Assembly: GCA_009773765.1 (NCBI GenBank)
Contig: WTWZ01000002.1
Span: forward strand, 62,001 to 126,000
Direction of reading: 5' to 3'
DNA: 64,000 bases
Source: Prolixibacteraceae bacterium
GTDB lineage: Bacteria; Bacteroidota; Bacteroidia; Bacteroidales; Prolixibacteraceae
In this document: positions 1 through 64,000 of the stretch, in pieces
Layout of the letters: every line of letters begins with the position of its first letter
Position numbering within the stretch: the first letter of the stretch is position 1
The notes under the pieces: model-generated
Databases searched by the model: none
What the model was told of the DNA's origin: nothing
What the model saw: the letters and a program-made list of their open reading frames with translations, nothing else
Position numbers and translations under genes: made by a program

Positions 1-1
1 T

Positions 2-487
2 AAATGGATTGCCTTTGTAGGTTTGCTCGATAACAGGCCTTACGAAATATTTACCGGTTTTTCTGACGACGAAGACGGGATTTTGCTGCCTCGTTCCATT
101 ACAAAAGGTTACATCATTAAAAGCCGCGAAGACGAGGAAACTTCAAGGTACGATTTCCAATACATCAATTCGCGGGGCTACAAAACCACCATCGAAGGGC
201 TTTCGCACAAATTTAACCCGGTGTACTGGAACTACGCAAAACTGATTTCGGGGACTTTACGCCACGGAATGCCAATTCATAAAGTGGTAGATTTGGTTAC
301 CAGCCTGCAATTGGACAACGAAACCATCAACTCGTGGAAAGCAGGTGTTGCACGCGCCCTGAAAAAATACATTCCTGACGGCACTTTAGCCGAAGATGCC
401 AAATGCGAAGAATGCGGATCGGACGAAGTGATTTATCAGGAAGGATGTCTCACTTGCATTTCGTGCGGATCGTCGAAATGTGGATAA
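2..487 (+). CDS. nrdJ: Adenosylcobalamin-dependent ribonucleoside-diphosphate reductase, C-terminal part (class II RNR)
   Basis: The reading frame is open from base 2 (reading KWIAFVGLLDNRPYEIF), so the tracked TTG start at 23 is internal and the gene begins upstream of the window. What remains is the last ~160 residues of a class II ribonucleotide reductase, which reduces ribonucleotides to deoxyribonucleotides using coenzyme B12. The tail has the Cys-rich zinc-ribbon-like end typical of this family (CEECGSDEV, then CLTCISCGSSKCG), which carries the reducing cysteines. A hairpin with a T tract follows 25 bases after the stop. Family assignment is good; the catalytic core is not visible. Confidence 0.85.
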   Translation, partial: KWIAFVGLLDNRPYEIFTGFSDDEDGILLPRSITKGYIIKSREDEETSRYDFQYINSRGYKTTIEGLSHKFNPVYWNYAKLISGTLRHGMPIHKVVDLVTSLQLDNETINSWKAGVARALKKYIPDGTLAEDAKCEECGSDEVIYQEGCLTCISCGSSKCG

Positions 488-511
488 AATACCAGCCATT
501 AAAAAATGTCA

Positions 512-543
512 AACCAGGATCGGAAACGGTCCTGGTTTTTTAT
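512..543 (+). terminator. Rho-independent terminator of the RNR gene
   Basis: AACCAGGA pairs with TCCTGGTT around a 10-base loop and is followed by a T run. It lies 25 bases downstream of the RNR stop on the same strand. Confidence 0.8.
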
Positions 544-545
544 TG

Positions 546-577
546 TACAAAAAAAGCGCTGCAAAATGCAACGCTTT
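546..577 (-). terminator. Rho-independent terminator of gcvH
   Basis: Read on the minus strand, AAAGCGTTGC-atttt-GCAGCGCTTT forms an imperfect hairpin followed by a T run. It sits 24 bases beyond the gcvH stop. Together with the preceding hairpin it separates two convergent genes. Confidence 0.75.
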
Positions 578-600
578 ACACGTATTTTTTAATCTGAAAA

Positions 601-981
601 TTATGCTTCAATCATTTTCCGGTAATCGTCGGCCGAAAGCAATTCGCCAAGTTCCAACGGATCGGCCAGGGTTATTTTAATCATCCATCCGGCATTGTAA
701 GGGTCTTTGTTTACAAGTTCGGGTTCGTCGGCAAGGGCAGGGTTTACCTCAACAACCTGGCCACCAACCGGCATAAACAAATCTGAAACGGTTTTTACAG
801 CTTCCACAGTGCCAAAAGTATCGCCTTTCCCAAGGTGTTCGCCTTCAGTTTCAATTTCCACAAAAACCACATCGCCTAACTCGCCCTGCGCAAAATCGGT
901 AACTCCGATTATGGCTGTATCGCCTTCCACGCGAACCCACTCGTGATCTTGCGTATATTTTAATTCTGCCGGAATTTTCAT
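601..981 (-). CDS. gcvH: Glycine cleavage system H protein
   Basis: This is the lipoyl carrier of the glycine cleavage complex, shuttling the aminomethyl group from P protein to T protein and electrons to L protein in the cytoplasm. At 126 aa it has the normal family length. The lipoyl-lysine site is in the segment GTVEAVKTVSDLF (lysine about residue 63), and the N-terminal YTQDHEWV motif is typical. No gcvP or gcvT lies in the window, as is usual for Bacteroidota where the genes are dispersed. A CAAAAATA (TATTTTTG on the coding strand) -7-like box lies 24 bases upstream of the start. Confidence 0.95.
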   Translation of the reverse strand: MKIPAELKYTQDHEWVRVEGDTAIIGVTDFAQGELGDVVFVEIETEGEHLGKGDTFGTVEAVKTVSDLFMPVGGQVVEVNPALADEPELVNKDPYNAGWMIKITLADPLELGELLSADDYRKMIEA

Positions 982-1004
982 AACTTTTGTTTTTTTAATT
1001 TTCT

Positions 1005-1012
1005 CAAAAATA
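1005..1012 (-). promoter_or_regulatory. Bacteroidota -7 box upstream of gcvH
   Basis: On the minus strand this reads TATTTTTG, a full match to the Bacteroidota -7 consensus TAnnTTTG, placed 24 bases upstream of the gcvH ATG. No clear -33 TTG is visible at the usual distance. Confidence 0.45.
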
Positions 1013-1136
1013 ATACTTTTAAGTGAAAGAAACAGTCATAAAAATCAGCCATTTTATAATTTATTGATATTATTTGTACCGTTTACAAAAAAAAAAATGA
1101 CTGTCGTTTCGTAATATTGCAATTAAATAAAATCCA

Positions 1137-1559
1137 ATGTTTTCTGAAAAAGCAGAACATATTAAAAGCCTGAACCTTATTGCCAAACGGCTGATTGGCG
1201 AATTTCGCGGTGAACGGATATTTGCATTTTACGGTAAAATGGGCGCCGGAAAAACCACATTCATCCAATCGGTTTGTAAAGCTCTGGGGTCAAAAGATAT
1301 AGTGACCAGCCCCACTTTTGCCCTGATAAACGAATATAAAACCGGCGACAGTCAATCTGTTTTTCACTTCGACTTTTACCGGATAAAAAATATGGAAGAG
1401 GCTTTTGACCTGGGTTACGAAGATTACCTGTACAGCGGAAGTTACTGCCTGATTGAGTGGCCGGAACTGATAGAACCACTTTTGCCCAAAAATATTGTAA
1501 AGGTAAAAATTGAAGTTGCTGAAAATGGTACGCGAAACATTTCGGCGCTGAAAGTTTAA
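1137..1559 (+). CDS. tsaE: tRNA threonylcarbamoyladenosine biosynthesis ATPase TsaE
   Basis: TsaE is the ATPase partner of TsaB/TsaD in making the t6A37 modification of ANN-decoding tRNAs. The 140 aa protein has the P-loop GKMGAGKTTF (about residues 36-45), the following VTSPTF motif and the conserved LIEWPE near the C-terminus; length and order match the family. tsaB is in the same window near 61 kb, but the two are not in one operon. The gene is followed 106 bases later by the alanine-dehydrogenase-like gene on the same strand. Confidence 0.95.
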   Translation: MFSEKAEHIKSLNLIAKRLIGEFRGERIFAFYGKMGAGKTTFIQSVCKALGSKDIVTSPTFALINEYKTGDSQSVFHFDFYRIKNMEEAFDLGYEDYLYSGSYCLIEWPELIEPLLPKNIVKVKIEVAENGTRNISALKV

Positions 1560-1665
1560 ATGTAAAAAATCAACCCATCTTGTTCATTTTGAAAATTCCA
1601 CTTTTGAATGTAACTTGTTCACCGTTTAAAACGATATAAAACCTAACTTAAACCGCTCAGGAAAA

Positions 1666-2886
1666 ATGACAATACAGGAAAAATCAAATGAAAACAGCCT
1701 GATTTCGAAGGCTATGCTTTTACCGCAGGAAGAGATGCTTGAAGTAAAAAAGCGGGGGCTGAAAATAAAAATCGGTATCCCTTCCGATTTTTCCAAGGTG
1801 GAATACCGTGTTCCGCTCACCCCGCAAGCCGTTGATTTGCTGGTTTCGTACGGCCACGAGATTCTGATTGAAACCAACGCGGGCAAATCGGCCAGCTATT
1901 CCGACAAGGCTTATCGCGATGTAGGGGCACAAATTACCGATACCAAAGAGGAAATCTTCCAGTGCGATATTGTTTTGCGGATTTCGCCTTTCAGCAACGA
2001 TGAAATCGACATGCTGCGAGGCAACCAGGTGATCGTCTCAACCATGCAGCCCCATGCGCATTGCCGTGAATCAATTCAGAAACTGATGCAGAAAAAGGTG
2101 ACTGCCATTGCCTACGAATACCTTGAAAACGAGCAAGGTTACATGCCTTTTGTACACCAGATGAGCCAGATTGCGGGTGTAACTTCCATAACCATTGCCA
2201 GCGAATACCTGAGCAAATCGCGAAATGGGAAAGGCGTGCTTTTTGGCGAAGTTACCGGCGTTACACCGGCCGAACTTGTGATTATCGGCACCAGCACCGC
2301 CGCCGAATATGCTGCACGTGCCGCGCTTGGACTGGGAATTTTTGTCAAGGTTTTTGATACTTCGGTTTACGAACTGAGTAAACTCGAAGAACGGCTTGGC
2401 CGTCGGGTTTTTACATCGGTTTTTTACCCGAAAGTGTTGAAAAAAGCACTTGTTTCGGCAGATGTTGTGATTGGCGCCATGTCGTTTAATGCCACATTAA
2501 AGTTTAAGGTTTCAGGGGAACTGATAAAACAGATGAAGGAAGGTTCGGTGATTATTGACCTGAACGTGAGCCAGGGCGGATGTTTCGAAACCTCGGAATG
2601 TACCGATTTTAACAACCCGGCATTTGTAAAACATGGCGTTGTGCATTATTGCGTACCCAATTTGCCGGCGCTTGTGGCACGCACTGCGTCCATTTCAATG
2701 AGCAACATTTTAATCCCCGTTCTGCTTTCCATCAGCGATGATGGCGGGGTGGACAACTACATTAAAACATCAAGGGGATTCAGGAAAGGGGTTTACATTT
2801 ACCATGGAATCCTCACCAACAGGGATATTGGAAACCTGTTTAACATCCCTTCAAAGGAAATCGACCTGCTGCTTGCAGCATTCTGA
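1666..2886 (+). CDS. Alanine dehydrogenase/PNT-family protein (divergent active site)
   Basis: The 406 aa protein has the N-terminal AlaDh/PNT domain (YRVPLTPQAV, with the substrate-binding Arg at about residue 48) and a C-terminal nucleotide-binding domain, the layout of alanine dehydrogenase, which interconverts alanine and pyruvate with NAD(H). It closely follows Bacteroidota Ald proteins over its length, including QGGCFETSE and HYCVPNLP. Several functional positions look changed: the Rossmann glycine loop is IIGTSTAAEYAA where GAGTVGE is usual, the usual D in the (S)IDQGG motif is S (NVSQGG), and the expected VLK is VLR. It may be a paralog with altered or lost activity. The family is clear; the activity is not. 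Confidence 0.75.
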   Translation: MTIQEKSNENSLISKAMLLPQEEMLEVKKRGLKIKIGIPSDFSKVEYRVPLTPQAVDLLVSYGHEILIETNAGKSASYSDKAYRDVGAQITDTKEEIFQCDIVLRISPFSNDEIDMLRGNQVIVSTMQPHAHCRESIQKLMQKKVTAIAYEYLENEQGYMPFVHQMSQIAGVTSITIASEYLSKSRNGKGVLFGEVTGVTPAELVIIGTSTAAEYAARAALGLGIFVKVFDTSVYELSKLEERLGRRVFTSVFYPKVLKKALVSADVVIGAMSFNATLKFKVSGELIKQMKEGSVIIDLNVSQGGCFETSECTDFNNPAFVKHGVVHYCVPNLPALVARTASISMSNILIPVLLSISDDGGVDNYIKTSRGFRKGVYIYHGILTNRDIGNLFNIPSKEIDLLLAAF

Positions 2887-2891
2887 ATGAG

Positions 2892-3845
2892 TTATTCTTC
2901 TATACCAGTTTCTTTAAACTTGTTTTTCAGAAAAAGCAAATCCGACACTAAAAACTTTTTTATTTTATCGAGGCTCATTGTAGTTGTATTGTTTCCATGT
3001 TCAGCCCCGCCCAAATCGTACTCATAATGAATGGAAACCGGTGCTTCGATATTGAACGATTTGTATAGTTCGAAGTAGGTATTAAAATCGACCATTCCTT
3101 CGCCGGGCGGAACATTTTTAATCTGCCATTTTCCATTTTCAGCTTTCACCCACACAAAATCCTTGACATTGGTGGTTTTTATCCAGGGCGCAAGCAGTTT
3201 CAAGCCCAGCGGCCATGAAACCCCGCCTTCCACCGTTGCATGACGAATATCGTACTGAACGCCTATAAATTCCGGATCGCGATCTTTCAACAGGTGGTAC
3301 AAATCCCAAACCGGCCCGCCAACACGGGTTCCCGAGTGGTTTTGGTAATCGCCGTGAATGCCATACTTTCGGTTTAGTTTTTCAAGTTTTTCAAATATTA
3401 TTTTATGTTCGTCGAGATTTTGGGGAATGGATTTTTTAGAATCAAAATCTAAATAGCCCATCCGGTAATAACCTATTCCCAAATCGGCCATTGTTTTCAG
3501 GATATTGTTCGAAACAGGATCATCAGGATTGCTGATTTCAGTCACAATCATATTTGAATCGACTCCTGCTTTTCTCAGGGCTTTTAACGCTTTTGGCAAA
3601 CCGGTGCTTACGTTTTCGGGAAGAACCTGTCCATTGGTACGAACCGTCAGGTCAGCGCCATCGAACCCTTGTTCGGCCAGAATTTCGGCAATTTCATCAA
3701 AACTTAAAAATTGCAGGCATTTGGTAAAAACATGGATGGGCCGTTTTTTTGCTGAACCCGAAATTACAGCCGCATTCAGGGTTCCGCTAGTTGCGGCCCA
3801 TGCTGCTGTAACCGCGGTTGATTTTATAAAGTTTCTTCTTTCCAT
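2892..3845 (-). CDS. Tat-exported sugar phosphate isomerase/epimerase-like TIM-barrel protein
   Basis: The 317 aa protein begins with a twin-arginine-like leader (ERRNFIKSTAVTAAWAATSG), so it is probably exported folded to the periplasm. The rest resembles the xylose-isomerase-like TIM barrel (AP endonuclease family 2) common in Bacteroidota sugar catabolism: EILAEQGFDGADLTV, a DYQNHSG motif and IGVQYDIRHA. The substrate cannot be read from sequence. A 98-bp repeat shared with the DUF2961 locus at 38.3 kb lies immediately upstream, and a truncated Tat leader of another gene follows that. The end is 6 bases from the stop of the convergent Ald-like gene. Confidence 0.75.
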   Translation of the reverse strand: MERRNFIKSTAVTAAWAATSGTLNAAVISGSAKKRPIHVFTKCLQFLSFDEIAEILAEQGFDGADLTVRTNGQVLPENVSTGLPKALKALRKAGVDSNMIVTEISNPDDPVSNNILKTMADLGIGYYRMGYLDFDSKKSIPQNLDEHKIIFEKLEKLNRKYGIHGDYQNHSGTRVGGPVWDLYHLLKDRDPEFIGVQYDIRHATVEGGVSWPLGLKLLAPWIKTTNVKDFVWVKAENGKWQIKNVPPGEGMVDFNTYFELYKSFNIEAPVSIHYEYDLGGAEHGNNTTTMSLDKIKKFLVSDLLFLKNKFKETGIEE

Positions 3846-3869
3846 TTTTTTTGCTGTTTCCCGTTTTCG

Positions 3870-3967
3870 ATGAAACGAGCATTACAAAATTTTATCACAC
3901 AGACGAATCATTATAAGCGAGTTACATCGAATACCTTTAAAAATTAACAATTATAATGAGATGAAAA
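3870..3967 (+). repeat. Dispersed ~98-bp repeat, copy A
   Basis: This segment, from ATGAAACGAGCAT to AATGAGATGAAA, matches the reverse strand of 38265-38362 with roughly 8 differences (about 91% by eye, including one gap). In copy B it runs into the start codon of the DUF2961 lipoprotein gene, so it looks like a promoter/5' leader ending in ATGAAA. In copy A the ATGAAA is followed by non-matching sequence that does not encode a lipoprotein. Confidence 0.85.
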
Positions 3968-3998
3968 ATAGCCCCGTCTCCTACATTTTGCCCTTTCT

Positions 3999-4073
3999 TC
4001 ACTCGCCAACAAAAACGCCTGCAACAGCAACAGCGCTTTTCGGTATAAATTCACGGCGGGTATCTTTTCCCAT
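3999..4073 (-). pseudogene. Truncated Tat leader of a lost exported protein
   Basis: On the minus strand an ATG opens 24 codons ending in TGA. The peptide starts MGKDTRREFIPKSAVAVAG, a classic Bacteroidota twin-arginine leader (as on exported Gfo/Idh oxidoreductases or isomerases), but no mature domain follows. It abuts repeat copy A. I read it as the 5' end of a deleted gene fused to foreign sequence. Confidence 0.6.
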
Positions 4074-4189
4074 TGGTTTAGATATTATTGAAAGCGGTTA
4101 AATTACTAAAATACCGGTGATTTATGAAAGTGGACAAAAAAAAGAAACGCCGGTTTTTGACATCTCTTTTTCAACTGAAATCAATCAAT

Positions 4190-6003
4190 TTAAAAACTGT
4201 AATTAACTCCGCCAAACACAGTTGTTCCGGGCATGGTGTAATACCGGTTCACCTCGTAGGTTTGATTTAGCAAATTTTCGGCGCTGACATATAAACTTAA
4301 ATTTTTCAAAAGGTTATATGAAGCTTTGGCATTCAGTAAAGTGTAACTCTCCGAATTAACTTTGGGGGTTGGGTCGTTATCGAGATTTGAAATTTGCTGA
4401 ATGTTTGCTGTCAGTAAAAGTTTATTCAACCGGTAATTTGCATTGAGAAAAATGTGGTGTGCGGGTGTGGCATAAACCGGATTTTCCATGTGAATGTAAC
4501 TGTATGTGGCATTCAATGTCAGGTTTTTTGTTGCTTCGGCATTAATTGCAACTTCAATTCCCCTGTTATTTACCTTGCCCGAATTTTGCAAACCCTGGTT
4601 GGGAACAGTAACTATCAGATTATCGCCATTAAGCGAATAAACTGTAAGTTCAGCGCTCATTTTATTGTTGAAAAAAAGCTTTGAAATTCCGGTTTCGTAG
4701 CTGATAATAGTTTCGGGATTAAGATTTGGGTTTGGCCCCCACAGAAATAATTCGCGCATTGTTGGGCTTCTGAAACCTTTCGAAACGTTGGCTTTCCAGG
4801 TTGTAACTTCTCCAAATTTCCATGCAAAACCAGCCGATGGAATCCACTGGTCACCATAAACGCTGTTGTTCTGATAACGCAACCCGGCATTCAGCGTGAG
4901 TTTTTCTGCGAAAGTTTGCTGTATAAAAAAGTACGAGCCAAACTCTGTAATTGAAGTGTCGGCAAATACAATTCCTTTACCGCCCATAGCTTTCAGGTTT
5001 TCGGCCATTCCGCCATATTGGCTGTAATCTATTCCGGCAGTCAGCGAATTTCCTTCGAAAAGATGAAGTGATTCGTAAAAATTAAGGCCAAAATTGTTAT
5101 CGACAGAATGAAACCCGTCGGTGATATCATGTTCGCCAAAATTGTAAAAAAACTTAAATGCCCCCGAAGCCTTTTCAAATTCGTTTTGCAGGGTGAAAGC
5201 GCCATAACCACGCATGATATCAATGCGCTCGCCTGGTTTTGCATTGGTAATGTCAGGGCCAGGGTCGGCAGCATTAAAAGCGGCCAGACTAAAATCGGTA
5301 GTGGCGTAAAAATGGTCGCTGAAATTGTAGCCCAATTTGATATAACCGTTGGTAATTTTGAAATCGGAATGAGGCCGGTGCCCATCGGTTTGGTCGTGGT
5401 TACCGGAAATAAAAGCGCTGAATTTGTCTTTTTTGTAACCCACCGAACCCATGTATTTCTGGGTGTTGTAAGAACCGTATGAAAAACGTGCATTCCCGTG
5501 AACGCCATCCACTGTCTGCTTTTTGGTGATAATATTGATAACGCCGCCGGACCGCGGATAACTTCCACCCGCTCGGCATCCGAGGCCACATACGAATCGG
5601 GCAGCGGGTGCCCCATAATACCCATAAACTGCGGATGCCCGTCGATGAGCATTAATACACCGGTTGTCGGGTTTCCTCCTACTCCACGGATGGAAATCTG
5701 GCCGGCAGAACCGGCGGCCACCCCAAAGCCCGTAACACCCCGCTCGGTAACAAAAAGCCCTGGTACACGCCCGTTTAAAACCGGCAGCAGCGCTGACTCG
5801 TCTGATTCTTCTATGGTTGTCCTGTTCACAACCGAAACCGACATGGGAACGTTGTTCCTGCTCACTTTTGTGGGTGTTCCTGTAACCACAACCTCTTCAA
5901 TCCTGATAGTATCGGACAGATTGAAACTGAGCTGGGCATTGGTGTTCAAAAAAAACAGGACGCCCAGAATAGATGATGTTAAAAAACCGGTGTTTATTTT
6001 CAT
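4190..6003 (-). pseudogene. TonB-dependent receptor broken by a small internal deletion
   Basis: Two overlapping frames encode one outer-membrane receptor. The first (start at 6003) has a signal peptide, a TonB-box-like IEEVVVTGTPTKVS and the plug domain through RVEVIRGPA. The second (ending at 4190) resumes with GGVINIITKKQTVDGVHG and continues through the beta barrel to a C-terminal phenylalanine (GGVNYSF). The expected conserved stretch between them (typically SVLYGSNAM) is missing, and the join near 5541-5552 shifts frame, consistent with a deletion of about 30 bases. There is no N-terminal carboxypeptidase-like domain, so it is more like BtuB/siderophore receptors than SusC. It lies downstream of a NikR-family regulator and shares an operator-like element with it. 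Confidence 0.85.
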
Positions 6004-6042
6004 ACTAATAAATTTATATGCTCGTTTTATTTTACTATTTAT

Positions 6043-6070
6043 GTGTTACTAATTACATATTTCGTGTTAC
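6043..6070 (-). promoter_or_regulatory. Candidate regulator box upstream of the TonB receptor
   Basis: A 28-base element (plus strand GTGTTACTAATT...TTCGT.TTAC) matches 22 of 28 positions with the one at 6491-6518 upstream of the NikR-like gene. Here it is bounded by two GTGTTAC copies 21 bases apart, about two helical turns. Being present at both promoters, it is a good candidate operator for the NikR-like protein. Confidence 0.55.
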
Positions 6071-6087
6071 CCTAAATTCAAAAAAAA

Positions 6088-6489
6088 TTACTGCGCCTTA
6101 CTCATTACCAGTTTCCCGTGTTCAATTCCTTTAATACTGATGAGTTTTTCCGAAATTTCGGTCAACCGTTTCGAAGGGCCTTTTACAGCAATAATTTCCA
6201 TGTAATTAACCTCATTCAGATAAAACCCCTGAACAGATAAAATCACATCGCTGTATTCAAACTGAATTTCTGACGATTTTTTAAGGATTTCGCGTTTTTG
6301 ATTATTAAAAACAAGCACAACTGCACCTGCCACAATATTGTCGCATTTCCATTTTTCTTCGGTCAGGTATTTTTCGATTAAATGACGAATGGCCTGCGAA
6401 CGGTTGGCAAACTGATTGTCGGCCACAAATTCGTCGAGGTCTTTCAGCAAATCTTCGTCTAACGAAACTCCAAACCTGGAAACAGACAT
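6088..6489 (-). CDS. NikR-family ribbon-helix-helix regulator lacking the nickel ligands
   Basis: The 133 aa protein has the NikR architecture: an N-terminal ribbon-helix-helix DNA-binding domain (SRFGVSLDEDLLKDLDEF, then NRSQAIRHLIEKYL) and a C-terminal ACT-like NikR domain ending IKGIEHGKLV. In a gapless alignment to E. coli NikR the four high-affinity nickel ligands are replaced: H76 by F, H87 by G, H89 by Y and C95 by Y (segment IQFEYSDVILSVQGFYLNEV). It therefore probably does not sense nickel in the known way. It sits directly upstream of the TonB receptor, with matching 28-base elements at both promoters, so autoregulation and control of the receptor are likely. Confidence 0.85.
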   Translation of the reverse strand: MSVSRFGVSLDEDLLKDLDEFVADNQFANRSQAIRHLIEKYLTEEKWKCDNIVAGAVVLVFNNQKREILKKSSEIQFEYSDVILSVQGFYLNEVNYMEIIAVKGPSKRLTEISEKLISIKGIEHGKLVMSKAQ

Positions 6490-6490
6490 T

Positions 6491-6518
6491 GTGTTACTAA
6501 TTTTAAAATTCGTAGCAC
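6491..6518 (-). promoter_or_regulatory. Candidate autoregulatory operator of the NikR-like gene
   Basis: The 28-base element starts one base from the start codon and ends at the -7 box. It has an imperfect dyad, GTGTTAC-N14-GTAGCAC, and matches the receptor-promoter element at 22 of 28 positions. Binding here would block transcription start, which suggests repression. Confidence 0.55.
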
Positions 6519-6544
6519 GAAAATAGGAAAAAAGTTTGAAACAA
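6518..6544 (-). promoter_or_regulatory. Promoter of the NikR-like gene
   Basis: On the minus strand TTG-N16-TATTTTCG resembles the Bacteroidota -33/-7 pair (TTG and TAnnTTTG, one mismatch). It directly precedes the operator-like dyad. Confidence 0.45.
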
Positions 6545-6970
6545 TCAGGGCTCCCAAATCAGTTTCTTTCCAAAACCCAACCGGTTGTCGGTCATTTTTA
6601 TGTAACTGACCCGGATAATCCACAACGAAGTATCCATCAAAGCTGCAAACGGAAACTTTTTCAGGTAGGCAAATTTGGCTTTAGGGGCCAGTTCACCTGC
6701 AGGAATTTCCATAATTCCGCGAAACTGAATTCCCTGTATTTTCCCAACCACACTGGTTTCCAAAACAACGCTTCCGGCAACATTCTGATTTTGAATCGCG
6801 TCCTGCGCATGTTTGGTAGCGTTATCAGTGGTAAATACAAAGCAGTTTTCGTCTTCGAGCCAAACATAAAAACAGTTGGCGCACCACGGATTGTTTTCAA
6901 CACAGGTTGCAAGAGTAAAAACATGATGTTTTTTGATAAATTCAATAATTCGCTTTTCCGGGAAATTCAT
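6545..6970 (-). CDS. YhbP/UPF0306-family pyridoxamine-phosphate-oxidase-like protein
   Basis: The 141 aa protein closely follows E. coli YhbP: PWCANCFYVWLEDENCFVFTT, HAQDAIQNQNVAGSV, IQGIQFRGIMEI and the C-terminal DNRLGFGKKLIW. The fold is the split-barrel FMN-binding family of PNPOx. The substrate is unknown and the protein is likely cytoplasmic. It stands alone between divergent genes. Confidence 0.85.
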   Translation of the reverse strand: MNFPEKRIIEFIKKHHVFTLATCVENNPWCANCFYVWLEDENCFVFTTDNATKHAQDAIQNQNVAGSVVLETSVVGKIQGIQFRGIMEIPAGELAPKAKFAYLKKFPFAALMDTSLWIIRVSYIKMTDNRLGFGKKLIWEP

Positions 6971-7063
6971 TTGAAAAAATTTAGGTGTCTAAAATAGAAG
7001 GAACTTTTATTTCAGACAAATAGTAATTAGTTTTGAGTACTGAGAATAATAATACTTTTAAAT

Positions 7064-7480
7064 ATGGCAACAATTAAAACGATTTATCTGGGCGATTTGC
7101 GAACCGAAAACGAACATCTGCAATCGGGCAACAAAGTGTTAACCGATGCACCCACCGACAACCGCGGTAAAGGCGAGTATTTTTCGCCTACCGATCTACT
7201 GGCAACGGCGCTGGGTAGTTGCATTATGACGATTATGGGAATAAAAGCCCGCGATAATGGAATTGATCTTACCGGCACTGAAGTGGAGATAACCAAAATC
7301 ATGGCATCCGATCCACGACGGGTTGCAGAGGTTGTAGTGGAATTTAATTTTCCGAAAAAGAATTATTCTGAAGAAGAAAAACAATTGGTTGAAAGTGTGG
7401 CCGGAATCAGCCCGGTGCCACTGAGTTTGCACCCCGATTTGAAGCAGACCATTATTTTTAATTGGCAGGCTTTAGTTTAA
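7064..7480 (+). CDS. OsmC-family protein with only one of the two usual cysteines
   Basis: The 138 aa protein has the OsmC/Ohr layout: GKGEYFSPTDLLATALGSCIMT with the first conserved Cys, a central beta region, and the C-terminal SPVPLSLHPDL. Family members that reduce organic hydroperoxides use a second Cys in the motif CPVxxSLHP; here that position is Ser (ISPVPLSLHP). Members lacking one Cys may have another role. It is cytoplasmic and monocistronic by appearance. Confidence 0.85.
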   Translation: MATIKTIYLGDLRTENEHLQSGNKVLTDAPTDNRGKGEYFSPTDLLATALGSCIMTIMGIKARDNGIDLTGTEVEITKIMASDPRRVAEVVVEFNFPKKNYSEEEKQLVESVAGISPVPLSLHPDLKQTIIFNWQALV

Positions 7481-7517
7481 AGTTTAAGGTTTAAAGTTTA
7501 AGGTTCAAAGTTTAAAG
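7474..7517 (+). repeat. Short degenerate A/T-rich tandem repeat
   Basis: AGTTTAAAG/AGTTTAAGG-type units repeat with a period of about 7 bases, starting inside the last codons of the OsmC gene. Such repeats are common between Bacteroidota genes. Confidence 0.6.
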
Positions 7518-7534
7518 TGTGTTAAGAAAATTTA

Positions 7535-9475
7535 TTAGGGATTGCTTTTCACAATTTTTGTTTCGTATGTATCGAGGTTGGTTTTAATGCGGAGCAGGTA
7601 CAGCCCTTCGGTAATTTCAGGCCAGTTAAATTCAGTTTTATTACCTGAATACTGCTTTACTAAAACACCTTGGGCGGAATAGAGTTGCAATGAAACAAGT
7701 TGTTGCGCTGGCGGTAATGATACCGAGAATTGATTAGAAAATGGATTGGGAAAAACTTTTACTTGTTCTGAAACTGATTCAAATTGCGCGGTAACCACCG
7801 ACTCGGTTTTTGAAACCAGCCAGTAATCAGGGTCAATTATTAACTCTGCCACCTGAAAACCAACTTTAACCAAATATTCCTGGTTATTTGTGGTTTGAAC
7901 CAATCTAAAATCTGCCGAGTCTGTTTTATTTTCATTGTAAACCCGCACCGGAACCGGCATTTCGAAAAAACTAACCGATGGATGCGACTGTGTTTGCGAA
8001 AGTATGATTTTTAAAAGCCCCTTCTCAACAGGTACAAATTCAGCGGAGTAAATGGGAAACCCTTCGCCATAAAACCAATCGTTAAAAAAACCGGTGAGAC
8101 TTGTATCGCCGGCCGCTTCCATGTGTTTAACCAGTTGATGTGTCCGTGCAAAACCGTTGGCAATTTGCGGATCGTTGTAATAGTTTTTCACTCCTTTAAA
8201 GAATGCTTCATCTCCTAAAACCCATCTCAGCATGTGCAACAGGTAAGCGCCCTTGGAATACGAAAGCCTTGCATTGAAAATTGTACCGACATTGGTGGTG
8301 TCTTTCACAAATACTGAGCCTCCGGGTTGCCGCAGAATCCGTTCCACATTCAGTTTTTTCCAAATCGGCCACCAGTAACCATCCTGCAAATTTTCGTAAA
8401 CAAGTCCTGCGAGATAAGTGGCAAAACCTTCGTTCAGCCAGATATCCTGCCACGAACCGCAGGTAATGTAATTGCCAAACCACTGGTGGGCCAGTTCGTG
8501 CGCCACCAGCTCGTAGTTGAAATTGTACATAAAGCTCATGGTTTGGTGTTCCATCCCACCCCTCCATCCAAACTGTGCATGTCCGTATTTCTCATTGGCA
8601 AAGGGGTATTCGCCAAAAAGCCGGTTGAATAATCCAATAAACTCAACGGTTACAGGTGTTTCGGTTTTTGCTTTTTCAAGATTTTCGGGATAAACATAAT
8701 TCAGGATTTCAATTTTCCGGCCATCTTCCATTTCGAACCAGTCGGAATAAGTAGCATAGTTTGTAACCGCAATGGCAACCAGGTAAGTTGTAATGGGGTG
8801 CCGGTGTTTCCAGTGCATTCTGCGAAAACCTGCTTCAACTATATCCTGAACTACCACACCGTTACTTGCTGTCCGGTACATTTCAGGCGTAGTAACAATA
8901 ATATCAATGGAATCGATTTTATCCACCAGAGATTGCTTGCAAGGCCACCATTCCAGAGCTCCGTAAGGTTCTGAGAGAGTCCAGATGACAGGGACTCCGG
9001 CATGTGTTCCTTGCGAAAAGGCGCCAAATCCAATCGTATCCGATACCGGTTCTCCGTGATAAGAAATCTGTACTGAGTCGATTTGATTCTCCGGTAATGG
9101 GTCGTTTATTGGAATCATGAGTTTATCGCCGCTGCGGCTGAATCCAATCTGTTGATTGCGATGAACGACAGAGGTTACTGTCATCGATTGTTTTAAATCG
9201 AATTCAATTTTGGTTAAATTTTCAATCTTGCTTTTAAAGTAAGAGGTAACAACTCCCCTGATATACTTTACATTAGGGTCAATTTCCCATTCCATTCGCT
9301 GGTAAAACAAATCGGTTTCAGTGTAACTTTCATTCTCTTTGAAGGTTGATTTTAACCGGAATTTTTGCTGATCCTGCAAAGCCATTTTATCGGTGAAATC
9401 AGGATCGGGTTTTTGGGCAAAACCAGTAATAGCAATAATAAGAGAGAATAATATGGATTGAATAAATCTGAGCAT
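7535..9475 (-). CDS. Secreted M1-family zinc aminopeptidase with T9SS sorting domain
   Basis: The 646 aa protein has a signal peptide, an M1 N-terminal beta domain, the substrate motif GGMEHQTMSFM (a GAMEN variant) and the zinc site HELAHQWFGN with the downstream NEGFATY glutamate. Residues from about 565 form a type IX secretion C-terminal domain (KVFPNPFSNQFSVSLP... TKIVKSN), so the enzyme is expected to be secreted or attached at the cell surface. It would remove N-terminal residues from peptides outside the cell. The gene looks intact. Confidence 0.93.
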   Translation of the reverse strand: MLRFIQSILFSLIIAITGFAQKPDPDFTDKMALQDQQKFRLKSTFKENESYTETDLFYQRMEWEIDPNVKYIRGVVTSYFKSKIENLTKIEFDLKQSMTVTSVVHRNQQIGFSRSGDKLMIPINDPLPENQIDSVQISYHGEPVSDTIGFGAFSQGTHAGVPVIWTLSEPYGALEWWPCKQSLVDKIDSIDIIVTTPEMYRTASNGVVVQDIVEAGFRRMHWKHRHPITTYLVAIAVTNYATYSDWFEMEDGRKIEILNYVYPENLEKAKTETPVTVEFIGLFNRLFGEYPFANEKYGHAQFGWRGGMEHQTMSFMYNFNYELVAHELAHQWFGNYITCGSWQDIWLNEGFATYLAGLVYENLQDGYWWPIWKKLNVERILRQPGGSVFVKDTTNVGTIFNARLSYSKGAYLLHMLRWVLGDEAFFKGVKNYYNDPQIANGFARTHQLVKHMEAAGDTSLTGFFNDWFYGEGFPIYSAEFVPVEKGLLKIILSQTQSHPSVSFFEMPVPVRVYNENKTDSADFRLVQTTNNQEYLVKVGFQVAELIIDPDYWLVSKTESVVTAQFESVSEQVKVFPNPFSNQFSVSLPPAQQLVSLQLYSAQGVLVKQYSGNKTEFNWPEITEGLYLLRIKTNLDTYETKIVKSNP

Positions 9476-9541
9476 GTGCCAAAGTTAAAAAAAATCAGTT
9501 CGAAATTTCGCCGAACCGGGAAGAGGCTATTTTCTCCATAT

Positions 9542-10141
9542 TTATTTGCCAATCTTAACTTTGGTCAGATAAATCGAAGTTTTTTGTTCGTGAGATGAAT
9601 AGTAACTCACCCACAAAACATCATCGTGCCAAACCATTCCGGCATAACTTGTGTCGCCGCCGGAAGGAAGCGTGAGCAATTCTGAAAGTTTTCCGGTAGC
9701 TGGATTAATCCAGCAAAGCGAAGTACGCGCCGGATGCCAATTGTCGGTTTTGTAAAGCCGCACTGCCGCCAAAAACCGGCCATCGGGTAAAAGAATCATG
9801 TCTGGTCCGCCAATCCTGACTCCCAAATCCTTCCAACTCCAACTGGTGAAAGGAGGGATTGAAATTCCAAGTAATCCGCTTTTATTTTCACTATCGCGAC
9901 GAAGCAAACAAAAGGCAGTATCGCCTTTAAAAACAATTGAAGTTTCATTTGGGTAACTGTCTATATTTAAATCTTCAACCAGCGTTTCAAAGTTTCTCCC
10001 ATCGCTGCTTTTGTATAATCTCAGCGACTTTTTTTCACCGCAACCATAACCAAAATTAAAGGCTGCGTTGTTGTGCCATATTAAATCGGTAAAAGCATTG
10101 TGTTGAATTTTGGAACTAAAGTAAGCAAAATGAGTTTTATT
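9542..10141 (-). pseudogene. 5'-truncated BNR-repeat exo-sialidase-like gene
   Basis: The frame stays open upstream of the tracked TTG start to a TAA near 10142 but contains no plausible ATG start or signal peptide. The encoded ~199 residues (NAFTDLIWHNNAAFNFGYG... GGDTSYAGMVWHDDVLWVSYYSSHE... IYLTKVKIGK) correspond to the C-terminal half of Bacteroidota BNR/neuraminidase-like exported proteins, usually about 370 aa. The N-terminal half is gone. A function is unlikely. Confidence 0.7.
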
Positions 10142-10238
10142 TTATAAACGACAAAATAAAATACATTTTAGTATTTATTTATGAACTATTTTTATCTGCT
10201 GATTGTTAGCATTTTGTAACCAATAAAATAATTAGATT

Positions 10239-10772
10239 ATGAAAAATTTAGTATTCTACACAATGCTGGCAGTCATGGTAGTTTTATCATCATGCGAAAC
10301 ATCAAACACAGATGAAGTCCTTCAGGACGAAGCAGCTTTGAAAAGCGGTAAAAAAGTGATGAACTTCAGGGCACATTTGTCCGGTGATCAGGAAGCACCT
10401 CCAAATGAATCAATTGCGCAGGGACAGGCCATTTTTCAGTTGAGTAAGGATGGAACAGAACTCAGCTACAAACTAATTGTGGCCAATATTGATAATGTGC
10501 GAATGGCACATATTCATGTTGGGGCAGCTGGTACAAATGGCCCTGTTAGGGTATGGCTTTATCCTTCAGCCCCGCCGATGATGGTTATTCCCGGAACGAC
10601 GAATGGTATTTTGGCTGAGGGTGTAATAACTGCTGCAAATCTTTTGGGGCCTTTGGCCGGGCAACCGCTTTCGGCTCTCGTTGAATTGATGCAGGCAGGA
10701 AATACATATGTAAATGTTCACACCGATGCATATCCACCCGGTGAAATCCGCGGACAAATCTTCGGGAATTAA
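10239..10772 (+). CDS. CHRD-domain lipoprotein
   Basis: The 177 aa protein starts with a lipoprotein signal peptide (VVLSSCE; Cys about residue 19). A single CHRD domain follows: FRAHLSGDQEAPPNES, MAHIHVGAAGTNGPV and the C-terminal NVHTDAYPPGEIRGQI. CHRD domains occur in chordin and in many bacterial exported proteins; the biochemical role is unknown. It is monocistronic. Confidence 0.9.
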   Translation: MKNLVFYTMLAVMVVLSSCETSNTDEVLQDEAALKSGKKVMNFRAHLSGDQEAPPNESIAQGQAIFQLSKDGTELSYKLIVANIDNVRMAHIHVGAAGTNGPVRVWLYPSAPPMMVIPGTTNGILAEGVITAANLLGPLAGQPLSALVELMQAGNTYVNVHTDAYPPGEIRGQIFGN

Positions 10773-10814
10773 TTTTAGGGTAATTTCTTACGGGAAAATT
10801 TTACCGAAAAAAAT

Positions 10815-10840
10815 AGCCAGGAGTTTTACTTCTGGTTATT
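10815..10840. terminator. Bidirectional terminator overlapping the LamG gene stop
   Basis: CCAGGAG-tttta-CTTCTGG forms a 7-bp hairpin (one G-T pair) with T-rich flanks on both strands. The LamG stop codon lies inside the loop. It can serve the CHRD gene on the plus strand and the GH95/LamG operon on the minus strand. Confidence 0.6.
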
Positions 10841-11716
10841 TTGTTCACAGACGCTAAGATTTTCTATTTCATCTGCGTTCAGTGCCCGGTCAAAAACTGC
10901 CAGTCCACCAATCAAACCATTAAAAAAATTGCCCATTCCACTTTTTAAGAGTACTGCACCCACGGTAAAATCAGAACCATTGTTTCCCATTTCATCCGGG
11001 AAATAATATGGGTTTTTGGATTGTGTCAATCCCTCCGGAAAACCTTCGAATCCTTTTGTGTTGTCAATTAACTCCGGTTCGCGGGGCTGAAATTCGCCAT
11101 TCAGAAACGACTTAATATATTTGCCGTCGTAAGTCAACGCTACACACTGCCATTCACTTTTGGCAACGGTTTGTTTGCTGGCTGAATAATCGATTGAATA
11201 TGGGAATGGAGGTGTTGGCTTGCCTGTTTTGCTGATGTGACCGCAAACCTGATCCTGTCCATTATAATGCGGAAGCTAAACGAAAAGTCCATATTGCCGT
11301 TTTCCTCCATCCTGATATTCATTCCACATTCCGCCTGCAAAGCCTGTGTTGCCTTCCCATTTTACCCAGGCAATTACGGTTACTGCCTGTCCTTCACCAT
11401 AAATATTCAATTCTCCTGTTTTTGAATTTTCAAGCGAGAGAAAAGCTTTATTTCCAAACTGCGCAGAATAACCCGATAACGAACCATCATTGATTCGAGG
11501 AAGTATTCCGTTTTGTTCTTTCAGCGGAAATTTGCCTAACCCAATTGCTTTACGAGTGTGACCTTCTTTTTCACTAAAATCCCACAATGCACCCAGACCG
11601 GAAGATTGTTTTATTTTCGACAACAATTTCTGATTGGATTTTATTATATCGTTTTGTGAAATTACCTGATTCACAAACAAAACAAACAGAAAAGTAATTG
11701 CCCAACTTATCTTCAT
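10826..11716 (-). pseudogene. Secreted LamG-domain protein interrupted by one amber codon
   Basis: One continuous 297-codon frame encodes a signal peptide (to about residue 20) and a concanavalin-like LamG domain (VTVIAWVKWEG ... VALTYDGKYIKSFLNGE ... GGLAVFDRALNADEIENL). It is broken only by TAG at 11276-11278, in the context GLFV*LPHYNG, where relatives would have a Ser; TCG to TAG would be a single change. The coding sequence downstream shows no further damage, so the mutation may be recent or suppressed. The ATG overlaps the GH95 stop (TAATG), so the two are translationally coupled. Confidence 0.85.
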
Positions 11717-14103
11717 TATTTAAAATCTTCCGGTTGAAATGAATAAATTTCTCCTGCTTTGGTTTCCTGCGAAAACTGTTTTCCTGAATATCTCAGGTTT
11801 AGTTTTTTACCCAAAAGTGATTTCACATCAACAGCAACCAGTGTTCCGTTTTCCCAGGCAATGGTAAATTCAAAACCTCCCTTTCCTTTTATTCCAGAAA
11901 TTTTTCCAATTGAAAGTGCTGAAGGCAGCGCCGAAAGAATATCCTGGTAAAAATCGCCGTTTTCATCGCGGAGGTGCGATTGCAGCAACATTTCGGTAAT
12001 ACCGGAGGTAGCCCCGAAATTCCCATCAATTTGAAAAGGCGGATGGGCATCAAATAAATTCATGTACAGACCGCCTTTATCCTGATAGTCAGTTTCGGCG
12101 CCAACTGATGGGACCATGAGATTTTTCAGTAGAAGGAACGAATGGTCGCCATCGAGCAGCCTAGCCCAGAAGTTGATTTTCCAGGCAAGCGACCAACCCG
12201 TGCCGCCATCGCCGCGATGTGAAAGTGTAACTTTACAGGCTTCAGCAAGTTCGGGGGTTGTCAGCGGGTGAATTTCGCTTCCCGGGTGCAATCCCCATAA
12301 ATGCGAAACGTGCCTGTGCTGTTCTTTTGGGTCGTCATTGTCAATCAGCCACTCCTGCAGTTGCCCGTGCCGACCAATATGGTTGGGTGCAATTTTAGCC
12401 CTTTTCTCTTTCAATATTGTTGTAAAATCAGAATCCACACCAAGAATTTCAGCAGCTTCAACGGTATTTGCAAAAAGTTCCCGGATGATTTGATGATCCA
12501 TAGTTGGCGCCATAACAAGGCCGCCCAGTTCGGGACTGTTACTCGGGCCGCTTACCAGCCATTCCGGATTTTCAGGGCAGGCAACCAGATAATCTGCAAA
12601 AAATACCGAAGCTTCCTTTAAAACCGGGTAAGCAGTATTTTTTAAATATTCTTTATCGCCTGAAAACTGGTATCGCCACCACAAATGCTGGCTAAGCCAT
12701 GCACCGCCGGTAGGCCATATTCCATGATCGGCATGGTTGATGGGAGCAGCGCCCCGCCACAAATCGGTGTTGTGATGGGCAACCCAGCCTTTCAGGTTGT
12801 AATGTTCTTTGGCAACATTCTGACCGGTAACCGCCAAATCTTCAACCATTTTTATCAGCGGTTCGGCACATTCGCCCAGATTGGTGATTTCGGCAGGCCA
12901 GTAATTCATTTGGGTGTTGATATTGATGGTGTATTTGCTGTCCCAGGGCGGCGCCATCCTGTCGTTCCAGATTCCCTGCAGGTTTGCAGGCTGCGTTCCC
13001 GGCCTGGATGAAGAAATAAGTAAATACCTTCCGTATTGGTAAAGAAGCGAAACCAATGATGGGTCTTCGTCGGTTTTAAAGGAAATCAACCGTTCGTTGG
13101 TTGGCCGTTTCGAAAATTCAGAACTGCCCAAATCGATTTCCACCCTTTTGAATAATTGCTGATAATCGGCGATGTGTTCGGCTTTCAGCTTTTCATACGA
13201 TTTTCCTTCCAGTCCGGCAAAGTATTTTTCGCATCTTTCAGCCGGGTCGGCGCTGATATCGCTGTAATTCACAAAACTGGTTGCAGCAACCAAAAACAAT
13301 GTCACTTTTTTTGCATTCTGCACTTGTATTGTGTTTTCGGTTTGAATTAATCCCCCGCCTTCATTTACAACTTTCAATCTGGCTTCGAAAGTGAGTTTGC
13401 TTTCTGGATAAGGTTTTCCGTCATGCCCCAATTCATGCGGATAGTTGTTAGCCTTTCCCTGTAAAACAATTTCATCGCCCTCAACAAAAACAGTATAGTT
13501 TTTATGCGGCGAATTCATCCTTGCCGTGAAATTCAGCGACCCTTTTTTTGAGGATTCAAGACGGATTACCATTGCCTGGGCAGGAAAAGATGAGAAAGTT
13601 TCTCTTTTAAATTTCACCCCGTCAACTTCATAAATAATTGTCGAAAGCGCTTCTTCCAAATCAAGTTCCCGTTTATAATTCACAGCATTATCATGTCCGG
13701 TAAAATCCAGAAAAAGATTACCAAACGGCTGATAACAAAGCTGTCCGAAAGGTTGCGACATAAAATGCTTGTTGCCCAGTGCGTGTGCCTCATCCTGTTT
13801 ACCAGCCCAAAGCAGTTCGCGCAGTTTACCAAAGTACTCATGAGCGCCGGGATTTGCATAATCGTGTGGCTGTCCGCTCCACAACGTTTCCTCATTAAAC
13901 TGTATGGTGTCGGTTGAGGTACCGCCGTAAACCATTGCCCCGAGCCGCCCATTTCCAACCGGAAGCGCTTCTGTCCAGGTTTTGGCAGGTTTATCGTACC
14001 ACAATACAAGTGAAGGATTCAGTACCTTTTCGGGTTTAACGGTGTTGCATGAAATCTGTATGCAAAACAAAAAGGGTAAAATCAGAATATTCAGATATTT
14101 CAT
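11716..14103 (-). CDS. GH95-family alpha-L-fucosidase lipoprotein
   Basis: The 795 aa protein has a lipoprotein leader (IQISCNT), an N-terminal beta domain (KTWTEALPVGNGRLGAMVYGG, FNEETLWSG), an (alpha/alpha)6 barrel (NLQGIWNDRMAPPWDSKYTIN, NYWPAEITNL, GWSLAWKINFWARL) and a C-terminal beta domain with QIDGNFG. This pattern is typical of GH95, which removes alpha-1,2-linked L-fucose (some members act on galactose). It is probably periplasmic or surface-anchored. Its operon partner is the broken LamG gene; an AraC-type regulator remnant lies just upstream. Confidence 0.9.
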   Translation of the reverse strand: MKYLNILILPFLFCIQISCNTVKPEKVLNPSLVLWYDKPAKTWTEALPVGNGRLGAMVYGGTSTDTIQFNEETLWSGQPHDYANPGAHEYFGKLRELLWAGKQDEAHALGNKHFMSQPFGQLCYQPFGNLFLDFTGHDNAVNYKRELDLEEALSTIIYEVDGVKFKRETFSSFPAQAMVIRLESSKKGSLNFTARMNSPHKNYTVFVEGDEIVLQGKANNYPHELGHDGKPYPESKLTFEARLKVVNEGGGLIQTENTIQVQNAKKVTLFLVAATSFVNYSDISADPAERCEKYFAGLEGKSYEKLKAEHIADYQQLFKRVEIDLGSSEFSKRPTNERLISFKTDEDPSLVSLLYQYGRYLLISSSRPGTQPANLQGIWNDRMAPPWDSKYTININTQMNYWPAEITNLGECAEPLIKMVEDLAVTGQNVAKEHYNLKGWVAHHNTDLWRGAAPINHADHGIWPTGGAWLSQHLWWRYQFSGDKEYLKNTAYPVLKEASVFFADYLVACPENPEWLVSGPSNSPELGGLVMAPTMDHQIIRELFANTVEAAEILGVDSDFTTILKEKRAKIAPNHIGRHGQLQEWLIDNDDPKEQHRHVSHLWGLHPGSEIHPLTTPELAEACKVTLSHRGDGGTGWSLAWKINFWARLLDGDHSFLLLKNLMVPSVGAETDYQDKGGLYMNLFDAHPPFQIDGNFGATSGITEMLLQSHLRDENGDFYQDILSALPSALSIGKISGIKGKGGFEFTIAWENGTLVAVDVKSLLGKKLNLRYSGKQFSQETKAGEIYSFQPEDFK

Positions 14104-14148
14104 CGGTATAAGTTTAAGAATTTCAATCTCCCAAACTTACAAAATATA

Positions 14149-14489
14149 TTAACAAAAAATCCCCGGCCCCACAACCGACCGGTGGACTGAAACCGCCGGC
14201 AATGGCAACAAATGTATGGGCACCTGTGGTTTCAGCCTGAAATTTTCGACTGCCAGCGAACTTACATAAAAATAAAGAAATGGGCCAAACAAAAACAAAA
14301 TGGGGAAATTTCCGGGGCTGAAATAATCGACCACCTGTAATGGAAGCAGAATTGCCCCCGGAAATATGGTGATAGTAGCCATCCAAACAGTTAAAAATGC
14401 AAAACTGATGCGCCACGTCCGTTTGAAAATAAAAATCTTATCCCGAACAGTGATTGAACAAGGCCAATTATTGCGATTGTTTTATTCAT
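14149..14489 (-). pseudogene. Remnant of a membrane-bound AraC-family regulator
   Basis: From the ATG at 14489 the frame reads MNKTIAIIGLVQSLF and then loses register. A second frame reads DKIFIFKRTWRISFAFLTVW and VVDYFSPGNFPILFLFGPFLYFYV. These are the N-terminus and the middle of the multi-TM domain found in Bacteroidota AraC regulators. About 100 residues survive, a frame-shifting deletion separates the two parts, and the HTH domain is absent. It may have regulated the adjacent GH95 operon. Confidence 0.55.
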
Positions 14490-14648
14490 TCAGTTTTTTT
14501 ACCTGAAAAGTTATGGACTATTTACAAGAAGACAGGTTTAATGGTGCATTTTATGATTTGGAAAAAATAATTAAAAGATTCAGTTTTCAATTTAAACTTT
14601 TTGGCATAAAAAGTATCCAATATATTAATCAATGAAATTTTGAGCAGT
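14417..14648. other. Intergenic stretch before the methyltransferase gene
   Basis: Apart from the 5' end of the AraC-type remnant this A/T-rich stretch shows no ORF, RNA gene or strong hairpin. Confidence 0.5.
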
Positions 14649-15323
14649 ATGAAAACAAAAAGTATCAATATCGCAGTTGTGTTTGTTTTAACTTTAACTG
14701 CAATTTTTGCGGGGCAAACAAAAGCACAGTCGTTAATTGTTAATCCGGCGCTTGACGAACGTGTAAAAAAGTTTCTTTCAGAACAATCGGGCCAATGGCA
14801 CGATTTAAATATTCCTGAAGTTGATGGCCGGCTACTTTATGATCTTGTCATAAAGGGAAACTATAAAAGTGCGCTTGAAATAGGCACTTCAACAGGGCTG
14901 TCAGGTATTTATATCGCCTGGGCGCTGAGCAAAACCGGCGGCAAGCTCATCACCATTGAAATAGATGAAAACAGGTATAAAAAAGCAGTTGAAAATTTTA
15001 AAAAGGCGGGGCTTTCTGAATACATCGATGCACGGCTGGGCAATGCCCACACACTTGTGAAAGAGTTAAAAGGGCCGTTTGATTTTGTTTTCAGTGATGC
15101 CGACAAAGACTGGTATATCAATTATTTTAAGGATGTTGACCCCAAACTAAAGGTTGGCGGATGTTTCACAACCCATAATATTTCAGAAAGAAGTGATGGC
15201 CGCAGAAGTTCAGGTTACAGCGCATCTTATCTTCAATATGTAAGAAGCCTCAGCAATTATGAATCGACATTGAACAGCGCCGGTGGCGGGGTTTTGATTA
15301 GTTATAAAAGGGCTGAAAAATAA
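14649..15323 (+). CDS. Exported SAM-dependent O-methyltransferase-like protein
   Basis: I prefer the ATG at 14649 over the tracked TTG at 14640, because MKTKSINIAVVFVLTLTAIF is a normal signal peptide start. The mature part is a class I methyltransferase of the O-methyltransferase family 3 type: SALEIGTSTGLSGIYIAWAL (SAM-binding loop), LITIEIDENRY (acidic residue after beta 2) and FDFVFSDADKDWYINYF. A signal peptide is unusual for a SAM-dependent enzyme, so the substrate and compartment are uncertain. The permease gene follows 11 bases after the stop. Confidence 0.8.
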   Translation: MKTKSINIAVVFVLTLTAIFAGQTKAQSLIVNPALDERVKKFLSEQSGQWHDLNIPEVDGRLLYDLVIKGNYKSALEIGTSTGLSGIYIAWALSKTGGKLITIEIDENRYKKAVENFKKAGLSEYIDARLGNAHTLVKELKGPFDFVFSDADKDWYINYFKDVDPKLKVGGCFTTHNISERSDGRRSSGYSASYLQYVRSLSNYESTLNSAGGGVLISYKRAEK

Positions 15324-15334
15324 CCGGTCAAGAA

Positions 15335-16696
15335 ATGTCTGAAGTCAAACTGCAAAGGAAATTGGGCCTTTTTCCGGTTACCAATATTGTTGTTGCCAAC
15401 ATGATTGGGGCCGGCGTTTTCACCACCTCCGGGCTGCTTATGGCCGGACTGAACAATCCGGTTTTAATGCTGGCGCTTTGGTTAGTGGGGGGCATTATTG
15501 CCCTTTGCGGCGCCCTTTCGTATGGCGAACTTGGCGCGGCCATGCCGGGAGCAGGGGGCGAATATCTGTTCCTTTCGAAACTCTATCACCCCATTTTTGG
15601 TTTTCTGAGCGGATGGGTTTCGTTTATTGTTGGCTTTTCGGCTCCAATTGCTGCTTCTGCTTTGGGTTTCAGCGAATATTTCTGCAGGGCGCTGCCAGTA
15701 ATTCCGTGGTGGCTCGGAAATGCCGGAATAATGAATGAGGCAACTACTAAAACGCTGATTTCAATTGTTGTAATAGTGGGGTTTACTTTTATCCATTACC
15801 GGGGTATAAAATCGGGGGCGCTGATACAAAATATCCTTACCATTCTTAAAGTTGCACTAATCGTATTTCTTTTGGCAGCGGGTTTTCTTTCAGGCAAAGG
15901 CGATATGGCAAATATTGGCACAGGTGGCGGGGTTGCTTCCGGCCTGACAGGATGGAAAACTATCGGGCTTTCGTTAATGTGGATCATGTTTGCATACAGC
16001 GGCTGGAACGCCTCCACTTATCTTGGTTCCGAAATCAGGAACCCATCCAGAACATTGCCCCGTTCGCTTATCTTAGGAACCGGGATGGTCATGCTGTTAT
16101 ACCTTGGGCTGAACGTGTTGTATATTTACAGCATCAATCCGAACGACATGAAAGGCGTTATTCCGGTTGCGGGACTTGCCATGGGAAACCTTTTCGGGAA
16201 ATCTGCCGATACGCTGTTTTCACTGCTGATAGCATTCGCACTGTTTTCTTCGCTCAGCGCTTTTATCATTATTGGTCCCCGAGTATATTATTCCATGGCA
16301 AAAGATGGTTTGTTTTTCAAATCGGTTGCCCAAATTCACCCGAAATTCCAGGTACCTTCAAATTCAATAGTTTTGCAATGTATAATAGCAGTTATACTCA
16401 CACTTTCAGGAACTTTTGAACAGGTGTTGACTTACATGGGATTTGCTTTGGGTATTTTTCCGATTCTGACAGTATTAGGTGTTATTAAATTAAGAAAAAA
16501 TAACCCAACTTCACTCAGGCTGGCAGGGTTTCCTTTTACCCAGATTATTTTTGTAACAACAGGGATCATTATTCTCATCCTTGCATTTCTTGAAAGGCCT
16601 GCTGAATCATCCATCGCGCTATTAACTGTTATTGTTGGTGTTCCTGCTTATTTTATTTTTAAAAGAAACAGTAATAAACGCCCTTTAAAACCATGA
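15335..16696 (+). CDS. APC-family amino acid permease
   Basis: The 453 aa protein has about 12 hydrophobic segments and the APC signature near the N-terminus (ANMIGAGVFTTSGLL, with the unwound GAGVF helix), then LSYGELGAAMPGAGGEY. It is an inner-membrane amino acid or amine transporter; the substrate is not readable. It starts 11 bases after the methyltransferase gene, so the two probably share a transcript. Confidence 0.88.
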   Translation: MSEVKLQRKLGLFPVTNIVVANMIGAGVFTTSGLLMAGLNNPVLMLALWLVGGIIALCGALSYGELGAAMPGAGGEYLFLSKLYHPIFGFLSGWVSFIVGFSAPIAASALGFSEYFCRALPVIPWWLGNAGIMNEATTKTLISIVVIVGFTFIHYRGIKSGALIQNILTILKVALIVFLLAAGFLSGKGDMANIGTGGGVASGLTGWKTIGLSLMWIMFAYSGWNASTYLGSEIRNPSRTLPRSLILGTGMVMLLYLGLNVLYIYSINPNDMKGVIPVAGLAMGNLFGKSADTLFSLLIAFALFSSLSAFIIIGPRVYYSMAKDGLFFKSVAQIHPKFQVPSNSIVLQCIIAVILTLSGTFEQVLTYMGFALGIFPILTVLGVIKLRKNNPTSLRLAGFPFTQIIFVTTGIIILILAFLERPAESSIALLTVIVGVPAYFIFKRNSNKRPLKP

Positions 16697-16734
16697 TAAT
16701 TATTATTTTCAACTAAAGCAGTACAGGAAGAAAT

Positions 16735-16973
16735 GAGTATTAGCCCATCTCAAATTCCCTAAAACTTCTATTTCGTTTACAACTGAGATGGTTAGTTTAC
16801 TACGTAAATATGGCGGCATGGCTACAGGAAAAGCCTACATGAAATACATTGGAATGGATTGCGGCGAATTCCGTTCTCCCATAAAAAATATGAGCAGCGA
16901 CGATTTTGCGAGATTTAAGGAAGACGTTAAAACGTTGGAAATGGAAGAGGAATTCTCAAAATGCTTTTCTTAA
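16735..16973 (+). pseudogene. C-terminal remnant of a DapA/N-acetylneuraminate-lyase-family gene
   Basis: The frame is open from a TGA near 16732. The tracked ATG at 16788 gives LLRKYGGMATGKAYMKYIGM then DCGEFRSPIKNMSS, matching the last ~60 residues of dihydrodipicolinate synthase/NAL-family aldolases. The catalytic Lys and Tyr domains (about 240 residues) are missing. Its 3' end overlaps the 3' end of the opposite-strand ATPase remnant by 47 bases. Confidence 0.6.
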
Positions 16974-17652
16974 ACCAAAGTTCGTAGGCTGGATCCAGAA
17001 ATTCGAACATTGTACCTCTGATATCCACAAGTTCTTTCTCATACAAAACTTTTTTTTGTTTGCTTATATTGGCTGATGTTCCTAAACGAAATTTGGTTAG
17101 AATTTCAGGGTTACTGTAACCATCAGTAATGCCTGAAGCGATAGCTTTCAATAGGTTTAACTGAGTTTCGCTCAACATTTCAGTTTCCAGTTGATATAGG
17201 TTGGCATTCTGAGCTAATAAATCTTCAATTGCAAGAGTAATAATTTCATTTTTAACCGAATCGGAAGTGCGAAGCCAGGTAAGGTGCGATAATTGCTGAA
17301 CGTAGTATGAATGAGCCTTAACTGAATGAATTATAATCCTTGCCTGATCTTCTGTAATCTTCTTCCCGGTCGATTGAAACCTTTCTACTATAAAAGCTAT
17401 CCAGTGCTCTGCTGAAATCTTCTCCAGATTAATTGTTTCCCCGAATTTGTAAAATGGCATTGACTGTTTTTCAAATAAGGTTGACATCATGTGTTTTTTG
17501 CTTCCATAAAGGCAATAGGTTACTGATTGATGGTTTTGCCAGGCTGTTCGAAGACGTTTATGAAATAAATCCGATTCAGAAAAATTTGCTGTATTTTGAA
17601 ACTCATCAATATATGAATAAAATATATTCCAAACCGTTTGGTTAGCAACCAT
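16927..17652 (-). pseudogene. N-terminally truncated AAA-family ATPase
   Basis: The 241 aa product begins at the Walker B region (SYIDEFQNTANFSESD) and continues with YCLYGSKKHMMSTLF, FYKFGETINLEKIS and a C-terminal winged-helix-like region ending FLDPAYELWFKK. Related Bacteroidota ATPases of about 380 aa carry Walker A some 100 residues earlier; that whole part is missing. Without a P-loop it cannot bind ATP normally. The start lies within a short repeat. Confidence 0.7.
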
Positions 17653-17680
17653 TCGGTTAGCAACCGATTGGTTAGTTTGT
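17640..17680 (+). repeat. 15-bp tandem repeat with GGTTAGCAACC core
   Basis: GGTTAGCAACC occurs at 17640-17650 and 17655-17665, with a third partial copy (GGTTAG) at 17670. The core is near-palindromic. It marks the truncated 5' end of the ATPase remnant. Confidence 0.6.
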
Positions 17681-17777
17681 TACTTTAATATAACAGGTTG
17701 ATATATTGTATTTTAGATTGGAAAACGCCAATCCAGGGGTAGTTTTTAACTTACATGTCTGCAATTACATCACCATT

Positions 17778-20060
17778 TCATTTTAATTCGAATTTACCCG
17801 AAAGTGGCGCATCTGAATTTCCCCCAACAAAAACCATAAACTCACCGGGCTCGGCATAAAACTGCAAATCCTGATGGTAAAATGCCAGGTCGTTTGCCGA
17901 AAGGTTGAAAGTTACAGTTTCAGTTTCACCCTTTTTGATGAATATCTTTTTGAAACCTTTCAGTTCTTTTAAAGGGCGGGTTACCGAAGCCACCACATCT
18001 CGCACATACAACTGAACCACTTCCTCACCATCAAAATTACCGGTATTGCTAACATCCACCGAAACTTCAATTTCGTCTCCACTGGAAAAGGTTTGTTTAC
18101 TGACAGCCAGATTTGCATATTCAAAATTTGTATAACTCAATCCAAAGCCAAATGGGAAAAGTGGTGAATTTTCGACATCGAGATAATTTGATCTGAACTT
18201 TGTAAACACGTCATCCGCCTGCGGACGGCCGGTTTTGCGCATTGCATAATAAATTGGCACCTGCCCCACATTTCGCGGGAAAGTAACAGTTAGTTTTCCT
18301 GATGGATTGGTTTCGCCAAAAACAACATCGGCAATGGCGTTTCCAGCTTCCACTCCGGGATGGCCGGTAAACAGAATGGCATCGGCCAGTTCATTTTCCT
18401 CCGGAATGGCCAGCGGACGGCCGCTCATAATTACAAGTACCAGGGGTTTTCCCGTTGCAGCCAGCGCGCGGACCAGTTTTTTCTGGCTTTCGGGAATGGT
18501 GATATCAGAACGGCTTGCCGATTCCCCGCTCATTTCCGAAGCTTCGCCAACCACCGCCACAACAACATCGGCGCTTTTCGCAACATTTACCGCTTCCTTT
18601 AACATGGCTTCAGCCGAACGCTCGTCAATTTCAATACGTGGGCCAAAAACATTGATTTTTGCAGCAAACACAGGGTCATCGGAAATATTGGCGCCTTTGG
18701 CATACACAATTTTCACATTTTCCCCTGCAACTGATTTCATTCCTTCCAAAATAGGTACCGAAAGTTGCGGATCGCCGGTGGGCGCCCAGGTTCCAAGCAT
18801 GTTGTTTTTATCGTTGGCAAGCGGCCCAATCAGCGCTATATTACCCGATTTCTTCAGTGGCAGCATCTGGTTTGTGTTTTTCAGCAAAACCATTGAATGT
18901 GCAGCAGCCATTCGTGCAATTTCCCGGTTTTCTGCCGAGAGGATATCTTTTGCCGGCCTCGCATCATCAAAATACCGGTACGGATCGTCAAACAAACCCA
19001 GTTTGTATTTAGCTTCCAAAACGCGGCGGCAAGCCAGGTTGATTGCCTCTTCGGTTACTTTTCCCTCGTTCAGCGATTTTTCAAGGGTTGTCAGAAAACC
19101 TTCGCCAACCATATCCATATCGAGCCCGGCGTTGAGCGCCATTGCAGAAACTGCCTGCAAATCGCCCATACCGTGGTCAATCATTTCGTTGATTGAAGTA
19201 TAATCCGATACAACAAATCCATCAAATTCCCACTGTCCGCGCAACAATTCTGTGAGCAGCCAGCGGTTACCGCTGGCCGGAATACCGTCAACATCGTTAA
19301 ACGACGTCATTACACAACCAACTCCCGCATCAATTGCAGCTTTGAATGGTGGCATATATTCGTTGAACATTTTCATCCGGCTCATGTCAACTGTATTATA
19401 ATCGCGGCCAGCCTCGGGAGCGCCATACAAAGCAAAATGTTTTACTGTTGCCATCATCGTGTGCGGAGCTTTCAAATCGTTTTGCTGATAACCTTTTACC
19501 ATGGCTTTTGCAATTTCAGAACCAAGAAAAGGATCTTCTCCGGAACCTTCGGAAATACGCCCCCAGCGGGGATCACGCGAAACATCAACCATGGGCGAGA
19601 AGTTCCAGAAAATACCGTCGGCAGTGGCTTCCTTAGCAGCCATTTGTGCTGTTTTTTCAATCAGTTCCAAATCCCAGCTAAATGACAAACCCAGCGGAAT
19701 AGGGACCGTAGTTTTGTACCCGTGGATTACATCGGCCCCAAAAATCATCGGTATTCCCAAACGAGTTTCCTCAACTGCCATTTTCTGAGCCTGCCGCAAT
19801 TTATCAGGACCGTAAAATCCAAAAATGCCCCCCACATTTCCGGCTTTTATTTTGGATTCCACATCGGTACTCACCACCGAACCGGTGAGAATTCCACCAC
19901 CCGGAGTTACCAGGTTGAGTTGCCCGATTTTTTCCTGAATGGTCATTTTACCCATCAATTCCGATATGAACCGGTCCATTTCATTGTCAGCACTTTTTTG
20001 ATTATTGTTGCTGCAAGCGGTAATTGCGAGCACAGCGATTAAAACAAAAATTTTTCTCAT
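17778..20060 (-). CDS. GH3-family beta-glucosidase lipoprotein
   Basis: The 760 aa protein begins with a lipoprotein signal (AITACSNN). It has the GH3 N-terminal TIM barrel (IPMIFGADVIHGYKT, DPRWGRISEGSGEDPFL, the KH in MATVKHFALYG, nucleophile Asp in GFVVSDYTSI), the C-terminal alpha/beta domain (VVAVVGEASEMSGESASRSD, candidate acid/base Glu) and a fibronectin-like end (YVRDVVASVTRPLKELKGF). It would release glucose from oligosaccharides in the periplasm. It is the last gene of the PUL and follows GH43 by 8 bases. Next to a GH144-like enzyme, a sophorose-type (beta-1,2) substrate is plausible. Confidence 0.93.
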   Translation of the reverse strand: MRKIFVLIAVLAITACSNNNQKSADNEMDRFISELMGKMTIQEKIGQLNLVTPGGGILTGSVVSTDVESKIKAGNVGGIFGFYGPDKLRQAQKMAVEETRLGIPMIFGADVIHGYKTTVPIPLGLSFSWDLELIEKTAQMAAKEATADGIFWNFSPMVDVSRDPRWGRISEGSGEDPFLGSEIAKAMVKGYQQNDLKAPHTMMATVKHFALYGAPEAGRDYNTVDMSRMKMFNEYMPPFKAAIDAGVGCVMTSFNDVDGIPASGNRWLLTELLRGQWEFDGFVVSDYTSINEMIDHGMGDLQAVSAMALNAGLDMDMVGEGFLTTLEKSLNEGKVTEEAINLACRRVLEAKYKLGLFDDPYRYFDDARPAKDILSAENREIARMAAAHSMVLLKNTNQMLPLKKSGNIALIGPLANDKNNMLGTWAPTGDPQLSVPILEGMKSVAGENVKIVYAKGANISDDPVFAAKINVFGPRIEIDERSAEAMLKEAVNVAKSADVVVAVVGEASEMSGESASRSDITIPESQKKLVRALAATGKPLVLVIMSGRPLAIPEENELADAILFTGHPGVEAGNAIADVVFGETNPSGKLTVTFPRNVGQVPIYYAMRKTGRPQADDVFTKFRSNYLDVENSPLFPFGFGLSYTNFEYANLAVSKQTFSSGDEIEVSVDVSNTGNFDGEEVVQLYVRDVVASVTRPLKELKGFKKIFIKKGETETVTFNLSANDLAFYHQDLQFYAEPGEFMVFVGGNSDAPLSGKFELK

Positions 20061-20068
20061 GGCTGAAT

Positions 20069-21832
20069 TTAATTTACTTCAATAGTTTTAAACCTTTCAG
20101 AAACTCCGTTTTCGTTTATAGCTTCGATGGTAAACCAGTAAGTTTGCTGGTTGTCCATTGCTTTAAACCAGTATTCATTTTGGTCGTGGACCATCACACA
20201 ATTGTATAATTTGTTGGGGTGTGTTCCGTAATAAATGTTGTAGGCGAATGCATTTTCAACAGGGCTCCATCGAATCCAGGCGCTGCGTTTGTCCTTTTCG
20301 GTGCGCAAAACCATGAATGTTTTCACCGCATCAGGTTTTGCGCCATTCCCGTTTCCAAAAATACGCAGCCCGCTGATGGCAAATTTTCCGGTAGGCATGT
20401 GTATATTTTCCAGTTTAACAAACCTGGCCCGGACCGGCGCTGAAAGCTCAATATAATCGTGCGGAACATCGGTTTTGTTGGCGCTTTTATCAACAAGAAG
20501 GCTCCATTTTTTGCCGTCAACCGACGAAAACATTTTATACTGATGAAACTGAACGCCGCCATTTATTTTTCCGAGGTGGTTGCTGTCCACATCCTGATCG
20601 GCATAATTAATCTGAATGGCATGAACCGTTGAAACTACGCCCAAATCAGACTGAATCCATTCGCCTTTTTCCCCAGATGCAGCGCTCCACCAGGTTTTCA
20701 GGTTTTCGTCGTTGGCGTTGTTGGCATTGTACCCGCCGTATGTTGACGATACCAGCAGCGGCTTTTTGTAGTTCAGCAAATACCAGTCGGGGCGCGGGGT
20801 TTCGTGTTTTTCAGCTTCGCCGGGCAGGTAGTGCGGGTAATCGCCAAAAGCCGTGTTGCACCACATTACATCATCGGCGTCAAAACCGGCAGGCCAGATT
20901 CCCAAACGTCGTTCAAAGTTATTTTTCACCGAAATATGAATGGTGCTCACATGCCACCACCGGTTGTTATTATCCTGAAATGTGCTTCCATGACCGGCGC
21001 CCCGGGCAAACCCTCCCAGCTTCATGCTTACCGGATCGGATTGCGGCGAAAAAGGCCCGAGAGGTGAACTGCCCACTATTACCCCATCGGCATATCCGCT
21101 GAATTCGGTTCCAGGAGCGCCATATTGAAGGTAATATTTCCCGTTGTGTTTTGTCATGTGAGCGCCTTCCATAAACGGGTCGAGGAAAGTGTTGTCCATG
21201 TGTTCGCCGAAGCGCTGCCAGCCATACCTCCACGGTTCGAGCAGGTACATTTCCTTTCGTGTACCGACAGGCTCCATTGTTTTGCGGTTCAGTTCAATAC
21301 CGTAAAGCGGGTAACGATTGCTGCTGCCGTTGTACATGTAAAAACGCCCATCATCGTCGGTAAAAAAATCGGGGTCCCAGCCTCCGATTTCAAACGAATC
21401 AACCAGAGCTTCCCAATGATTTTGTTTTGGATTAGTGCTCATCCAAATGGTGAATTTACTTGTGTAAGTGGAACCAAAAACGAGCATCGTATCACCAATA
21501 ATTCCAACGGCAGGGGCACACAATTCGTCGTAAACACTACCGTTCCATGGGCGAAGAAATTTACGCGGTACAAAATTCCACTCATTCATGTCCGGGCTCC
21601 ACCAATAGCCCCACTGGTTGGTGCTGAAAAGATAAAAATCGCCTTTGTAATTTACAATCACCGGATCTGCAGTGGCCCGGTGCCGGCCCCACTCGCTGAA
21701 GTTGGGTATTGGCGTGTAGCCATAATCGATATTGATTGGGTTACAATAAGTTTTACTCACTTTTTGTTGTGCTGAAATAAAAAAAGCATTTAACAAGGGG
21801 AACAGAATAAAAAGAAAAGTCAGGATTTTCAT
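20069..21832 (-). CDS. GH43-like glycosidase with C-terminal discoidin domain
   Basis: The 587 aa protein has a signal peptide, a five-bladed propeller with GH43 features (RATADPVIVNYKGDFYLFST with the general base Asp, GGWDPDFFTDDDGRFYMYNG, and FMEGAHMTKHNGKYYLQYG with the acid Glu), then an F5/8-type C (discoidin) domain near 360-490 (STYGGYNANNANDENLKTWW, APVRARFVKLENIHMPTG) and a fibronectin-like tail (AWIRWSPVENAFAYNIYYG). The substrate is not clear from sequence; GH43 members act on arabinosides, xylosides or galactosides. It is the middle gene of the GH144-GH43-GH3 block. Confidence 0.85.
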   Translation of the reverse strand: MKILTFLFILFPLLNAFFISAQQKVSKTYCNPINIDYGYTPIPNFSEWGRHRATADPVIVNYKGDFYLFSTNQWGYWWSPDMNEWNFVPRKFLRPWNGSVYDELCAPAVGIIGDTMLVFGSTYTSKFTIWMSTNPKQNHWEALVDSFEIGGWDPDFFTDDDGRFYMYNGSSNRYPLYGIELNRKTMEPVGTRKEMYLLEPWRYGWQRFGEHMDNTFLDPFMEGAHMTKHNGKYYLQYGAPGTEFSGYADGVIVGSSPLGPFSPQSDPVSMKLGGFARGAGHGSTFQDNNNRWWHVSTIHISVKNNFERRLGIWPAGFDADDVMWCNTAFGDYPHYLPGEAEKHETPRPDWYLLNYKKPLLVSSTYGGYNANNANDENLKTWWSAASGEKGEWIQSDLGVVSTVHAIQINYADQDVDSNHLGKINGGVQFHQYKMFSSVDGKKWSLLVDKSANKTDVPHDYIELSAPVRARFVKLENIHMPTGKFAISGLRIFGNGNGAKPDAVKTFMVLRTEKDKRSAWIRWSPVENAFAYNIYYGTHPNKLYNCVMVHDQNEYWFKAMDNQQTYWFTIEAINENGVSERFKTIEVN

Positions 21833-21902
21833 TTGTACAGGTTTTAAGTTATGAACCTTTAAAACAACCAGATTTTTATATATCTCAACAGGAGTAGTTG
21901 GC

Positions 21903-23303
21903 CTAAAAACTAAACTCCAGTTTTTTCAACCCCCGCCGAACATCTTCATCTTTCATGAACAAACCCCAAAGCAACCCGGTTCGGTAATTCTCTATCATTA
22001 CAACAATTGGCCCCTGGTCGATGGCAAGGTATCTTTTGGGCCACCAGTTGTATTCTTGGCTGAAAGCATCATAGAAACCATACTGCCCCATTAGTTTGTT
22101 GCCCAAATCTTCGTAAAAATGCCGGATTACAGGCATTACCTGTTCAGGGGCATAAGGCATCGACGACAAAGCGGCGGTTGGTGAAATAACGCCCAAATCA
22201 AATGCAGGGCTATGGGCAGCGTATCCGAATTCAACCCCGGTTGAATCAGGGGTTGGTTTTGGCAAACTTGTATCCCTGAAATAGTCACCTGCCCCCGGAA
22301 CCGAATAACTGGCAGTCAGTCCCCAGCAATTCTCTCCGTAACCTTTATATCCGTGTGGGTTTTCAATACAATGCTGACGGTTGATCATGGTGTGGGCAAC
22401 ATTGTGTTCCCAGTAATTTACATACTTGTCTGATAGTTTTCTTGGATCGAGACCAACGAAAGAATAATGTGCCCAGAACAATGGTCCTCCCTGTTCGATG
22501 TCGCCATTGTGGTTCAATTTTAATGTGTAACCGTATTTTTCATTGTTTCCCACAATTTCGCCATTCCGTGCCCAGCCTTCATGGTATGCAGCCGGATTAA
22601 CCGGGTGGGTTGGTGAAGCTGCCCCCAAAACATACACCATCAGGCATTCGTTATAACCTTTTACCGGAAAGTTCATTTTCCATCCGTAATTGGGCGACCA
22701 GTGCCAGTAAAGAACATTTTCACCGTCTTTTTGGTGAAAGTCCCACTGCACCTCGCGCCATAGTTTATCAATGTCGGCTGCCAGTTGTTTTTCCCGTTCG
22801 TTTCCATCTATGAAATATTGTTTCACAGCAATCAAGCCCTGCACCAGAAAAGCTGTTTCCACCAGGTCTGCGCCATCGTCGAATTGGCTGAAAGGCTTTA
22901 CTTTGCCGGTTTCTCCATCGAGCCAGTGTGGCCAAACACCATGAAAACGATCAGCTTTTTCGAGAAAGGAAACAATTTTTTCGAAGCGTTCAAGTCCCTG
23001 CCCGCGAGTAATAAATTTGCGTTCTATGCCAACGAGGATGGCCATCAAACCAAAACCGCTGCCGCCTGAGGTTACAATGTGTTTGTCGTTTTGCGGGTAA
23101 ACACCGTCAACATGGAACCGCTCGCGCGCCATGCCCGAATTGGGTTCGGCTCCATCCCAGAAATACTGGAAAGTATAATACTGAACGGAGTCGAGCAGTT
23201 GTTCGTCAGTTAGGCCAACTTTTTTGATTTCAGCCGTTTTGTTCCTGGTTTGAGAGCAACTTCCGAGGAAAACAAGAATTAATATGTAAATCGGATATTT
23301 CAT
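21903..23303 (-). CDS. Glucoamylase-like (GH144-type) beta-1,2-glucan hydrolase lipoprotein
   Basis: The 466 aa lipoprotein (LGSCSQTRN) has the (alpha/alpha)6 glycoamylase-like domain: YYTFQYFWDGAEPNSGMARER, VTSGGSGFGLMAILVGIER, HGVWPHWLDGETGKVKPFSQ, DDGADLVETAFLVQGL and GYGENCWGLTASYSV. This layout is that of GH144, whose characterised Bacteroidota members hydrolyse beta-1,2-glucan or release sophorose. Neighbouring GH3 and SusCD genes fit a beta-1,2-glucan PUL. The substrate call is inference from family and context. Confidence 0.8.
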   Translation of the reverse strand: MKYPIYILILVFLGSCSQTRNKTAEIKKVGLTDEQLLDSVQYYTFQYFWDGAEPNSGMARERFHVDGVYPQNDKHIVTSGGSGFGLMAILVGIERKFITRGQGLERFEKIVSFLEKADRFHGVWPHWLDGETGKVKPFSQFDDGADLVETAFLVQGLIAVKQYFIDGNEREKQLAADIDKLWREVQWDFHQKDGENVLYWHWSPNYGWKMNFPVKGYNECLMVYVLGAASPTHPVNPAAYHEGWARNGEIVGNNEKYGYTLKLNHNGDIEQGGPLFWAHYSFVGLDPRKLSDKYVNYWEHNVAHTMINRQHCIENPHGYKGYGENCWGLTASYSVPGAGDYFRDTSLPKPTPDSTGVEFGYAAHSPAFDLGVISPTAALSSMPYAPEQVMPVIRHFYEDLGNKLMGQYGFYDAFSQEYNWWPKRYLAIDQGPIVVMIENYRTGLLWGLFMKDEDVRRGLKKLEFSF

Positions 23304-23360
23304 CGTTTTCAGTTTTTAATAAATCGGTAAACTATTTCCGTTTGGCAGGAACATTTCTGA

Positions 23361-23397
23361 AAAAAAAGGCCGCCCGGTTACCCACCAGGCAGCCTTT
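23361..23397 (-). terminator. Strong hairpin inside the PUL, between the LamG lipoprotein and the GH144 gene
   Basis: On the minus strand AAAGGC.GCC.GGT pairs with ACC.GGC.GCCTTT and is followed by a run of T. It lies between two genes of the same orientation, so it probably attenuates transcription or stabilises the upstream susCD mRNA, setting different levels of binding proteins and enzymes. Confidence 0.75.
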
Positions 23398-23435
23398 ATT
23401 AATCTGTCTAACAAAACTATAAAATTTATGAACTT

Positions 23436-25169
23436 CTATTTTTCATTGTTTATAATGGCCTTAATCTCAGCCTGGGTGAGCGCTTTGTTAAATATCCGGA
23501 GTTCGTCCATCAGACTGAGGTCGGATTTATGATCCCAGCCGGTAAACCGCGGCGCCCCCGACATGATGGAGAGTATATCGCAGCCATCCCAGTTAATTCC
23601 TCCAAAAGTTCCCTGTCTCACCACTTCCCCGTTAATGTAAACCACACATTCGGTTCCGGAAATAGTAAATGCCATGTGAACCCAGTTGGCAGTAGCTGGA
23701 TTAATTGTTGCGGCAGCGCCGCCGTCAAACCATGAATCAGCAGTTCCATTACCGGCGTTAAGTTTAAATATTTGTGCCGTAGCTGAACCTTCTCTGAAAA
23801 ACCTGAATCCGTTATTACGGTTGTTTGGCGCAGCAGGCGCTGCTGCATCTGGTGGCCCCATTACCAGAATACCAGCACGGTTAGGGTTTGCATTAATTTT
23901 TGTCCAGAAAACTGCGCTGAACTCGTTATTTTTCAGTCCTGTGGTGGGGAATGTAAGATACGAATCCGTAGCGCCTGCATAGGCCTGGCCTTTTTTACCG
24001 GAAGCAAAATCGGGAGTGCCAATTTTATTTGCTTCGGTTTTGCTGATCATCTCTTTATAGTTCCCGTCGAAAGGCATGTAGAAAACCTCTCCGCTGTATT
24101 TTGCCATGTACGGCGAGTCGTAATCTATAATTGCCTGAATTTCGGAAGCAGAAAGCGCTTTATCGAAAAACCTCATTTCGTCGTACTGGCTTAAATCTGA
24201 TTTATGGTCCCAGTAAGCAAAATTTGGCTGGCCTGACGCAATTGTAAGCGAGGTACAGTTGGCCCAGTCGATACCGGTGTTGGCTGTTTCCCTGGCAAGA
24301 GCCCCGTTGATATAAATTACGGTAGAACTTGAATTTACAGTAAAAGCAATGTGTACCCATTCGGTTGAAGGAGCATTGATTTCCTGTCCGTCGTTCCATG
24401 TTTCACCTGCGCCTGTTCCCACGTTCAGTTTGATGCGTTGTTTGGCCGGGCCGCCTTCACGGAACAACCTGAAACCGTTTGTACGCAGTTCGCCGGGAGG
24501 GCTCACACTGAGAATACCCGACCTGTCGGGTGAAGCGTTAACTTTGTACCAGAATGCCGCAGTAAATTCACTCTTTTTGAGGTCGGTTATTGGAAAGGTA
24601 AGATATGCATCGGTAGCGCCTTTATATGCCTGGCCATTCTGAATCCCACCGGTTACAAACGAAGGCGAACCCACTTTTGTGGCAAACTGGAAACTGATCA
24701 TTTCCATGTAATCGCCTTCAAAAGGCATATAAAAAATTTCGTTTGGAAACACCTTTGTATATGGCGAAACCTTGGAGAATTTGACCGTTTGTGTAGTAAC
24801 CTTTCCCTGAAGGTCGGTAGCTTTTACTGTAATAACGTGATCGCCATTGGCAACTTCTTTATAAACCGTGTCTGCCAGCAAACGCCGGTAGTCCTTAAAG
24901 CTGGTGTAGTTCGCCACTTCTTTCCCGTCAAATGTTATCAAAACCGATTTTAGTTCGATGTCATCCGTAACTTCAACCTGAATGTTTACATGTGAAATGA
25001 GGTCGGGTACTTTTATTTCGTATCCTGGGGCTGGAGCGATAATTCTAATTACCGGGGCTGACGCATCAGTACCGGGACTCACCGGGGTTATCGGGTCAAT
25101 TCCCTGATCGCAGGCCACCGCAAACAGCAGCGCCATTGATAAAACCAAAATATTTCTTGTTATTTTCAT
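23436..25169 (-). CDS. Surface glycan-binding-type lipoprotein with two LamG domains (SusE-position)
   Basis: The 577 aa protein starts with a lipoprotein signal (LLFAVACDQG), then an Ig-like domain near 35-130 (VTDDIELKSVLITFDGKEV, DHVITVKATDLQGKV), then two tandem LamG domains (about 140-345 and 350-575) each opening with FYMPF.G.Y.EMIS and ending with E(M/L)R.F(D/N)KAL. It lies directly downstream of susD, where PULs encode surface glycan-binding proteins that help SusD hold polysaccharide. The ligand is inferred to be the PUL substrate. Confidence 0.82.
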   Translation of the reverse strand: MKITRNILVLSMALLFAVACDQGIDPITPVSPGTDASAPVIRIIAPAPGYEIKVPDLISHVNIQVEVTDDIELKSVLITFDGKEVANYTSFKDYRRLLADTVYKEVANGDHVITVKATDLQGKVTTQTVKFSKVSPYTKVFPNEIFYMPFEGDYMEMISFQFATKVGSPSFVTGGIQNGQAYKGATDAYLTFPITDLKKSEFTAAFWYKVNASPDRSGILSVSPPGELRTNGFRLFREGGPAKQRIKLNVGTGAGETWNDGQEINAPSTEWVHIAFTVNSSSTVIYINGALARETANTGIDWANCTSLTIASGQPNFAYWDHKSDLSQYDEMRFFDKALSASEIQAIIDYDSPYMAKYSGEVFYMPFDGNYKEMISKTEANKIGTPDFASGKKGQAYAGATDSYLTFPTTGLKNNEFSAVFWTKINANPNRAGILVMGPPDAAAPAAPNNRNNGFRFFREGSATAQIFKLNAGNGTADSWFDGGAAATINPATANWVHMAFTISGTECVVYINGEVVRQGTFGGINWDGCDILSIMSGAPRFTGWDHKSDLSLMDELRIFNKALTQAEIKAIINNEK

Positions 25170-25198
25170 TTTGTTTTCCTTTTAAAGTCAATAAAATA

Positions 25199-26734
25199 TC
25201 AGTTATTCCCTTTTAAAACCGGTAACAAATCGATTTGGGTCTGCGGATAAGGCAGGAAACTTTTGTTTTCCGAGAACGTTCTGCCATCGTAGCTTAATTC
25301 GTTGTATTTGCCAAGCCTGATCATGTCGTAATAGCGGATACCCCATTCCATTGCCAATTCAGCAAATTTTTCATCCATCACCTGAGCATTGGTTACTCCG
25401 GTTAAAGCTTGTAATCCGGCACGGTTACGAACTGCGTTCACAGCCTGGTCAGCCGTCATACCAGTACCAGAGGCTCCCTGAGTCAGCGCTTCGGCATGCA
25501 TTAAAAGAACTTCTGCATATCGGATACAAGTTAAATTCTTATTTGTTCCGTAATCGGTTCTTCCCGGTGTAAGCTGGTCGGATGGCAAATAATGCTTACC
25601 ACTGGCAAACATGGCGCGTGCATAATCGTTGATACGGTCGCCCGAACGGGTAGTGTTCGAAACCCATGCCGGCAAACTGGCGTATTTTGCATCTTTTTTG
25701 ATTTCGGTAATACCACGGTTGGTAAATAATACGCTGGTTTCGAGACGAACGGTTTCGCCGCGGTCGAGCATGAATTTAATGTATTTCATGCTGGGTTCAA
25801 AAAATCCCCAACCACTTCCGGCGCCTGTCACTTTGGGCGTCCAGTTTTCTGAACCGAAAAAAGCATACAGATAGCTGAAGTTTGTTCCCGAACCCTGTCC
25901 CAAATCGGAGTATTGCAGTTCGAGCAGGTTTTCAGAATTCAGCTTCCCTTTTATTTTGAAAAGTTCGTAAAAATTGGGTTCAAGTGTGAATTTTCCCGAG
26001 CTTATTATTTGCGAGGTGGCCTGTGCAACTGCTGCATAGTTTTTTAATTCGAGATTGGCCATAGCCTTTATGGCAAGAGCGGTGTGCTTAGTCACTCCTC
26101 CCTTGATATCAGTCCGCTGGTTGGGGTTCATATCCGGTAAAAACGGAATTGCTTCGTCCATTTGATCCGAAATATGTTTCATTACCTCATCTTTGGTTGA
26201 AAGTTGGGTGACGAGCAATACAGATGGATCGGAACCTGAGGGGATTAAAATGCTACCCCAGGCACGCGATAAATTGAGCAGCATAAACGCGCGAAGGGTT
26301 TTGGCTTCGGCAATGTACTGGTCGGCTTTGGCTGAGTTTCCGCCGGCTGCCCGGTACAGCTCAACCTGTTCGATGGCAGAGTGGCAGAAGAAAATGTCGA
26401 GGTAAAGATTTTGCCAAACCGAGTTGTACATCCAATAGTCTTTGTTGTAGTTGAACTTGTCGGTTTCGGCATAGTCTTGCTGGTCGCCCTGCCCGCCTGC
26501 ATTAACATCATCGCCCCTGACCGCTATCAGCGGGAAATCTTCCCATCCTCGGGAATAAAATTCGGCATACGCCCCAATGAGGGGGAGAATCATATTGCCT
26601 GAGTTTGAATAATCGGTTTCTTCGGTAAAAGCCCTGTTTTCTGCAGGTTCGTCGAGCAAGTCATGACATGCGGTAACGGCCAGCAGCGCAACAACAGCAA
26701 ATGTGATCTTTACAATATAATTTATTCGTTTCAT
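25199..26734 (-). CDS. susD: SusD/RagB-family starch-binding-type outer membrane lipoprotein
   Basis: The 511 aa protein has the lipoprotein signal LLAVTACHDLLDEP, the SusD N-terminal TPR-like region (SVWQNLYLDIFFCHSAIEQVE, AEAKTLRAFMLLNLSRAWGSI) and the C-terminal segment CIRYAEVLLMHAEALTQ, AVNAVRNRAGL, KFAELAMEWGIRYYDMIRLG. It acts as the lid of the SusC transporter on the cell surface. It lies 18 bases downstream of susC. The symbol denotes family, not starch specificity. Confidence 0.95.
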   Translation of the reverse strand: MKRINYIVKITFAVVALLAVTACHDLLDEPAENRAFTEETDYSNSGNMILPLIGAYAEFYSRGWEDFPLIAVRGDDVNAGGQGDQQDYAETDKFNYNKDYWMYNSVWQNLYLDIFFCHSAIEQVELYRAAGGNSAKADQYIAEAKTLRAFMLLNLSRAWGSILIPSGSDPSVLLVTQLSTKDEVMKHISDQMDEAIPFLPDMNPNQRTDIKGGVTKHTALAIKAMANLELKNYAAVAQATSQIISSGKFTLEPNFYELFKIKGKLNSENLLELQYSDLGQGSGTNFSYLYAFFGSENWTPKVTGAGSGWGFFEPSMKYIKFMLDRGETVRLETSVLFTNRGITEIKKDAKYASLPAWVSNTTRSGDRINDYARAMFASGKHYLPSDQLTPGRTDYGTNKNLTCIRYAEVLLMHAEALTQGASGTGMTADQAVNAVRNRAGLQALTGVTNAQVMDEKFAELAMEWGIRYYDMIRLGKYNELSYDGRTFSENKSFLPYPQTQIDLLPVLKGNN

Positions 26735-26752
26735 GTTGTTATCTGTTAATGG

Positions 26753-29700
26753 TTAAAATTTTATACTTAGACCTACAGTATAAACTGCCGGAACCGGATA
26801 GGTTTGAGTATCGATCCCATTGGCCACTTCAGGATTAAAACCGTTGTATTTAAACAAGGTCAGCGGTCGCTCGGCTGTCAGAATTATCCTTGATTCGGGT
26901 ATATTAAATGCAGAGATTTTTTTATCCCTGATATTATAAGCCAACTGTAAATTCTGAATTCGGAAGAACGAGCCGTCTTCAACAAAATAGTCGCTCATTT
27001 TCTGGTTCCACCCCTTGCGCAAACCTGCCGATGACGGGTATTTGTTTGAAGTGCCTTCACCGTGCCAGCGGTTGACGGCCAGGTCGGCGTCCATGTTTTC
27101 ACCTGCGGTCCATATAATTTCGCCGCGTTTACGGTTTAGTATCGAGTTTCCGTTTTGTCCGCTCATATTTGCCGAAAAATCGAAATCTTTCCATGAAATA
27201 CCTATATTAAAGCCGTACATAAAAGTTGGGAAGTATGAACCCAAAACAACACGGTCGTCATCGTTAATCACACCGTACCCTGGTTCGCCCTGTTCCTGCT
27301 GATCCTGATATTTCAAATCGCCTGGAACTGCACCGGCAGGAGCTGAAGGATCGGAATTAATTTCTGACTGGTTCTGGTACACTCCAAGCACTTTATATCC
27401 AAAGAAAGCAAGTAAAGGCTCACCAACCATCGAACGCTGGCGGAATTCAGCCATTCCCCCATCAATATAAGGCTGTCCGTACAAATCGCGGACTTCATTT
27501 TTAAGTGTTGAGAGATTCAGCCCTACATTATAACTGAAATCTTCAGATATTTCGTTGGCCCAGTTTAAAGTCAGTTCAAAACCTGAGTTTCTGATTACAC
27601 CAACATTTTTTAGCACGCTACTGGTGGTTGATGGGATTCTTACATAGATGGCAGCATTTTTTGTGTCGCGTATGTAATAATCAATATCGGCTGACAAACG
27701 GTTGTCAAACAGCCGGGAGGTTAAGCCGATGTTTGTTTCCTCGGTAAGTTCCCACTTCAGCGAAGAATAGGTGCTTGTTGTAGTTGTGCCCGCAACCATT
27801 ACGCCATCAAAAACTGTGTTAACAACAGTAGTTGTTGAAGCGCCGTCGCTGGCCTGAATTTTATCATTTCCTAACTGTCCCCAGTTTGCGCGAAGTTTCA
27901 GATAATCCAGTCCCTTAATATTTTCCATAAATCTTTCCTCTGATATTACCCAGCCTACGCCGATAGTGGGGAAGTATCCCCATTTTTGCTGGTATTTCGA
28001 GCTGCCGTCAGCCCTCATGGTTGCATATAACAAGTATCTGTCGTTGTAATTATAAGATAACCTCCCGAAATACGAAATACCGTATTGGCGCAATCCATCG
28101 TTGAGAACACCGGTTGGAGGAACGGTACCGGCCTGATCGATGTACCATGCCTGTTCCTGGTCGTAAGGAAAATCGATACCCTGTGCGCTTAATCCGTGGT
28201 ATGCTTCGTCGCGGTACGACTGGCCTGCCATTACAGTAAAACTGTGATTGTCTAGCCTGTCGTTATAAGTAAGCACATTATCCCATATTTGATTTGAAGT
28301 ATTGGACATCCTCTTGGTTAAAGTTGCATCGGGCCTTTGAAAACCATCGCCAATGTAATAAGGCAGATTCACGTTTCGCTCGTCGAGCGAAGTGAATGCA
28401 TGGCTGTAGGTTGTTTTGAATGACAGTTTATCAGGTAAAATTTCAAACTGGGCATAAAAATTAGCCAGCAGTTTTTTAATTTTCAGTTGGTTTTCATTAT
28501 ATTTTAGTGTGGGGAAAGGGTTTTGCCCGCCCCTGTACCCAAGGTCCTGCGCATTGGCCCAGGGTTCGGGCCAGGCCTTAGTGTTCGATTCGTCGTAAAC
28601 CGGCATAATTGGAACGGCAAAATAAGCCTGGTTCCAGGCGCCTGCTTCATCATTGTATTTTAACGCATTGCTGAATATCACATTTCCCCCGACAGTTAGC
28701 CAGTCGGTTGCTTTATAATCAATCTTTGAACGAAGGTTAAACCGCTGGTATTCGTTTTTCATATCAAGAATACCTTCCTGGGCAAAATAGTTTGTTCCAA
28801 TGGCATAAGAAGCCTGTTTGCTCCCGCCAGTAATATTTACACTATGGTTATGGATTGCAGCAGGGCGCAGTATTTCGTTGTACCAGTCGGTATTTACATC
28901 AGGCACATTCGGGTTAATGCGGCTGCGGCCGTATTTCTGCATAGAATTCAATATAAACCCTGCATCGGCAGCCGATCCCGATTCATTAGCCATTGTTGTA
29001 AACTGTTCGGCATTTGCCATTTTTAATACATTTTGAGCTACCTGGGTCCCAAAATAGCCATCATACGAAATTTCTGCCTTTTGTTCGTACCCTCCCGATT
29101 TTGTCTCGATTAAAACAACGCCGTTTGCTGCCCGAACCCCGTAAATGGCGGCTGCCGAAGCATCTTTTAGTACCGAAATCGAGGAGATATCAGCAGTATT
29201 CAAAAAATCGATGTTATCATAAAACATTCCGTCAACCACATAAAGAGGCGCTTCGTTGTCCCTGCCCGGGTATGAACCGATACCGCGTACACGAATGGTT
29301 GGCGCATCGCCCGGAGCACCCGAACTCACAACCTGCAAGCCTGCCACTTTACCTTGTAAAGCCTGCATGGCCTGGCCCGATGGGCTTTTTACCAACTCCT
29401 CTGCTTTTATCGTGGATATGGATGAGGTAAGGTCTTTTACAACCATTTTACCATAACCAACCACTATAACCTCGTCAAGTCCAACAATCGATTCAGCCAT
29501 TTCTATATCGATTGTGGTTTTGCTCCCAACAGGAATTTCCTGTGTCAAAAACCCGATAAAGCTAAAAACCAAGGTTGATTGTCGTGATACCTGAAGGGAG
29601 TAGTTCCCGTTCACATCTGTTACTGTACCATTTACCGTTCCTTTCTCAAGAATGGAAACGCCCGGTAACCCTAACCCCGTATTGTCGATTACTTTTCCCG

Positions 29701-29776
29701 AAATGCCCACTTTTTCCTGGGCTGTTAGTGTAGTAACCAACAATGAGAGAAAGAATAAAAGAATTAGTTTTCTCAT
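26753..29776 (-). CDS. susC: SusC/RagA-family TonB-linked outer membrane transporter
   Basis: The 1007 aa product has a signal peptide, a carboxypeptidase-like domain (VGISGKVIDNTGLGLPGVSI), the TonB box region VIVVGYGKMVVKDLTSSIS, the plug (GVRAANGVVLIETKSG) and a C-terminal beta barrel. It imports oligosaccharides with SusD. I moved the start from the tracked 29839 to the ATG at 29776 (MRKLILLFFLSLLVTTLTAQ), because it gives a clean signal peptide and a perfect -7 box lies inside the longer version. It is the first gene of the PUL operon, divergent from the LuxR-type regulator. Confidence 0.93.
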   Translation of the reverse strand: MRKLILLFFLSLLVTTLTAQEKVGISGKVIDNTGLGLPGVSILEKGTVNGTVTDVNGNYSLQVSRQSTLVFSFIGFLTQEIPVGSKTTIDIEMAESIVGLDEVIVVGYGKMVVKDLTSSISTIKAEELVKSPSGQAMQALQGKVAGLQVVSSGAPGDAPTIRVRGIGSYPGRDNEAPLYVVDGMFYDNIDFLNTADISSISVLKDASAAAIYGVRAANGVVLIETKSGGYEQKAEISYDGYFGTQVAQNVLKMANAEQFTTMANESGSAADAGFILNSMQKYGRSRINPNVPDVNTDWYNEILRPAAIHNHSVNITGGSKQASYAIGTNYFAQEGILDMKNEYQRFNLRSKIDYKATDWLTVGGNVIFSNALKYNDEAGAWNQAYFAVPIMPVYDESNTKAWPEPWANAQDLGYRGGQNPFPTLKYNENQLKIKKLLANFYAQFEILPDKLSFKTTYSHAFTSLDERNVNLPYYIGDGFQRPDATLTKRMSNTSNQIWDNVLTYNDRLDNHSFTVMAGQSYRDEAYHGLSAQGIDFPYDQEQAWYIDQAGTVPPTGVLNDGLRQYGISYFGRLSYNYNDRYLLYATMRADGSSKYQQKWGYFPTIGVGWVISEERFMENIKGLDYLKLRANWGQLGNDKIQASDGASTTTVVNTVFDGVMVAGTTTTSTYSSLKWELTEETNIGLTSRLFDNRLSADIDYYIRDTKNAAIYVRIPSTTSSVLKNVGVIRNSGFELTLNWANEISEDFSYNVGLNLSTLKNEVRDLYGQPYIDGGMAEFRQRSMVGEPLLAFFGYKVLGVYQNQSEINSDPSAPAGAVPGDLKYQDQQEQGEPGYGVINDDDRVVLGSYFPTFMYGFNIGISWKDFDFSANMSGQNGNSILNRKRGEIIWTAGENMDADLAVNRWHGEGTSNKYPSSAGLRKGWNQKMSDYFVEDGSFFRIQNLQLAYNIRDKKISAFNIPESRIILTAERPLTLFKYNGFNPEVANGIDTQTYPVPAVYTVGLSIKF

Positions 29777-29805
29777 AGCTCTTAAATTTGAATTAATTTT
29801 GATAC

Positions 29806-29813
29806 CAAAGATA
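29806..29813 (-). promoter_or_regulatory. -7 box of the susC promoter
   Basis: The minus strand reads TATCTTTG, an exact match to TAnnTTTG, 30 bases upstream of the chosen susC ATG. It argues against the longer tracked start. Confidence 0.6.
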
Positions 29814-30059
29814 AACCACCCAGTGCCCAGTTTAAACATAATACTCTACACTTCTGATTCTCCTGTAAAAGTGATTCCCTGTTTTTAACTCATCATAAAC
29901 TCATCAATTATAAATTTACCTCACCTAACATCCTGTTATTATGATATTTAATAAATTATAGATTAAATAAACTGTTTAAAATAAAATACAAAATCATAAC
30001 CCTGAATGATTAGATTGATAAAAAAATATACCTTTAATGTGTCTTTATACGGTTAAATA

Positions 30060-32909
30060 ATGGGAAAATGTTTTCTTATACTCAGTATTACAGGTTTTAA
30101 AATAATTTCGTTATTGTTGGTTATTATGCCTGAAATGACTTTTGCAGCTCCTGATACAGACCATTTTCGCCAAAATGTAAAGTCTTTCAATAAAATTAAT
30201 TACAACGCTGCGCGTCAAAACTGGAGTGTAAGCGCATCGCCAAACGGATTTGTTTACTTTGCAAACCATCAGGGATTACTTGAGTTTGACGGGACAACAT
30301 GGAATTTATACAGTTTGCCCAACGAAACTATTTTGCGGGCGGTAAAGGTTAAAAACGATTCGGTGATATACACCAGCGGATACATGGAACTGGGTTACTG
30401 GAAACCCGATCAGTACGGGGCTTTGCATTATTTTTCGCTATACGAAAAAGCAAAAAAATACTTGTTTAAAAACATCGAATTCTGGAACATTGCAGTTGCC
30501 GGCAGTTATGTTTATTTCCAATCGTTTAACCGGATCCTGGCATACAATTCCGATACAGTTTCCATAGTCGAATTATCGCCATTTATTTCGGTAATGAACC
30601 AAGTTAACAACAAAGTTTTGGTTGCTGTCAGAGACATCGGAATTTTTGAAATAGTTGGCAAATCGGCCATTCCTTATTTAAGCGGTGAATTTTTTAACAA
30701 TAAACTGGTTCAGTTTCTTATCCCTTACAAGGGTAATCAATTGTTGATAGGGACTGCGGCGCACGGGATTTTTGTGTGGGACGGAAGTGAAATTTTACCC
30801 TGGAACAGCGCATGGACAGATTATTTCGTTAAAAACGAACTTAACCGCGGTTACCATTCGAAAAACGGCGAAATAATAGTGGGGACCATAATCGACGGGA
30901 TTGCTGTTTTTGACGAAAACGGGGCCCTTGTTATGAAAGCCAACGTGCAGAACGGCCTGCCGAACAATACCGTTCTTGGGATTGAAACTGATGAGTGGCA
31001 AAATATCTGGCTGGCGCTTGATGATGGAAATGCTTTTATTTCTGAGAATAGTAACAAGGGATTCTCGGTAGAGAATATTCCGGGGGTAGGGGCTATCTAC
31101 TCCATTTCGGTTTTTAATGATAACCTTTATCTGGGAACCAACCAGGGGTTATTTGTGAAACCTGTGAATGATGATAATCAAAGTTTTACGCTTGTTTCCG
31201 AAACGCAGGGCCAGGTTTGGGACTGCAAGGTAATCGACGGGAAGTTGTGGGTGGGCCATAACCGGGGCACTTTTATTATAGAAGGAAAAAAGGCAATACC
31301 AATCTCAACCCTGTCGGGGGCGTTTACCATTAAGGAGGACACGAAAAACCCGGAAATGCTGATTCAGGGAACCTATAACGATCTGATGGTTTACAAAAAA
31401 TCAGGCAACGCGTATAAATTCAAAAACAGAATTGCTGATTTCTCGGATCTGATCAGGTATATTGAAATCGATCATCTTGGAAATATATGGGCAAGTCATT
31501 TACACCGGGGCATTTATAAAATCGCCACAAGCAACAACCGCGATTCGGTTACACAGGTTAATTATTACGGGGAAGAAATTTTCAAAAAGAACCTGTCGGC
31601 AAATGTTTTTAAGGTAGAAAACCGAATAGTATTTACCACCGGAGATCAGATTTTTACTTATGATGACCTGAATGACACAATCATATCGCACCAGTTTTTA
31701 AACAATTTTCTGGGAGAATTCGCATCATCGCACCGAATTGTTGAAGCGCCCAATCACCACTATTGGTTTATCAGTAAAAAAAGCATTGCGCTATTTTTAA
31801 TCCTTCAGGACAGTGTAAAGCTGATAAAGGAGTTTCCGGTTTCGCTTTTTAAAAACCCGCCTCTTGTTGATGGGTTTGAAAATATTCTTCCAACGGGCGA
31901 GAAAACTGCGTTGCTCTGTTTACAAAACGGTATTGCCAACCTTGATGCTTCTGTTCAGGACGAGGGCAATTCAATATCAAATTTCAAACCTGTGCTAAGG
32001 CAACTGCAACTGTTTTCGGCACGGGGCAAAACCATTCAGTTGCCACTTGGCCATACACAGTTCAAAATCAAAAATAATTATCATAACATTTACCTCCGGT
32101 TCTCATTTCCGCATTTTAACGATTTGCCTGTTTCGTACATGTACTTTCTTGAAGGATTAAACAGCGAGTGGTCGGTTCCGTCAGATGAATCCGGGTTCAG
32201 GTTTGAACGCTTGCCCGAAGGGGATTATACGCTCCGAATCAAAGCCGTTGATTCGTGGGGAAACGAGAGCCAGGTTTTCAACTGTTCGTTCAAGGTTTTG
32301 CCGCCCTGGTATGCCTCTGTGCCTGCAATTCTTATTTATGTCGTATTGCTTGTAATAATCCTGCTGCTTTTCAGAAGGTGGGGAATTCGGTTGACAAAAC
32401 GAAAAGAACAGCGGCAGCATGACGAAAGGGAAAAGGAACTAATCAGGCTGCGAAATTCAAAATTGCGCGAGGAGGTGGAACATAAAAGCAAGGAATTGGC
32501 GAACTCAACCATGTCAATCATAAAGAAGAATGAGTTTCTGATGGAGCTTAAAGAGATTATCGGCAAGCATAAAACTGAACTCGGAAGCCGTTACCCCGAT
32601 AAAAACTATAATTACCTCAACAGAAAAATTGATGAAAATATTTCAAATCAGGACGACTGGCAGGTTTTCGAAAATAATTTCGAACGGGCACACGAGCAGT
32701 TTTTTGAAAAAATGAAAACTTCTTTTCCGCATCTTACACAAAGCGATTTGCGGTTGTGCGCCTACTTGCGCATGAACCTTTCATCGAAGGAAATAGCGCC
32801 ATTATTGGGCATTTCATTCCGTGGCGTTGAAAACCATCGTTACAGGTTGCGTAAAAAAATGAACCTTGAGCATGATGAAAACCTGGTTCACATTATTAAC
32901 GGGGCATAA
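30060..32909 (+). CDS. PUL regulator: periplasmic beta-propeller, Y_Y_Y domain, TM helix and cytoplasmic LuxR-type HTH
   Basis: The 949 aa protein starts with a signal/TM segment and a long region of propeller repeats (NGFVYFANHQGLLEFDGTTW, NNTVLGIETDEWQNIWLAL). A Y_Y_Y domain follows (YMYFLEGLNSEWSVPS, RLPEGDYTLRIKAVDSWG), then one TM helix (IPAILIYVVLLVIILLLFR), a charged coiled coil and a C-terminal LuxR-type HTH (LTQSDLRLCAYLRMNLSSKEI, GVENHRYRLRKKM). There is no kinase domain, so binding of a periplasmic oligosaccharide would signal directly to DNA binding, as in SusR-like regulators. It is divergent from susC across 283 bases and is the likely activator of the PUL. Confidence 0.88.
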   Translation: MGKCFLILSITGFKIISLLLVIMPEMTFAAPDTDHFRQNVKSFNKINYNAARQNWSVSASPNGFVYFANHQGLLEFDGTTWNLYSLPNETILRAVKVKNDSVIYTSGYMELGYWKPDQYGALHYFSLYEKAKKYLFKNIEFWNIAVAGSYVYFQSFNRILAYNSDTVSIVELSPFISVMNQVNNKVLVAVRDIGIFEIVGKSAIPYLSGEFFNNKLVQFLIPYKGNQLLIGTAAHGIFVWDGSEILPWNSAWTDYFVKNELNRGYHSKNGEIIVGTIIDGIAVFDENGALVMKANVQNGLPNNTVLGIETDEWQNIWLALDDGNAFISENSNKGFSVENIPGVGAIYSISVFNDNLYLGTNQGLFVKPVNDDNQSFTLVSETQGQVWDCKVIDGKLWVGHNRGTFIIEGKKAIPISTLSGAFTIKEDTKNPEMLIQGTYNDLMVYKKSGNAYKFKNRIADFSDLIRYIEIDHLGNIWASHLHRGIYKIATSNNRDSVTQVNYYGEEIFKKNLSANVFKVENRIVFTTGDQIFTYDDLNDTIISHQFLNNFLGEFASSHRIVEAPNHHYWFISKKSIALFLILQDSVKLIKEFPVSLFKNPPLVDGFENILPTGEKTALLCLQNGIANLDASVQDEGNSISNFKPVLRQLQLFSARGKTIQLPLGHTQFKIKNNYHNIYLRFSFPHFNDLPVSYMYFLEGLNSEWSVPSDESGFRFERLPEGDYTLRIKAVDSWGNESQVFNCSFKVLPPWYASVPAILIYVVLLVIILLLFRRWGIRLTKRKEQRQHDEREKELIRLRNSKLREEVEHKSKELANSTMSIIKKNEFLMELKEIIGKHKTELGSRYPDKNYNYLNRKIDENISNQDDWQVFENNFERAHEQFFEKMKTSFPHLTQSDLRLCAYLRMNLSSKEIAPLLGISFRGVENHRYRLRKKMNLEHDENLVHIINGA

Positions 32910-32962
32910 AATTTATGGTATAAAGCTGCGGTTAAAAACCACAGCACCCGGGTTGACACCTG

Positions 32963-34355
32963 TCAATCAATTTTCGGCATCAGTTTTAAAACGGTTCCCG
33001 GGTCGTTTAAAACCACATATATTGCGCCATCTGGACCGGTTTGCACATCGCGCACGCGGCCTTGTCCTTTCAGAATCACCTCATCGTGCATAACACGGTT
33101 GCCTTCCAAGCTCAACAATCTGACCTCCTCGTATTTCAGTGCGCCAACCAATAATTTATTTTTCCATTTTTTAAATAAATCGCCACGGTAAAAATCAAGC
33201 CCGCATACCGCAATTGACGGCGTCCAGTAGAAGTTGGGCTGTTCCATGCCTTCCATGTGTGTAAGTTCGGTAATAATGGTTCCGTTATAGTTAATTCCAT
33301 AGGTGATGGTTTCCCAACCGTAGTTTTTACCGGGTTTAATCAGGTTTAATTCGTCGCCGCCCATTGGTCCGTGTTCGGTTGTCCAAAGCTCGCCGGTTTC
33401 GGGGTGGATTGCCATTCCCTGAATATTCCTGTTCCCAAGGGAATAGAGCGATTTCATGGCTTTCGGATCTGACATGTAAGGATTATCAGCCGGTATTTTG
33501 CCATCTTTATGAATCCGGTGGACCTTGCCGTTGGGAAGCGAATTGTCCTGTGCCTGAAAACCGGCGCCCCTGTCGCCAATGGCAAAATACAAATATCCTT
33601 CCGGATCGAACACAATTCGGCAACCATAGTGGTGACGGGTTGTACGGTACGTTTCGTGTGGCGCTTCAAAAAGTACCTGTTCGTTGGCCCATGTATTATT
33701 TTCAATTTTGCCGCGAACAATTTTCGTCATTGCCCCAGGTCGTTCTTCTCCTGCCTTCTTATCCAAAACATGACTGAAAGCCAGATAAACCCAACCGTTC
33801 TGACTGTAATCGGGGTCAACCGCAACATCCATCAAACCACCTTGCCCTTCGTTTAAAACTTTTGGGATATTTTTAACCGGTTCGGGTTGCAGTTTTCCTT
33901 TTATAACAACACGCACCCTGCCGGGTTTTTCAGTAATCAAAGCAGTTGAAGGATCCAAGAAGTCGATTGCCCACGGGATTTCAAGCCCTTCGGCAAAAAC
34001 TTCAACATTCAATTTATAATCGAGTGTTTCAAACTCTTTTACAATTGCTGGTTTAACGGTGCCGGCGCTTTTTTCAGAATCGCTTACATACTTCATTATC
34101 GCCCGTATATCATCATCTTTTAAAATACCGTCATACGAAGGCATTCCAAGATGAAGAATTCCGAATTTCACATTCCTGAATTTGTAACTGTCGGCGGCCC
34201 CATACTGCCAGATTCCATCAACCAGGCTGCCACTCGTGACAGGTTGCACAATACTGTTGATACAGGGCTGCGCCATCGGGTTGTGCACAGGCGTTTAATC
34301 CAAAAAAGGAAATTACAATCGAGGCTAAAACTGAAAATCTGATTCTTTTCTTCAT
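32963..34355 (-). pseudogene. PQQ-type sugar dehydrogenase with broken N-terminal cytochrome c domain
   Basis: The ATG at 34355 encodes a signal peptide and the haem motif YCATCH (MKKRIRFSVLASIVISFFG...), but the frame ends five codons later. The rest of the cytochrome domain resumes in another frame (GSLVDGIWQYGAADSYKFRN... HLGMPSYDG) and runs into a full glucose/sorbosone dehydrogenase propeller (EVFAEGLEIPWAIDFLD, YGCRIVFDPEGYLYFAIGDR, TEHGPMGGDELNLI). The usual linker after CxxCH (G..L.GG-like) is missing, so a frame-shifting deletion of about 28-31 bases fits. The tracked 441 aa ORF starting at 34288 lacks signal peptide and haem site. Confidence 0.8.
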
Positions 34356-34430
34356 GTCAATAAGTTGAAATTAATATACTACAAACGAAAACGGATAAAA
34401 AAGTTCAATTTAAGGAAAATATTTTGCCTT

Positions 34431-36944
34431 TTAATTATTCTGAATGAAGACTTTTTCCATTTCAACTACTCCTCTTTCGCTTTTTAAAACGGCAAGAAAA
34501 ATACCATCTGAGATATGTTTTGCATTCACCTCGAAAGAAGCGTGCTGAATATTTTTCAGCTCCAAGATTTTTTCTCCACGCAAACCCAATAATTCCATGG
34601 AATAGTTTGCAGGTTTGTAATCCTGAATTTCAACCCTGAAAGTTCCGTTCGACGGGTTTGGAAATACTTTCATCCCCTTTCCCTTTTTCTGAATGTTCCC
34701 TGAAAACGTTGTATTTTCGAGCACAACATACATGGCATTTGCAGGCAACACAATTTGAACCTCGTCGCCCAGTTTCTCAACCTGGATTGTTGACTTTGCA
34801 TAACCGGCCGCATCGAGCAGGGTTGCCTGGTTGATACCCTTGTTTTTCAGTTTAATTGTAACCTGCGTGATGGCGCACTTCCAGGGCATTTTACCTGTGT
34901 TGGTAATTTTTAATCCCGAAATTGTTTTCCCGTCAACAACAAAATCAGCAGGTGTTTCTGCCCAGCCGGTGGGTTGATAAACAGTGCCAACCTGAACAAG
35001 TATTTTCGAAGATTCGCGGATGGTTTTTTCATCCATCGCCACCACCTGAATTGCAGCGTAATTATTTGTTGTTTCAATGGTCACATCACTTAATTCGAAG
35101 GTTTGTTGCGTTCCGGTAAAACCACAAATTCCCTGCGCAGAAGGTGCATTCATGGTGCAAATTCCATTTTTGTAATCCCAGAACAACTGGTTATTGCTTG
35201 CCGTTAATTTTTTATTCTGATAATCGATTAAAGTTTCAAGAAGAGGGGATTTAACCGAGTTGGCAGGGGTTCCGCCATAAACAACTTCAACCTTACCTGT
35301 TAAATGTGCCAGCGGCGAGACTTCAGTCTCTTTCGACGGATTTATCTGACTGTAACTGTCGCGGTTGGGATCGAAACTGTTTTCTTCGCTCACCATCGGC
35401 ATTTTACGGTCGTAAATCGATTGCAGTGTTCGTTCCTCGTGGACAACAGTTTCACCCTGACTGATATATCCTTTACGGTAAAGCAGCGCATTTGCCGGAA
35501 ACAAGGCCAGTTGCCCGGGAGTTGAAATTGTCCACCGGTACATAGGGTGCTGGCCCCCGGCGAGGTTGGCCCAGGTAAAATAAGGATTTGGATCGAATGA
35601 AGGGGAAGTAGGTGAAAACCAGTAATATGAATCGACGCCGGTTAACGACATATATGCTGCCACCAGAAACGGCCCTTCGGCCTGAAATTTATGGGGCAGG
35701 TTCCATGCACTTTCGGTTACAAGCATCGGCGAACCTTTTACTTGTTTAATATTTACCGGTAATTTATGTGGCTCGAACAACACCGATTTTCCAACGTAAT
35801 GATGCCCGGGATCGATTCTCCATCCTGAGTTTTCGCCCACATGGCCGGGGTCGTTATAGCGGTTTACGGCCAAAACCTCACTTGTTGTATTTGAATATCT
35901 TTCAGCATCGAAAAGCAGGTTGGCATCGGCGGTTTTCCAGTTGTTGGCATTAATTAGCTGTGGACAACCCAAATTATTTCTGTAATAATCGTGAATTTCC
36001 TGATAAAAATTTCTCTGCGTTTCGGCCAGAAACTGAACCTGGTCGCTTAACCGTTTTGCTTTACCCCCCGATTGTGGCTGTGTGGCATCCCAGATATGAT
36101 AAAGTGCCAATTCACCGGTAACCCAGTTGTCTTTGGATTGGGCAACATTCATCCAGGCCGTTTTTATGGCCGCTGGATTCCCATATTTTGCAACTGCCCA
36201 CTGGTAAAATTTTTGCATGATGACTTTTTCAAACTCGGGTTTTACCGATGAAATGGTCCACCAAAAAACACCGTCTTCGTTTTTTATCTGAATGAGCGCA
36301 ACCGCCGGGTCGTCTTTTAGAGCGGTTCCTGTAAACGGGTTTTTCTCAGTGTAAAGGTATTTCACCCAGTTTTTGTAAGCGTTTTTCAAAGTATCGCTAA
36401 AATACATCACTCCCCACAAATCATCCTTTGCAGTATAACCGGGAATACCCCAGCCACTCAGTTTGGGTTCGCCCATATGGCCGTTGTGCGCCCAAAACGG
36501 GGAAATGGTTGAATAAATCCCTTCCTTTTTCATTGCTGCCACCATTCGCCATATTGCAGTTACATCGGCTTTGTCAACTTCATTGATATTTGCGCCAACA
36601 GGGTTGATACTCCCGTGGTAACGAATCATGTTTACTCCCATTTTTGCCAGGAAACGTGCAAACTTAGCCAAGTCGGCATCGCTCATACTCTTTGTGCCGT
36701 CGCCTCCGTTAATGCTCCAGAACCGCATTGGTTTACCATTTTCGGTTTGAAAAGAATTTCCATCGGCTGAAAGTTTAATAAACCCGTTTTCGCCAGCAGT
36801 TTTTTCGTTGAGGTACCGCAAGTCGAGCAGGGCGTTGTTGGTAAAATTATCGCCGGGATAATTAAAACTCCATCCATCTTTTGGCGATTGGGCAGCAGAA
36901 TTGAAAATCAGGGAAATTAAGAATACAATTGATAAGTGCTTCAT
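34431..36944 (-). CDS. Secreted glycoside-hydrolase-like protein with T9SS sorting domain
   Basis: The 837 aa protein has a signal peptide, an N-terminal segment (DGWSFNYPGDNFTNNALLDL), and a clan GH-A-like barrel (KPMRFWSINGG, FLAKMGVNMIRYHGSINPVG, ALIQIKNEDGVFWW with a candidate acid/base Glu, and SPMLVTESAWNLPHKF with a candidate nucleophile Glu). A C-terminal T9SS domain follows (MKVFPNPSNGTFRVEIQDY... EKVFIQNN). I cannot assign a CAZy family. It is probably surface-exposed or secreted. It starts a minus-strand group with the GDSL and DUF2961 genes upstream of it. Confidence 0.72.
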   Translation of the reverse strand: MKHLSIVFLISLIFNSAAQSPKDGWSFNYPGDNFTNNALLDLRYLNEKTAGENGFIKLSADGNSFQTENGKPMRFWSINGGDGTKSMSDADLAKFARFLAKMGVNMIRYHGSINPVGANINEVDKADVTAIWRMVAAMKKEGIYSTISPFWAHNGHMGEPKLSGWGIPGYTAKDDLWGVMYFSDTLKNAYKNWVKYLYTEKNPFTGTALKDDPAVALIQIKNEDGVFWWTISSVKPEFEKVIMQKFYQWAVAKYGNPAAIKTAWMNVAQSKDNWVTGELALYHIWDATQPQSGGKAKRLSDQVQFLAETQRNFYQEIHDYYRNNLGCPQLINANNWKTADANLLFDAERYSNTTSEVLAVNRYNDPGHVGENSGWRIDPGHHYVGKSVLFEPHKLPVNIKQVKGSPMLVTESAWNLPHKFQAEGPFLVAAYMSLTGVDSYYWFSPTSPSFDPNPYFTWANLAGGQHPMYRWTISTPGQLALFPANALLYRKGYISQGETVVHEERTLQSIYDRKMPMVSEENSFDPNRDSYSQINPSKETEVSPLAHLTGKVEVVYGGTPANSVKSPLLETLIDYQNKKLTASNNQLFWDYKNGICTMNAPSAQGICGFTGTQQTFELSDVTIETTNNYAAIQVVAMDEKTIRESSKILVQVGTVYQPTGWAETPADFVVDGKTISGLKITNTGKMPWKCAITQVTIKLKNKGINQATLLDAAGYAKSTIQVEKLGDEVQIVLPANAMYVVLENTTFSGNIQKKGKGMKVFPNPSNGTFRVEIQDYKPANYSMELLGLRGEKILELKNIQHASFEVNAKHISDGIFLAVLKSERGVVEMEKVFIQNN

Positions 36945-37030
36945 GTCAGAATTGTTTTAAAAGTTTTGGCTGGCTAAATATCATAACTCTTTTTTAAATT
37001 AACCTCGGTACATCGCCTGTTTTTTCTGAT

Positions 37031-37702
37031 TTATTGCTGAATTAATAATTTACCTATCACTTTTCCCCAAATGTCATAACCTTTTTTATTCATGTGCAAC
37101 CCGTCTTCGAGAAACACATCCTTGTAAACATTTCCATTGTTATCGAGCATAGGGCACCACACATTGACGAATTCAAGATTGCCGTTCTTTTCGCAGTATT
37201 TTTTTAATTTTTTGTTGAAAGCAATGTAGCTGTTTTTAAGTTTAATCCTCGAAATACTGGGTTTAGGCGAAATAAAAACAACACGGGTTTCGGGCAAATC
37301 CTGCTGGATTTTTCCAGCCAGTTTTTTGGCCTCCTTTAAAATTTCCTTTGGTTTTTTTTTGCTTGCCAGATCGTTGTCGCCTACGTAAATAAATAAAATA
37401 TTTGGCGCTGGTTTTAAAATCATTTCATTATAAAAATACAAAAGATCGCTGAAATGAGATCCTCCGAAACCATTGTTAATTACATTGTATTCAGGGAAAT
37501 AAGACTGAACATCATTCCACATTCTGATACTTGAACTGCCCGTAAATACAACCAGCTTTTTATCGGCGCTGAAATTGTGTTCTTTCTTGACAAGTTCATT
37601 TACCTGATCTTTAAGTCGGCTGGGATCCTGGGCATTCGAGAATAATGTTCCTGTAAAAAGTAAAATGGTGGCGAAAAAAAAACAGGTTTTGAATAGTTTC
37701 AT
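37031..37702 (-). CDS. Exported GDSL/SGNH-family hydrolase
   Basis: The 223 aa protein has a signal peptide and the SGNH blocks: VVFTGSSSIRMW (catalytic Ser), NNGFGGSHF (Gly), ILFIYVGDNDL (Asn) and EDGLHMNKKGYDIW (Asp/His). Such proteins are esterases or lipases, in PUL contexts often carbohydrate deacetylases. It begins one base after the stop of the damaged DUF2961 gene, so the two formed an operon. Confidence 0.88.
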   Translation of the reverse strand: MKLFKTCFFFATILLFTGTLFSNAQDPSRLKDQVNELVKKEHNFSADKKLVVFTGSSSIRMWNDVQSYFPEYNVINNGFGGSHFSDLLYFYNEMILKPAPNILFIYVGDNDLASKKKPKEILKEAKKLAGKIQQDLPETRVVFISPKPSISRIKLKNSYIAFNKKLKKYCEKNGNLEFVNVWCPMLDNNGNVYKDVFLEDGLHMNKKGYDIWGKVIGKLLIQQ

Positions 37703-37703
37703 T

Positions 37704-38270
37704 TCATTTCAGTTTACAGGTTCTCATTTTGGTTTTGGCAAGTTCAGGTAATTGGGTTACAGGTTTATCAAGATAAAAATAGGCAGTTGACGACCAGTCG
37801 TCGGTGCGGTAGCGGCCTTCCGGATTGGCAAACAAAGCATTTTCGTGTGCAACCATCCTACCCAAACCATTTCCGAAGAAATCGCCAAACGGGGCCGAAA
37901 CCGCCGGTTTTTCAGCGCCATCCCAAAACATTTCGATTTTCAGCGAGCGCAACATTTGCGGCGACCGATCCTGAATTGTAAACCACATCCGGGTGATAAT
38001 TCCCATTCCCTGAACATCAAGCAATACTTTCGATTCCCCGGCTTTTAACACATCGTACGGGTGGCCTTTGGCGCCTTTGTTTTCCATGCCTCCGGTACCT
38101 TTGCCCGAAGTCGGGTTTTCGAAACTGTTCCAGCGCGGCTCCAAAGCCTGGTACTGAAATAACGGGGCATTCAAAACCTGTCCGGCGGTTTTGGGTTGTT
38201 CGTTTTTACACGAAAAGAAGAAGAAAACCAGTGCGAGAGAGAAAAACACAAAGTTGTTTTTTGGTTTCAT
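37704..38270 (-). pseudogene. DUF2961 lipoprotein with large in-frame internal deletion
   Basis: The 188 aa product has a lipoprotein signal (FFFFSCKNEQ) and the N-terminal DUF2961 region (LDVQGMGIITRMWFTIQDRS, APFGDFFGNGLGRMVAHENA, LFANPEGR). It then jumps directly to the C-terminal end typical of the family (YRTDDWSSTAYFYLDKPVTQLPELA). Intact relatives, from memory about 370 aa, carry around 170-190 residues between these points. The join is near 37815-37822. DUF2961 includes difructose/inulin-related glycosidases (GH172), so the lost part held most of the catalytic fold. It is probably non-functional. Confidence 0.75.
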
Positions 38271-38362
38271 CTCATTATAATTGTTAATTATTAAAGGTAT
38301 TCGATGTAACTCGCTTTATAATGTTCCATCTGTGTGGCAAAATTTTGTCATGCTCGTTTCAT
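38265..38362 (-). repeat. Dispersed ~98-bp repeat, copy B (leader of the DUF2961 gene)
   Basis: The minus strand here matches 3870-3967 at about 91%. It ends with the DUF2961 start codon (GAGATGAAA), so it likely holds the promoter and 5' UTR of that gene. Confidence 0.85.
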
Positions 38363-38611
38363 TGGTTTAGTTTTTTATAGTTGTTCAATATTCCGCTTGA
38401 ATAATTATTGACGGATTGCTGATTAGTTTCCTGTTGCGCCACACTCCTGACTACCAGTAAAACTTCCAATAATCAGAATATTAGCAACTGGCCTTTTTGT
38501 ATTTTGTCATTTTTCAGTCGAATATAATCAATCTTTTCAATCGAAGAGGTTCCGTTACTTGGTGCGTTGGCGTGGGATGCGCATGGTAGCTTGCTCTGGG
38601 CAAAATAACAT
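38363..38611. other. Intergenic stretch between the DUF2961 locus and the metal exporter
   Basis: No convincing gene. The part next to the exporter (38514-38611) does not continue the exporter's missing C-terminal domain in any frame I read. Confidence 0.4.
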
Positions 38612-39235
38612 TTATAAATCCAACAACACCTTCCCTGAATCTTTCAACAACCCAACAGACCATTTTATAATTACAAAGGAACTGATAATTGCCCCTAAAG
38701 CATCGAGCCAAACGATGTTCCATATCATGGCTGCTGTCAACCCGATAATAGCAGTTACGCTCGTGAGGGCATCGGCGATTACATGCAGATAGGCTGCTTT
38801 TATGTTGTGGTCGGAATGTTCGTGTTCGTGACGGAGCAGAAAAGCACAGGCAATATTTACAACTAATCCAATCACAGCAACTAATATTGCTTCTTTGTAC
38901 ATGATTTCGGAAGGGTTGTAAAGCCTCTGAAATGCTTCGTAAAGGATTACAAAGGCAAAGATTAAAAGTATAAGTCCGCTACTGTATCCCGACAAGGACA
39001 AAATTTTGTTTGAATTGCCCTTGTAATTTGTGTTTGCTGAAACTTTACGAACAATGATGTAAGCTACCCAACTAAGCCCTATAGCGAGTACATGCGAACC
39101 CATGTGAATGCCGTCGGCAAGCAATGCCATTGATTTTGTTGATAAGCCGAATATAATTTCGACAACCATAGTAATGGCAGTAATTATAACTACCAACATG
39201 GTTTGTTTTTCGTGATTATGAATGTGTTCTGACAT
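38612..39235 (-). CDS. C-terminally truncated DmeF-like cation diffusion facilitator
   Basis: The 207 aa inner-membrane protein has six predicted TM helices and the CDF metal sites: ALLADGIHMGSHVLAIG (HxxxH/D type in TM2) and AAYLHVIADALTSVTAIIG (HxxxD in TM5). The sequence resembles the DmeF subgroup (Co2+/Ni2+ efflux). The frame stops at GKVLLDL right after TM6, so the cytoplasmic C-terminal domain of about 80-100 residues is missing. Some short CDF proteins lack it, but DmeF relatives have it. The N-terminus is His-rich (SEHIHNHEK). Confidence 0.75.
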   Translation of the reverse strand: MSEHIHNHEKQTMLVVIITAITMVVEIIFGLSTKSMALLADGIHMGSHVLAIGLSWVAYIIVRKVSANTNYKGNSNKILSLSGYSSGLILLIFAFVILYEAFQRLYNPSEIMYKEAILVAVIGLVVNIACAFLLRHEHEHSDHNIKAAYLHVIADALTSVTAIIGLTAAMIWNIVWLDALGAIISSFVIIKWSVGLLKDSGKVLLDL

Positions 39236-39297
39236 AATGATTTTTTAAATTTAATTTCTTGCACAAAGATAGGTTGTCATGTATTAGTATATAGGTT

Positions 39298-39437
39298 CTA
39301 ATCATTATAAAGCTGGTACATTTTATAAATATTGTTTCGAAATTCGGTGGGGCTTGTTCCTGTAATTTCTTTAACAACAATATTCAGGTAATTTGGTGTA
39401 ATGCCTAATTGCCCTGCGTATTCGATAATTGTTGTTA
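39298..39437 (-). pseudogene. C-terminal HTH fragment of an AraC-family regulator
   Basis: The minus strand encodes IIEYAGQLGITPNYLNIVVK then EITGTSPTEFRNNIYKMYQL, ending at TAG (39298-39300). This is the second half of an AraC DNA-binding domain. The frame is stopped just upstream, where the group II intron remnant begins. The regulator is gone. Confidence 0.65.
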
Positions 39438-39442
39438 TTTAA

Positions 39443-39637
39443 GCACGCAGGCGCTGGTACTTTGCCTACAAATACTTACAGGGTATTGCAAAATTATACC
39501 CGTACATGTTTGAGCATTGGAAAGTTGGGTTTATGCCTTAACCGCAGTCTTTCATTATGAAGAGCCGTGTGAACCGAGAGGTTCAAGCACGGTTCTGTGA
39601 GAGGTTTAGGGGTGAAATTTCCCTTTACCTGCTCGAT
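39443..39637 (+). mobile_element. 3' remnant of a group II intron
   Basis: The plus strand carries a domain V hairpin (GAGCCGTGTGAACC-gaga-GGTTCAAGCACGGTTC, 39562-39595), followed by a domain VI-like hairpin (AGGGGTGAAATTTCCCTTT) and the intron-type 3' end CTGCTCGAT at 39637. Just upstream a 32-residue ORF tail (ARRRWYFAYKYLQGIAKLYP...GFMP, 39443-39541) fits the end of an intron-encoded protein. The 5' domains and almost all of the reverse transcriptase are missing, so it is not mobile. It adjoins the AraC fragment. Confidence 0.75.
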
Positions 39638-39699
39638 GTATAATTTCCTTCCTTTCTTTAGATGTCATTTTGTTTCATCTTTTTTAGGATATTTGATTG

Positions 39700-40023
39700 T
39701 TAAATAATTAGTCCTTTGTTATTATCGTTTGGCTCAATTAAGTCCCACATATTGCCGTATAAGTCTTCAAATACCGCAACTTTTCCGTATTCAAAATTTG
39801 TTGGAGGTCTCACAAAATTTATCTGTCTGTCTATCATTTTATTATAATCTCGCCAAAAATCATCCGTAAAGAGAAAAAATCCAACTCGTCCTCCAGTTTG
39901 ATTTCCAATACTTCTTGTCTGTCTTTCGTTTGCGGCTTTAGCAAGTAATAAGCAACATTTTGCGGGCGATTTCCTGTCAAGCCGAAAGACAGCCTGAGCG
40001 GAAAGATACACACCGAAAACCAC
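39700..40023 (-). pseudogene. VOC/glyoxalase-superfamily protein with replaced N-terminus
   Basis: Residues from about 22 onward follow a VOC-superfamily protein (CCLLLAKAANERQ, IGNQTGGRVGFFLFTDDFW, YGKVAVFEDLYGNMWDLIEP). The usual first ~50 residues, containing the first beta-alpha-beta module with a metal-ligand His, are absent. The first ~20 codons come from a GC-rich inverted-repeat sequence. It is probably a non-functional 5' truncation, or a fused start created by a rearrangement. Confidence 0.65.
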
Positions 40024-40039
40024 TGCTGCCGCGCTTGAC
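39976..40039. repeat. GC-rich imperfect inverted repeat
   Basis: GTCAAGC and GCTTGAC are complementary ends 50 bases apart, with a nested CAGC/GCTG pair and further weak pairing inside. The base composition is higher in GC than the neighbours. It overlaps the 5' end of the VOC remnant. Confidence 0.5.
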
Positions 40040-40068
40040 GGGTAGCTGATGTTATGGTGCGTAATTGG

Positions 40069-40368
40069 TTACAAGAATGTTAGTCCGACTTTTTTATTTA
40101 GACCCTTCTCGAAAATCCTAATCAGCGTCGATAATTGAATATTGCCTTTGGCGTTTTCAATTTTTGAAATATAGCTTTTTTTGGTTCCTGCTTTTATCGC
40201 AAGTTGTTCTTGTGTCATATTTGCAGTTTTTCTTGCTTCCTTAAGCATCTCGCTTACGATGAACATTTGAGCACTTTCTTCATATTCATTGCGGCTTTCA
40301 GTCCCAATTTTGCCGTACTCTTTTTCTATGAGTTCATCAAATGTTTTTATTCCTTTATAATCAGTCAT
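40069..40368 (-). CDS. higA: HigA-like antitoxin (XRE family)
   Basis: I use the ATG at 40368 (MTDYKGIKTFDELIEKEYG), since the tracked longer start overlaps the toxin gene's end. The ~99 aa protein has a C-terminal XRE helix-turn-helix (MTQEQLAIKAGTKKSYISKI, ENAKGNIQLSTLIRIF). It neutralises the toxin encoded just upstream and should repress the pair. Toxin-first order is typical of higBA. Confidence 0.85.
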   Translation of the reverse strand: MTDYKGIKTFDELIEKEYGKIGTESRNEYEESAQMFIVSEMLKEARKTANMTQEQLAIKAGTKKSYISKIENAKGNIQLSTLIRIFEKGLNKKVGLTFL

Positions 40369-40372
40369 GTTT

Positions 40373-40708
40373 TTATTTTTTAAATTCAAAATACTCTCTC
40401 TTTATCCTCATTGCCTTTTCAATCTCATTAATTGGCGTTTTTTGTGTCTTTTTTTGAAAACCGTTAAATAGCACAATCAGCTTTCCTTCGTCAAAACAAC
40501 AGAATACTCGGTAAATATTTGATTGGTACTCAATTCGTATTTTATAAAGTCCATAATATCCTGTCATGGGAGATAGAAACTTTTCCGGTACTCTGTCAAC
40601 CTGCTTTATTAGTTCAAGTACATACTGAACTTGCTGTTTTACCTTTATATCCAGCTTTTTATAAAAGTCAGTGAAGTAGTCTCCATGAAATATTATTTGT
40701 CTATCCAT
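40373..40708 (-). CDS. higB: HigB/RelE-type toxin (Gp49-like)
   Basis: The 111 aa basic protein matches the phage-derived Gp49-like/HigB toxins, which are ribosome-dependent mRNA interferases: FYKKLDIKVKQQVQYVLELI, GLYKIRIEYQSNIYRVFCCF and the C-terminal FNGFQKKTQKTPINEIEKA. It precedes the antitoxin by 4 bases. Both genes look intact, unlike most of their neighbours. Confidence 0.88.
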   Translation of the reverse strand: MDRQIIFHGDYFTDFYKKLDIKVKQQVQYVLELIKQVDRVPEKFLSPMTGYYGLYKIRIEYQSNIYRVFCCFDEGKLIVLFNGFQKKTQKTPINEIEKAMRIKREYFEFKK

Positions 40709-40825
40709 ACGCGAAAAGTTATCTCCAAAGATAACAAGTCTTTTTCGAATTCCAAATACCTTAGTAAAAATGTAGTGTCTTTCATGGACCGGGTATTATG
40801 CGCCATACTTAATACCCCGAAGTTA

Positions 40826-41320
40826 TTATACTTTTTTAATAATGCCATTATCTTTAACTTGCTTCTGTTCTGTTTCCATATTGCTTTTTATTCCTTCAAA
40901 AAAATCCAGAATCGTTGTTCGTGCCGGGAAATAAAAGTAAGTAAAACCGAAGTATTTTACCTCGCCGGTTTTCCGTTTAATCCTGATTTTCTGCGGTTCG
41001 CGTTCTATTTTCCGGATTTCGGTTAACCTGATGTTAACAGGTTCACTGTTATTTGGCAAATGGTAATTAAGTTCGTTTTCATCCCATGAAACAAAGTATT
41101 TATTGTTGTCTAAGTTATTCCGGGCAATATACACGCCAATAGCTCCCTGAAATGCGAGCATTACAAAAAGAGAAGTTTGCAGGTTGAAAATCCGGTAATT
41201 AAACCCCAGTTCCGAAATTAACCCTGCCAAACCCAAAACCGTCATTACGATGCAAAAGACAAGATAGAACCTCATCTGCTGTGAGTTGGTTTTGTATAAC
41301 TGAAATCGCTTTGGTTCCAT
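40826..41320 (-). CDS. Hypothetical membrane protein with two TM helices
   Basis: The 164 aa protein has two hydrophobic helices near 18-36 (YLVFCIVMTVLGLAGLI) and 48-67 (LFVMLAFQGAIGVYIA), then a soluble beta-rich part (YFVSWDENELNYHLPNN, REPQKIRIKRKTGEVKYFGF) reminiscent of bacterial PH-like domains. I do not recognise a named family. It lies between the toxin gene and the HEPN remnant. Confidence 0.6.
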   Translation of the reverse strand: MEPKRFQLYKTNSQQMRFYLVFCIVMTVLGLAGLISELGFNYRIFNLQTSLFVMLAFQGAIGVYIARNNLDNNKYFVSWDENELNYHLPNNSEPVNIRLTEIRKIEREPQKIRIKRKTGEVKYFGFTYFYFPARTTILDFFEGIKSNMETEQKQVKDNGIIKKV

Positions 41321-41326
41321 ATATTT

Positions 41327-41524
41327 CTAATGTTTTTCTATCTCTTTTTCCCCGGAACGGAGAAACTCAAGGATTGTTTTATTAAAATTCTGTAAGCAAC
41401 TGTAGTATAACCGGTTTGCAGCCCCGTTCCAAAATCTCCTATCAGCCAGTGATTTGGCTTCGTTAAATGTTACCTGTGCTTTTTCAATGAGATAACGGAT
41501 GATATCATCTTTTAAAAATGTCAA
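41327..41524 (-). pseudogene. Truncated HEPN-domain protein (HepT-like)
   Basis: The 65 aa product has the start of a HEPN domain (LIEKAQVTFNEAKSLADRRF, WNGAANRLYYSCLQ) but ends soon after (LRSGEKEIEKH). Intact HEPN partners of minimal nucleotidyltransferases are about 120-130 aa and carry the RNase-type motif later. Its TTG start overlaps the original TGA stop of the nucleotidyltransferase (ATTTGACA), as in coupled MntA/HepT pairs. Confidence 0.65.
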
Positions 41525-41528
41525 ATTT

Positions 41529-41828
41529 CAACACCTTCTTTAATAACGTTTTTGTACAATAAAGTTATTTATAATTATTCCACTGCTCCTGCGAAAGAAT
41601 AAGTGTACTGATTACTTCTTCGGCTTCAAGTTCTGTATCAATTAACCCGGTTCTGAATTGTCGCTTTATCTTTTCGTTAACCATCAATGAAGAAATAATC
41701 AGAAAATCCCAGTCGGAATTGGTCTTTGAATCGCCCCTTGCCCGCGACCCAAAAAGAATCACCCTGCCCCGTGGGTCGAGTTTTCTGATGGATTCTTTTA
41801 CTTAATATACCAGTTCCTGCTGTTTCAT
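41529..41828 (-). pseudogene. Minimal nucleotidyltransferase (MntA-like) with nonsense codon and frameshift
   Basis: The ATG at 41828 reads MKQQELVY, then an in-frame TAA, then VKESIRKLDPRGRVILFGSR with the motif GSRARGDSKTNSDWD (GSx10D type active site). The main frame ends at 41565, but the expected C-terminus (ITLLYKNVIKEGVEI) continues in another frame to a TGA near 41529, showing a one-base shift. Intact homologs AMPylate or otherwise control the HEPN partner. Both members of the pair are damaged. Confidence 0.7.
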
Positions 41829-41852
41829 AACATCAAATTTAAAAAACTAAAA

Positions 41853-42044
41853 TTACTTCTTCAAATCCGCATAACTAATCAGCTTTATCCCCTTTTTCTG
41901 AATTGTCTGTTTCACTTTTTCGCTGGTAAAAACGCGGGTCACCCATTCGCGGTCGAGGCCAACGTTATCGTAGCCTTTGTGGCCGACGGTTTTCATTTCG
42001 TCGGTGTTTTTGGCAGGGTGTTCAACAAAAAATGGTATTTTCCT
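41853..42044 (-). pseudogene. C-terminal fragment of an unidentified protein
   Basis: An open stretch without a plausible start encodes PFFVEHPAKNTDEMKTVGHK and then GYDNVGLDREWVT, ending ISYADLKK. The composition and continuity look like real coding sequence, but I do not recognise the family and the 5' part is missing (TAA immediately upstream). Confidence 0.45.
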
Positions 42045-42059
42045 TTAAAAAGTTATGTA

Positions 42060-42365
42060 TTAGTTGTTTTCTGCAGTATTATCAGAATTTTCGCCATTGC
42101 CTGTGAACGACTTTGCAATGGAATGTGCTGCCAGAGGAGCGGTAAGAAAAATAAAAATGATAATCAGCAACGATTTCATATACACAGGGAATATGTTGAA
42201 AAACAGGCTGACACCAACTAACATTAGCAACAAACCAAAAGATGTGGCTTTTGTGGTTGCGTGTAACCGCCCGTATAAATCTTTAAAACGCAAAATCCCG
42301 ATGGCGGCAACCAGAATAAAAAAGGAACCCAGGAGTATAAATACAGATATGATTATTTTATTCAT
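42060..42365 (-). CDS. mnhG: Mrp/Mnh Na+/H+ antiporter subunit G
   Basis: This 101 aa protein with three TM helices matches MnhG/MrpG (FFILVAAIGILRFKDLYGRL, HATTKATSFGLLLMLVGVSL). It is a small subunit of the multi-subunit sodium/proton antiporter. It is the last gene of the seven-gene operon and overlaps mnhF by 8 bases. Confidence 0.92.
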   Translation of the reverse strand: MNKIIISVFILLGSFFILVAAIGILRFKDLYGRLHATTKATSFGLLLMLVGVSLFFNIFPVYMKSLLIIIFIFLTAPLAAHSIAKSFTGNGENSDNTAENN

Positions 42366-42633
42366 TTTTTTGCTTTAAATAGGTTGAAACTGCTATGGTG
42401 CCAATAAATGAAATTAACGAGATAATTACAGGTATATCGAAATACATTTCGTTGTTAATCAATACCGAATATACCAGAATTACGCCCATGATAATTGACG
42501 CAATCAGATCCATGGCGGCAATTCTGTCGTTAACAGACGGCCCTTTCAAAAGCCTGGCCAATGTGATTGTCATTGCGGCCATTAAAAATGCAAAAGCGAT
42601 GTACAAAACAATATTAGGTACGGGTTCTGTCAT
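42358..42633 (-). CDS. mnhF: Mrp/Mnh Na+/H+ antiporter subunit F
   Basis: The 91 aa three-TM protein has the MnhF signature LARLLKGPSVNDRIAAMDLI. It lies 3 bases after mnhE. Confidence 0.92.
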   Translation of the reverse strand: MTEPVPNIVLYIAFAFLMAAMTITLARLLKGPSVNDRIAAMDLIASIIMGVILVYSVLINNEMYFDIPVIISLISFIGTIAVSTYLKQKNE

Positions 42634-42636
42634 TTG

Positions 42637-42969
42637 TTAATTTGTTATCCTTAAAATTCGTTTCTGAATACTTTCGATTTCTTCCATTGTTTTTTGGTGA
42701 TCGCTTATTAACAACGCATGTATAAGCAAAGTTTTTTTGTCTTCACAAATTTCAACACTAAGAGAGCCGGGGGTCATCGAAACCAGGTTGCTGAAAAGCA
42801 ACAAGCCCGCTGAAGATTTTATTTTGAGCGGGAATTCGATAAAGCCGGGTTGTGTTTTCATTTTTGGCGATAAAATAATATAAGCAATGTAAAAATTGGC
42901 TTTCACAAGTTCCGCCAGGTAAAACACAATAAACTCCGGAATATAATATAACAGCTTTAAACTTTTCAT
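42637..42969 (-). CDS. mnhE: Mrp/Mnh Na+/H+ antiporter subunit E
   Basis: The 110 aa protein has an N-terminal TM region and the MnhE core (SNLVSMTPGSLSVEICEDKK, LLIHALLISD). It is somewhat shorter than typical MrpE (about 160 aa), having a single N-terminal hydrophobic block. It overlaps mnhD by 4 bases. Confidence 0.9.
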   Translation of the reverse strand: MKSLKLLYYIPEFIVFYLAELVKANFYIAYIILSPKMKTQPGFIEFPLKIKSSAGLLLFSNLVSMTPGSLSVEICEDKKTLLIHALLISDHQKTMEEIESIQKRILRITN

Positions 42970-44456
42970 GGTGTTCTGTTTCTTAAAACCATATCTATGT
43001 AAATGGCAGGTTCAATCAGTTGGTTAGCGGCTTCCATTGTATAAGTAAAAACCGTTGCCGCAAATATTCCCATCAAAACTGAAGCAGTTGCAAGAATTGC
43101 CAGTGGCACATAATCGGCCCAATTCAATTTGATTGATTCCTGGTTTTCGTGATTTTCAGGCTGTTTTTTCAGAAATGCCTCGTTCCAGATTTTAATCATT
43201 GAATACAGGGTTAAAAGACTGGTCAGCAGTGCAACAGTTGTAATGATGTAGCTACCACTTTCAATCCCCGCCTTAATCAGCATAAATTTGGCAAAAAACC
43301 CCGATAAAGGAGGAACACCAGCCAGTGCGAAAGCCGGTACAATAAACAACACGGCAAGCAGCGGGTTTTGTTTGTACAATCCGCCCACTTCTTTCAGGTG
43401 GAAAGAGCCTTTGGTTTTGGCAATCATCCCCGAGGCAATGAAAGCGCCTGTTTTGGCAATCATATTGTGCAGTGTAAAAAAAACCGCTCCGGCAATGGCC
43501 AAAGGGGTAAAAATACCAAGCCCCATAATCATATAACCTATCTGGCTGATAATGTGGTACGAGAGGATCCTTCGGGTTTCATAATACGATGCCGCTGCCA
43601 TTCCGCCAGTTACCATTGTAAGGCCGGCAACAATCAACAGCAGGTTATGCCAGAATTGCTGGTCGTGAACAAAAAAGAGCGTAAAGAACCTGATTAAAGT
43701 GTAAACTCCGACTTTGGTAAGCAGTCCGGCAAATAGCGATGTTATGGCAATATTTGGGGTATGATATGAAGAAGGTAACCAGAAAAACAGGGGAAAAACT
43801 GCCGCTTTGATTCCAAATGCCACGAAAAACAAAATTGATGAAGTGTTCATCAGCAGGGCCTGCCCGTCATTTTTGAGGATTTCGGCCAAGTGGGCCATGT
43901 TGAGCGTTCCTGTTTTTCCGTAGAGTAATCCAAGTCCGGCCAGGAACAGTAATGAACCCAACAAATTGAGGGCGAGGTATTTTATTCCACCTTCCAGTTG
44001 TTCCTTTTTTTTGCCCATTGTTATTAAAACGAACGATGAAATGAGCATTACTTCGAACCAAACATAAAGGTTGAAAACATCGCCAGTGGTGAATGCGCCA
44101 TTCATTCCCATAGTAAGGGTGAAAAAGAAAAAGTAAAAACGGGGCAATGGAAAATCATCAGGCAGAAAACGGATGGAGAACAGCGAAACAGCAATCAGGA
44201 TTAGCGATGAAACCATCAGCATCAGTGCGCTCAGGTAATCTACAACCAGCACAATGCCGAAGGGCGCTTCCCATCCGCCAACATTCAGGGTTAAAATCCC
44301 GCTGGTTTTTAACCGAAAAAAAAGCGCCAGCGAAACCACGAAAATGGCCAAACTTCCGAGCGGTCCTACCCAGCGGCAGGTTTTTGGCGTGCGGAAAACC
44401 AGCAAGCTGATGGCCAGCGCGAACGGAATCAAAATGGGCATTGCAACTATGGTCAT
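42966..44456 (-). CDS. mnhD: Mrp/Mnh Na+/H+ antiporter subunit D (NuoN-like)
   Basis: The 496 aa, ~14-TM protein belongs to the proton-translocating NuoL/M/N family: LYVWFEVMLISSFVLITMG with the key TM5 Glu, AFGIKAAVFPLFFWLPSSYH with the TM7 Lys, and HIISQIGYMIMGLG. It forms one of the ion-translocating channels of the antiporter. It overlaps mnhC by 4 bases. Confidence 0.94.
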   Translation of the reverse strand: MTIVAMPILIPFALAISLLVFRTPKTCRWVGPLGSLAIFVVSLALFFRLKTSGILTLNVGGWEAPFGIVLVVDYLSALMLMVSSLILIAVSLFSIRFLPDDFPLPRFYFFFFTLTMGMNGAFTTGDVFNLYVWFEVMLISSFVLITMGKKKEQLEGGIKYLALNLLGSLLFLAGLGLLYGKTGTLNMAHLAEILKNDGQALLMNTSSILFFVAFGIKAAVFPLFFWLPSSYHTPNIAITSLFAGLLTKVGVYTLIRFFTLFFVHDQQFWHNLLLIVAGLTMVTGGMAAASYYETRRILSYHIISQIGYMIMGLGIFTPLAIAGAVFFTLHNMIAKTGAFIASGMIAKTKGSFHLKEVGGLYKQNPLLAVLFIVPAFALAGVPPLSGFFAKFMLIKAGIESGSYIITTVALLTSLLTLYSMIKIWNEAFLKKQPENHENQESIKLNWADYVPLAILATASVLMGIFAATVFTYTMEAANQLIEPAIYIDMVLRNRTP

Positions 44457-44803
44457 TTTTGTGAATCGGTTTGTTTTAACTGGTCCAAATCATCGGTTCC
44501 GGTAACTTCGAAGAATTTGTATTTCAGGGCGAGGATAAACACCACCATGCCCAGCCCGATTACGATTGCGGTTAAAACCAGCGCCTGTGGCAGCGGGTCG
44601 GCCAGTTGTGCAGAGTTTGTTGTTGTGCCGTCAACAAATGCGGGGCTTCCGTGGATGAGCCCTGCCGAGAGAAAAACCAGCAGGTTGGTGGCATTGCCCA
44701 TAAAAATTATCCCGATGATAAATTTCAGAATACTCCTTCGCAGCAGCATGTAAACACCTGCCGTGTATAAAATGCCAACTAATATTGCCAGTACTACTTC
44801 CAT
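44453..44803 (-). CDS. mnhC: Mrp/Mnh Na+/H+ antiporter subunit C (NuoK-like)
   Basis: The 116 aa three-TM protein matches MnhC/NuoK (GVYMLLRRSILKFIIGIIFM, NLLVFLSAGL, LADPLPQALVLTAIVIG). It overlaps mnhB by 10 bases. Confidence 0.93.
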   Translation of the reverse strand: MEVVLAILVGILYTAGVYMLLRRSILKFIIGIIFMGNATNLLVFLSAGLIHGSPAFVDGTTTNSAQLADPLPQALVLTAIVIGLGMVVFILALKYKFFEVTGTDDLDQLKQTDSQK

Positions 44804-45219
44804 ATTTTTTCGTAAGATAATGAAAACAAAAACAATAAAGTAACTCCAATTACCGTAAAGAATACGCCAATATCGAACAGAAAAGGGGTGCCAAATTTAA
44901 ATCCTTCCGTAAAAGGAAAAGGAATTGTAAACCAAACACCTTGCATTATAGCAGTTTTCAAAAACACGCCAGGCCAGATGCTTATAAAAATAAGGATTAA
45001 CCCAATCCCCATATAACCTTCGGGTTTTATTTTTATCTCTTTTTTAAGGAGTTCGGGGGTAAAGGCAAAACCTTTGTACGCCAGCGAAAGCCCGGCAAGT
45101 AAACCACCAATAAACCCGCCGCCCGGATAATTGTGGCCGCGAATTAAAATGATGACCGAAAAAATCACCAGCAGCCATCTTACATATTTCGATGCAATTT
45201 GCAGAATTACTGAATTCAT
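44794..45219 (-). CDS. mnhB: Mrp/Mnh Na+/H+ antiporter subunit B
   Basis: The 141 aa four-TM protein carries the MnhB motif RGHNYPGGGFIGGLLAG and GTPFLFDIGVFFTVIGV. It overlaps mnhA by 4 bases. Confidence 0.93.
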   Translation of the reverse strand: MNSVILQIASKYVRWLLVIFSVIILIRGHNYPGGGFIGGLLAGLSLAYKGFAFTPELLKKEIKIKPEGYMGIGLILIFISIWPGVFLKTAIMQGVWFTIPFPFTEGFKFGTPFLFDIGVFFTVIGVTLLFLFSLSYEKIWK

Positions 45220-47522
45220 GTTTTTGGTTTTTTTGAGTTTAATAAAACCGAAACGCCAAGCGCAGCCACAACCAATACTGTCACTTCGCCTAATGTGTCA
45301 AGCGCCCTGAAATCGACAAGGATTACATTGACAACGTTTTTACCAAAAGCTTTATCATAACTGTTGGCCATAAAATACTCTGAGATAGGGTTATTAAAAT
45401 CAACATTAATGGCTTTAATAGCTACAAGTGTCATTGCGCTGCCAAAAATAGATGCAACAATTAAGTCGCGTATTTTGGTTGCTTTTGCGGAAAGTCTGGC
45501 AAAAACAGGAAGCCGCTGCAAAATTAGCATAAACATAACAACCATAAGCGTTTCGGCCAGAATTTGAGTGATTGCCAGGTCAACGGCACTGTAATACAGA
45601 AAAATCAGGGACAGGCCGTAACCGGTAACACCCATTGCAATAATGGCCGCAATCCGGGAGCGTGTAAGCACGGTAAACAACGTGGCCAAAACAATTATCA
45701 GAACCAAACCGGAGATGTAAAATGGTTGAAAAGTGATTGATGTTTCCAAATGCCAGCCTCGTGTAAAATACAATTGCAGCCAAAGCAGGGCGGCAGTAAA
45801 AAGTATGATTGTGAGTATGTAATACCGGTGGTAACCGTGTTGCATCACCTTTGTTTTACTAACTGAAATGGCAACAAATTTTTCGAGCGCATAGGAAAAA
45901 ACCTCCGGGAACCTGACAGGGAAAATTATCTTGTTAATTTTTCGCCACTTTTCCTCAATCCAATCTTTTTTAATCAGAATATATGAAAGTAATGCCCCCG
46001 CTGCAACTGTAGCCAGGCTCAAAAAAAGTACCAGGTTGAAACCGTGCCAGAGTTTGAGTTCCGCTTTAACCGGTTCAGCATAAATAACACTCATAGCAGG
46101 ATCAATAATCCATTTGCCCAGAAAGTTGGGAGAAATTCCAAAAATAAGGCTGAGCAAAACCAACAATCCCGGCCCCAAAACAAACATCACATTTTTAATT
46201 TTGGAAACATTGTAGCTGTTTTTTGGTTTTCCGAGAAATACTTTAAAAATCAAGCGCATGGATACTGCAAACATGAAAATATTGGAGATTACCCCAAAAA
46301 TAAAAATCAGCGACCCAAAACCCGGCGACTGCACTTTGGCCTCGTAAATCAGCTCTTTGCCCAGAAAACCGAGCATTGGCGGCAATCCGGCCATCGAAAG
46401 CAGTGCAAGCAGTGCTATACCAAAAGTGATGGGGAACGATTTCTTTAAACCGCCAAGCTCGTTCAGGTCGCGTGTCCCGGTTTTCTTTTCAATAAAACCG
46501 GCAACCATAAAGAGCGAGGCTTTGTAAAATGCGTGGATGAAAAGGAACAAAACGGCTGCTTTTATCGAAAGCCTGGTGTCGATACCGATAAGCAGCACCA
46601 GTATTCCAAGCGCATTGATGGTGGTGTAAGCTAAAATGATTTTTAAATCGGTTTGGGTAATGGCAAAATAAGAGCCAATAAGCATGGTTATAACGCCAAA
46701 CAGCGGAACGATAAAAGTCCATTCGGCAGTTCCGCCAAGCGCGGGACTTAACCTTGCCAGCAGAAAAACGCCAGCCTTAACCATGGTTGCAGAATGCAGG
46801 TAAGCGCTCACGGGCGCGGGCGCCTGCATGGCTTCCGGTAGCCAGAAATGAAACGGGAACTGCGCCGATTTGGTAAAAACCCCAAGTAAAATCAATAACA
46901 GTCCCGGTAAGTACAAACTGCTTTCTTTTATTTTTTCTGAACCTGCAATCCAATCGTTAAGCGAATAACTGTCAACCACACTTCCAATCAAAAGGATGCC
47001 TGCCAAAAGCCCAAGCCCTCCAAAAAAGGTAATTACCAGGGATTGAAAAGCGGCTTTTCGGGCTACTTCTTTTTCATGAAAAAAGCTGATTAAAAAAAAG
47101 GAGAGCACAGTTGTAAATTCCCAGAAAATAAAAAGCTGAATTAAGTTGGACGACATTACCAAACCCAACATGGCGCCGCTGAACAGGAATAAAAAAAAGA
47201 AGAATTTATCGGTGTAATCATAGCTTTTCATGTACGAATGGGCGTAAAGAAAAACTGAGGCGCCAATTCCGCTAACCAGAAGTGCAAAAGCAAGGCTTAA
47301 CCCATCGAGCAGGAATTCGATATTCAGCCCCAACTCAGGAATCCAGTGCGCAAAAAGTATTATCGGTTTTTCAGCCGAAATGAACTGAATTTTACTTGCG
47401 AACCAGATAAAAGCAGCCAAATGCACAACTGCAATTAAAACACCTTTTTGTAATTTTATTGACTTTGGCAGTAAAAAAATCCCAACCGCCAGTAAAAAAT
47501 ATATGATTAATAAATTCAGCAT
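45216..47522 (-). CDS. mnhA: Mrp/Mnh Na+/H+ antiporter subunit A (NuoL-like)
   Basis: The 768 aa polytopic protein is the large NuoL-like subunit (WEFTTVLSFFLISFFHEKEV, SAQFPFHFWLPEAMQAPAPV, SAYLHSATMVKAGVFLLARL) with the C-terminal extension of MrpA (AVDLAITQILAETLMVVMFM, FRALDTLGEVTVLVVAALG). It is the first gene of the operon A-B-C-D-E-F-G. The complex exports Na+ against H+ and supports pH and salt tolerance, which fits a marine or brackish host (inference). A universal stress protein gene lies just upstream on the same strand. Confidence 0.95.
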   Translation of the reverse strand: MLNLLIIYFLLAVGIFLLPKSIKLQKGVLIAVVHLAAFIWFASKIQFISAEKPIILFAHWIPELGLNIEFLLDGLSLAFALLVSGIGASVFLYAHSYMKSYDYTDKFFFFLFLFSGAMLGLVMSSNLIQLFIFWEFTTVLSFFLISFFHEKEVARKAAFQSLVITFFGGLGLLAGILLIGSVVDSYSLNDWIAGSEKIKESSLYLPGLLLILLGVFTKSAQFPFHFWLPEAMQAPAPVSAYLHSATMVKAGVFLLARLSPALGGTAEWTFIVPLFGVITMLIGSYFAITQTDLKIILAYTTINALGILVLLIGIDTRLSIKAAVLFLFIHAFYKASLFMVAGFIEKKTGTRDLNELGGLKKSFPITFGIALLALLSMAGLPPMLGFLGKELIYEAKVQSPGFGSLIFIFGVISNIFMFAVSMRLIFKVFLGKPKNSYNVSKIKNVMFVLGPGLLVLLSLIFGISPNFLGKWIIDPAMSVIYAEPVKAELKLWHGFNLVLFLSLATVAAGALLSYILIKKDWIEEKWRKINKIIFPVRFPEVFSYALEKFVAISVSKTKVMQHGYHRYYILTIILFTAALLWLQLYFTRGWHLETSITFQPFYISGLVLIIVLATLFTVLTRSRIAAIIAMGVTGYGLSLIFLYYSAVDLAITQILAETLMVVMFMLILQRLPVFARLSAKATKIRDLIVASIFGSAMTLVAIKAINVDFNNPISEYFMANSYDKAFGKNVVNVILVDFRALDTLGEVTVLVVAALGVSVLLNSKKPKT

Positions 47523-47552
47523 CAGAAATGCAAAATTTTTAAAACGGGTGAA

Positions 47553-48461
47553 TTATTTTTTTAATAAACCAATTGGATCGACAATGGTTTTAAAATAATG
47601 GTCAATATCATTGTTGTTTGCAGAAGCCGTAAGACTAAGCACAGGTACTTTAGACAAATTGATTATGTGGTGTGCAAAAGCGCCGATATAATTGTTGTAA
47701 GTAAAACCCTCCTGATGGGTCATCACAATAATCATGTCGGCCTCAATTTCCTCGGCATATTCGAGTACACGCATAAACGGCGGTTTTTTTGATATTTCAA
47801 ATACCTTAAAAAGAGTCTTGATACCATTGGCATTCAAAAATTTTTCCGCTGCTTTCAGTTTTTTGTAAATCAGGCTTTCGCTTATCTTAATCCCGCCAAT
47901 TAATGCCGAAACCAGGTGGATTTCGGAATTATAATTCTTTCCGTACATCAGCGCTGCTTTCAGGTTTTTTTCGGTATCGCGGGTTAAATCGAGTGGTAAA
48001 ACAATTTTGTTCTTCACTTTTACAGGCGTACCTTTTACGGTCAGCACCGGAACGGTTGATTTCAGGGTTACGTGGAAAACAGTTGTTCCCAGTTCGGTAT
48101 CAGGTTCCATGCAATCGTGGTTTTCGCCAAGAACAACCATTTTAATCTCCGATTGCCGGGCTGCCTCCAGTATTTTAATGTAAGGTTTTCCGAGTTCGAC
48201 CAAGGTGCCAAATTTAACATTTGGCCAATTTTTTTGAAGCGAATTTGTAAGTTTAAGTAATTTATCCTTTGCCTGGTTGGTAATTTTCACCAGTTCATTG
48301 CCGGAAGAAAAGAATTCCATTAACAAGCCGGGGGTTTCAATTACATTCATTAAAATTACTTCGCCGTTTTGGCTGCTTGCCAATTGTGCTGCATATTGCG
48401 CCGCTTTTAACGAAGGCTCGTTAAAATCAACCGGTACGAGTATTGTTGTATAATCTTTCAT
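47553..48461 (-). CDS. Tandem-domain universal stress protein (UspA family)
   Basis: I use the ATG at 48461 (MKDYTTILVPVDFNEPSLKA) since the tracked start at 48548 reaches into the neighbouring gene. The ~302 aa protein has two Usp domains: the first with ILVPVDF and MVVLGENHD, the second with KIVLPLDLTRDTEKNLKAAL and ADMIIVMTHQEG. The typical ATP-binding GxxGS motif is weak in both halves. It lies 31 bases upstream of mnhA and may be co-transcribed, hinting at a link to ionic stress. Confidence 0.85.
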   Translation of the reverse strand: MKDYTTILVPVDFNEPSLKAAQYAAQLASSQNGEVILMNVIETPGLLMEFFSSGNELVKITNQAKDKLLKLTNSLQKNWPNVKFGTLVELGKPYIKILEAARQSEIKMVVLGENHDCMEPDTELGTTVFHVTLKSTVPVLTVKGTPVKVKNKIVLPLDLTRDTEKNLKAALMYGKNYNSEIHLVSALIGGIKISESLIYKKLKAAEKFLNANGIKTLFKVFEISKKPPFMRVLEYAEEIEADMIIVMTHQEGFTYNNYIGAFAHHIINLSKVPVLSLTASANNNDIDHYFKTIVDPIGLLKK

Positions 48462-48535
48462 TTTTTTCTTTGTTTTCTTTTCTCCACAATATTCAACCAA
48501 TAAAACCGGTAATTTGTTTTGATAAAAAACCGAAA

Positions 48536-50059
48536 CTACCCAAACCACCCCCGGGTTCTTCCCTGCAACTTGTTCAGCACATCTATTGTGATATTAACAT
48601 CGTTTACTATCTGAAAATCGAACATTCCAACACAAATAAAATCGGCGCCGTTTTTAAATGCCCAGTTAAATCCGTCTTCGGGTGTAATTGATCCGGCAGC
48701 CAACACTTTGAACCCCATAACCGGAACCTTTGTGCGGTTTACAAACTCTACTGTTTTATCGGGGAACAAACAGAAAATATTGTCGTGGAAACGGTTGTGA
48801 TCGAGGTGACGTTCACCATCAACCTCAAACGGAATGCGGTTTTCGCGCGGGTGGGCGCTCCAGTAATTATCATGATGAAACGTCTGCATATAATAATCGG
48901 GTATAATACCCTGTTCCTCGCAGGCAATTAAAGCATCAATGGTGTGCGCGCCCAGCCCGGCTGTGATTTTGTGGCTTCTTATTTTTTCGAGCATCATGTC
49001 AATCACCTCCATTTTATTGTCGCGCACCAGCCAGTCGCACCAGTTTCCCTGTACCTGGATAACATCCATCCCCCCATCGGCAGCTTTATTGATATTCACA
49101 AAATAATCCTTCTTTTCCATATCGGGCGCCACCTGTATAATGATTTTAATTTTGCTGCCGGTCATTTTTTTATACTTCAGCATGGTATCCATCGTGGGGA
49201 ATCCGATATTTATTGAATTAATCCCTGCTTTTTCGGCCAGTATCAGCGTTTCGAAGATTTTCTTTTCGGTATTGTAGGCACGGAAAAGCGAAGGGACATA
49301 AATCAGGTCGCGCGAGTGTGCCCACCCGCCAATGAGGTTTCCACCCAATATTAACCTGCTGAATTCATGCCCGCCTATTTTTCCTTTCGGAAGTTCACCT
49401 TTCAGTTCTTTAATATCGGCCCCGCCAATTTGAATGGTTGCCCCCGAAAGCGTATCGACGCCATATTCGCGGGCTTCGCGAAAAGCGCCCAGGCCAATTA
49501 CGCCAAGCGCCGGAATTGTTGCCAGATTTTTCAATGCTTCACGACGGGAATGCAGGTTGGCACTTTTCTCCGGTCCGCTTGTTTCAGGTGTTCCCTTTTT
49601 CAACTGAAACCATGTATGGGCATACAGTCCGTAACCCTTATCCTTTATCAGAAAAATAACCAGCAGCGCCAATGTTTCGATGAGGTTTTTATTGACGATA
49701 TAAAGATTTCCCTCTGCAGCGCCGAATAAATTGCCACCAAAAGGAGGATAGGCGAAATAGTACAACATCAGTAAAATCATGCCCGAAACGGATGAAAGAC
49801 GGATAAAAATGCCGAGGAAAAGGCCGAGGCCAATCAAAACCAGTCCGGCCATATTTACCGGATCTATAATTTTCATCAAACCCTCAGAAGCTGCCATCCA
49901 CTGATAGAATCCTGCGAACGGGCCAGTGGCATTGGCCAGATAACCCGCAGCGCTCCAGTTAGGTATTAGAAGTTTTGAAATGCCTTCGTATAAAAAATGC
50001 CAGCCAATGGCAACCCTGAAAAGGGTAATTGTTAGTTTTTTCCAGTTCCAGTCTTTCAT
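48536..50059 (-). CDS. DoxX membrane domain fused through a Tat-like segment to an aldo/keto-reductase-like TIM barrel
   Basis: The 507 aa protein has a four-TM DoxX domain at about 1-150 (TLFRVAIGWHFLYEGISKLL). A cytoplasm-side linker holds HSRREALKNLATIPALGVIG (about 170-190), which looks like an internal twin-arginine signal anchor. A C-terminal TIM-barrel domain near 220-500 follows (LILGGNLIGGWAHSRDLIYV, AGINSINIGFPTMDTM, GLGAHTIDALIACEEQGIIP). With four TM helices before it, the RR motif would be cytoplasmic and the barrel could be exported folded by Tat. The catalytic role is unknown. The gene looks intact and is upstream of the stress protein. Confidence 0.75.
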   Translation of the reverse strand: MKDWNWKKLTITLFRVAIGWHFLYEGISKLLIPNWSAAGYLANATGPFAGFYQWMAASEGLMKIIDPVNMAGLVLIGLGLFLGIFIRLSSVSGMILLMLYYFAYPPFGGNLFGAAEGNLYIVNKNLIETLALLVIFLIKDKGYGLYAHTWFQLKKGTPETSGPEKSANLHSRREALKNLATIPALGVIGLGAFREAREYGVDTLSGATIQIGGADIKELKGELPKGKIGGHEFSRLILGGNLIGGWAHSRDLIYVPSLFRAYNTEKKIFETLILAEKAGINSINIGFPTMDTMLKYKKMTGSKIKIIIQVAPDMEKKDYFVNINKAADGGMDVIQVQGNWCDWLVRDNKMEVIDMMLEKIRSHKITAGLGAHTIDALIACEEQGIIPDYYMQTFHHDNYWSAHPRENRIPFEVDGERHLDHNRFHDNIFCLFPDKTVEFVNRTKVPVMGFKVLAAGSITPEDGFNWAFKNGADFICVGMFDFQIVNDVNITIDVLNKLQGRTRGWFG

Positions 50060-50299
50060 GGTTTAGCTTTATTTAATTTTGAATGAAACAAAAATATCAT
50101 TTTGAGCAATTAAAAAAACTTCTGAAAAACAATAAGTTTTAGGATATTGTTATTTAGAATATTTATTGACACATAGAACAACCCATGTTATTACTCGGTT
50201 AAATTTCAGGAAGGTGCAAAAAGAGTGCGGTTGTATATTGATATTTGTTGTAATTTCACCTCGCTAAATATTGTATTAAACAAATAAATTCAAAATAAG

Positions 50300-51295
50300 A
50301 TGGCTACAAGTTATAAAGAATTAGGACTGGTAAACAGCAAAGAACTTTTTGCCAAAGCTGGTGCAGGCGGATACGCAATTCCCGCGTATAACTTCAACAA
50401 TCTCGAACAGTTGCAGGCAATCCTACAGGCCTGTGTTGAAACCAAATCTCCGGTAATTCTGCAGGTTTCGTCGGGTGCGCGCAAATATGCCAACGCCACA
50501 TTGCTCCGCAACATGGCTAAAGGCGCCGTGGAATATGTAAAGGAACTTGGTTGCGAAATCCCAATCGTTCTTCACCTTGACCATGGCGATACTTTCGAAC
50601 TTTGCAAAGAGTGTATCGACAGTGGATTTTCATCGGTAATGATCGACGGATCTCACCACTCATACGAAAAAAACATCGAGCTTACCAAACGGGTTGTTGA
50701 ATATGCACATGCCCACGGAGTTACAGTGGAAGGCGAACTTGGCGTTTTGGCCGGAATTGAAGACGATGTGGTTGCTGAACATTCAACCTATACCCGTCCT
50801 GAAGAAGTGGAAGATTTTGTAAGCAAAACCGGTGTCGACTCGCTGGCTATATCAATTGGAACTTCGCACGGCGCCAACAAATTTACACCTGCACAGTGCG
50901 AACGTAACGAAGAGGGGATTCTTATTCCGCCAATGCTCCGTTTTGATATTCTCGAAGAAATTGAAAAACGTATCCCTGGTTTCCCGATTGTTCTGCATGG
51001 TTCATCATCAGTTCCGCAGGATTTGGTAAAAGAGGTGAACGAATATGGCGGCAAAATGAAAGATACAGTTGGTATTCCGGAGGAATGGTTGCGCAGGGCT
51101 GCAAAATCGGCTGTTTGCAAAATCAATATCGACTCTGACGGCCGTATCGCAATGACTGCTGCAATCCGTAAAGTTTTAGCTGAAAACCCGGGCGAATTTG
51201 ACCCCAGAAAATATCTTGGGCCAGCGCGCGATTCGCTGAAAAAGTTGTATATGCACAAAAATATCAATGTGCTGGGTTCTGCCGGACAGGCATAA
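50300..51295 (+). CDS. fba: Class II fructose-bisphosphate aldolase
   Basis: The 331 aa zinc enzyme cleaves fructose-1,6-bisphosphate into DHAP and glyceraldehyde-3-phosphate in glycolysis and runs in reverse in gluconeogenesis. Visible motifs are the zinc-ligand segment VLHLDHGDTFELCKECIDSG, VEGELGVLAGIEDDV, ISIGTSHGANKF and LHGSSSVPQD. The length is normal. It is a single gene with a terminator 36 bases beyond the stop. Confidence 0.95.
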   Translation: MATSYKELGLVNSKELFAKAGAGGYAIPAYNFNNLEQLQAILQACVETKSPVILQVSSGARKYANATLLRNMAKGAVEYVKELGCEIPIVLHLDHGDTFELCKECIDSGFSSVMIDGSHHSYEKNIELTKRVVEYAHAHGVTVEGELGVLAGIEDDVVAEHSTYTRPEEVEDFVSKTGVDSLAISIGTSHGANKFTPAQCERNEEGILIPPMLRFDILEEIEKRIPGFPIVLHGSSSVPQDLVKEVNEYGGKMKDTVGIPEEWLRRAAKSAVCKINIDSDGRIAMTAAIRKVLAENPGEFDPRKYLGPARDSLKKLYMHKNINVLGSAGQA

Positions 51296-51330
51296 GTGAT
51301 TGAAAAACAGGTTCAATTTAATACAAAAAC

Positions 51331-51360
51331 AGGGATAGCCATTAAGTTATCCCTCTTTTT
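51331..51360 (+). terminator. Rho-independent terminator of fba
   Basis: AGGGATA pairs with TATCCCT (with inner mismatches) around gccattaagt and is followed by CTTTTT. Confidence 0.75.
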
Positions 51361-51518
51361 AACCCTTTCCGCTGATTTTTTTTTAATGTCTGACTGTTTT
51401 TGATGTTTATTTTTTTTTCGTTTTAAGCAATCATAATACTCGGCACGAACCCTCCCTGCTTTTAGATTATTTCCTGTTTGCCAAATTTTATCAAAACGGA
51501 GTTTGAAAACAAATTATC

Positions 51519-51710
51519 ATGTTCTTCTGGTGCGAGCACATTAAAGCAATTGCATTTGTGTTGGCCAATACAGCAACTTGTATATGTAACCGGCCCCATC
51601 ATAATCCTAAAAACTGCGGAAGTTGCCATATTCATGGCAAAGGCACAGGAATTCCGGCTTACATGGGATATAAAACAGCGCTGGGCCAAATACCGGATTT
51701 TAAGAAATAA
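51519..51710 (+). CDS. Possible small Cys/His-rich protein
   Basis: A 63-codon ORF encodes a peptide with clustered Cys and His (TCICNRPHHNPKNCGSCHIH, then GKGTGIPAYMGYKTALGQ). Overlapping ORFs exist in other frames, but this one has the most protein-like composition. I do not recognise a family; it may be a fragment of a metal-binding protein or noncoding. Confidence 0.3.
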   Translation: MFFWCEHIKAIAFVLANTATCICNRPHHNPKNCGSCHIHGKGTGIPAYMGYKTALGQIPDFKK

Positions 51711-51733
51711 CAGTATTTTCCTGAATAGCTTAA

Positions 51734-52612
51734 TCACATCCATTCTTCGGTTAAAACCTCGCCTTTAATACTAATCACCACTTCTTTTACAGGCACTTTG
51801 CGCGAAGCCATTTGGGCTGCCATTTGCACCATTTGCGATAATCCGCCGCAACAGGGAACTTCCATGATAACAACGGTAATGGTATTTACCCTCGGTTCGT
51901 CAATCAGTTTCACCAGTTTCTGAATATAAATATCTTTCCCCTGGTCAAGTTTTGGGCAGGCAATTATCATTTTGCGCCCTTTAATAAAGTCATTGTGAAA
52001 ATTTCCGTATGCAAATCCGGCACAGTCGGCAGCCACCAGAAGATCGGCGCCATTAAAATACGATGCCGAAGGGTTAATTAAATGAAGTTGCACCGGCCAT
52101 TGTGTTAATTGAGAGGGAACCTCGCCAACCGGTGCCGCCATTTTTATACCTGCAACATTGAATGACTGGGGCGCCGAACCGGCACACCCGCAACCCGGGC
52201 CGGCTGCTTCCTGTTTGTGTTCTTTTTCGCCATGCAAAAGTTCATGAACTTCACTGATTTTAAATGGCATAATATCGCGGTTGGCTTTTATATAAGTGAG
52301 CGCCTCGTTTAAAAAACCGGTTTCGCCATGTTCCTGCAAATGTTTCAGGTGGGCAAAAACAGTGGCTTTCCCGCTTTTTATCATCTGCGAAATTACAACC
52401 ACTTCGTCGTAGTCGTCTGCCTCACGTTTTTCGATGGTTATTGCACCCATCGGACAATGACCAAGGCAAGCTCCCAGCCCGTCGCACATCAGTTCGCTGA
52501 TTAATCGTGCCTTCCCATCGATAATTTGTAAAGCTCCCTCGTGGCAGTTCGGAACACAGTCGCCACATCCGTTACAAAGTTCCTCGTCTATTTTAACAAT
52601 CTCCCGTATCAT
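51734..52612 (-). CDS. Ferredoxin-domain iron-sulfur protein with a Cys-rich middle segment
   Basis: The 292 aa cytoplasmic protein has two [4Fe-4S] motifs at the N-terminus (CNGCGDCVPNC and CDGLGACLGHCP), a Cys-rich stretch GPGCGCAGS near 143-150, and a C-terminal domain (LHLINPSASYFNGADLLVAA, ADCAGFAYGNFHNDFIKGRK, CPKLDQGKDIY, EVPCCGG) with conserved Cys. Proteins of this type are found in anaerobes and likely carry electrons; the partner is unknown. It is divergent from a truncated crp copy, and a decayed second copy lies near 54 kb. Confidence 0.8.
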   Translation of the reverse strand: MIREIVKIDEELCNGCGDCVPNCHEGALQIIDGKARLISELMCDGLGACLGHCPMGAITIEKREADDYDEVVVISQMIKSGKATVFAHLKHLQEHGETGFLNEALTYIKANRDIMPFKISEVHELLHGEKEHKQEAAGPGCGCAGSAPQSFNVAGIKMAAPVGEVPSQLTQWPVQLHLINPSASYFNGADLLVAADCAGFAYGNFHNDFIKGRKMIIACPKLDQGKDIYIQKLVKLIDEPRVNTITVVIMEVPCCGGLSQMVQMAAQMASRKVPVKEVVISIKGEVLTEEWM

Positions 52613-52624
52613 AATTTTACCACT

Positions 52625-52730
52625 TTATTAAAACAAAAGTAGGAGTTGAACGTTTCGAAAGATGTACCAATTGTTACAAAACAGCAAATATGATTAATTA
52701 TCAGCTTTTAACGGAGTGCCCTATTTTTGA
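52625..52730 (+). repeat. Duplicated ferredoxin/crp intergenic segment, copy 1
   Basis: The divergent promoter and first ~13 codons of crp match 54089-54194 closely (shared blocks GTTGAACGTTTCGAA and CAATTGTTACAAAACA). Confidence 0.8.
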
Positions 52731-52791
52731 ACAAAGAGCAATCTCTCTCTTTTCAAAAGATCGCTCTTCTGTTTTTCATCATTCACAATAA
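52690..52791 (+). pseudogene. 5' fragment of a Crp/Fnr regulator gene
   Basis: From the ATG at 52690 the first 13 residues, MINYQLLTECPIF, correspond to MINYRLLTECPVF of the intact Crp/Fnr regulator at 54154. Similarity ends near 52730, and the frame closes after 33 codons. The cAMP-type sensor and HTH domains are lost. Confidence 0.8.
52734..52777. terminator. Hairpin downstream of the Cys-rich lipoprotein gene
   Basis: AGAGCAATC and GATCGCTCT pair with one mismatch, with T-rich sequence on both sides. It lies 32 bases past the lipoprotein stop on the minus strand and inside the crp fragment's remaining ORF on the plus strand. Confidence 0.5.
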
Positions 52792-52808
52792 TTATCAACA
52801 ATAACTTT

Positions 52809-53579
52809 TTATTCCTGCAATTCGCCAATAATCATTTTACATGGCTCACATGTACATTCAATTGCTCCTGTTTGAGGATAAAACCGTTCCCTGCAATCGC
52901 ATGAACCGGTACAGTCAACTGTTATCGCGTCTTGTGTTTCTGAATTATAACTTACGGCAAATGTTTTTATCTGCAAATCAGGGCCCGTATATTCAAAGTA
53001 AAGAATACTATTATTTGGATAATTTTCCTGCTTTACTGATTTGATATTTATCTGATTTTCAGTAATTCCATCAGTTTTCCAATCAGGGTTAAATTTAAAG
53101 ATTTCTTCATAAATATTAAATACAAATGATTTGCTTCCAAATTGTAAAATGTTGTCAGTTGATTCGTAATGCATAATGCAATCTGAACATTTACACTGTA
53201 CATATTCTCCTGCAATACCTTCTAAAGCGCAGTCACAATTCCCTGTACACCAAACTTTGTAACCACTTGAATAATTCTTAACATCTTTATTATCTACGTA
53301 ATAGGTCTTATAAATTCCGAATTCTTTTTCTTCTCCTTTATCATCTTTGTAAGTTATTATTTGCAAGAAATAATTCTCAAATTCATAATCCTTAACTCCA
53401 ACAATTGATTGTGCCCTAATAATTTCATTATTTGCTTCAAATGATTGATTGATTGAGTTTATCAATAACTCGTTATCAAACATTAAATTTTGTGTATTCG
53501 ACAAATCGTTGTTTTTACAACTTTTTATTATTATACCCAACATAAGCACTAATGATAGTATAATTACAATTTTTTTCAT
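52809..53579 (-). CDS. Lipoprotein with two repeated Cys-rich motifs
   Basis: The 256 aa protein has a lipoprotein signal (GIIIKSCKNND; Cys about residue 21). It carries two copies of the pattern C-x3-C-x-C-x10-11-C-x-C-x2-C: CTGNCDCALEGIAGEYVQCK continuing CSDC (about 111-134), and CTGSCDCRERFYPQTGAIEC continuing TCEPC near the C-terminus. Each follows a beta-rich stretch (EFGIYKTYYVDN; KTFAVSYNSETQDAITVD), so the protein looks like a duplicated domain. Twelve Cys in this spacing could bind metal or form disulfides in the periplasm. I do not know a named family. It lies between the two copies of the ferredoxin/crp divergon. Confidence 0.7.
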   Translation of the reverse strand: MKKIVIILSLVLMLGIIIKSCKNNDLSNTQNLMFDNELLINSINQSFEANNEIIRAQSIVGVKDYEFENYFLQIITYKDDKGEEKEFGIYKTYYVDNKDVKNYSSGYKVWCTGNCDCALEGIAGEYVQCKCSDCIMHYESTDNILQFGSKSFVFNIYEEIFKFNPDWKTDGITENQINIKSVKQENYPNNSILYFEYTGPDLQIKTFAVSYNSETQDAITVDCTGSCDCRERFYPQTGAIECTCEPCKMIIGELQE

Positions 53580-53924
53580 AACTAATTTATTTTTAATGAT
53601 TAATTTATTCAGAGATCCCCACTAAAAATTACTTGGTGGTAATTTCAACTTTGCCTTCCCGATCGGGGAAAAATAAATATATTCTCGGGAAGGCTAATCA
53701 ATAAATTTGTTATTGTCTGAAAAATTCATTTTGGAAATTTTTTAGTTTGCAGAATTTTGATTTGCAAACAAAATTACTTTAAACCTACCCAATAAAAAAT
53801 ATAGCAATATGTTGTTTAACATTTTGATTTATTTTTTATTGCGAAAATTCATTTTACTGCATTTATTCTTCAGCTAGTATTACTCCACAGTTACTTATCA
53901 CCAATTATTCTCCAGGTATATTGC
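53580..53924. other. A/T-rich intergenic stretch with a hairpin
   Basis: No gene was seen. The notable element is a perfect 10-bp inverted repeat, GCCTTCCCGA (53653-53662) with TCGGGAAGGC (53685-53694), about 75 bases upstream of the Cys-rich lipoprotein start. Confidence 0.6.
53653..53694. repeat. Perfect 10-bp inverted repeat
   Basis: GCCTTCCCGA and TCGGGAAGGC are exact reverse complements separated by 22 A/T-rich bases. There is no T tract directly adjoining, so it is not a standard terminator; an RNA leader structure or protein-binding site is possible. Confidence 0.7.
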
Positions 53925-54071
53925 GCAAAGCCAATTGAGTAGCCATTTTTATACCTGCGGCAGTTAAATAACTGCGGGGCAGAACCTGTATAACAGCAAC
54001 CAGCTTTGGCATAATCGTGTGTATGTTCCATATCGCGATTCCGTTGTTTGTTAACTTCGCGTATTTTAAAT
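53925..54071 (-). pseudogene. Decayed second copy of the ferredoxin-domain gene
   Basis: On the minus strand FKIREVNKQRNRDMEHTHDY, then AGCCYTGSAPQLFN and (after a frameshift) AGIKMATQLA match FKISEVHELL, PGCGCAGSAPQSFN and VAGIKMAAPVG of the intact gene at 51734. The N-terminal ferredoxin domain and the C-terminal domain are missing. It lies beside the intact crp. Confidence 0.8.
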
Positions 54072-54088
54072 TACATTGTTTTTTCGTT

Positions 54089-54194
54089 TTATAAAAACAA
54101 ATGTAAAGGTTGAACGTTTCGAATGATGTATCAATTGTTACAAAACAACAAAAATGATAAATTACCGGCTATTAACTGAGTGCCCTGTTTTTAG
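54089..54194 (+). repeat. Duplicated ferredoxin/crp intergenic segment, copy 2
   Basis: Match to 52625-52730. Here the crp side continues into an intact gene, and the ferredoxin side is a remnant. Confidence 0.8.
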
Positions 54195-54831
54195 GGGAAT
54201 AACAGAAACAGAAGCTGAAAATCTGTTGAATAAGATTCATTTTCAAATAAGAAGTTACTCGAAAGGCGAAGTTGTGGTGGTTGCAGGCGAGCCTGTTTTG
54301 AATTTGTACATCATCATTTCAGGAAGTGTGCGGGGTGAAATGATTGACTACTCGGGAAAGACCATAAAAATAGAAGACATTGAAGCTCCAAAACCCCTGG
54401 CCACGGCATTTTTATTTGGGAAGGAGAACAAATTCCCGGTAACTGTTACTTCAAACAATGAGGTTAAAATACTTTCCATGCCAGTAACTGAATTCTTAAA
54501 ATTGCTGCAACTCAACACCCAGATTCTGAAAAATTATTTGAACAGCATTTCTTCGCGGGCACAGTTTCTTTCGCAAAAACTGAATTTTTTAAGTTTTAAA
54601 ACCATTAAAGGAAAGGTTGCCCATTTTCTGCTCGAACATGCCGGAGAAAAATTCCATTCGGTTGAGTTGAAAAATACCCAACAGCAGTTGGCCGATTTGT
54701 TTGGGGTTACCCGCCCGTCGCTTGCCCGTATTTTTGGAGAAATGCAAAAAGAAGGATTAATCAGAATTACAAACAAAACAGTTGCCCTAATCGATAAAAA
54801 AGCTTTATACGATTTGATGAACAATGCATAA
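54154..54831 (+). CDS. Crp/Fnr-family transcriptional regulator
   Basis: The 225 aa protein has an N-terminal cyclic-nucleotide-binding-like beta roll (FRGITETEAENLLNKIHFQI, VVAGEPVLNLYIIISGSVRG), a long dimerisation helix and a C-terminal winged HTH (NTQQQLADLFGVTRPSLARI, FGEMQKEGLI). It has no Fnr-type Cys cluster at the N-terminus, and only one Cys is visible. Divergent placement relative to a ferredoxin gene in both copies suggests that protein is a target. It overlaps pgeF by 8 bases. Confidence 0.9.
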   Translation: MINYRLLTECPVFRGITETEAENLLNKIHFQIRSYSKGEVVVVAGEPVLNLYIIISGSVRGEMIDYSGKTIKIEDIEAPKPLATAFLFGKENKFPVTVTSNNEVKILSMPVTEFLKLLQLNTQILKNYLNSISSRAQFLSQKLNFLSFKTIKGKVAHFLLEHAGEKFHSVELKNTQQQLADLFGVTRPSLARIFGEMQKEGLIRITNKTVALIDKKALYDLMNNA

Positions 54832-55579
54832 AAAAAACGAACTCATTTATTATAAAATCTTTTCAGGATTTGAAAATGTGGTGGCATTTACAACCACAAA
54901 ACAATCTTTTCAACCGCCGAATCCAAGATTCACGGGCGATTCTCCGGAAATTTTTGAAACCAATCGTTTGCTTTTAGCTGAAAAGCTGATGATAAAACCA
55001 GGACAACTTGTATTTCCGCGACAAACGCACACCAATTGCGTGGCAGAAATTTCAGATATTCCCGATCATGAAATTAAAGAAACCGATGCTCTTGTTACAA
55101 ATAAGCCAGGAATTTGCCTGTGTGTGCAAACTGCCGATTGTGTGCCTGTTTTACTATTCGACCCGAAGATGAATGTAATTTCGGCAGTCCATGCCGGATG
55201 GCGCGGAACGGTTAAAAAAATTACAGGAATTGCCGTTCAGAAAATGGCCCGGAATTATGGTTCATCGCCCAAAAATATAATAGCAGCAATTGGTCCTTCA
55301 ATAGGCCCGGAAATCTATGAAGTTGGCAATGAAGTGGTTGAGGAAGTGCGAAAATCGTTGCCCGTCGCTGATATTTTACTTCTCAAAAACAGTTCGGGTA
55401 ATTTTCATTTAAACCTTTGGGAAGCCAACCGGCAAATTCTGCTGGAAAACGGGCTGCAGGGGAGAAACATTCAAATTTTTGGTGAATGTTCTTTTACCCA
55501 AAACCACAGGTATTTTTCGGCCCGAAAAGAAGGCGCCGAAACGGGCAGAATTGTTTCCGGAATTATGATTCTGTGTTAA
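54824..55579 (+). CDS. pgeF: Purine nucleoside phosphorylase/laccase-domain protein (PgeF/YfiH family)
   Basis: The 251 aa protein has the YfiH metal-site motifs: QTHTNCVAEI (His), CVQTADCVPVLLFD (Cys) and VSAVHAGWRGTVKKI (His). E. coli YfiH/PgeF edits cell-wall precursors, and human FAMIN-type relatives act on purine nucleosides; the role here is not fixed by sequence. It is coupled to the crp gene by overlap. Confidence 0.9.
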   Translation: MHKKNELIYYKIFSGFENVVAFTTTKQSFQPPNPRFTGDSPEIFETNRLLLAEKLMIKPGQLVFPRQTHTNCVAEISDIPDHEIKETDALVTNKPGICLCVQTADCVPVLLFDPKMNVISAVHAGWRGTVKKITGIAVQKMARNYGSSPKNIIAAIGPSIGPEIYEVGNEVVEEVRKSLPVADILLLKNSSGNFHLNLWEANRQILLENGLQGRNIQIFGECSFTQNHRYFSARKEGAETGRIVSGIMILC

Positions 55580-55711
55580 AACAGAAAACAAGCTGCAAAC
55601 CATAAAAAATTCTTAAAAAACAATTCTGTCCTTCCTTTTTGGGGCAAAACAATTATCTTCGCAACTGTTAAATTATCAGAATCTTATTAATTTCCGGGAA
55701 ATCAACAGCAA

Positions 55712-58700
55712 ATGAAGAAATATTCACTGTACAACAATGTTTTTGGCTGGGCAACCTTTATCATTTCAGCCGTTGTTTATTTATTGACTATTGAGCCAAC
55801 GACCAGTTTCTGGGATTGCGGGGAGTTTGTTGCCACCGCATACAAACTTCAGGTTGGGCATCCCCCGGGAGCGCCTATTTATATGATAGCGGGCAGGTTT
55901 TTTACCCTTTTTGGCGGGCCTGGAGATGCCGCAGTTTTGGTAAATTCGATGTCGGCGCTGGCAAGCGCCTTTACTATTATGTTCCTGTTCTGGACGATAA
56001 CACATCTGGCCAGGAAGCTGGTTGTGAATGGTGAAAATATTTCAACCGGACAAACCATTTCCATTATTTCCAGCGGCTTTGTTGGCGCTTTGGCTTACAC
56101 TTTCTCCGACACTTTCTGGTTTTCGGCAGTTGAGGGCGAAGTGTATGCATTCTCATCATTAATGACTGCAATTGTATTCTGGGCCATTCTGAAATGGGAA
56201 AACGTGGCCGATAAGCCTTATTCAAACCACTGGCTGATTTTTATTTCCTACATCATGGGTCTCTCAATTGGAGTTCACCTTCTGAATTTGCTGGCAATTC
56301 CGGCTATTGTTTTTGTATATTATTTCAAAAAATTTGAAGTAACCCGTAAAGGAATTATTGCCGCGCTTGCAGTTTCGGTAGCTGTTCTTGGAACTATAAT
56401 GTGGGGAATTATTCCTGGTTTTGTAACTATAGGTTCCTGGTTCGAACTGTTGTTTGTGAATACATTCGGACTGCCATTTCACACGGGACTTTTATTTTAT
56501 GTGGTGTTAATAATTGCTTTAGTTGTTTACGGAATCTGGTACACTACAAAAAAACAATTGGTAATGTGGAACACTATTATTGTTGGCGTTACCGTGATTT
56601 TAATCGGATATTCGTCCTTTGCGCTCATTATCATCCGTTCATCGGCCCAACCGCCAATGGACCAAAACAGTCCTAACAATGCTTTCTCTTTATTGAGTTA
56701 TTTAAACCGCGAACAGTATGGTGATAACCCGCTTTTATACGGACATTTTTATAATTCGCCGCTCGACCCGCAACAACGATATAGCCAGGGTAAAGCGGTT
56801 TACACGCCAATTGACGGTAAATATGTTGTTACCAACCATCGTGTAGTTCCAAATTACGACGACAAGTTCAATATGCTTTTCCCACGAATGTGGAGCACTA
56901 TGGAATCTTTTCATGCCGATGATTATATTGAATGGGGAAAAATAAAGGGCAAACGCATTCAGCATAAAAACGAACAGGGAGAAAACGAAATCATTGTTAA
57001 GCCAACCTTTACAGAGAACATGCGTTTCTTTTTCAGGTATCACGTTAACCACATGTACTGGCGATATTTTATGTGGAATTTTGCAGGCCGTCAAAACGAT
57101 ATTCAAAGTCATGGAAGTGTTATTCATGGGAACTGGATTAGCGGGATTAAATTTATTGACAATGCAATGTTGGGCAATCAGGATAATTTACCCGCCAGCC
57201 TGGCCAACAACAAGGCAAAAAACGCCTATTATTTTCTCCCTCTTTTACTCGGTCTGCTGGGTATATTTTTTCACTACAGTAAAGGGGCTGAAGGCAAAAA
57301 GGGCCTTTGGGTTGTTTTCCTGTTGTTTTTCATGACGGGGCTTGCCATTGTAATTTACCTGAACCAATATCCGCACCAGCCGCGTGAGCGCGATTACGCT
57401 TATGCCGGGTCGTTTTATGCCTTTACCATTTGGATTGGGCTCGGTGTTCTTGCCTTAGCTGAAGGATTGAGAAAGTTTCTGCCCGAAACCGTTTCTGCGG
57501 GAATTGCCGGAATATTAACTCTTTTGCTTGTTCCCGGAATTATGGCAGCCGAAAACTGGGACGACCACGATCGCTCGAACCGTTACACAGCGCGCGATTT
57601 TGGCGCCAACTACCTGAAATCATGCGCGCCAAACGGAATTATTTTCACCAATGGCGATAACGATACTTTCCCACTCTGGTACAATCAGGATGTTGAAGGC
57701 GTACGCACAGATATCCGCGTGTGCAATCTGAGTTATTTGCAAACCGACTGGTACATTAACCAAATGCGGCGTAAAGCCTACGAGTCGGACCCAATGCCAT
57801 TTTCTATGACTCCCGACAAATACATTCAGGGAACGCGCGATGTGGTTTACCTGATGGACAATCCACGAATTGCCCGCCAAACCATCGGGTTGAAAGAAGC
57901 GATTGATTTTATAGCCGATGATAACCCTGCAACCAAATTGCAACAAGCGGATAATGCGGCTTACATTCCGAAGAAAATACTGAGTTTTAAAATTGATAAA
58001 GAAGCAGTTATCAGAAATAAAGTGGTTCGTCCGCAGGATTATGATAAAATTGTCGATACAATTACCATCGATTTATCAGACCGGAGTTACCTTTCGAAAG
58101 ATGAAATGATGATACTGGATTTACTTGCAACAAATAACTGGGAACGGCCAATTTACTGGGCAATTACGGTTGGACGGAATAAATACCTGAACCTTGAAAA
58201 TTATTTTCAGGTGGAAGGATTTGCTTACCGCTTGGTGCCGATTAAAAGCGAAAGCCAGCCCGACCGTTTGATGTTTGGAAATGTGGCTTCAGACATCATG
58301 TACGATAATATCATGAATAAATTCAAATGGGGAAATATGAATGACCCCAAAATTTACATCGATGAAAACAATATGCGGATGATGTCCAACATTACTAACA
58401 GTTTTAACCGGTTGGCAACCACTTTAGTTGACGAGGGGAAAAAAGATTCGGCCATCGCTGTCATCGATCGCTGCCTGGAACTGATGCCATTAAATATTGT
58501 CCCTCCCGGATATTTTACAATTGAACTCGCTGGCAACTATTTTAGGGCTGGTTCAACTGAAAAAGGGAAACAACTTCTGGAACAGGTATTTAATTCATTC
58601 AACGACGATTTGAGTTATTACTTCTCATTAGACCGTAAATTTATTGCAAGTAAAAGCATTAACGAAGAGATTCAGCGTACAATGTTCTTCCTTCAGATTA

Positions 58701-58795
58701 TTGAAAGAACTGCACGCAGTAACAATCAAACCGAACTGGCGCAAAAAGTGGGCGATGCAATGCAAGGTTATTTTTCAAAATTCAATTCAATTTAA
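55712..58795 (+). CDS. DUF2723 (GT117-type) large membrane protein
   Basis: The 1027 aa protein has about 11 TM helices in the first ~600 residues. They start with ISAVVYLLTIEPTTSFWDCG (the conserved DxGE-like Asp of the GT-C fold region), followed by GHPPGAPIYMIAGRFFTLFG. A large exported C-terminal part holds NYLKSCAPNGIIFTNGDNDT, FPLWYNQDVEGVRTDIRV, and a TPR-like end. Bacteroidota members are annotated as GT117 protein O-glycosyltransferase candidates. It starts a plus-strand group with purD and a DUF6427 gene (gaps of 21 and 5 bases). Confidence 0.85.
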   Translation: MKKYSLYNNVFGWATFIISAVVYLLTIEPTTSFWDCGEFVATAYKLQVGHPPGAPIYMIAGRFFTLFGGPGDAAVLVNSMSALASAFTIMFLFWTITHLARKLVVNGENISTGQTISIISSGFVGALAYTFSDTFWFSAVEGEVYAFSSLMTAIVFWAILKWENVADKPYSNHWLIFISYIMGLSIGVHLLNLLAIPAIVFVYYFKKFEVTRKGIIAALAVSVAVLGTIMWGIIPGFVTIGSWFELLFVNTFGLPFHTGLLFYVVLIIALVVYGIWYTTKKQLVMWNTIIVGVTVILIGYSSFALIIIRSSAQPPMDQNSPNNAFSLLSYLNREQYGDNPLLYGHFYNSPLDPQQRYSQGKAVYTPIDGKYVVTNHRVVPNYDDKFNMLFPRMWSTMESFHADDYIEWGKIKGKRIQHKNEQGENEIIVKPTFTENMRFFFRYHVNHMYWRYFMWNFAGRQNDIQSHGSVIHGNWISGIKFIDNAMLGNQDNLPASLANNKAKNAYYFLPLLLGLLGIFFHYSKGAEGKKGLWVVFLLFFMTGLAIVIYLNQYPHQPRERDYAYAGSFYAFTIWIGLGVLALAEGLRKFLPETVSAGIAGILTLLLVPGIMAAENWDDHDRSNRYTARDFGANYLKSCAPNGIIFTNGDNDTFPLWYNQDVEGVRTDIRVCNLSYLQTDWYINQMRRKAYESDPMPFSMTPDKYIQGTRDVVYLMDNPRIARQTIGLKEAIDFIADDNPATKLQQADNAAYIPKKILSFKIDKEAVIRNKVVRPQDYDKIVDTITIDLSDRSYLSKDEMMILDLLATNNWERPIYWAITVGRNKYLNLENYFQVEGFAYRLVPIKSESQPDRLMFGNVASDIMYDNIMNKFKWGNMNDPKIYIDENNMRMMSNITNSFNRLATTLVDEGKKDSAIAVIDRCLELMPLNIVPPGYFTIELAGNYFRAGSTEKGKQLLEQVFNSFNDDLSYYFSLDRKFIASKSINEEIQRTMFFLQIIERTARSNNQTELAQKVGDAMQGYFSKFNSI

Positions 58796-58816
58796 AATCG
58801 AAACGTAGGTTAAAAA

Positions 58817-60085
58817 ATGAATATTCTGATTATTGGGCCAGGTGGCCGCAAACATGCCATGGGGTGGAAAATAAAGCAAAGCACCAAAGTTAACCAGTTG
58901 TTTTTTGCTCCCGGAAATGCAGGCACATCCCAAATTGGCGTCAACCTGAACACCAATGTTGCCGATTTTCAGAATATTAAAACTTTAGCGCTGCAAAACA
59001 ACATCGATTTAATGGTTATTGGCCCCGAAGTTCCGTTGGTTGAAGGGCTACACGATTTTTTTGCGAACGATTCAGAATTAAAATCAGTTAAAGTAATCGG
59101 CCCAAAAAAAGAAGGCGCACAGTTGGAAGGGAGTAAGGATTTTGCCAAAGACTTTATGGTGCGGCACAATATTCCAACTGCCCGGTACTTAACGGTGTCC
59201 AGCGGAAATATGGAAGAAGGCCTGATGTTTCTTGAAACTTTAAAACCACCGTATGTTTTAAAAGCCGATGGTTTGGCTGCCGGAAAGGGAGTTTTGATTA
59301 TTGAATCGCTGAAAGAAACAAAAAATTCGCTGAAAGTAATGCTTGACGGCCAATTTGGCGATGCCAGCCGTAAAGTGGTAATAGAAGAGTTTTTAAACGG
59401 AATTGAGGTATCGGTTTTTGTTATTACCGATGGTAAAAGCTACAAAATACTCCCCGAAGCCAAAGATTACAAACGCATTGGCGAAGGCGACACCGGCCTT
59501 AACACAGGTGGAATGGGAGCCATTTCACCAGTTTCGTTTGCCGATGCCGAATTTATGGAAAAAGTGGAAAAACGAATCATTCAACCCACCATTTCAGGAC
59601 TGCAAAAAGATAACATTGAATACTGTGGTTTTATATTTTTCGGGCTAATCAGCGTTAATAAAGAACCGTATGTTATTGAATACAACGCCAGAATGGGCGA
59701 TCCCGAAACAGAAGCGGTGATGTTGCGCATAAAATCTGATTTTGTTGATTTGCTCGAAGGCGCCGCAACCGGAACACTCGAAAATAAAACCATTGAAATA
59801 GACGAAAGGGCGGCAGTTGCGCTGATGCTGGTTTCGGGAGGATACCCCGGAAATTATGAGAACGGGAAAGTAATTTCAGGAATTGAAAATGTGACAAAAA
59901 GTATTGTTTTTCATGCCGGGACTAAAACTGAAAATAACAGCATTGTTACCGCCGGCGGGAGGGTAATCGCAGTTAGTTCGTACGGAACAGATATAAACAG
60001 CGCATTAAAAACTTCGTACGAAAATGCCAAAATCATTCAATTCGATAAAATGTATTACCGGAAAGATTTAGGGTTCGACCTGTAA
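58817..60085 (+). CDS. purD: Phosphoribosylamine-glycine ligase
   Basis: PurD joins phosphoribosylamine and glycine with ATP in the second step of purine synthesis. The 422 aa protein has the N-terminal LIIGPGGRKHAMGWK, the ATP-grasp region (VLKADGLAAGKGVLI, NTGGMGAISPV) and YVIEYNARMGDPETEAVMLR with metal ligands. The usual GxGGREHA motif appears as GPGGRKHA. The length is normal and the gene is intact. Confidence 0.95.
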   Translation: MNILIIGPGGRKHAMGWKIKQSTKVNQLFFAPGNAGTSQIGVNLNTNVADFQNIKTLALQNNIDLMVIGPEVPLVEGLHDFFANDSELKSVKVIGPKKEGAQLEGSKDFAKDFMVRHNIPTARYLTVSSGNMEEGLMFLETLKPPYVLKADGLAAGKGVLIIESLKETKNSLKVMLDGQFGDASRKVVIEEFLNGIEVSVFVITDGKSYKILPEAKDYKRIGEGDTGLNTGGMGAISPVSFADAEFMEKVEKRIIQPTISGLQKDNIEYCGFIFFGLISVNKEPYVIEYNARMGDPETEAVMLRIKSDFVDLLEGAATGTLENKTIEIDERAAVALMLVSGGYPGNYENGKVISGIENVTKSIVFHAGTKTENNSIVTAGGRVIAVSSYGTDINSALKTSYENAKIIQFDKMYYRKDLGFDL

Positions 60086-60090
60086 AAAAA

Positions 60091-61089
60091 ATGATTTTAC
60101 GATTATTAAAATCCAGTAACCCATTTATTTATATCCTTTTCCTGCTTATCGGAACCTTGTTCTGGATGGGTAGTTTAATACAACCTTTGCCATACAGTTT
60201 TTTTGATGGTGAAAACAACAATGTTTTCTATTACCCGATTTTTAAAATTACTGCCAAACTGCCCCTTTTGCAAGTTGTCCTCTCTTTGGTTATTGTTCTT
60301 TTTCTGGCATTTTTAATTCAGCTAATCAACAGCAGGTACGCCCTTATTAAAGCCCGGACAAAACTGCCAATTGCTGTTTTCATCATTTTTGCCGGGGGTT
60401 TTACAACCATACATACGCTTCATCCGGTGTTTTTTGGGGCCATTTTTCTGCTCTTTGGTATAAACAGTTTGTTTTCAATTTTTAATAATCCGAAACCACA
60501 TACTGAGATTTTTAACGCCGGGCTTTTCATTTCAATTGGAACACTTTTTTATTTTAACCTGATTGTAGTCCTGCCAGCATTTCTGTTTGCCATTTCCATT
60601 TTGCGCCGCGAGAGAAACTGGCGCGAATTTCTGATTCTTATTTTTGGTTTTGTCATCCCTGCTTTATTTGCGTTAAGTTATGCCTTTTTAACCGACCAAC
60701 TGAACGGATTTTTTATCACTTTTCAGCGAAACATAGTTACACCGGTAAACTATTTAAGCAACAACCTCCCAATGCTGGGATATTTGATTTTACTGGTTTT
60801 GCTTACCCTCATTGGCAGTGCTAAAATATTGACGCAATATGATTCGATGAAAGTCAGCACCCGCAAATATTACCTGGTCCTGCTCATTATATTTATTTTT
60901 TCGATGATCAGTTTTATTTTTGTCCCGGGAGCTTCGCTCGAAATGCTTGTTGTTTCGTTGCTAACTGTAACTTTTCTGGTATCAAATCTCTTTACGTCAA
61001 TTGAGTCGGGTTTCTGGCGGGAACTACTTTTTACGCTATTATTATTTTCTGCCATTTTTATGCAATTTGCCGAAAGGATGTTTGGTTGA
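60091..61089 (+). CDS. DUF6427-like integral membrane protein
   Basis: The 332 aa protein is almost entirely hydrophobic with about 9-10 TM helices, and the N-terminal MILRLLKSSNPFIYILFLLI is typical of a Bacteroidota membrane family (DUF6427) of unknown function. It follows purD by 5 bases. Confidence 0.7.
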   Translation: MILRLLKSSNPFIYILFLLIGTLFWMGSLIQPLPYSFFDGENNNVFYYPIFKITAKLPLLQVVLSLVIVLFLAFLIQLINSRYALIKARTKLPIAVFIIFAGGFTTIHTLHPVFFGAIFLLFGINSLFSIFNNPKPHTEIFNAGLFISIGTLFYFNLIVVLPAFLFAISILRRERNWREFLILIFGFVIPALFALSYAFLTDQLNGFFITFQRNIVTPVNYLSNNLPMLGYLILLVLLTLIGSAKILTQYDSMKVSTRKYYLVLLIIFIFSMISFIFVPGASLEMLVVSLLTVTFLVSNLFTSIESGFWRELLFTLLLFSAIFMQFAERMFG

Positions 61090-61124
61090 AGACCAACTCA
61101 ACCAGTAAATTCAAAACAAATAGG

Positions 61125-61132
61125 TAATTTTG
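61125..61132 (+). promoter_or_regulatory. -7 box upstream of tsaB
   Basis: TAATTTTG (then C) is an exact TAnnTTTG match, 24 bases before the tsaB start. A clear -33 TTG is not visible. Confidence 0.45.
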
Positions 61133-61155
61133 CCCCAATAATTCATAGAATATCA

Positions 61156-61869
61156 ATGGTGCTCATTTTAAATATCGAAACATCAACCGAAGTCTGTTCT
61201 GTTTCACTGGCCGAAAACGGAAATCTTGTTGTATTGAAAGAAAGCAACGAAGGGTTTAACCATTCGAAATCGGTAACGGTTTTTATTGAAGAAATTTTTA
61301 AAGGGAATAATTTAAAAATTAACGCGCTCGATGCTGTGGCGGTGAGTAAGGGCCCCGGTTCGTACACTGGCTTGCGCATTGGCGTTTCTGTTGCCAAAGG
61401 ATTGTGTTACGGATTGAATATTCCGCTTATTTCGGTTTGTTCGCTGGAAATGATGGCTGTTCATACTGCCCGGAACCTTGAAAAATATTTGCCGGGAAGA
61501 AGTACTTTGCCTTTTCTTTTTTGCCCTATGATTGACGCCCGCCGAATGGAGGTTTACACCGCGCTTTACAATTCGGGGGGGGAGGAAATCCGTCCTGTTT
61601 CAGCCGAAATTATTGATGATAATTTTCTTTCCGGATTTTTTGGCACACATCAAATACTCATTTTTGGCAATGGCGCCGAAAAATGTAAAGACCGGTTAAA
61701 TCACAAAAATGCCTATTTAGCCGGCCCGAATTCAACCTCGGCACAGTTTATGCAAGCCATTTCAGAAGCAAAATTTAAAAAACAGGAATTTGAAGATATT
61801 GCCTGTTTCGAACCGTTTTACCTGAAAAACTTCGTGGCAACCATTCCAAAAGATAAAATTCTGAAATGA
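61156..61869 (+). CDS. tsaB: tRNA threonylcarbamoyladenosine biosynthesis protein TsaB
   Basis: The 237 aa ASKHA-fold protein is the scaffold partner of TsaD and TsaE in t6A formation. Motifs are LILNIETSTEVCSVSLAENG, FNHSKSVTVFI, AVAVSKGPGSYTGLRIGVSV and MIDARRMEVYTALY. It overlaps the DUF3108 gene by 4 bases. Confidence 0.94.
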   Translation: MVLILNIETSTEVCSVSLAENGNLVVLKESNEGFNHSKSVTVFIEEIFKGNNLKINALDAVAVSKGPGSYTGLRIGVSVAKGLCYGLNIPLISVCSLEMMAVHTARNLEKYLPGRSTLPFLFCPMIDARRMEVYTALYNSGGEEIRPVSAEIIDDNFLSGFFGTHQILIFGNGAEKCKDRLNHKNAYLAGPNSTSAQFMQAISEAKFKKQEFEDIACFEPFYLKNFVATIPKDKILK

Positions 61870-62600
61870 AAAAATTTATGGGCCTAACTCTCTTGTTTTT
61901 TCTGCTGGCGCAAACCGTTTCAGCAAAAAGGGAGAGAATATTGTTTGATTTGAAATTTGAATTTGCAAAGGGTGGCGAAGCGGTGCTTGCCATTACGGAT
62001 ACAATTTACAAAGGTTTGCCGGCAATTCATTATTACATGGTTGCCCGAACCACCGGAATCACAGACAAATTGTTTGGGGTAAACGATGTTTACGAAACTA
62101 TTGTTGACGCCAAAACATTACTGCCGTTAAAATCAATCAGAAATATTAAGGAAAGGAAATACCGCTGGTACAACGAAACTTATTTTTACCACGACATCGA
62201 CTCGTTAAACAGCAATAAAACCGGATGGATAGCAATACCTGATAACCTTGTCGATATCGTTTCGGTATTTTTCTATTTCATTAATAATCATCTTTTTAAT
62301 AAAATTGAAACCGGGTCAATTGTTACATTGCCTACTTATCACGGTGACAAAATATCAGACGTTTCGATAAAGTACATTGGCGAAAGCAAGGTAAGGACCG
62401 TTTTGGGCGAAATTAAAACTTATGTGCTTGTTCCATCGGTTGACAAGGGAAAACTGCTGAACCGCTCCGACGGGGTCATGTTTTTTATTTCAAAAGAAAA
62501 AAAAATACCGGTCCTGCTCGAATTCGACATGAAACTGGGGCAGTTAAAAGCAGTACTCCGGAGTTACAAAATTGATAACGTTGAGCAGATTACTAAGTAA
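61866..62600 (+). CDS. Exported DUF3108-like protein
   Basis: The 244 aa protein has a signal peptide (MKKFMGLTLLFFLLAQTVSA) and a beta-rich body like DUF3108 proteins (VYETIVDAKTLLPLKSIRNI, GSIVTLPTYHGDKISDVSIK, KKIPVLLEFDMKLGQLKAVL). It is probably periplasmic; the function is unknown. It is translationally coupled to tsaB. Confidence 0.75.
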   Translation: MKKFMGLTLLFFLLAQTVSAKRERILFDLKFEFAKGGEAVLAITDTIYKGLPAIHYYMVARTTGITDKLFGVNDVYETIVDAKTLLPLKSIRNIKERKYRWYNETYFYHDIDSLNSNKTGWIAIPDNLVDIVSVFFYFINNHLFNKIETGSIVTLPTYHGDKISDVSIKYIGESKVRTVLGEIKTYVLVPSVDKGKLLNRSDGVMFFISKEKKIPVLLEFDMKLGQLKAVLRSYKIDNVEQITK

Positions 62601-62638
62601 CGGGAGTGATTTTTAAGGTAAAAAATGATTAGTGAATG

Positions 62639-62667
62639 TTGATTTGTAACCGTTTTATTTATTTTTG
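62639..62667 (+). promoter_or_regulatory. efp promoter
   Basis: TTG-N18-TATTTTTG matches the Bacteroidota -33/-7 consensus exactly (TAnnTTTG followed by C). It lies 30 bases upstream of the efp start. Confidence 0.65.
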
Positions 62668-62696
62668 CGCCGTAAATAACAAGAAAAGATAAATTC

Positions 62697-63266
62697 ATGG
62701 CTTCAACATCAGATTTCAGAAACGGATTGTGTTTCATGTTTAAAGGTGACATCCACACAATCGTTAGCTTCCTGCATGTAAAACCCGGTAAAGGCCCGGC
62801 TTTTGTTCGTACTAAACTCAGGAATATCAAAACAGGCAGAATAATAGAAAACACTTTTAACTCGGGCGTAAAGGTTGAAGATGTTCGTGTAGAGCGTCGG
62901 CAGTACCAGTATCTTTATAAGGACGAAGCCGGTTTAAATGTGATGAATACCCAGTCTTTCGAGCAGATTTCAATCCCGGAAAGCATGATTGAAAATGCCG
63001 ACCTGATGAAAGAGGGGCAAATCATCGAAATTCAGTTTCACGCCGATGAAGAAATGCCGTTAACTGCTGAAATGCCCCCGGTTGTTGAACTCCAGGTAAC
63101 ATCAACAATAGCCGGCGAAAAAGGGAATACAGCCAGTTCGAATGCATTAAAACCGGCAACAGTTGAAACCGGGGCAGAACTTATGGTTCCGATGTTTATC
63201 AATGAAGGCGACATTATCAAAGTAAGTACGGTTGACAGGAGTTACAACGAGCGGGTTAGGCAATAG
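62697..63266 (+). CDS. efp: Translation elongation factor P
   Basis: EF-P helps the ribosome make polyproline peptide bonds. The 189 aa protein has the three-domain EF-P form. The N-terminal loop VKPGKGPAFVRTKLRN bears the tip Lys (about residue 32), and the C-terminal domain ends GAELMVPMFINEGDIIKVST. The length is normal. Its own promoter and terminator flank it. Confidence 0.96.
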   Translation: MASTSDFRNGLCFMFKGDIHTIVSFLHVKPGKGPAFVRTKLRNIKTGRIIENTFNSGVKVEDVRVERRQYQYLYKDEAGLNVMNTQSFEQISIPESMIENADLMKEGQIIEIQFHADEEMPLTAEMPPVVELQVTSTIAGEKGNTASSNALKPATVETGAELMVPMFINEGDIIKVSTVDRSYNERVRQ

Positions 63267-63283
63267 AAATTTATTACCGAATA

Positions 63284-64000
63284 TCAATCCGGGCTGGTTT
63301 CAGTCCGGATTTTTTGTGCCTTGATTTGGTTTCTCGAATAAATATCAATGGCCACAATCATTGCTGTAAAACCCCAAAACGGAACTGAAAGTTTATCAGT
63401 ATCCAGAAAATTATTCAGGAATCCATGCACATAATAGGTAACTAACCCAATAAAAGCAGCCAGAACAATGGATTTTAATCGTTTGTCGGATAACCGCATG
63501 TATGTTTGAACGGCTGTGTAAATTACTACCCCGATAATCAGCAGAAAAGTAAGCATTCCCAAAACTCCCGATTCTGCCAAGGGCCCGAGATATTCGCTGT
63601 GGGCATTTCCGCCATCGGCCGAGTTGGTGCTGATTATGGTGCGGTTTGAGTTTAACTGATACCGGGCATACTGAAACATGTAAGTTCCGGGCCCGTAACC
63701 AAAAAACGGTTTTTCCTGAAACATCTCATAAGCACAATCCCACCGGTTAAGACGTTCCAGGTTCGAAGCATCGCTGGTAATATTTGTCATCGAGGAAAGA
63801 TGTGTTTTTAAATTTGCCGACGATTGTTTTGAATTATTTTCGAGGCTCATAAATATCTGATCCTGGAACACTATAAACAAAACCAGTAAAGAAATAAATG
63901 TGATAAACAGCGGTTTAAACCTGATTTTCAGTTTGACAATAACGTAAACCCCAATGGCTACAATCATGCTTAACCAGGCGGCACGGGTGTACGAAAGCAC
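63284..64000 (-). CDS. O-antigen ligase/polymerase family protein, C-terminal part
   Basis: The gene runs off the right edge of the window, so its start is not seen; the tracked start at 64000 is only the edge. The visible 238 residues have TM helices and the Wzy_C/WaaL features: YTRAAWLSMIVAIGVYVIVK, the long periplasmic loop with FFGYGPGTYMFQYARYQ, and NAHSEYLGPLAESGVLGM. Such proteins ligate or polymerise surface polysaccharide at the periplasmic face. Confidence 0.85.
   Translation of the reverse strand: MLSYTRAAWLSMIVAIGVYVIVKLKIRFKPLFITFISLLVLFIVFQDQIFMSLENNSKQSSANLKTHLSSMTNITSDASNLERLNRWDCAYEMFQEKPFFGYGPGTYMFQYARYQLNSNRTIISTNSADGGNAHSEYLGPLAESGVLGMLTFLLIIGVVIYTAVQTYMRLSDKRLKSIVLAAFIGLVTYYVHGFLNNFLDTDKLSVPFWGFTAMIVAIDIYSRNQIKAQKIRTETSPD
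63286..63316. terminator. Terminator between efp and the O-antigen-ligase-like gene
   Basis: AATCCGG-gCTG-gttt-CAG-tCCGGATT forms a strong hairpin followed by a T run on the plus strand. The stop codon of the convergent gene touches its left arm. Confidence 0.8.

Follow-up and report, generated by a model that had tools for sequence, protein, structure and literature searches.

The window analyzed here, a 64,000-nt stretch of genomic DNA from a Prolixibacteraceae bacterium, encodes on its minus strand a protein in which a DoxX membrane domain is followed by a twin-arginine (Tat) anchor, a predicted flavinylation motif, and a barrel predicted to have the fold of aldo/keto reductases (AKRs) (Table 1). 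The open reading frame (ORF) is a real gene and a member of a conserved family. It is not a chance ORF, because full-length copies with 71 to 79% identity occur in most genomes of the same genus and further relatives extend to other families, orders, and phyla. Among them are proteins from Tangfeifania, Mariniphaga, Draconibacterium, Maribellus, and Parabacteroides distasonis, as well as from records labeled Planctomycetota and Puniceicoccales. The family is conserved in Bacteroidales and has a few members in other phyla; barrel searches across the phylum returned almost nothing outside the order, and a plasmid search returned one DoxX-family match and nothing else. Since most relatives belong to one order, the counts given below are not independent events.

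Table 1. Coordinates of the gene and its features in the window
Feature	Position	Strand	Basis
Complete gene (507 aa) with DoxX, a Tat anchor, the flavinylation motif, and an AKR-fold barrel	48536..50059	-	ORF list; full-length homologs
DoxX domain with its four transmembrane helices, residues 1-142	49634..50059	-	Pfam DoxX; AlphaFold2 helices
Cytoplasmic loop, residues 143-171, positively charged, variable	49547..49633	-	Charge count; alignment length variation
Twin-arginine motif SRREALK, residues 171-177	49529..49549	-	RR conservation
Fifth transmembrane helix/uncleaved Tat anchor, residues ~174-198	49466..49540	-	AlphaFold2 helix 172-199; comparable anchors on Gfo/Idh/MocA proteins encoded beside DoxX
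DTLSGAT, residues 202-208, a predicted flavinylation motif for ApbE with Thr208 as the expected FMN site	49436..49456	-	Motif conservation; PMC12052999
Barrel of AKR fold, (alpha/beta)8, residues 213-507; predicted catalytic domain outside the cytoplasm	48539..49423	-	AlphaFold2, Foldseek, profile comparison

The source genome itself encodes a paralog that is 44% identical (L126:3748-5346, G000:C99). Damaged copies were also seen. In one relative (G008, L028:2835-3930), the gene is broken near residue 450 by an insertion with transposase-like ORFs, and two Proteiniphilum-type contigs (L068 and L069, ~5998-6318) retain no more of the family than its C-terminal 106 residues (81% identity), probably as a gene remnant.

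Membrane topology and the twin-arginine anchor

DoxX is the sole domain that Pfam recognizes in the ORF (residues 12 to 100, 25.6 bits, above the gathering score of 23.6). An AlphaFold2 model built from 47 aligned sequences places long helices at residues 6-31, 59-82, 86-103, and 124-137, then a further helix spanning 172-199 and, after it, an (alpha/beta)8 barrel, with low confidence in the tether between anchor and barrel. Modeled alone from 40 sequences, the barrel is predicted with high confidence (pLDDT 92.8, pTM 0.91). The layout read in the first-pass annotation, a DoxX domain followed by an RR anchor and a barrel, is borne out by the ORF, the Pfam match, and the model.

Lysine and arginine residues number three at the N-terminus, none in the first outer loop, one in the inner turn, and none in the second outer loop. 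Another six fall within residues 140 to 173, the loop that includes the RR pair. This charge pattern fits an N-in/C-in DoxX domain with the RR pair on the cytoplasmic side. Together with the AlphaFold2 helices, it puts an even number of N-in helices ahead of the pair and one behind, and the earlier proposal that DoxX leaves the chain in the cytoplasm is upheld.

R172 and R173 do not vary across the 47 aligned rows, where they mostly fall within S-R-R-E-[A/V]-[L/I]-K-N-L, and the pair is present in each of 82 distinct DoxX fusions; conservation of the pair, on which the first-pass annotation had staked its Tat proposal, is thus complete in both sets. Residues 171 to 189 of the protein read SRREALKNLATIPALGVIG, and the Tat signal model TIGR01409 aligns with residues 171 to 190 at a score below its cutoff. 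The annotation had also likened the protein to polytopic proteins that use both Sec and Tat. The likeness holds for four transmembrane helices, an RR pair, a fifth helix, and a folded C-terminal domain; it is less clear for the secondary hallmarks of those proteins, a last helix of low hydrophobicity and an excess of positive charge after it (PMC5449189). On a rough hydrophobicity scale, the last helix ranks lowest in 17 of 47 sequences and is about equal to helices 1 and 4; downstream of it, K/R about balance D/E, with no net positive charge.

Homologs of the barrel that lack DoxX provide independent support for its export by Tat, as judged from their signals. Ordinary N-terminal Tat signals were recognized by eye in 11 of 12 such proteins, for example, MKPLKTDRRSFLKSSIALSAGSALALGARASQA in L136 and SRRTFVKGSLAGAALALGAGTGVAAE in L154, the exception being L139; 11 of the 12 come from the planctomycete search, and several stem from genomes of unknown completeness. 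On a maximum-likelihood tree of the barrel, which carries long-branch warnings, DoxX-fused and DoxX-less forms interleave, with at least five changes forced by well-supported branches.

Lone DoxX genes tell a similar story from the other half of the fusion. At 17 of 17 loci fetched for this purpose (L108-L118 and L120-L125; e.g., L109:2428-4633 and L118:2518-4656), they directly adjoin a gene whose product starts with a similar RR anchor, and the four partner genes tested all encode Gfo/Idh/MocA oxidoreductases, in which the flavinylation motif described below was not found. ORFs of ~700 aa that we had considered as DoxX fused to another domain were set aside; these loci hold separate, adjacent genes for DoxX and a Tat-anchored Gfo/Idh/MocA protein. 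The pair looks like a widespread two-gene system in the order. Both halves of the fusion are therefore tied elsewhere to Tat-exported oxidoreductases, and the comparison strongly suggests that Tat exports the barrel.

A predicted flavinylation motif in the tether

Directly behind the anchor, ~30 residues past the RR pair, lies the sequence D202-T-L-S-G-A-T208, which had escaped the first-pass annotation. It matches the minimal motif of the flavin transferase ApbE, D-x-x-[S/T]-G-A-[S/T], for which seven residues suffice (PMC12052999), and no FMN-binding domain surrounds it. The strict motif is present in 74 of the 82 DoxX fusions. The other eight have near variants (NAVSGA[TS], DGMTSAT, DAMSSAT, DGLSSAT, DANTSAT, and DALSGST), each with one substitution among the D, G, and A positions and with the final Thr/Ser retained. 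The D, G, A, and T are invariant in the 47 rows, while the linker around them varies, and the paralog in the same genome keeps the motif as DAVTGAS. Among other ORFs of the same loci, the background frequency is 2 in 699,739 residues. The motif is absent from all 12 DoxX-less homologs, the nearest sequence being DTVTAAT in L137. It thus goes with DoxX, as expected if the FMN connects to that domain. FMN is predicted on Thr208, and the motif points to covalent FMN instead of NADPH as the likely cofactor.

The source genome has one copy of apbE, at G000:C18:34729-35559, and encodes TatC. ApbE was found in all 11 other carrier genomes, one match being weaker, and TatC was not found in two carriers of unknown completeness (G825 and G826); apbE is not adjacent to the family gene in the loci with listed genes. 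Both TatC and ApbE are widespread enough in the order that their presence does not discriminate and is weak evidence for the model.

Other proteins of the source genome also carry the motif. One of 511 aa with a seeming signal peptide (L188:1488-3020, G000:C42) closes with the sequence DALSGASKIKK, apparently a flavinylation tag at its extreme C-terminus; ApbE is known to modify tags at protein ends well (PMC12052999). Further motif-bearing proteins lie at L174, L181, L186, and L197, and the carriers in this genome include an FMN_bind protein (DGISGAT), a probable NqrB (DGYSGAT), and two proteins with apparent signal peptides (DAITGAT and DALTGAT). The single apbE likely serves several substrates.

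Fold, active site, and neighbors of the barrel

Sequence searches of Pfam, NCBIfam, and the PDB yielded no noteworthy match for the barrel of the ORF. Pfam and NCBIfam searches over all barrel members gave nothing above cutoff (the Pfam model Aldo_ket_red picked up 2 of the 34 members, with a best E value of 0.16), and PDB queries using either the protein or profiles found no convincing relative. Structure comparison was more informative. The top Foldseek match is the putative AKR PA4992 (TM score of 0.70 by target), and further matches include other AKRs, among them L-galactose dehydrogenase. Profile comparison against ten AKRs, of which nine come from the source genome, gave an alignment along the barrel with 93.6% probability (E = 2.1e-7). 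Other candidates fell away: weak PDB matches to phosphoheptose isomerase and assorted barrels were taken as chance; ribulose-phosphate epimerase, GmhA, and IMP dehydrogenase also matched weakly, but the structure search and profile comparison put AKRs first; and the similarity to FMN-binding barrels (lactate oxidase and others) dropped below that to AKRs with a better barrel model.

The catalytic tetrad of AKRs, Asp-Tyr-Lys-His, is not conserved in the family. At the positions assigned from the profile alignment and strand order, the Asp is mostly N, Q, I, or L and never D, the Lys is Q, D, or C and never K, the His is mostly Q and sometimes H, and there is no conserved Tyr. Residues that are invariant in 40 diverse members include N241, H248, H372, D388, K451, D473, and G478, the first five of which mark a putative active site unlike that of AKRs. 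The description of the domain as aldo/keto reductase-like is therefore right as to fold and wrong as to active site: this is an AKR-fold family with an active site of its own, and classing it as an AKR enzyme is wrong. An NADPH-using AKR is unlikely because the tetrad is not conserved.

A more distant clade of barrels on the tree mostly lacks signals and is probably cytoplasmic. Its members from the planctomycete search (L141-L144 and L147), ~25% identical and without a signal, retain N241, H248, H372, D388, and K451 and belong to no Pfam family that would name them.

No conserved neighbor gene stands beside the family, and carbohydrate genes recur near its members. The paralog in the source genome begins no more than 2 bases from where a GH97 gene ends, and the gene after it has a Rha78A-type domain. 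One relative has Gfo/Idh/MocA genes on both sides, another is near a 3-keto-disaccharide hydrolase gene, and a planctomycete copy lies upstream of a sulfatase gene and two mutually similar-looking genes. Periplasmic 3-keto-glycoside chemistry with DUF1080 hydrolases is known (PMC9007349), and this precedent and the neighbors together suggest a sugar-type substrate. In P. distasonis (L059:3-7572), the gene comes after ORFs that by eye are SusC-like and SusD-like, and the ORFs ahead of it also encode a Tat-signal protein similar to the dihydrodipicolinate synthase family (by eye; no Pfam hit at 1e-5). In the window, a universal stress protein gene and genes resembling by eye an Mrp-type multisubunit cation/proton antiporter lie downstream on the minus strand (44453-47522); an operon with them was set aside, since the conserved neighbors of the relatives include no such gene.

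Proposed mechanism and comparison with known systems

We propose, with about even confidence, that the protein is a membrane-anchored extracytoplasmic flavoenzyme of new architecture. The four DoxX helices would be inserted N-in/C-in by Sec. Tat would then recognize SRREALK in the cytoplasmic loop and export the folded barrel, leaving residues 174 to 198 as a fifth membrane anchor, and periplasmic ApbE would put FMN on Thr208 in the short tether from membrane to barrel. The barrel may perform redox chemistry on a carbohydrate-like substrate without the AKR tetrad, with the tethered FMN shuttling electrons between barrel and quinone pool via DoxX, preferably from an oxidized substrate to quinone. 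The FMN could plausibly stand in for NADPH, a cofactor that an enzyme exported from the cytoplasm would be unable to recharge there. The architecture, the conservation of RR pair and motif, the barrel fold, and the missing tetrad rest on sequence and predicted fold; we infer the quinone-linked electron flow through DoxX, the sugar-like substrate, and the direction.

Other accounts deserve weighing. In one, the protein is exported by Tat and anchored by DoxX but not flavinylated: NAD(P) or a metal would be loaded in the cytoplasm, as in Tat-exported Gfo/Idh/MocA proteins, DoxX would be an anchor or partner, and the motif a structural tether. The pairing of DoxX with Gfo/Idh/MocA proteins in which the motif was not found speaks for this, as do the eight imperfect motifs and the invariant His, Asp, and Lys, which could bind metal or substrate. 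It must contend with an exact ApbE motif whose D, G, A, and T do not vary in an otherwise variable linker, and which is kept in a 44% identical paralog and gone where DoxX is gone; we consider this account doubtful, if the most serious competitor. That the same flavinylated architecture works as a reductase, passing quinol electrons via DoxX and FMN to an extracytoplasmic substrate in the manner of the flavinylated fumarate and urocanate reductases, seems improbable. Known flavinylated extracytosolic enzymes so wired are often reductases (PMC8238504), but the glycan, Gfo/Idh/MocA, and 3-keto-disaccharide hydrolase neighbors suit sugar oxidation no worse.

Two further accounts concern export. 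Sec alone might insert the last helix and export the barrel, with the RR pair merely setting topology. The hydrophobicity of that helix, close to that of helices 1 and 4, would agree, but the arginines are invariant although Lys would serve topology equally, and the DoxX-less homologs bear Tat signals, so this reading is very unlikely. We give least credence to a barrel that stays inside behind a hydrophobic segment that does not span the membrane. In its favor are the shortness and no more than moderate hydrophobicity of the segment and the absence of a signal in the distant clade; against this, near relatives are Tat targeted, and the flavinylation motif would be beyond the reach of periplasmic ApbE.

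The extracytoplasmic flavoenzyme thus remains our preferred reading; the DoxX-barrel protein, probably exported by Tat, looks like an uncharacterized enzyme for redox chemistry outside the inner membrane, probably on sugars and flavin wired to the membrane. More tentatively, an AKR-fold enzyme that has lost the tetrad and probably NADPH, carries ApbE-attached FMN, and is delivered by Tat and wired by DoxX to quinone may represent a new class of periplasmic (sugar) oxidoreductase and a new Sec/Tat family, with DoxX as a general redox partner, fused or adjacent, of Tat-exported oxidoreductases. If so, it would explain possible NAD-independent sugar redox chemistry outside the inner membrane in Bacteroidales.

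Dual Sec/Tat targeting has been shown experimentally for five-helix proteins, the MoCo protein Sco3746 and the MLMS-1 polyferredoxin, and is also known from actinobacterial Rieske proteins; the main text of that study does not name the DoxX-barrel family (PMC5449189). The ORF shares with the five-helix proteins the four helices, the conserved RR pair right before helix 5, and a folded domain, here predicted to be extracytoplasmic, and differs in its DoxX membrane domain and AKR-fold C-terminal domain. It would add one more family to the short list of proteins built jointly by Sec and Tat. ApbE-flavinylated extracytosolic redox proteins include NqrC/RnfG, DUF2271, DUF3570, and fumarate reductase-like proteins, and neither DoxX nor aldo/keto proteins appear in the main texts of the two surveys that cover them (PMC8238504, PMC11334425). 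Common ground with them is the exact motif, a predicted extracytoplasmic redox protein, and an ApbE-bearing genome. In the ORF, by contrast, the motif sits in a membrane tether before an AKR-fold barrel, outside FMN_bind or any other known flavinylated domain, which would make it a new kind of ApbE substrate. Aldo/keto reductases such as PA4992 and L-galactose dehydrogenase share with the barrel its fold and an end-to-end profile similarity, whereas the barrel lacks a conserved tetrad and a Pfam AKR match over the cutoff and is predicted to lie outside the cytoplasm. The DoxX family includes the DoxD part of thiosulfate:quinone oxidoreductase. The ORF has the same four-helix membrane unit, above the Pfam cutoff, but here DoxX is fused to or paired with Tat-anchored oxidoreductases and would use quinone, a role as membrane redox partner of exported oxidoreductases for a domain that has been an orphan.
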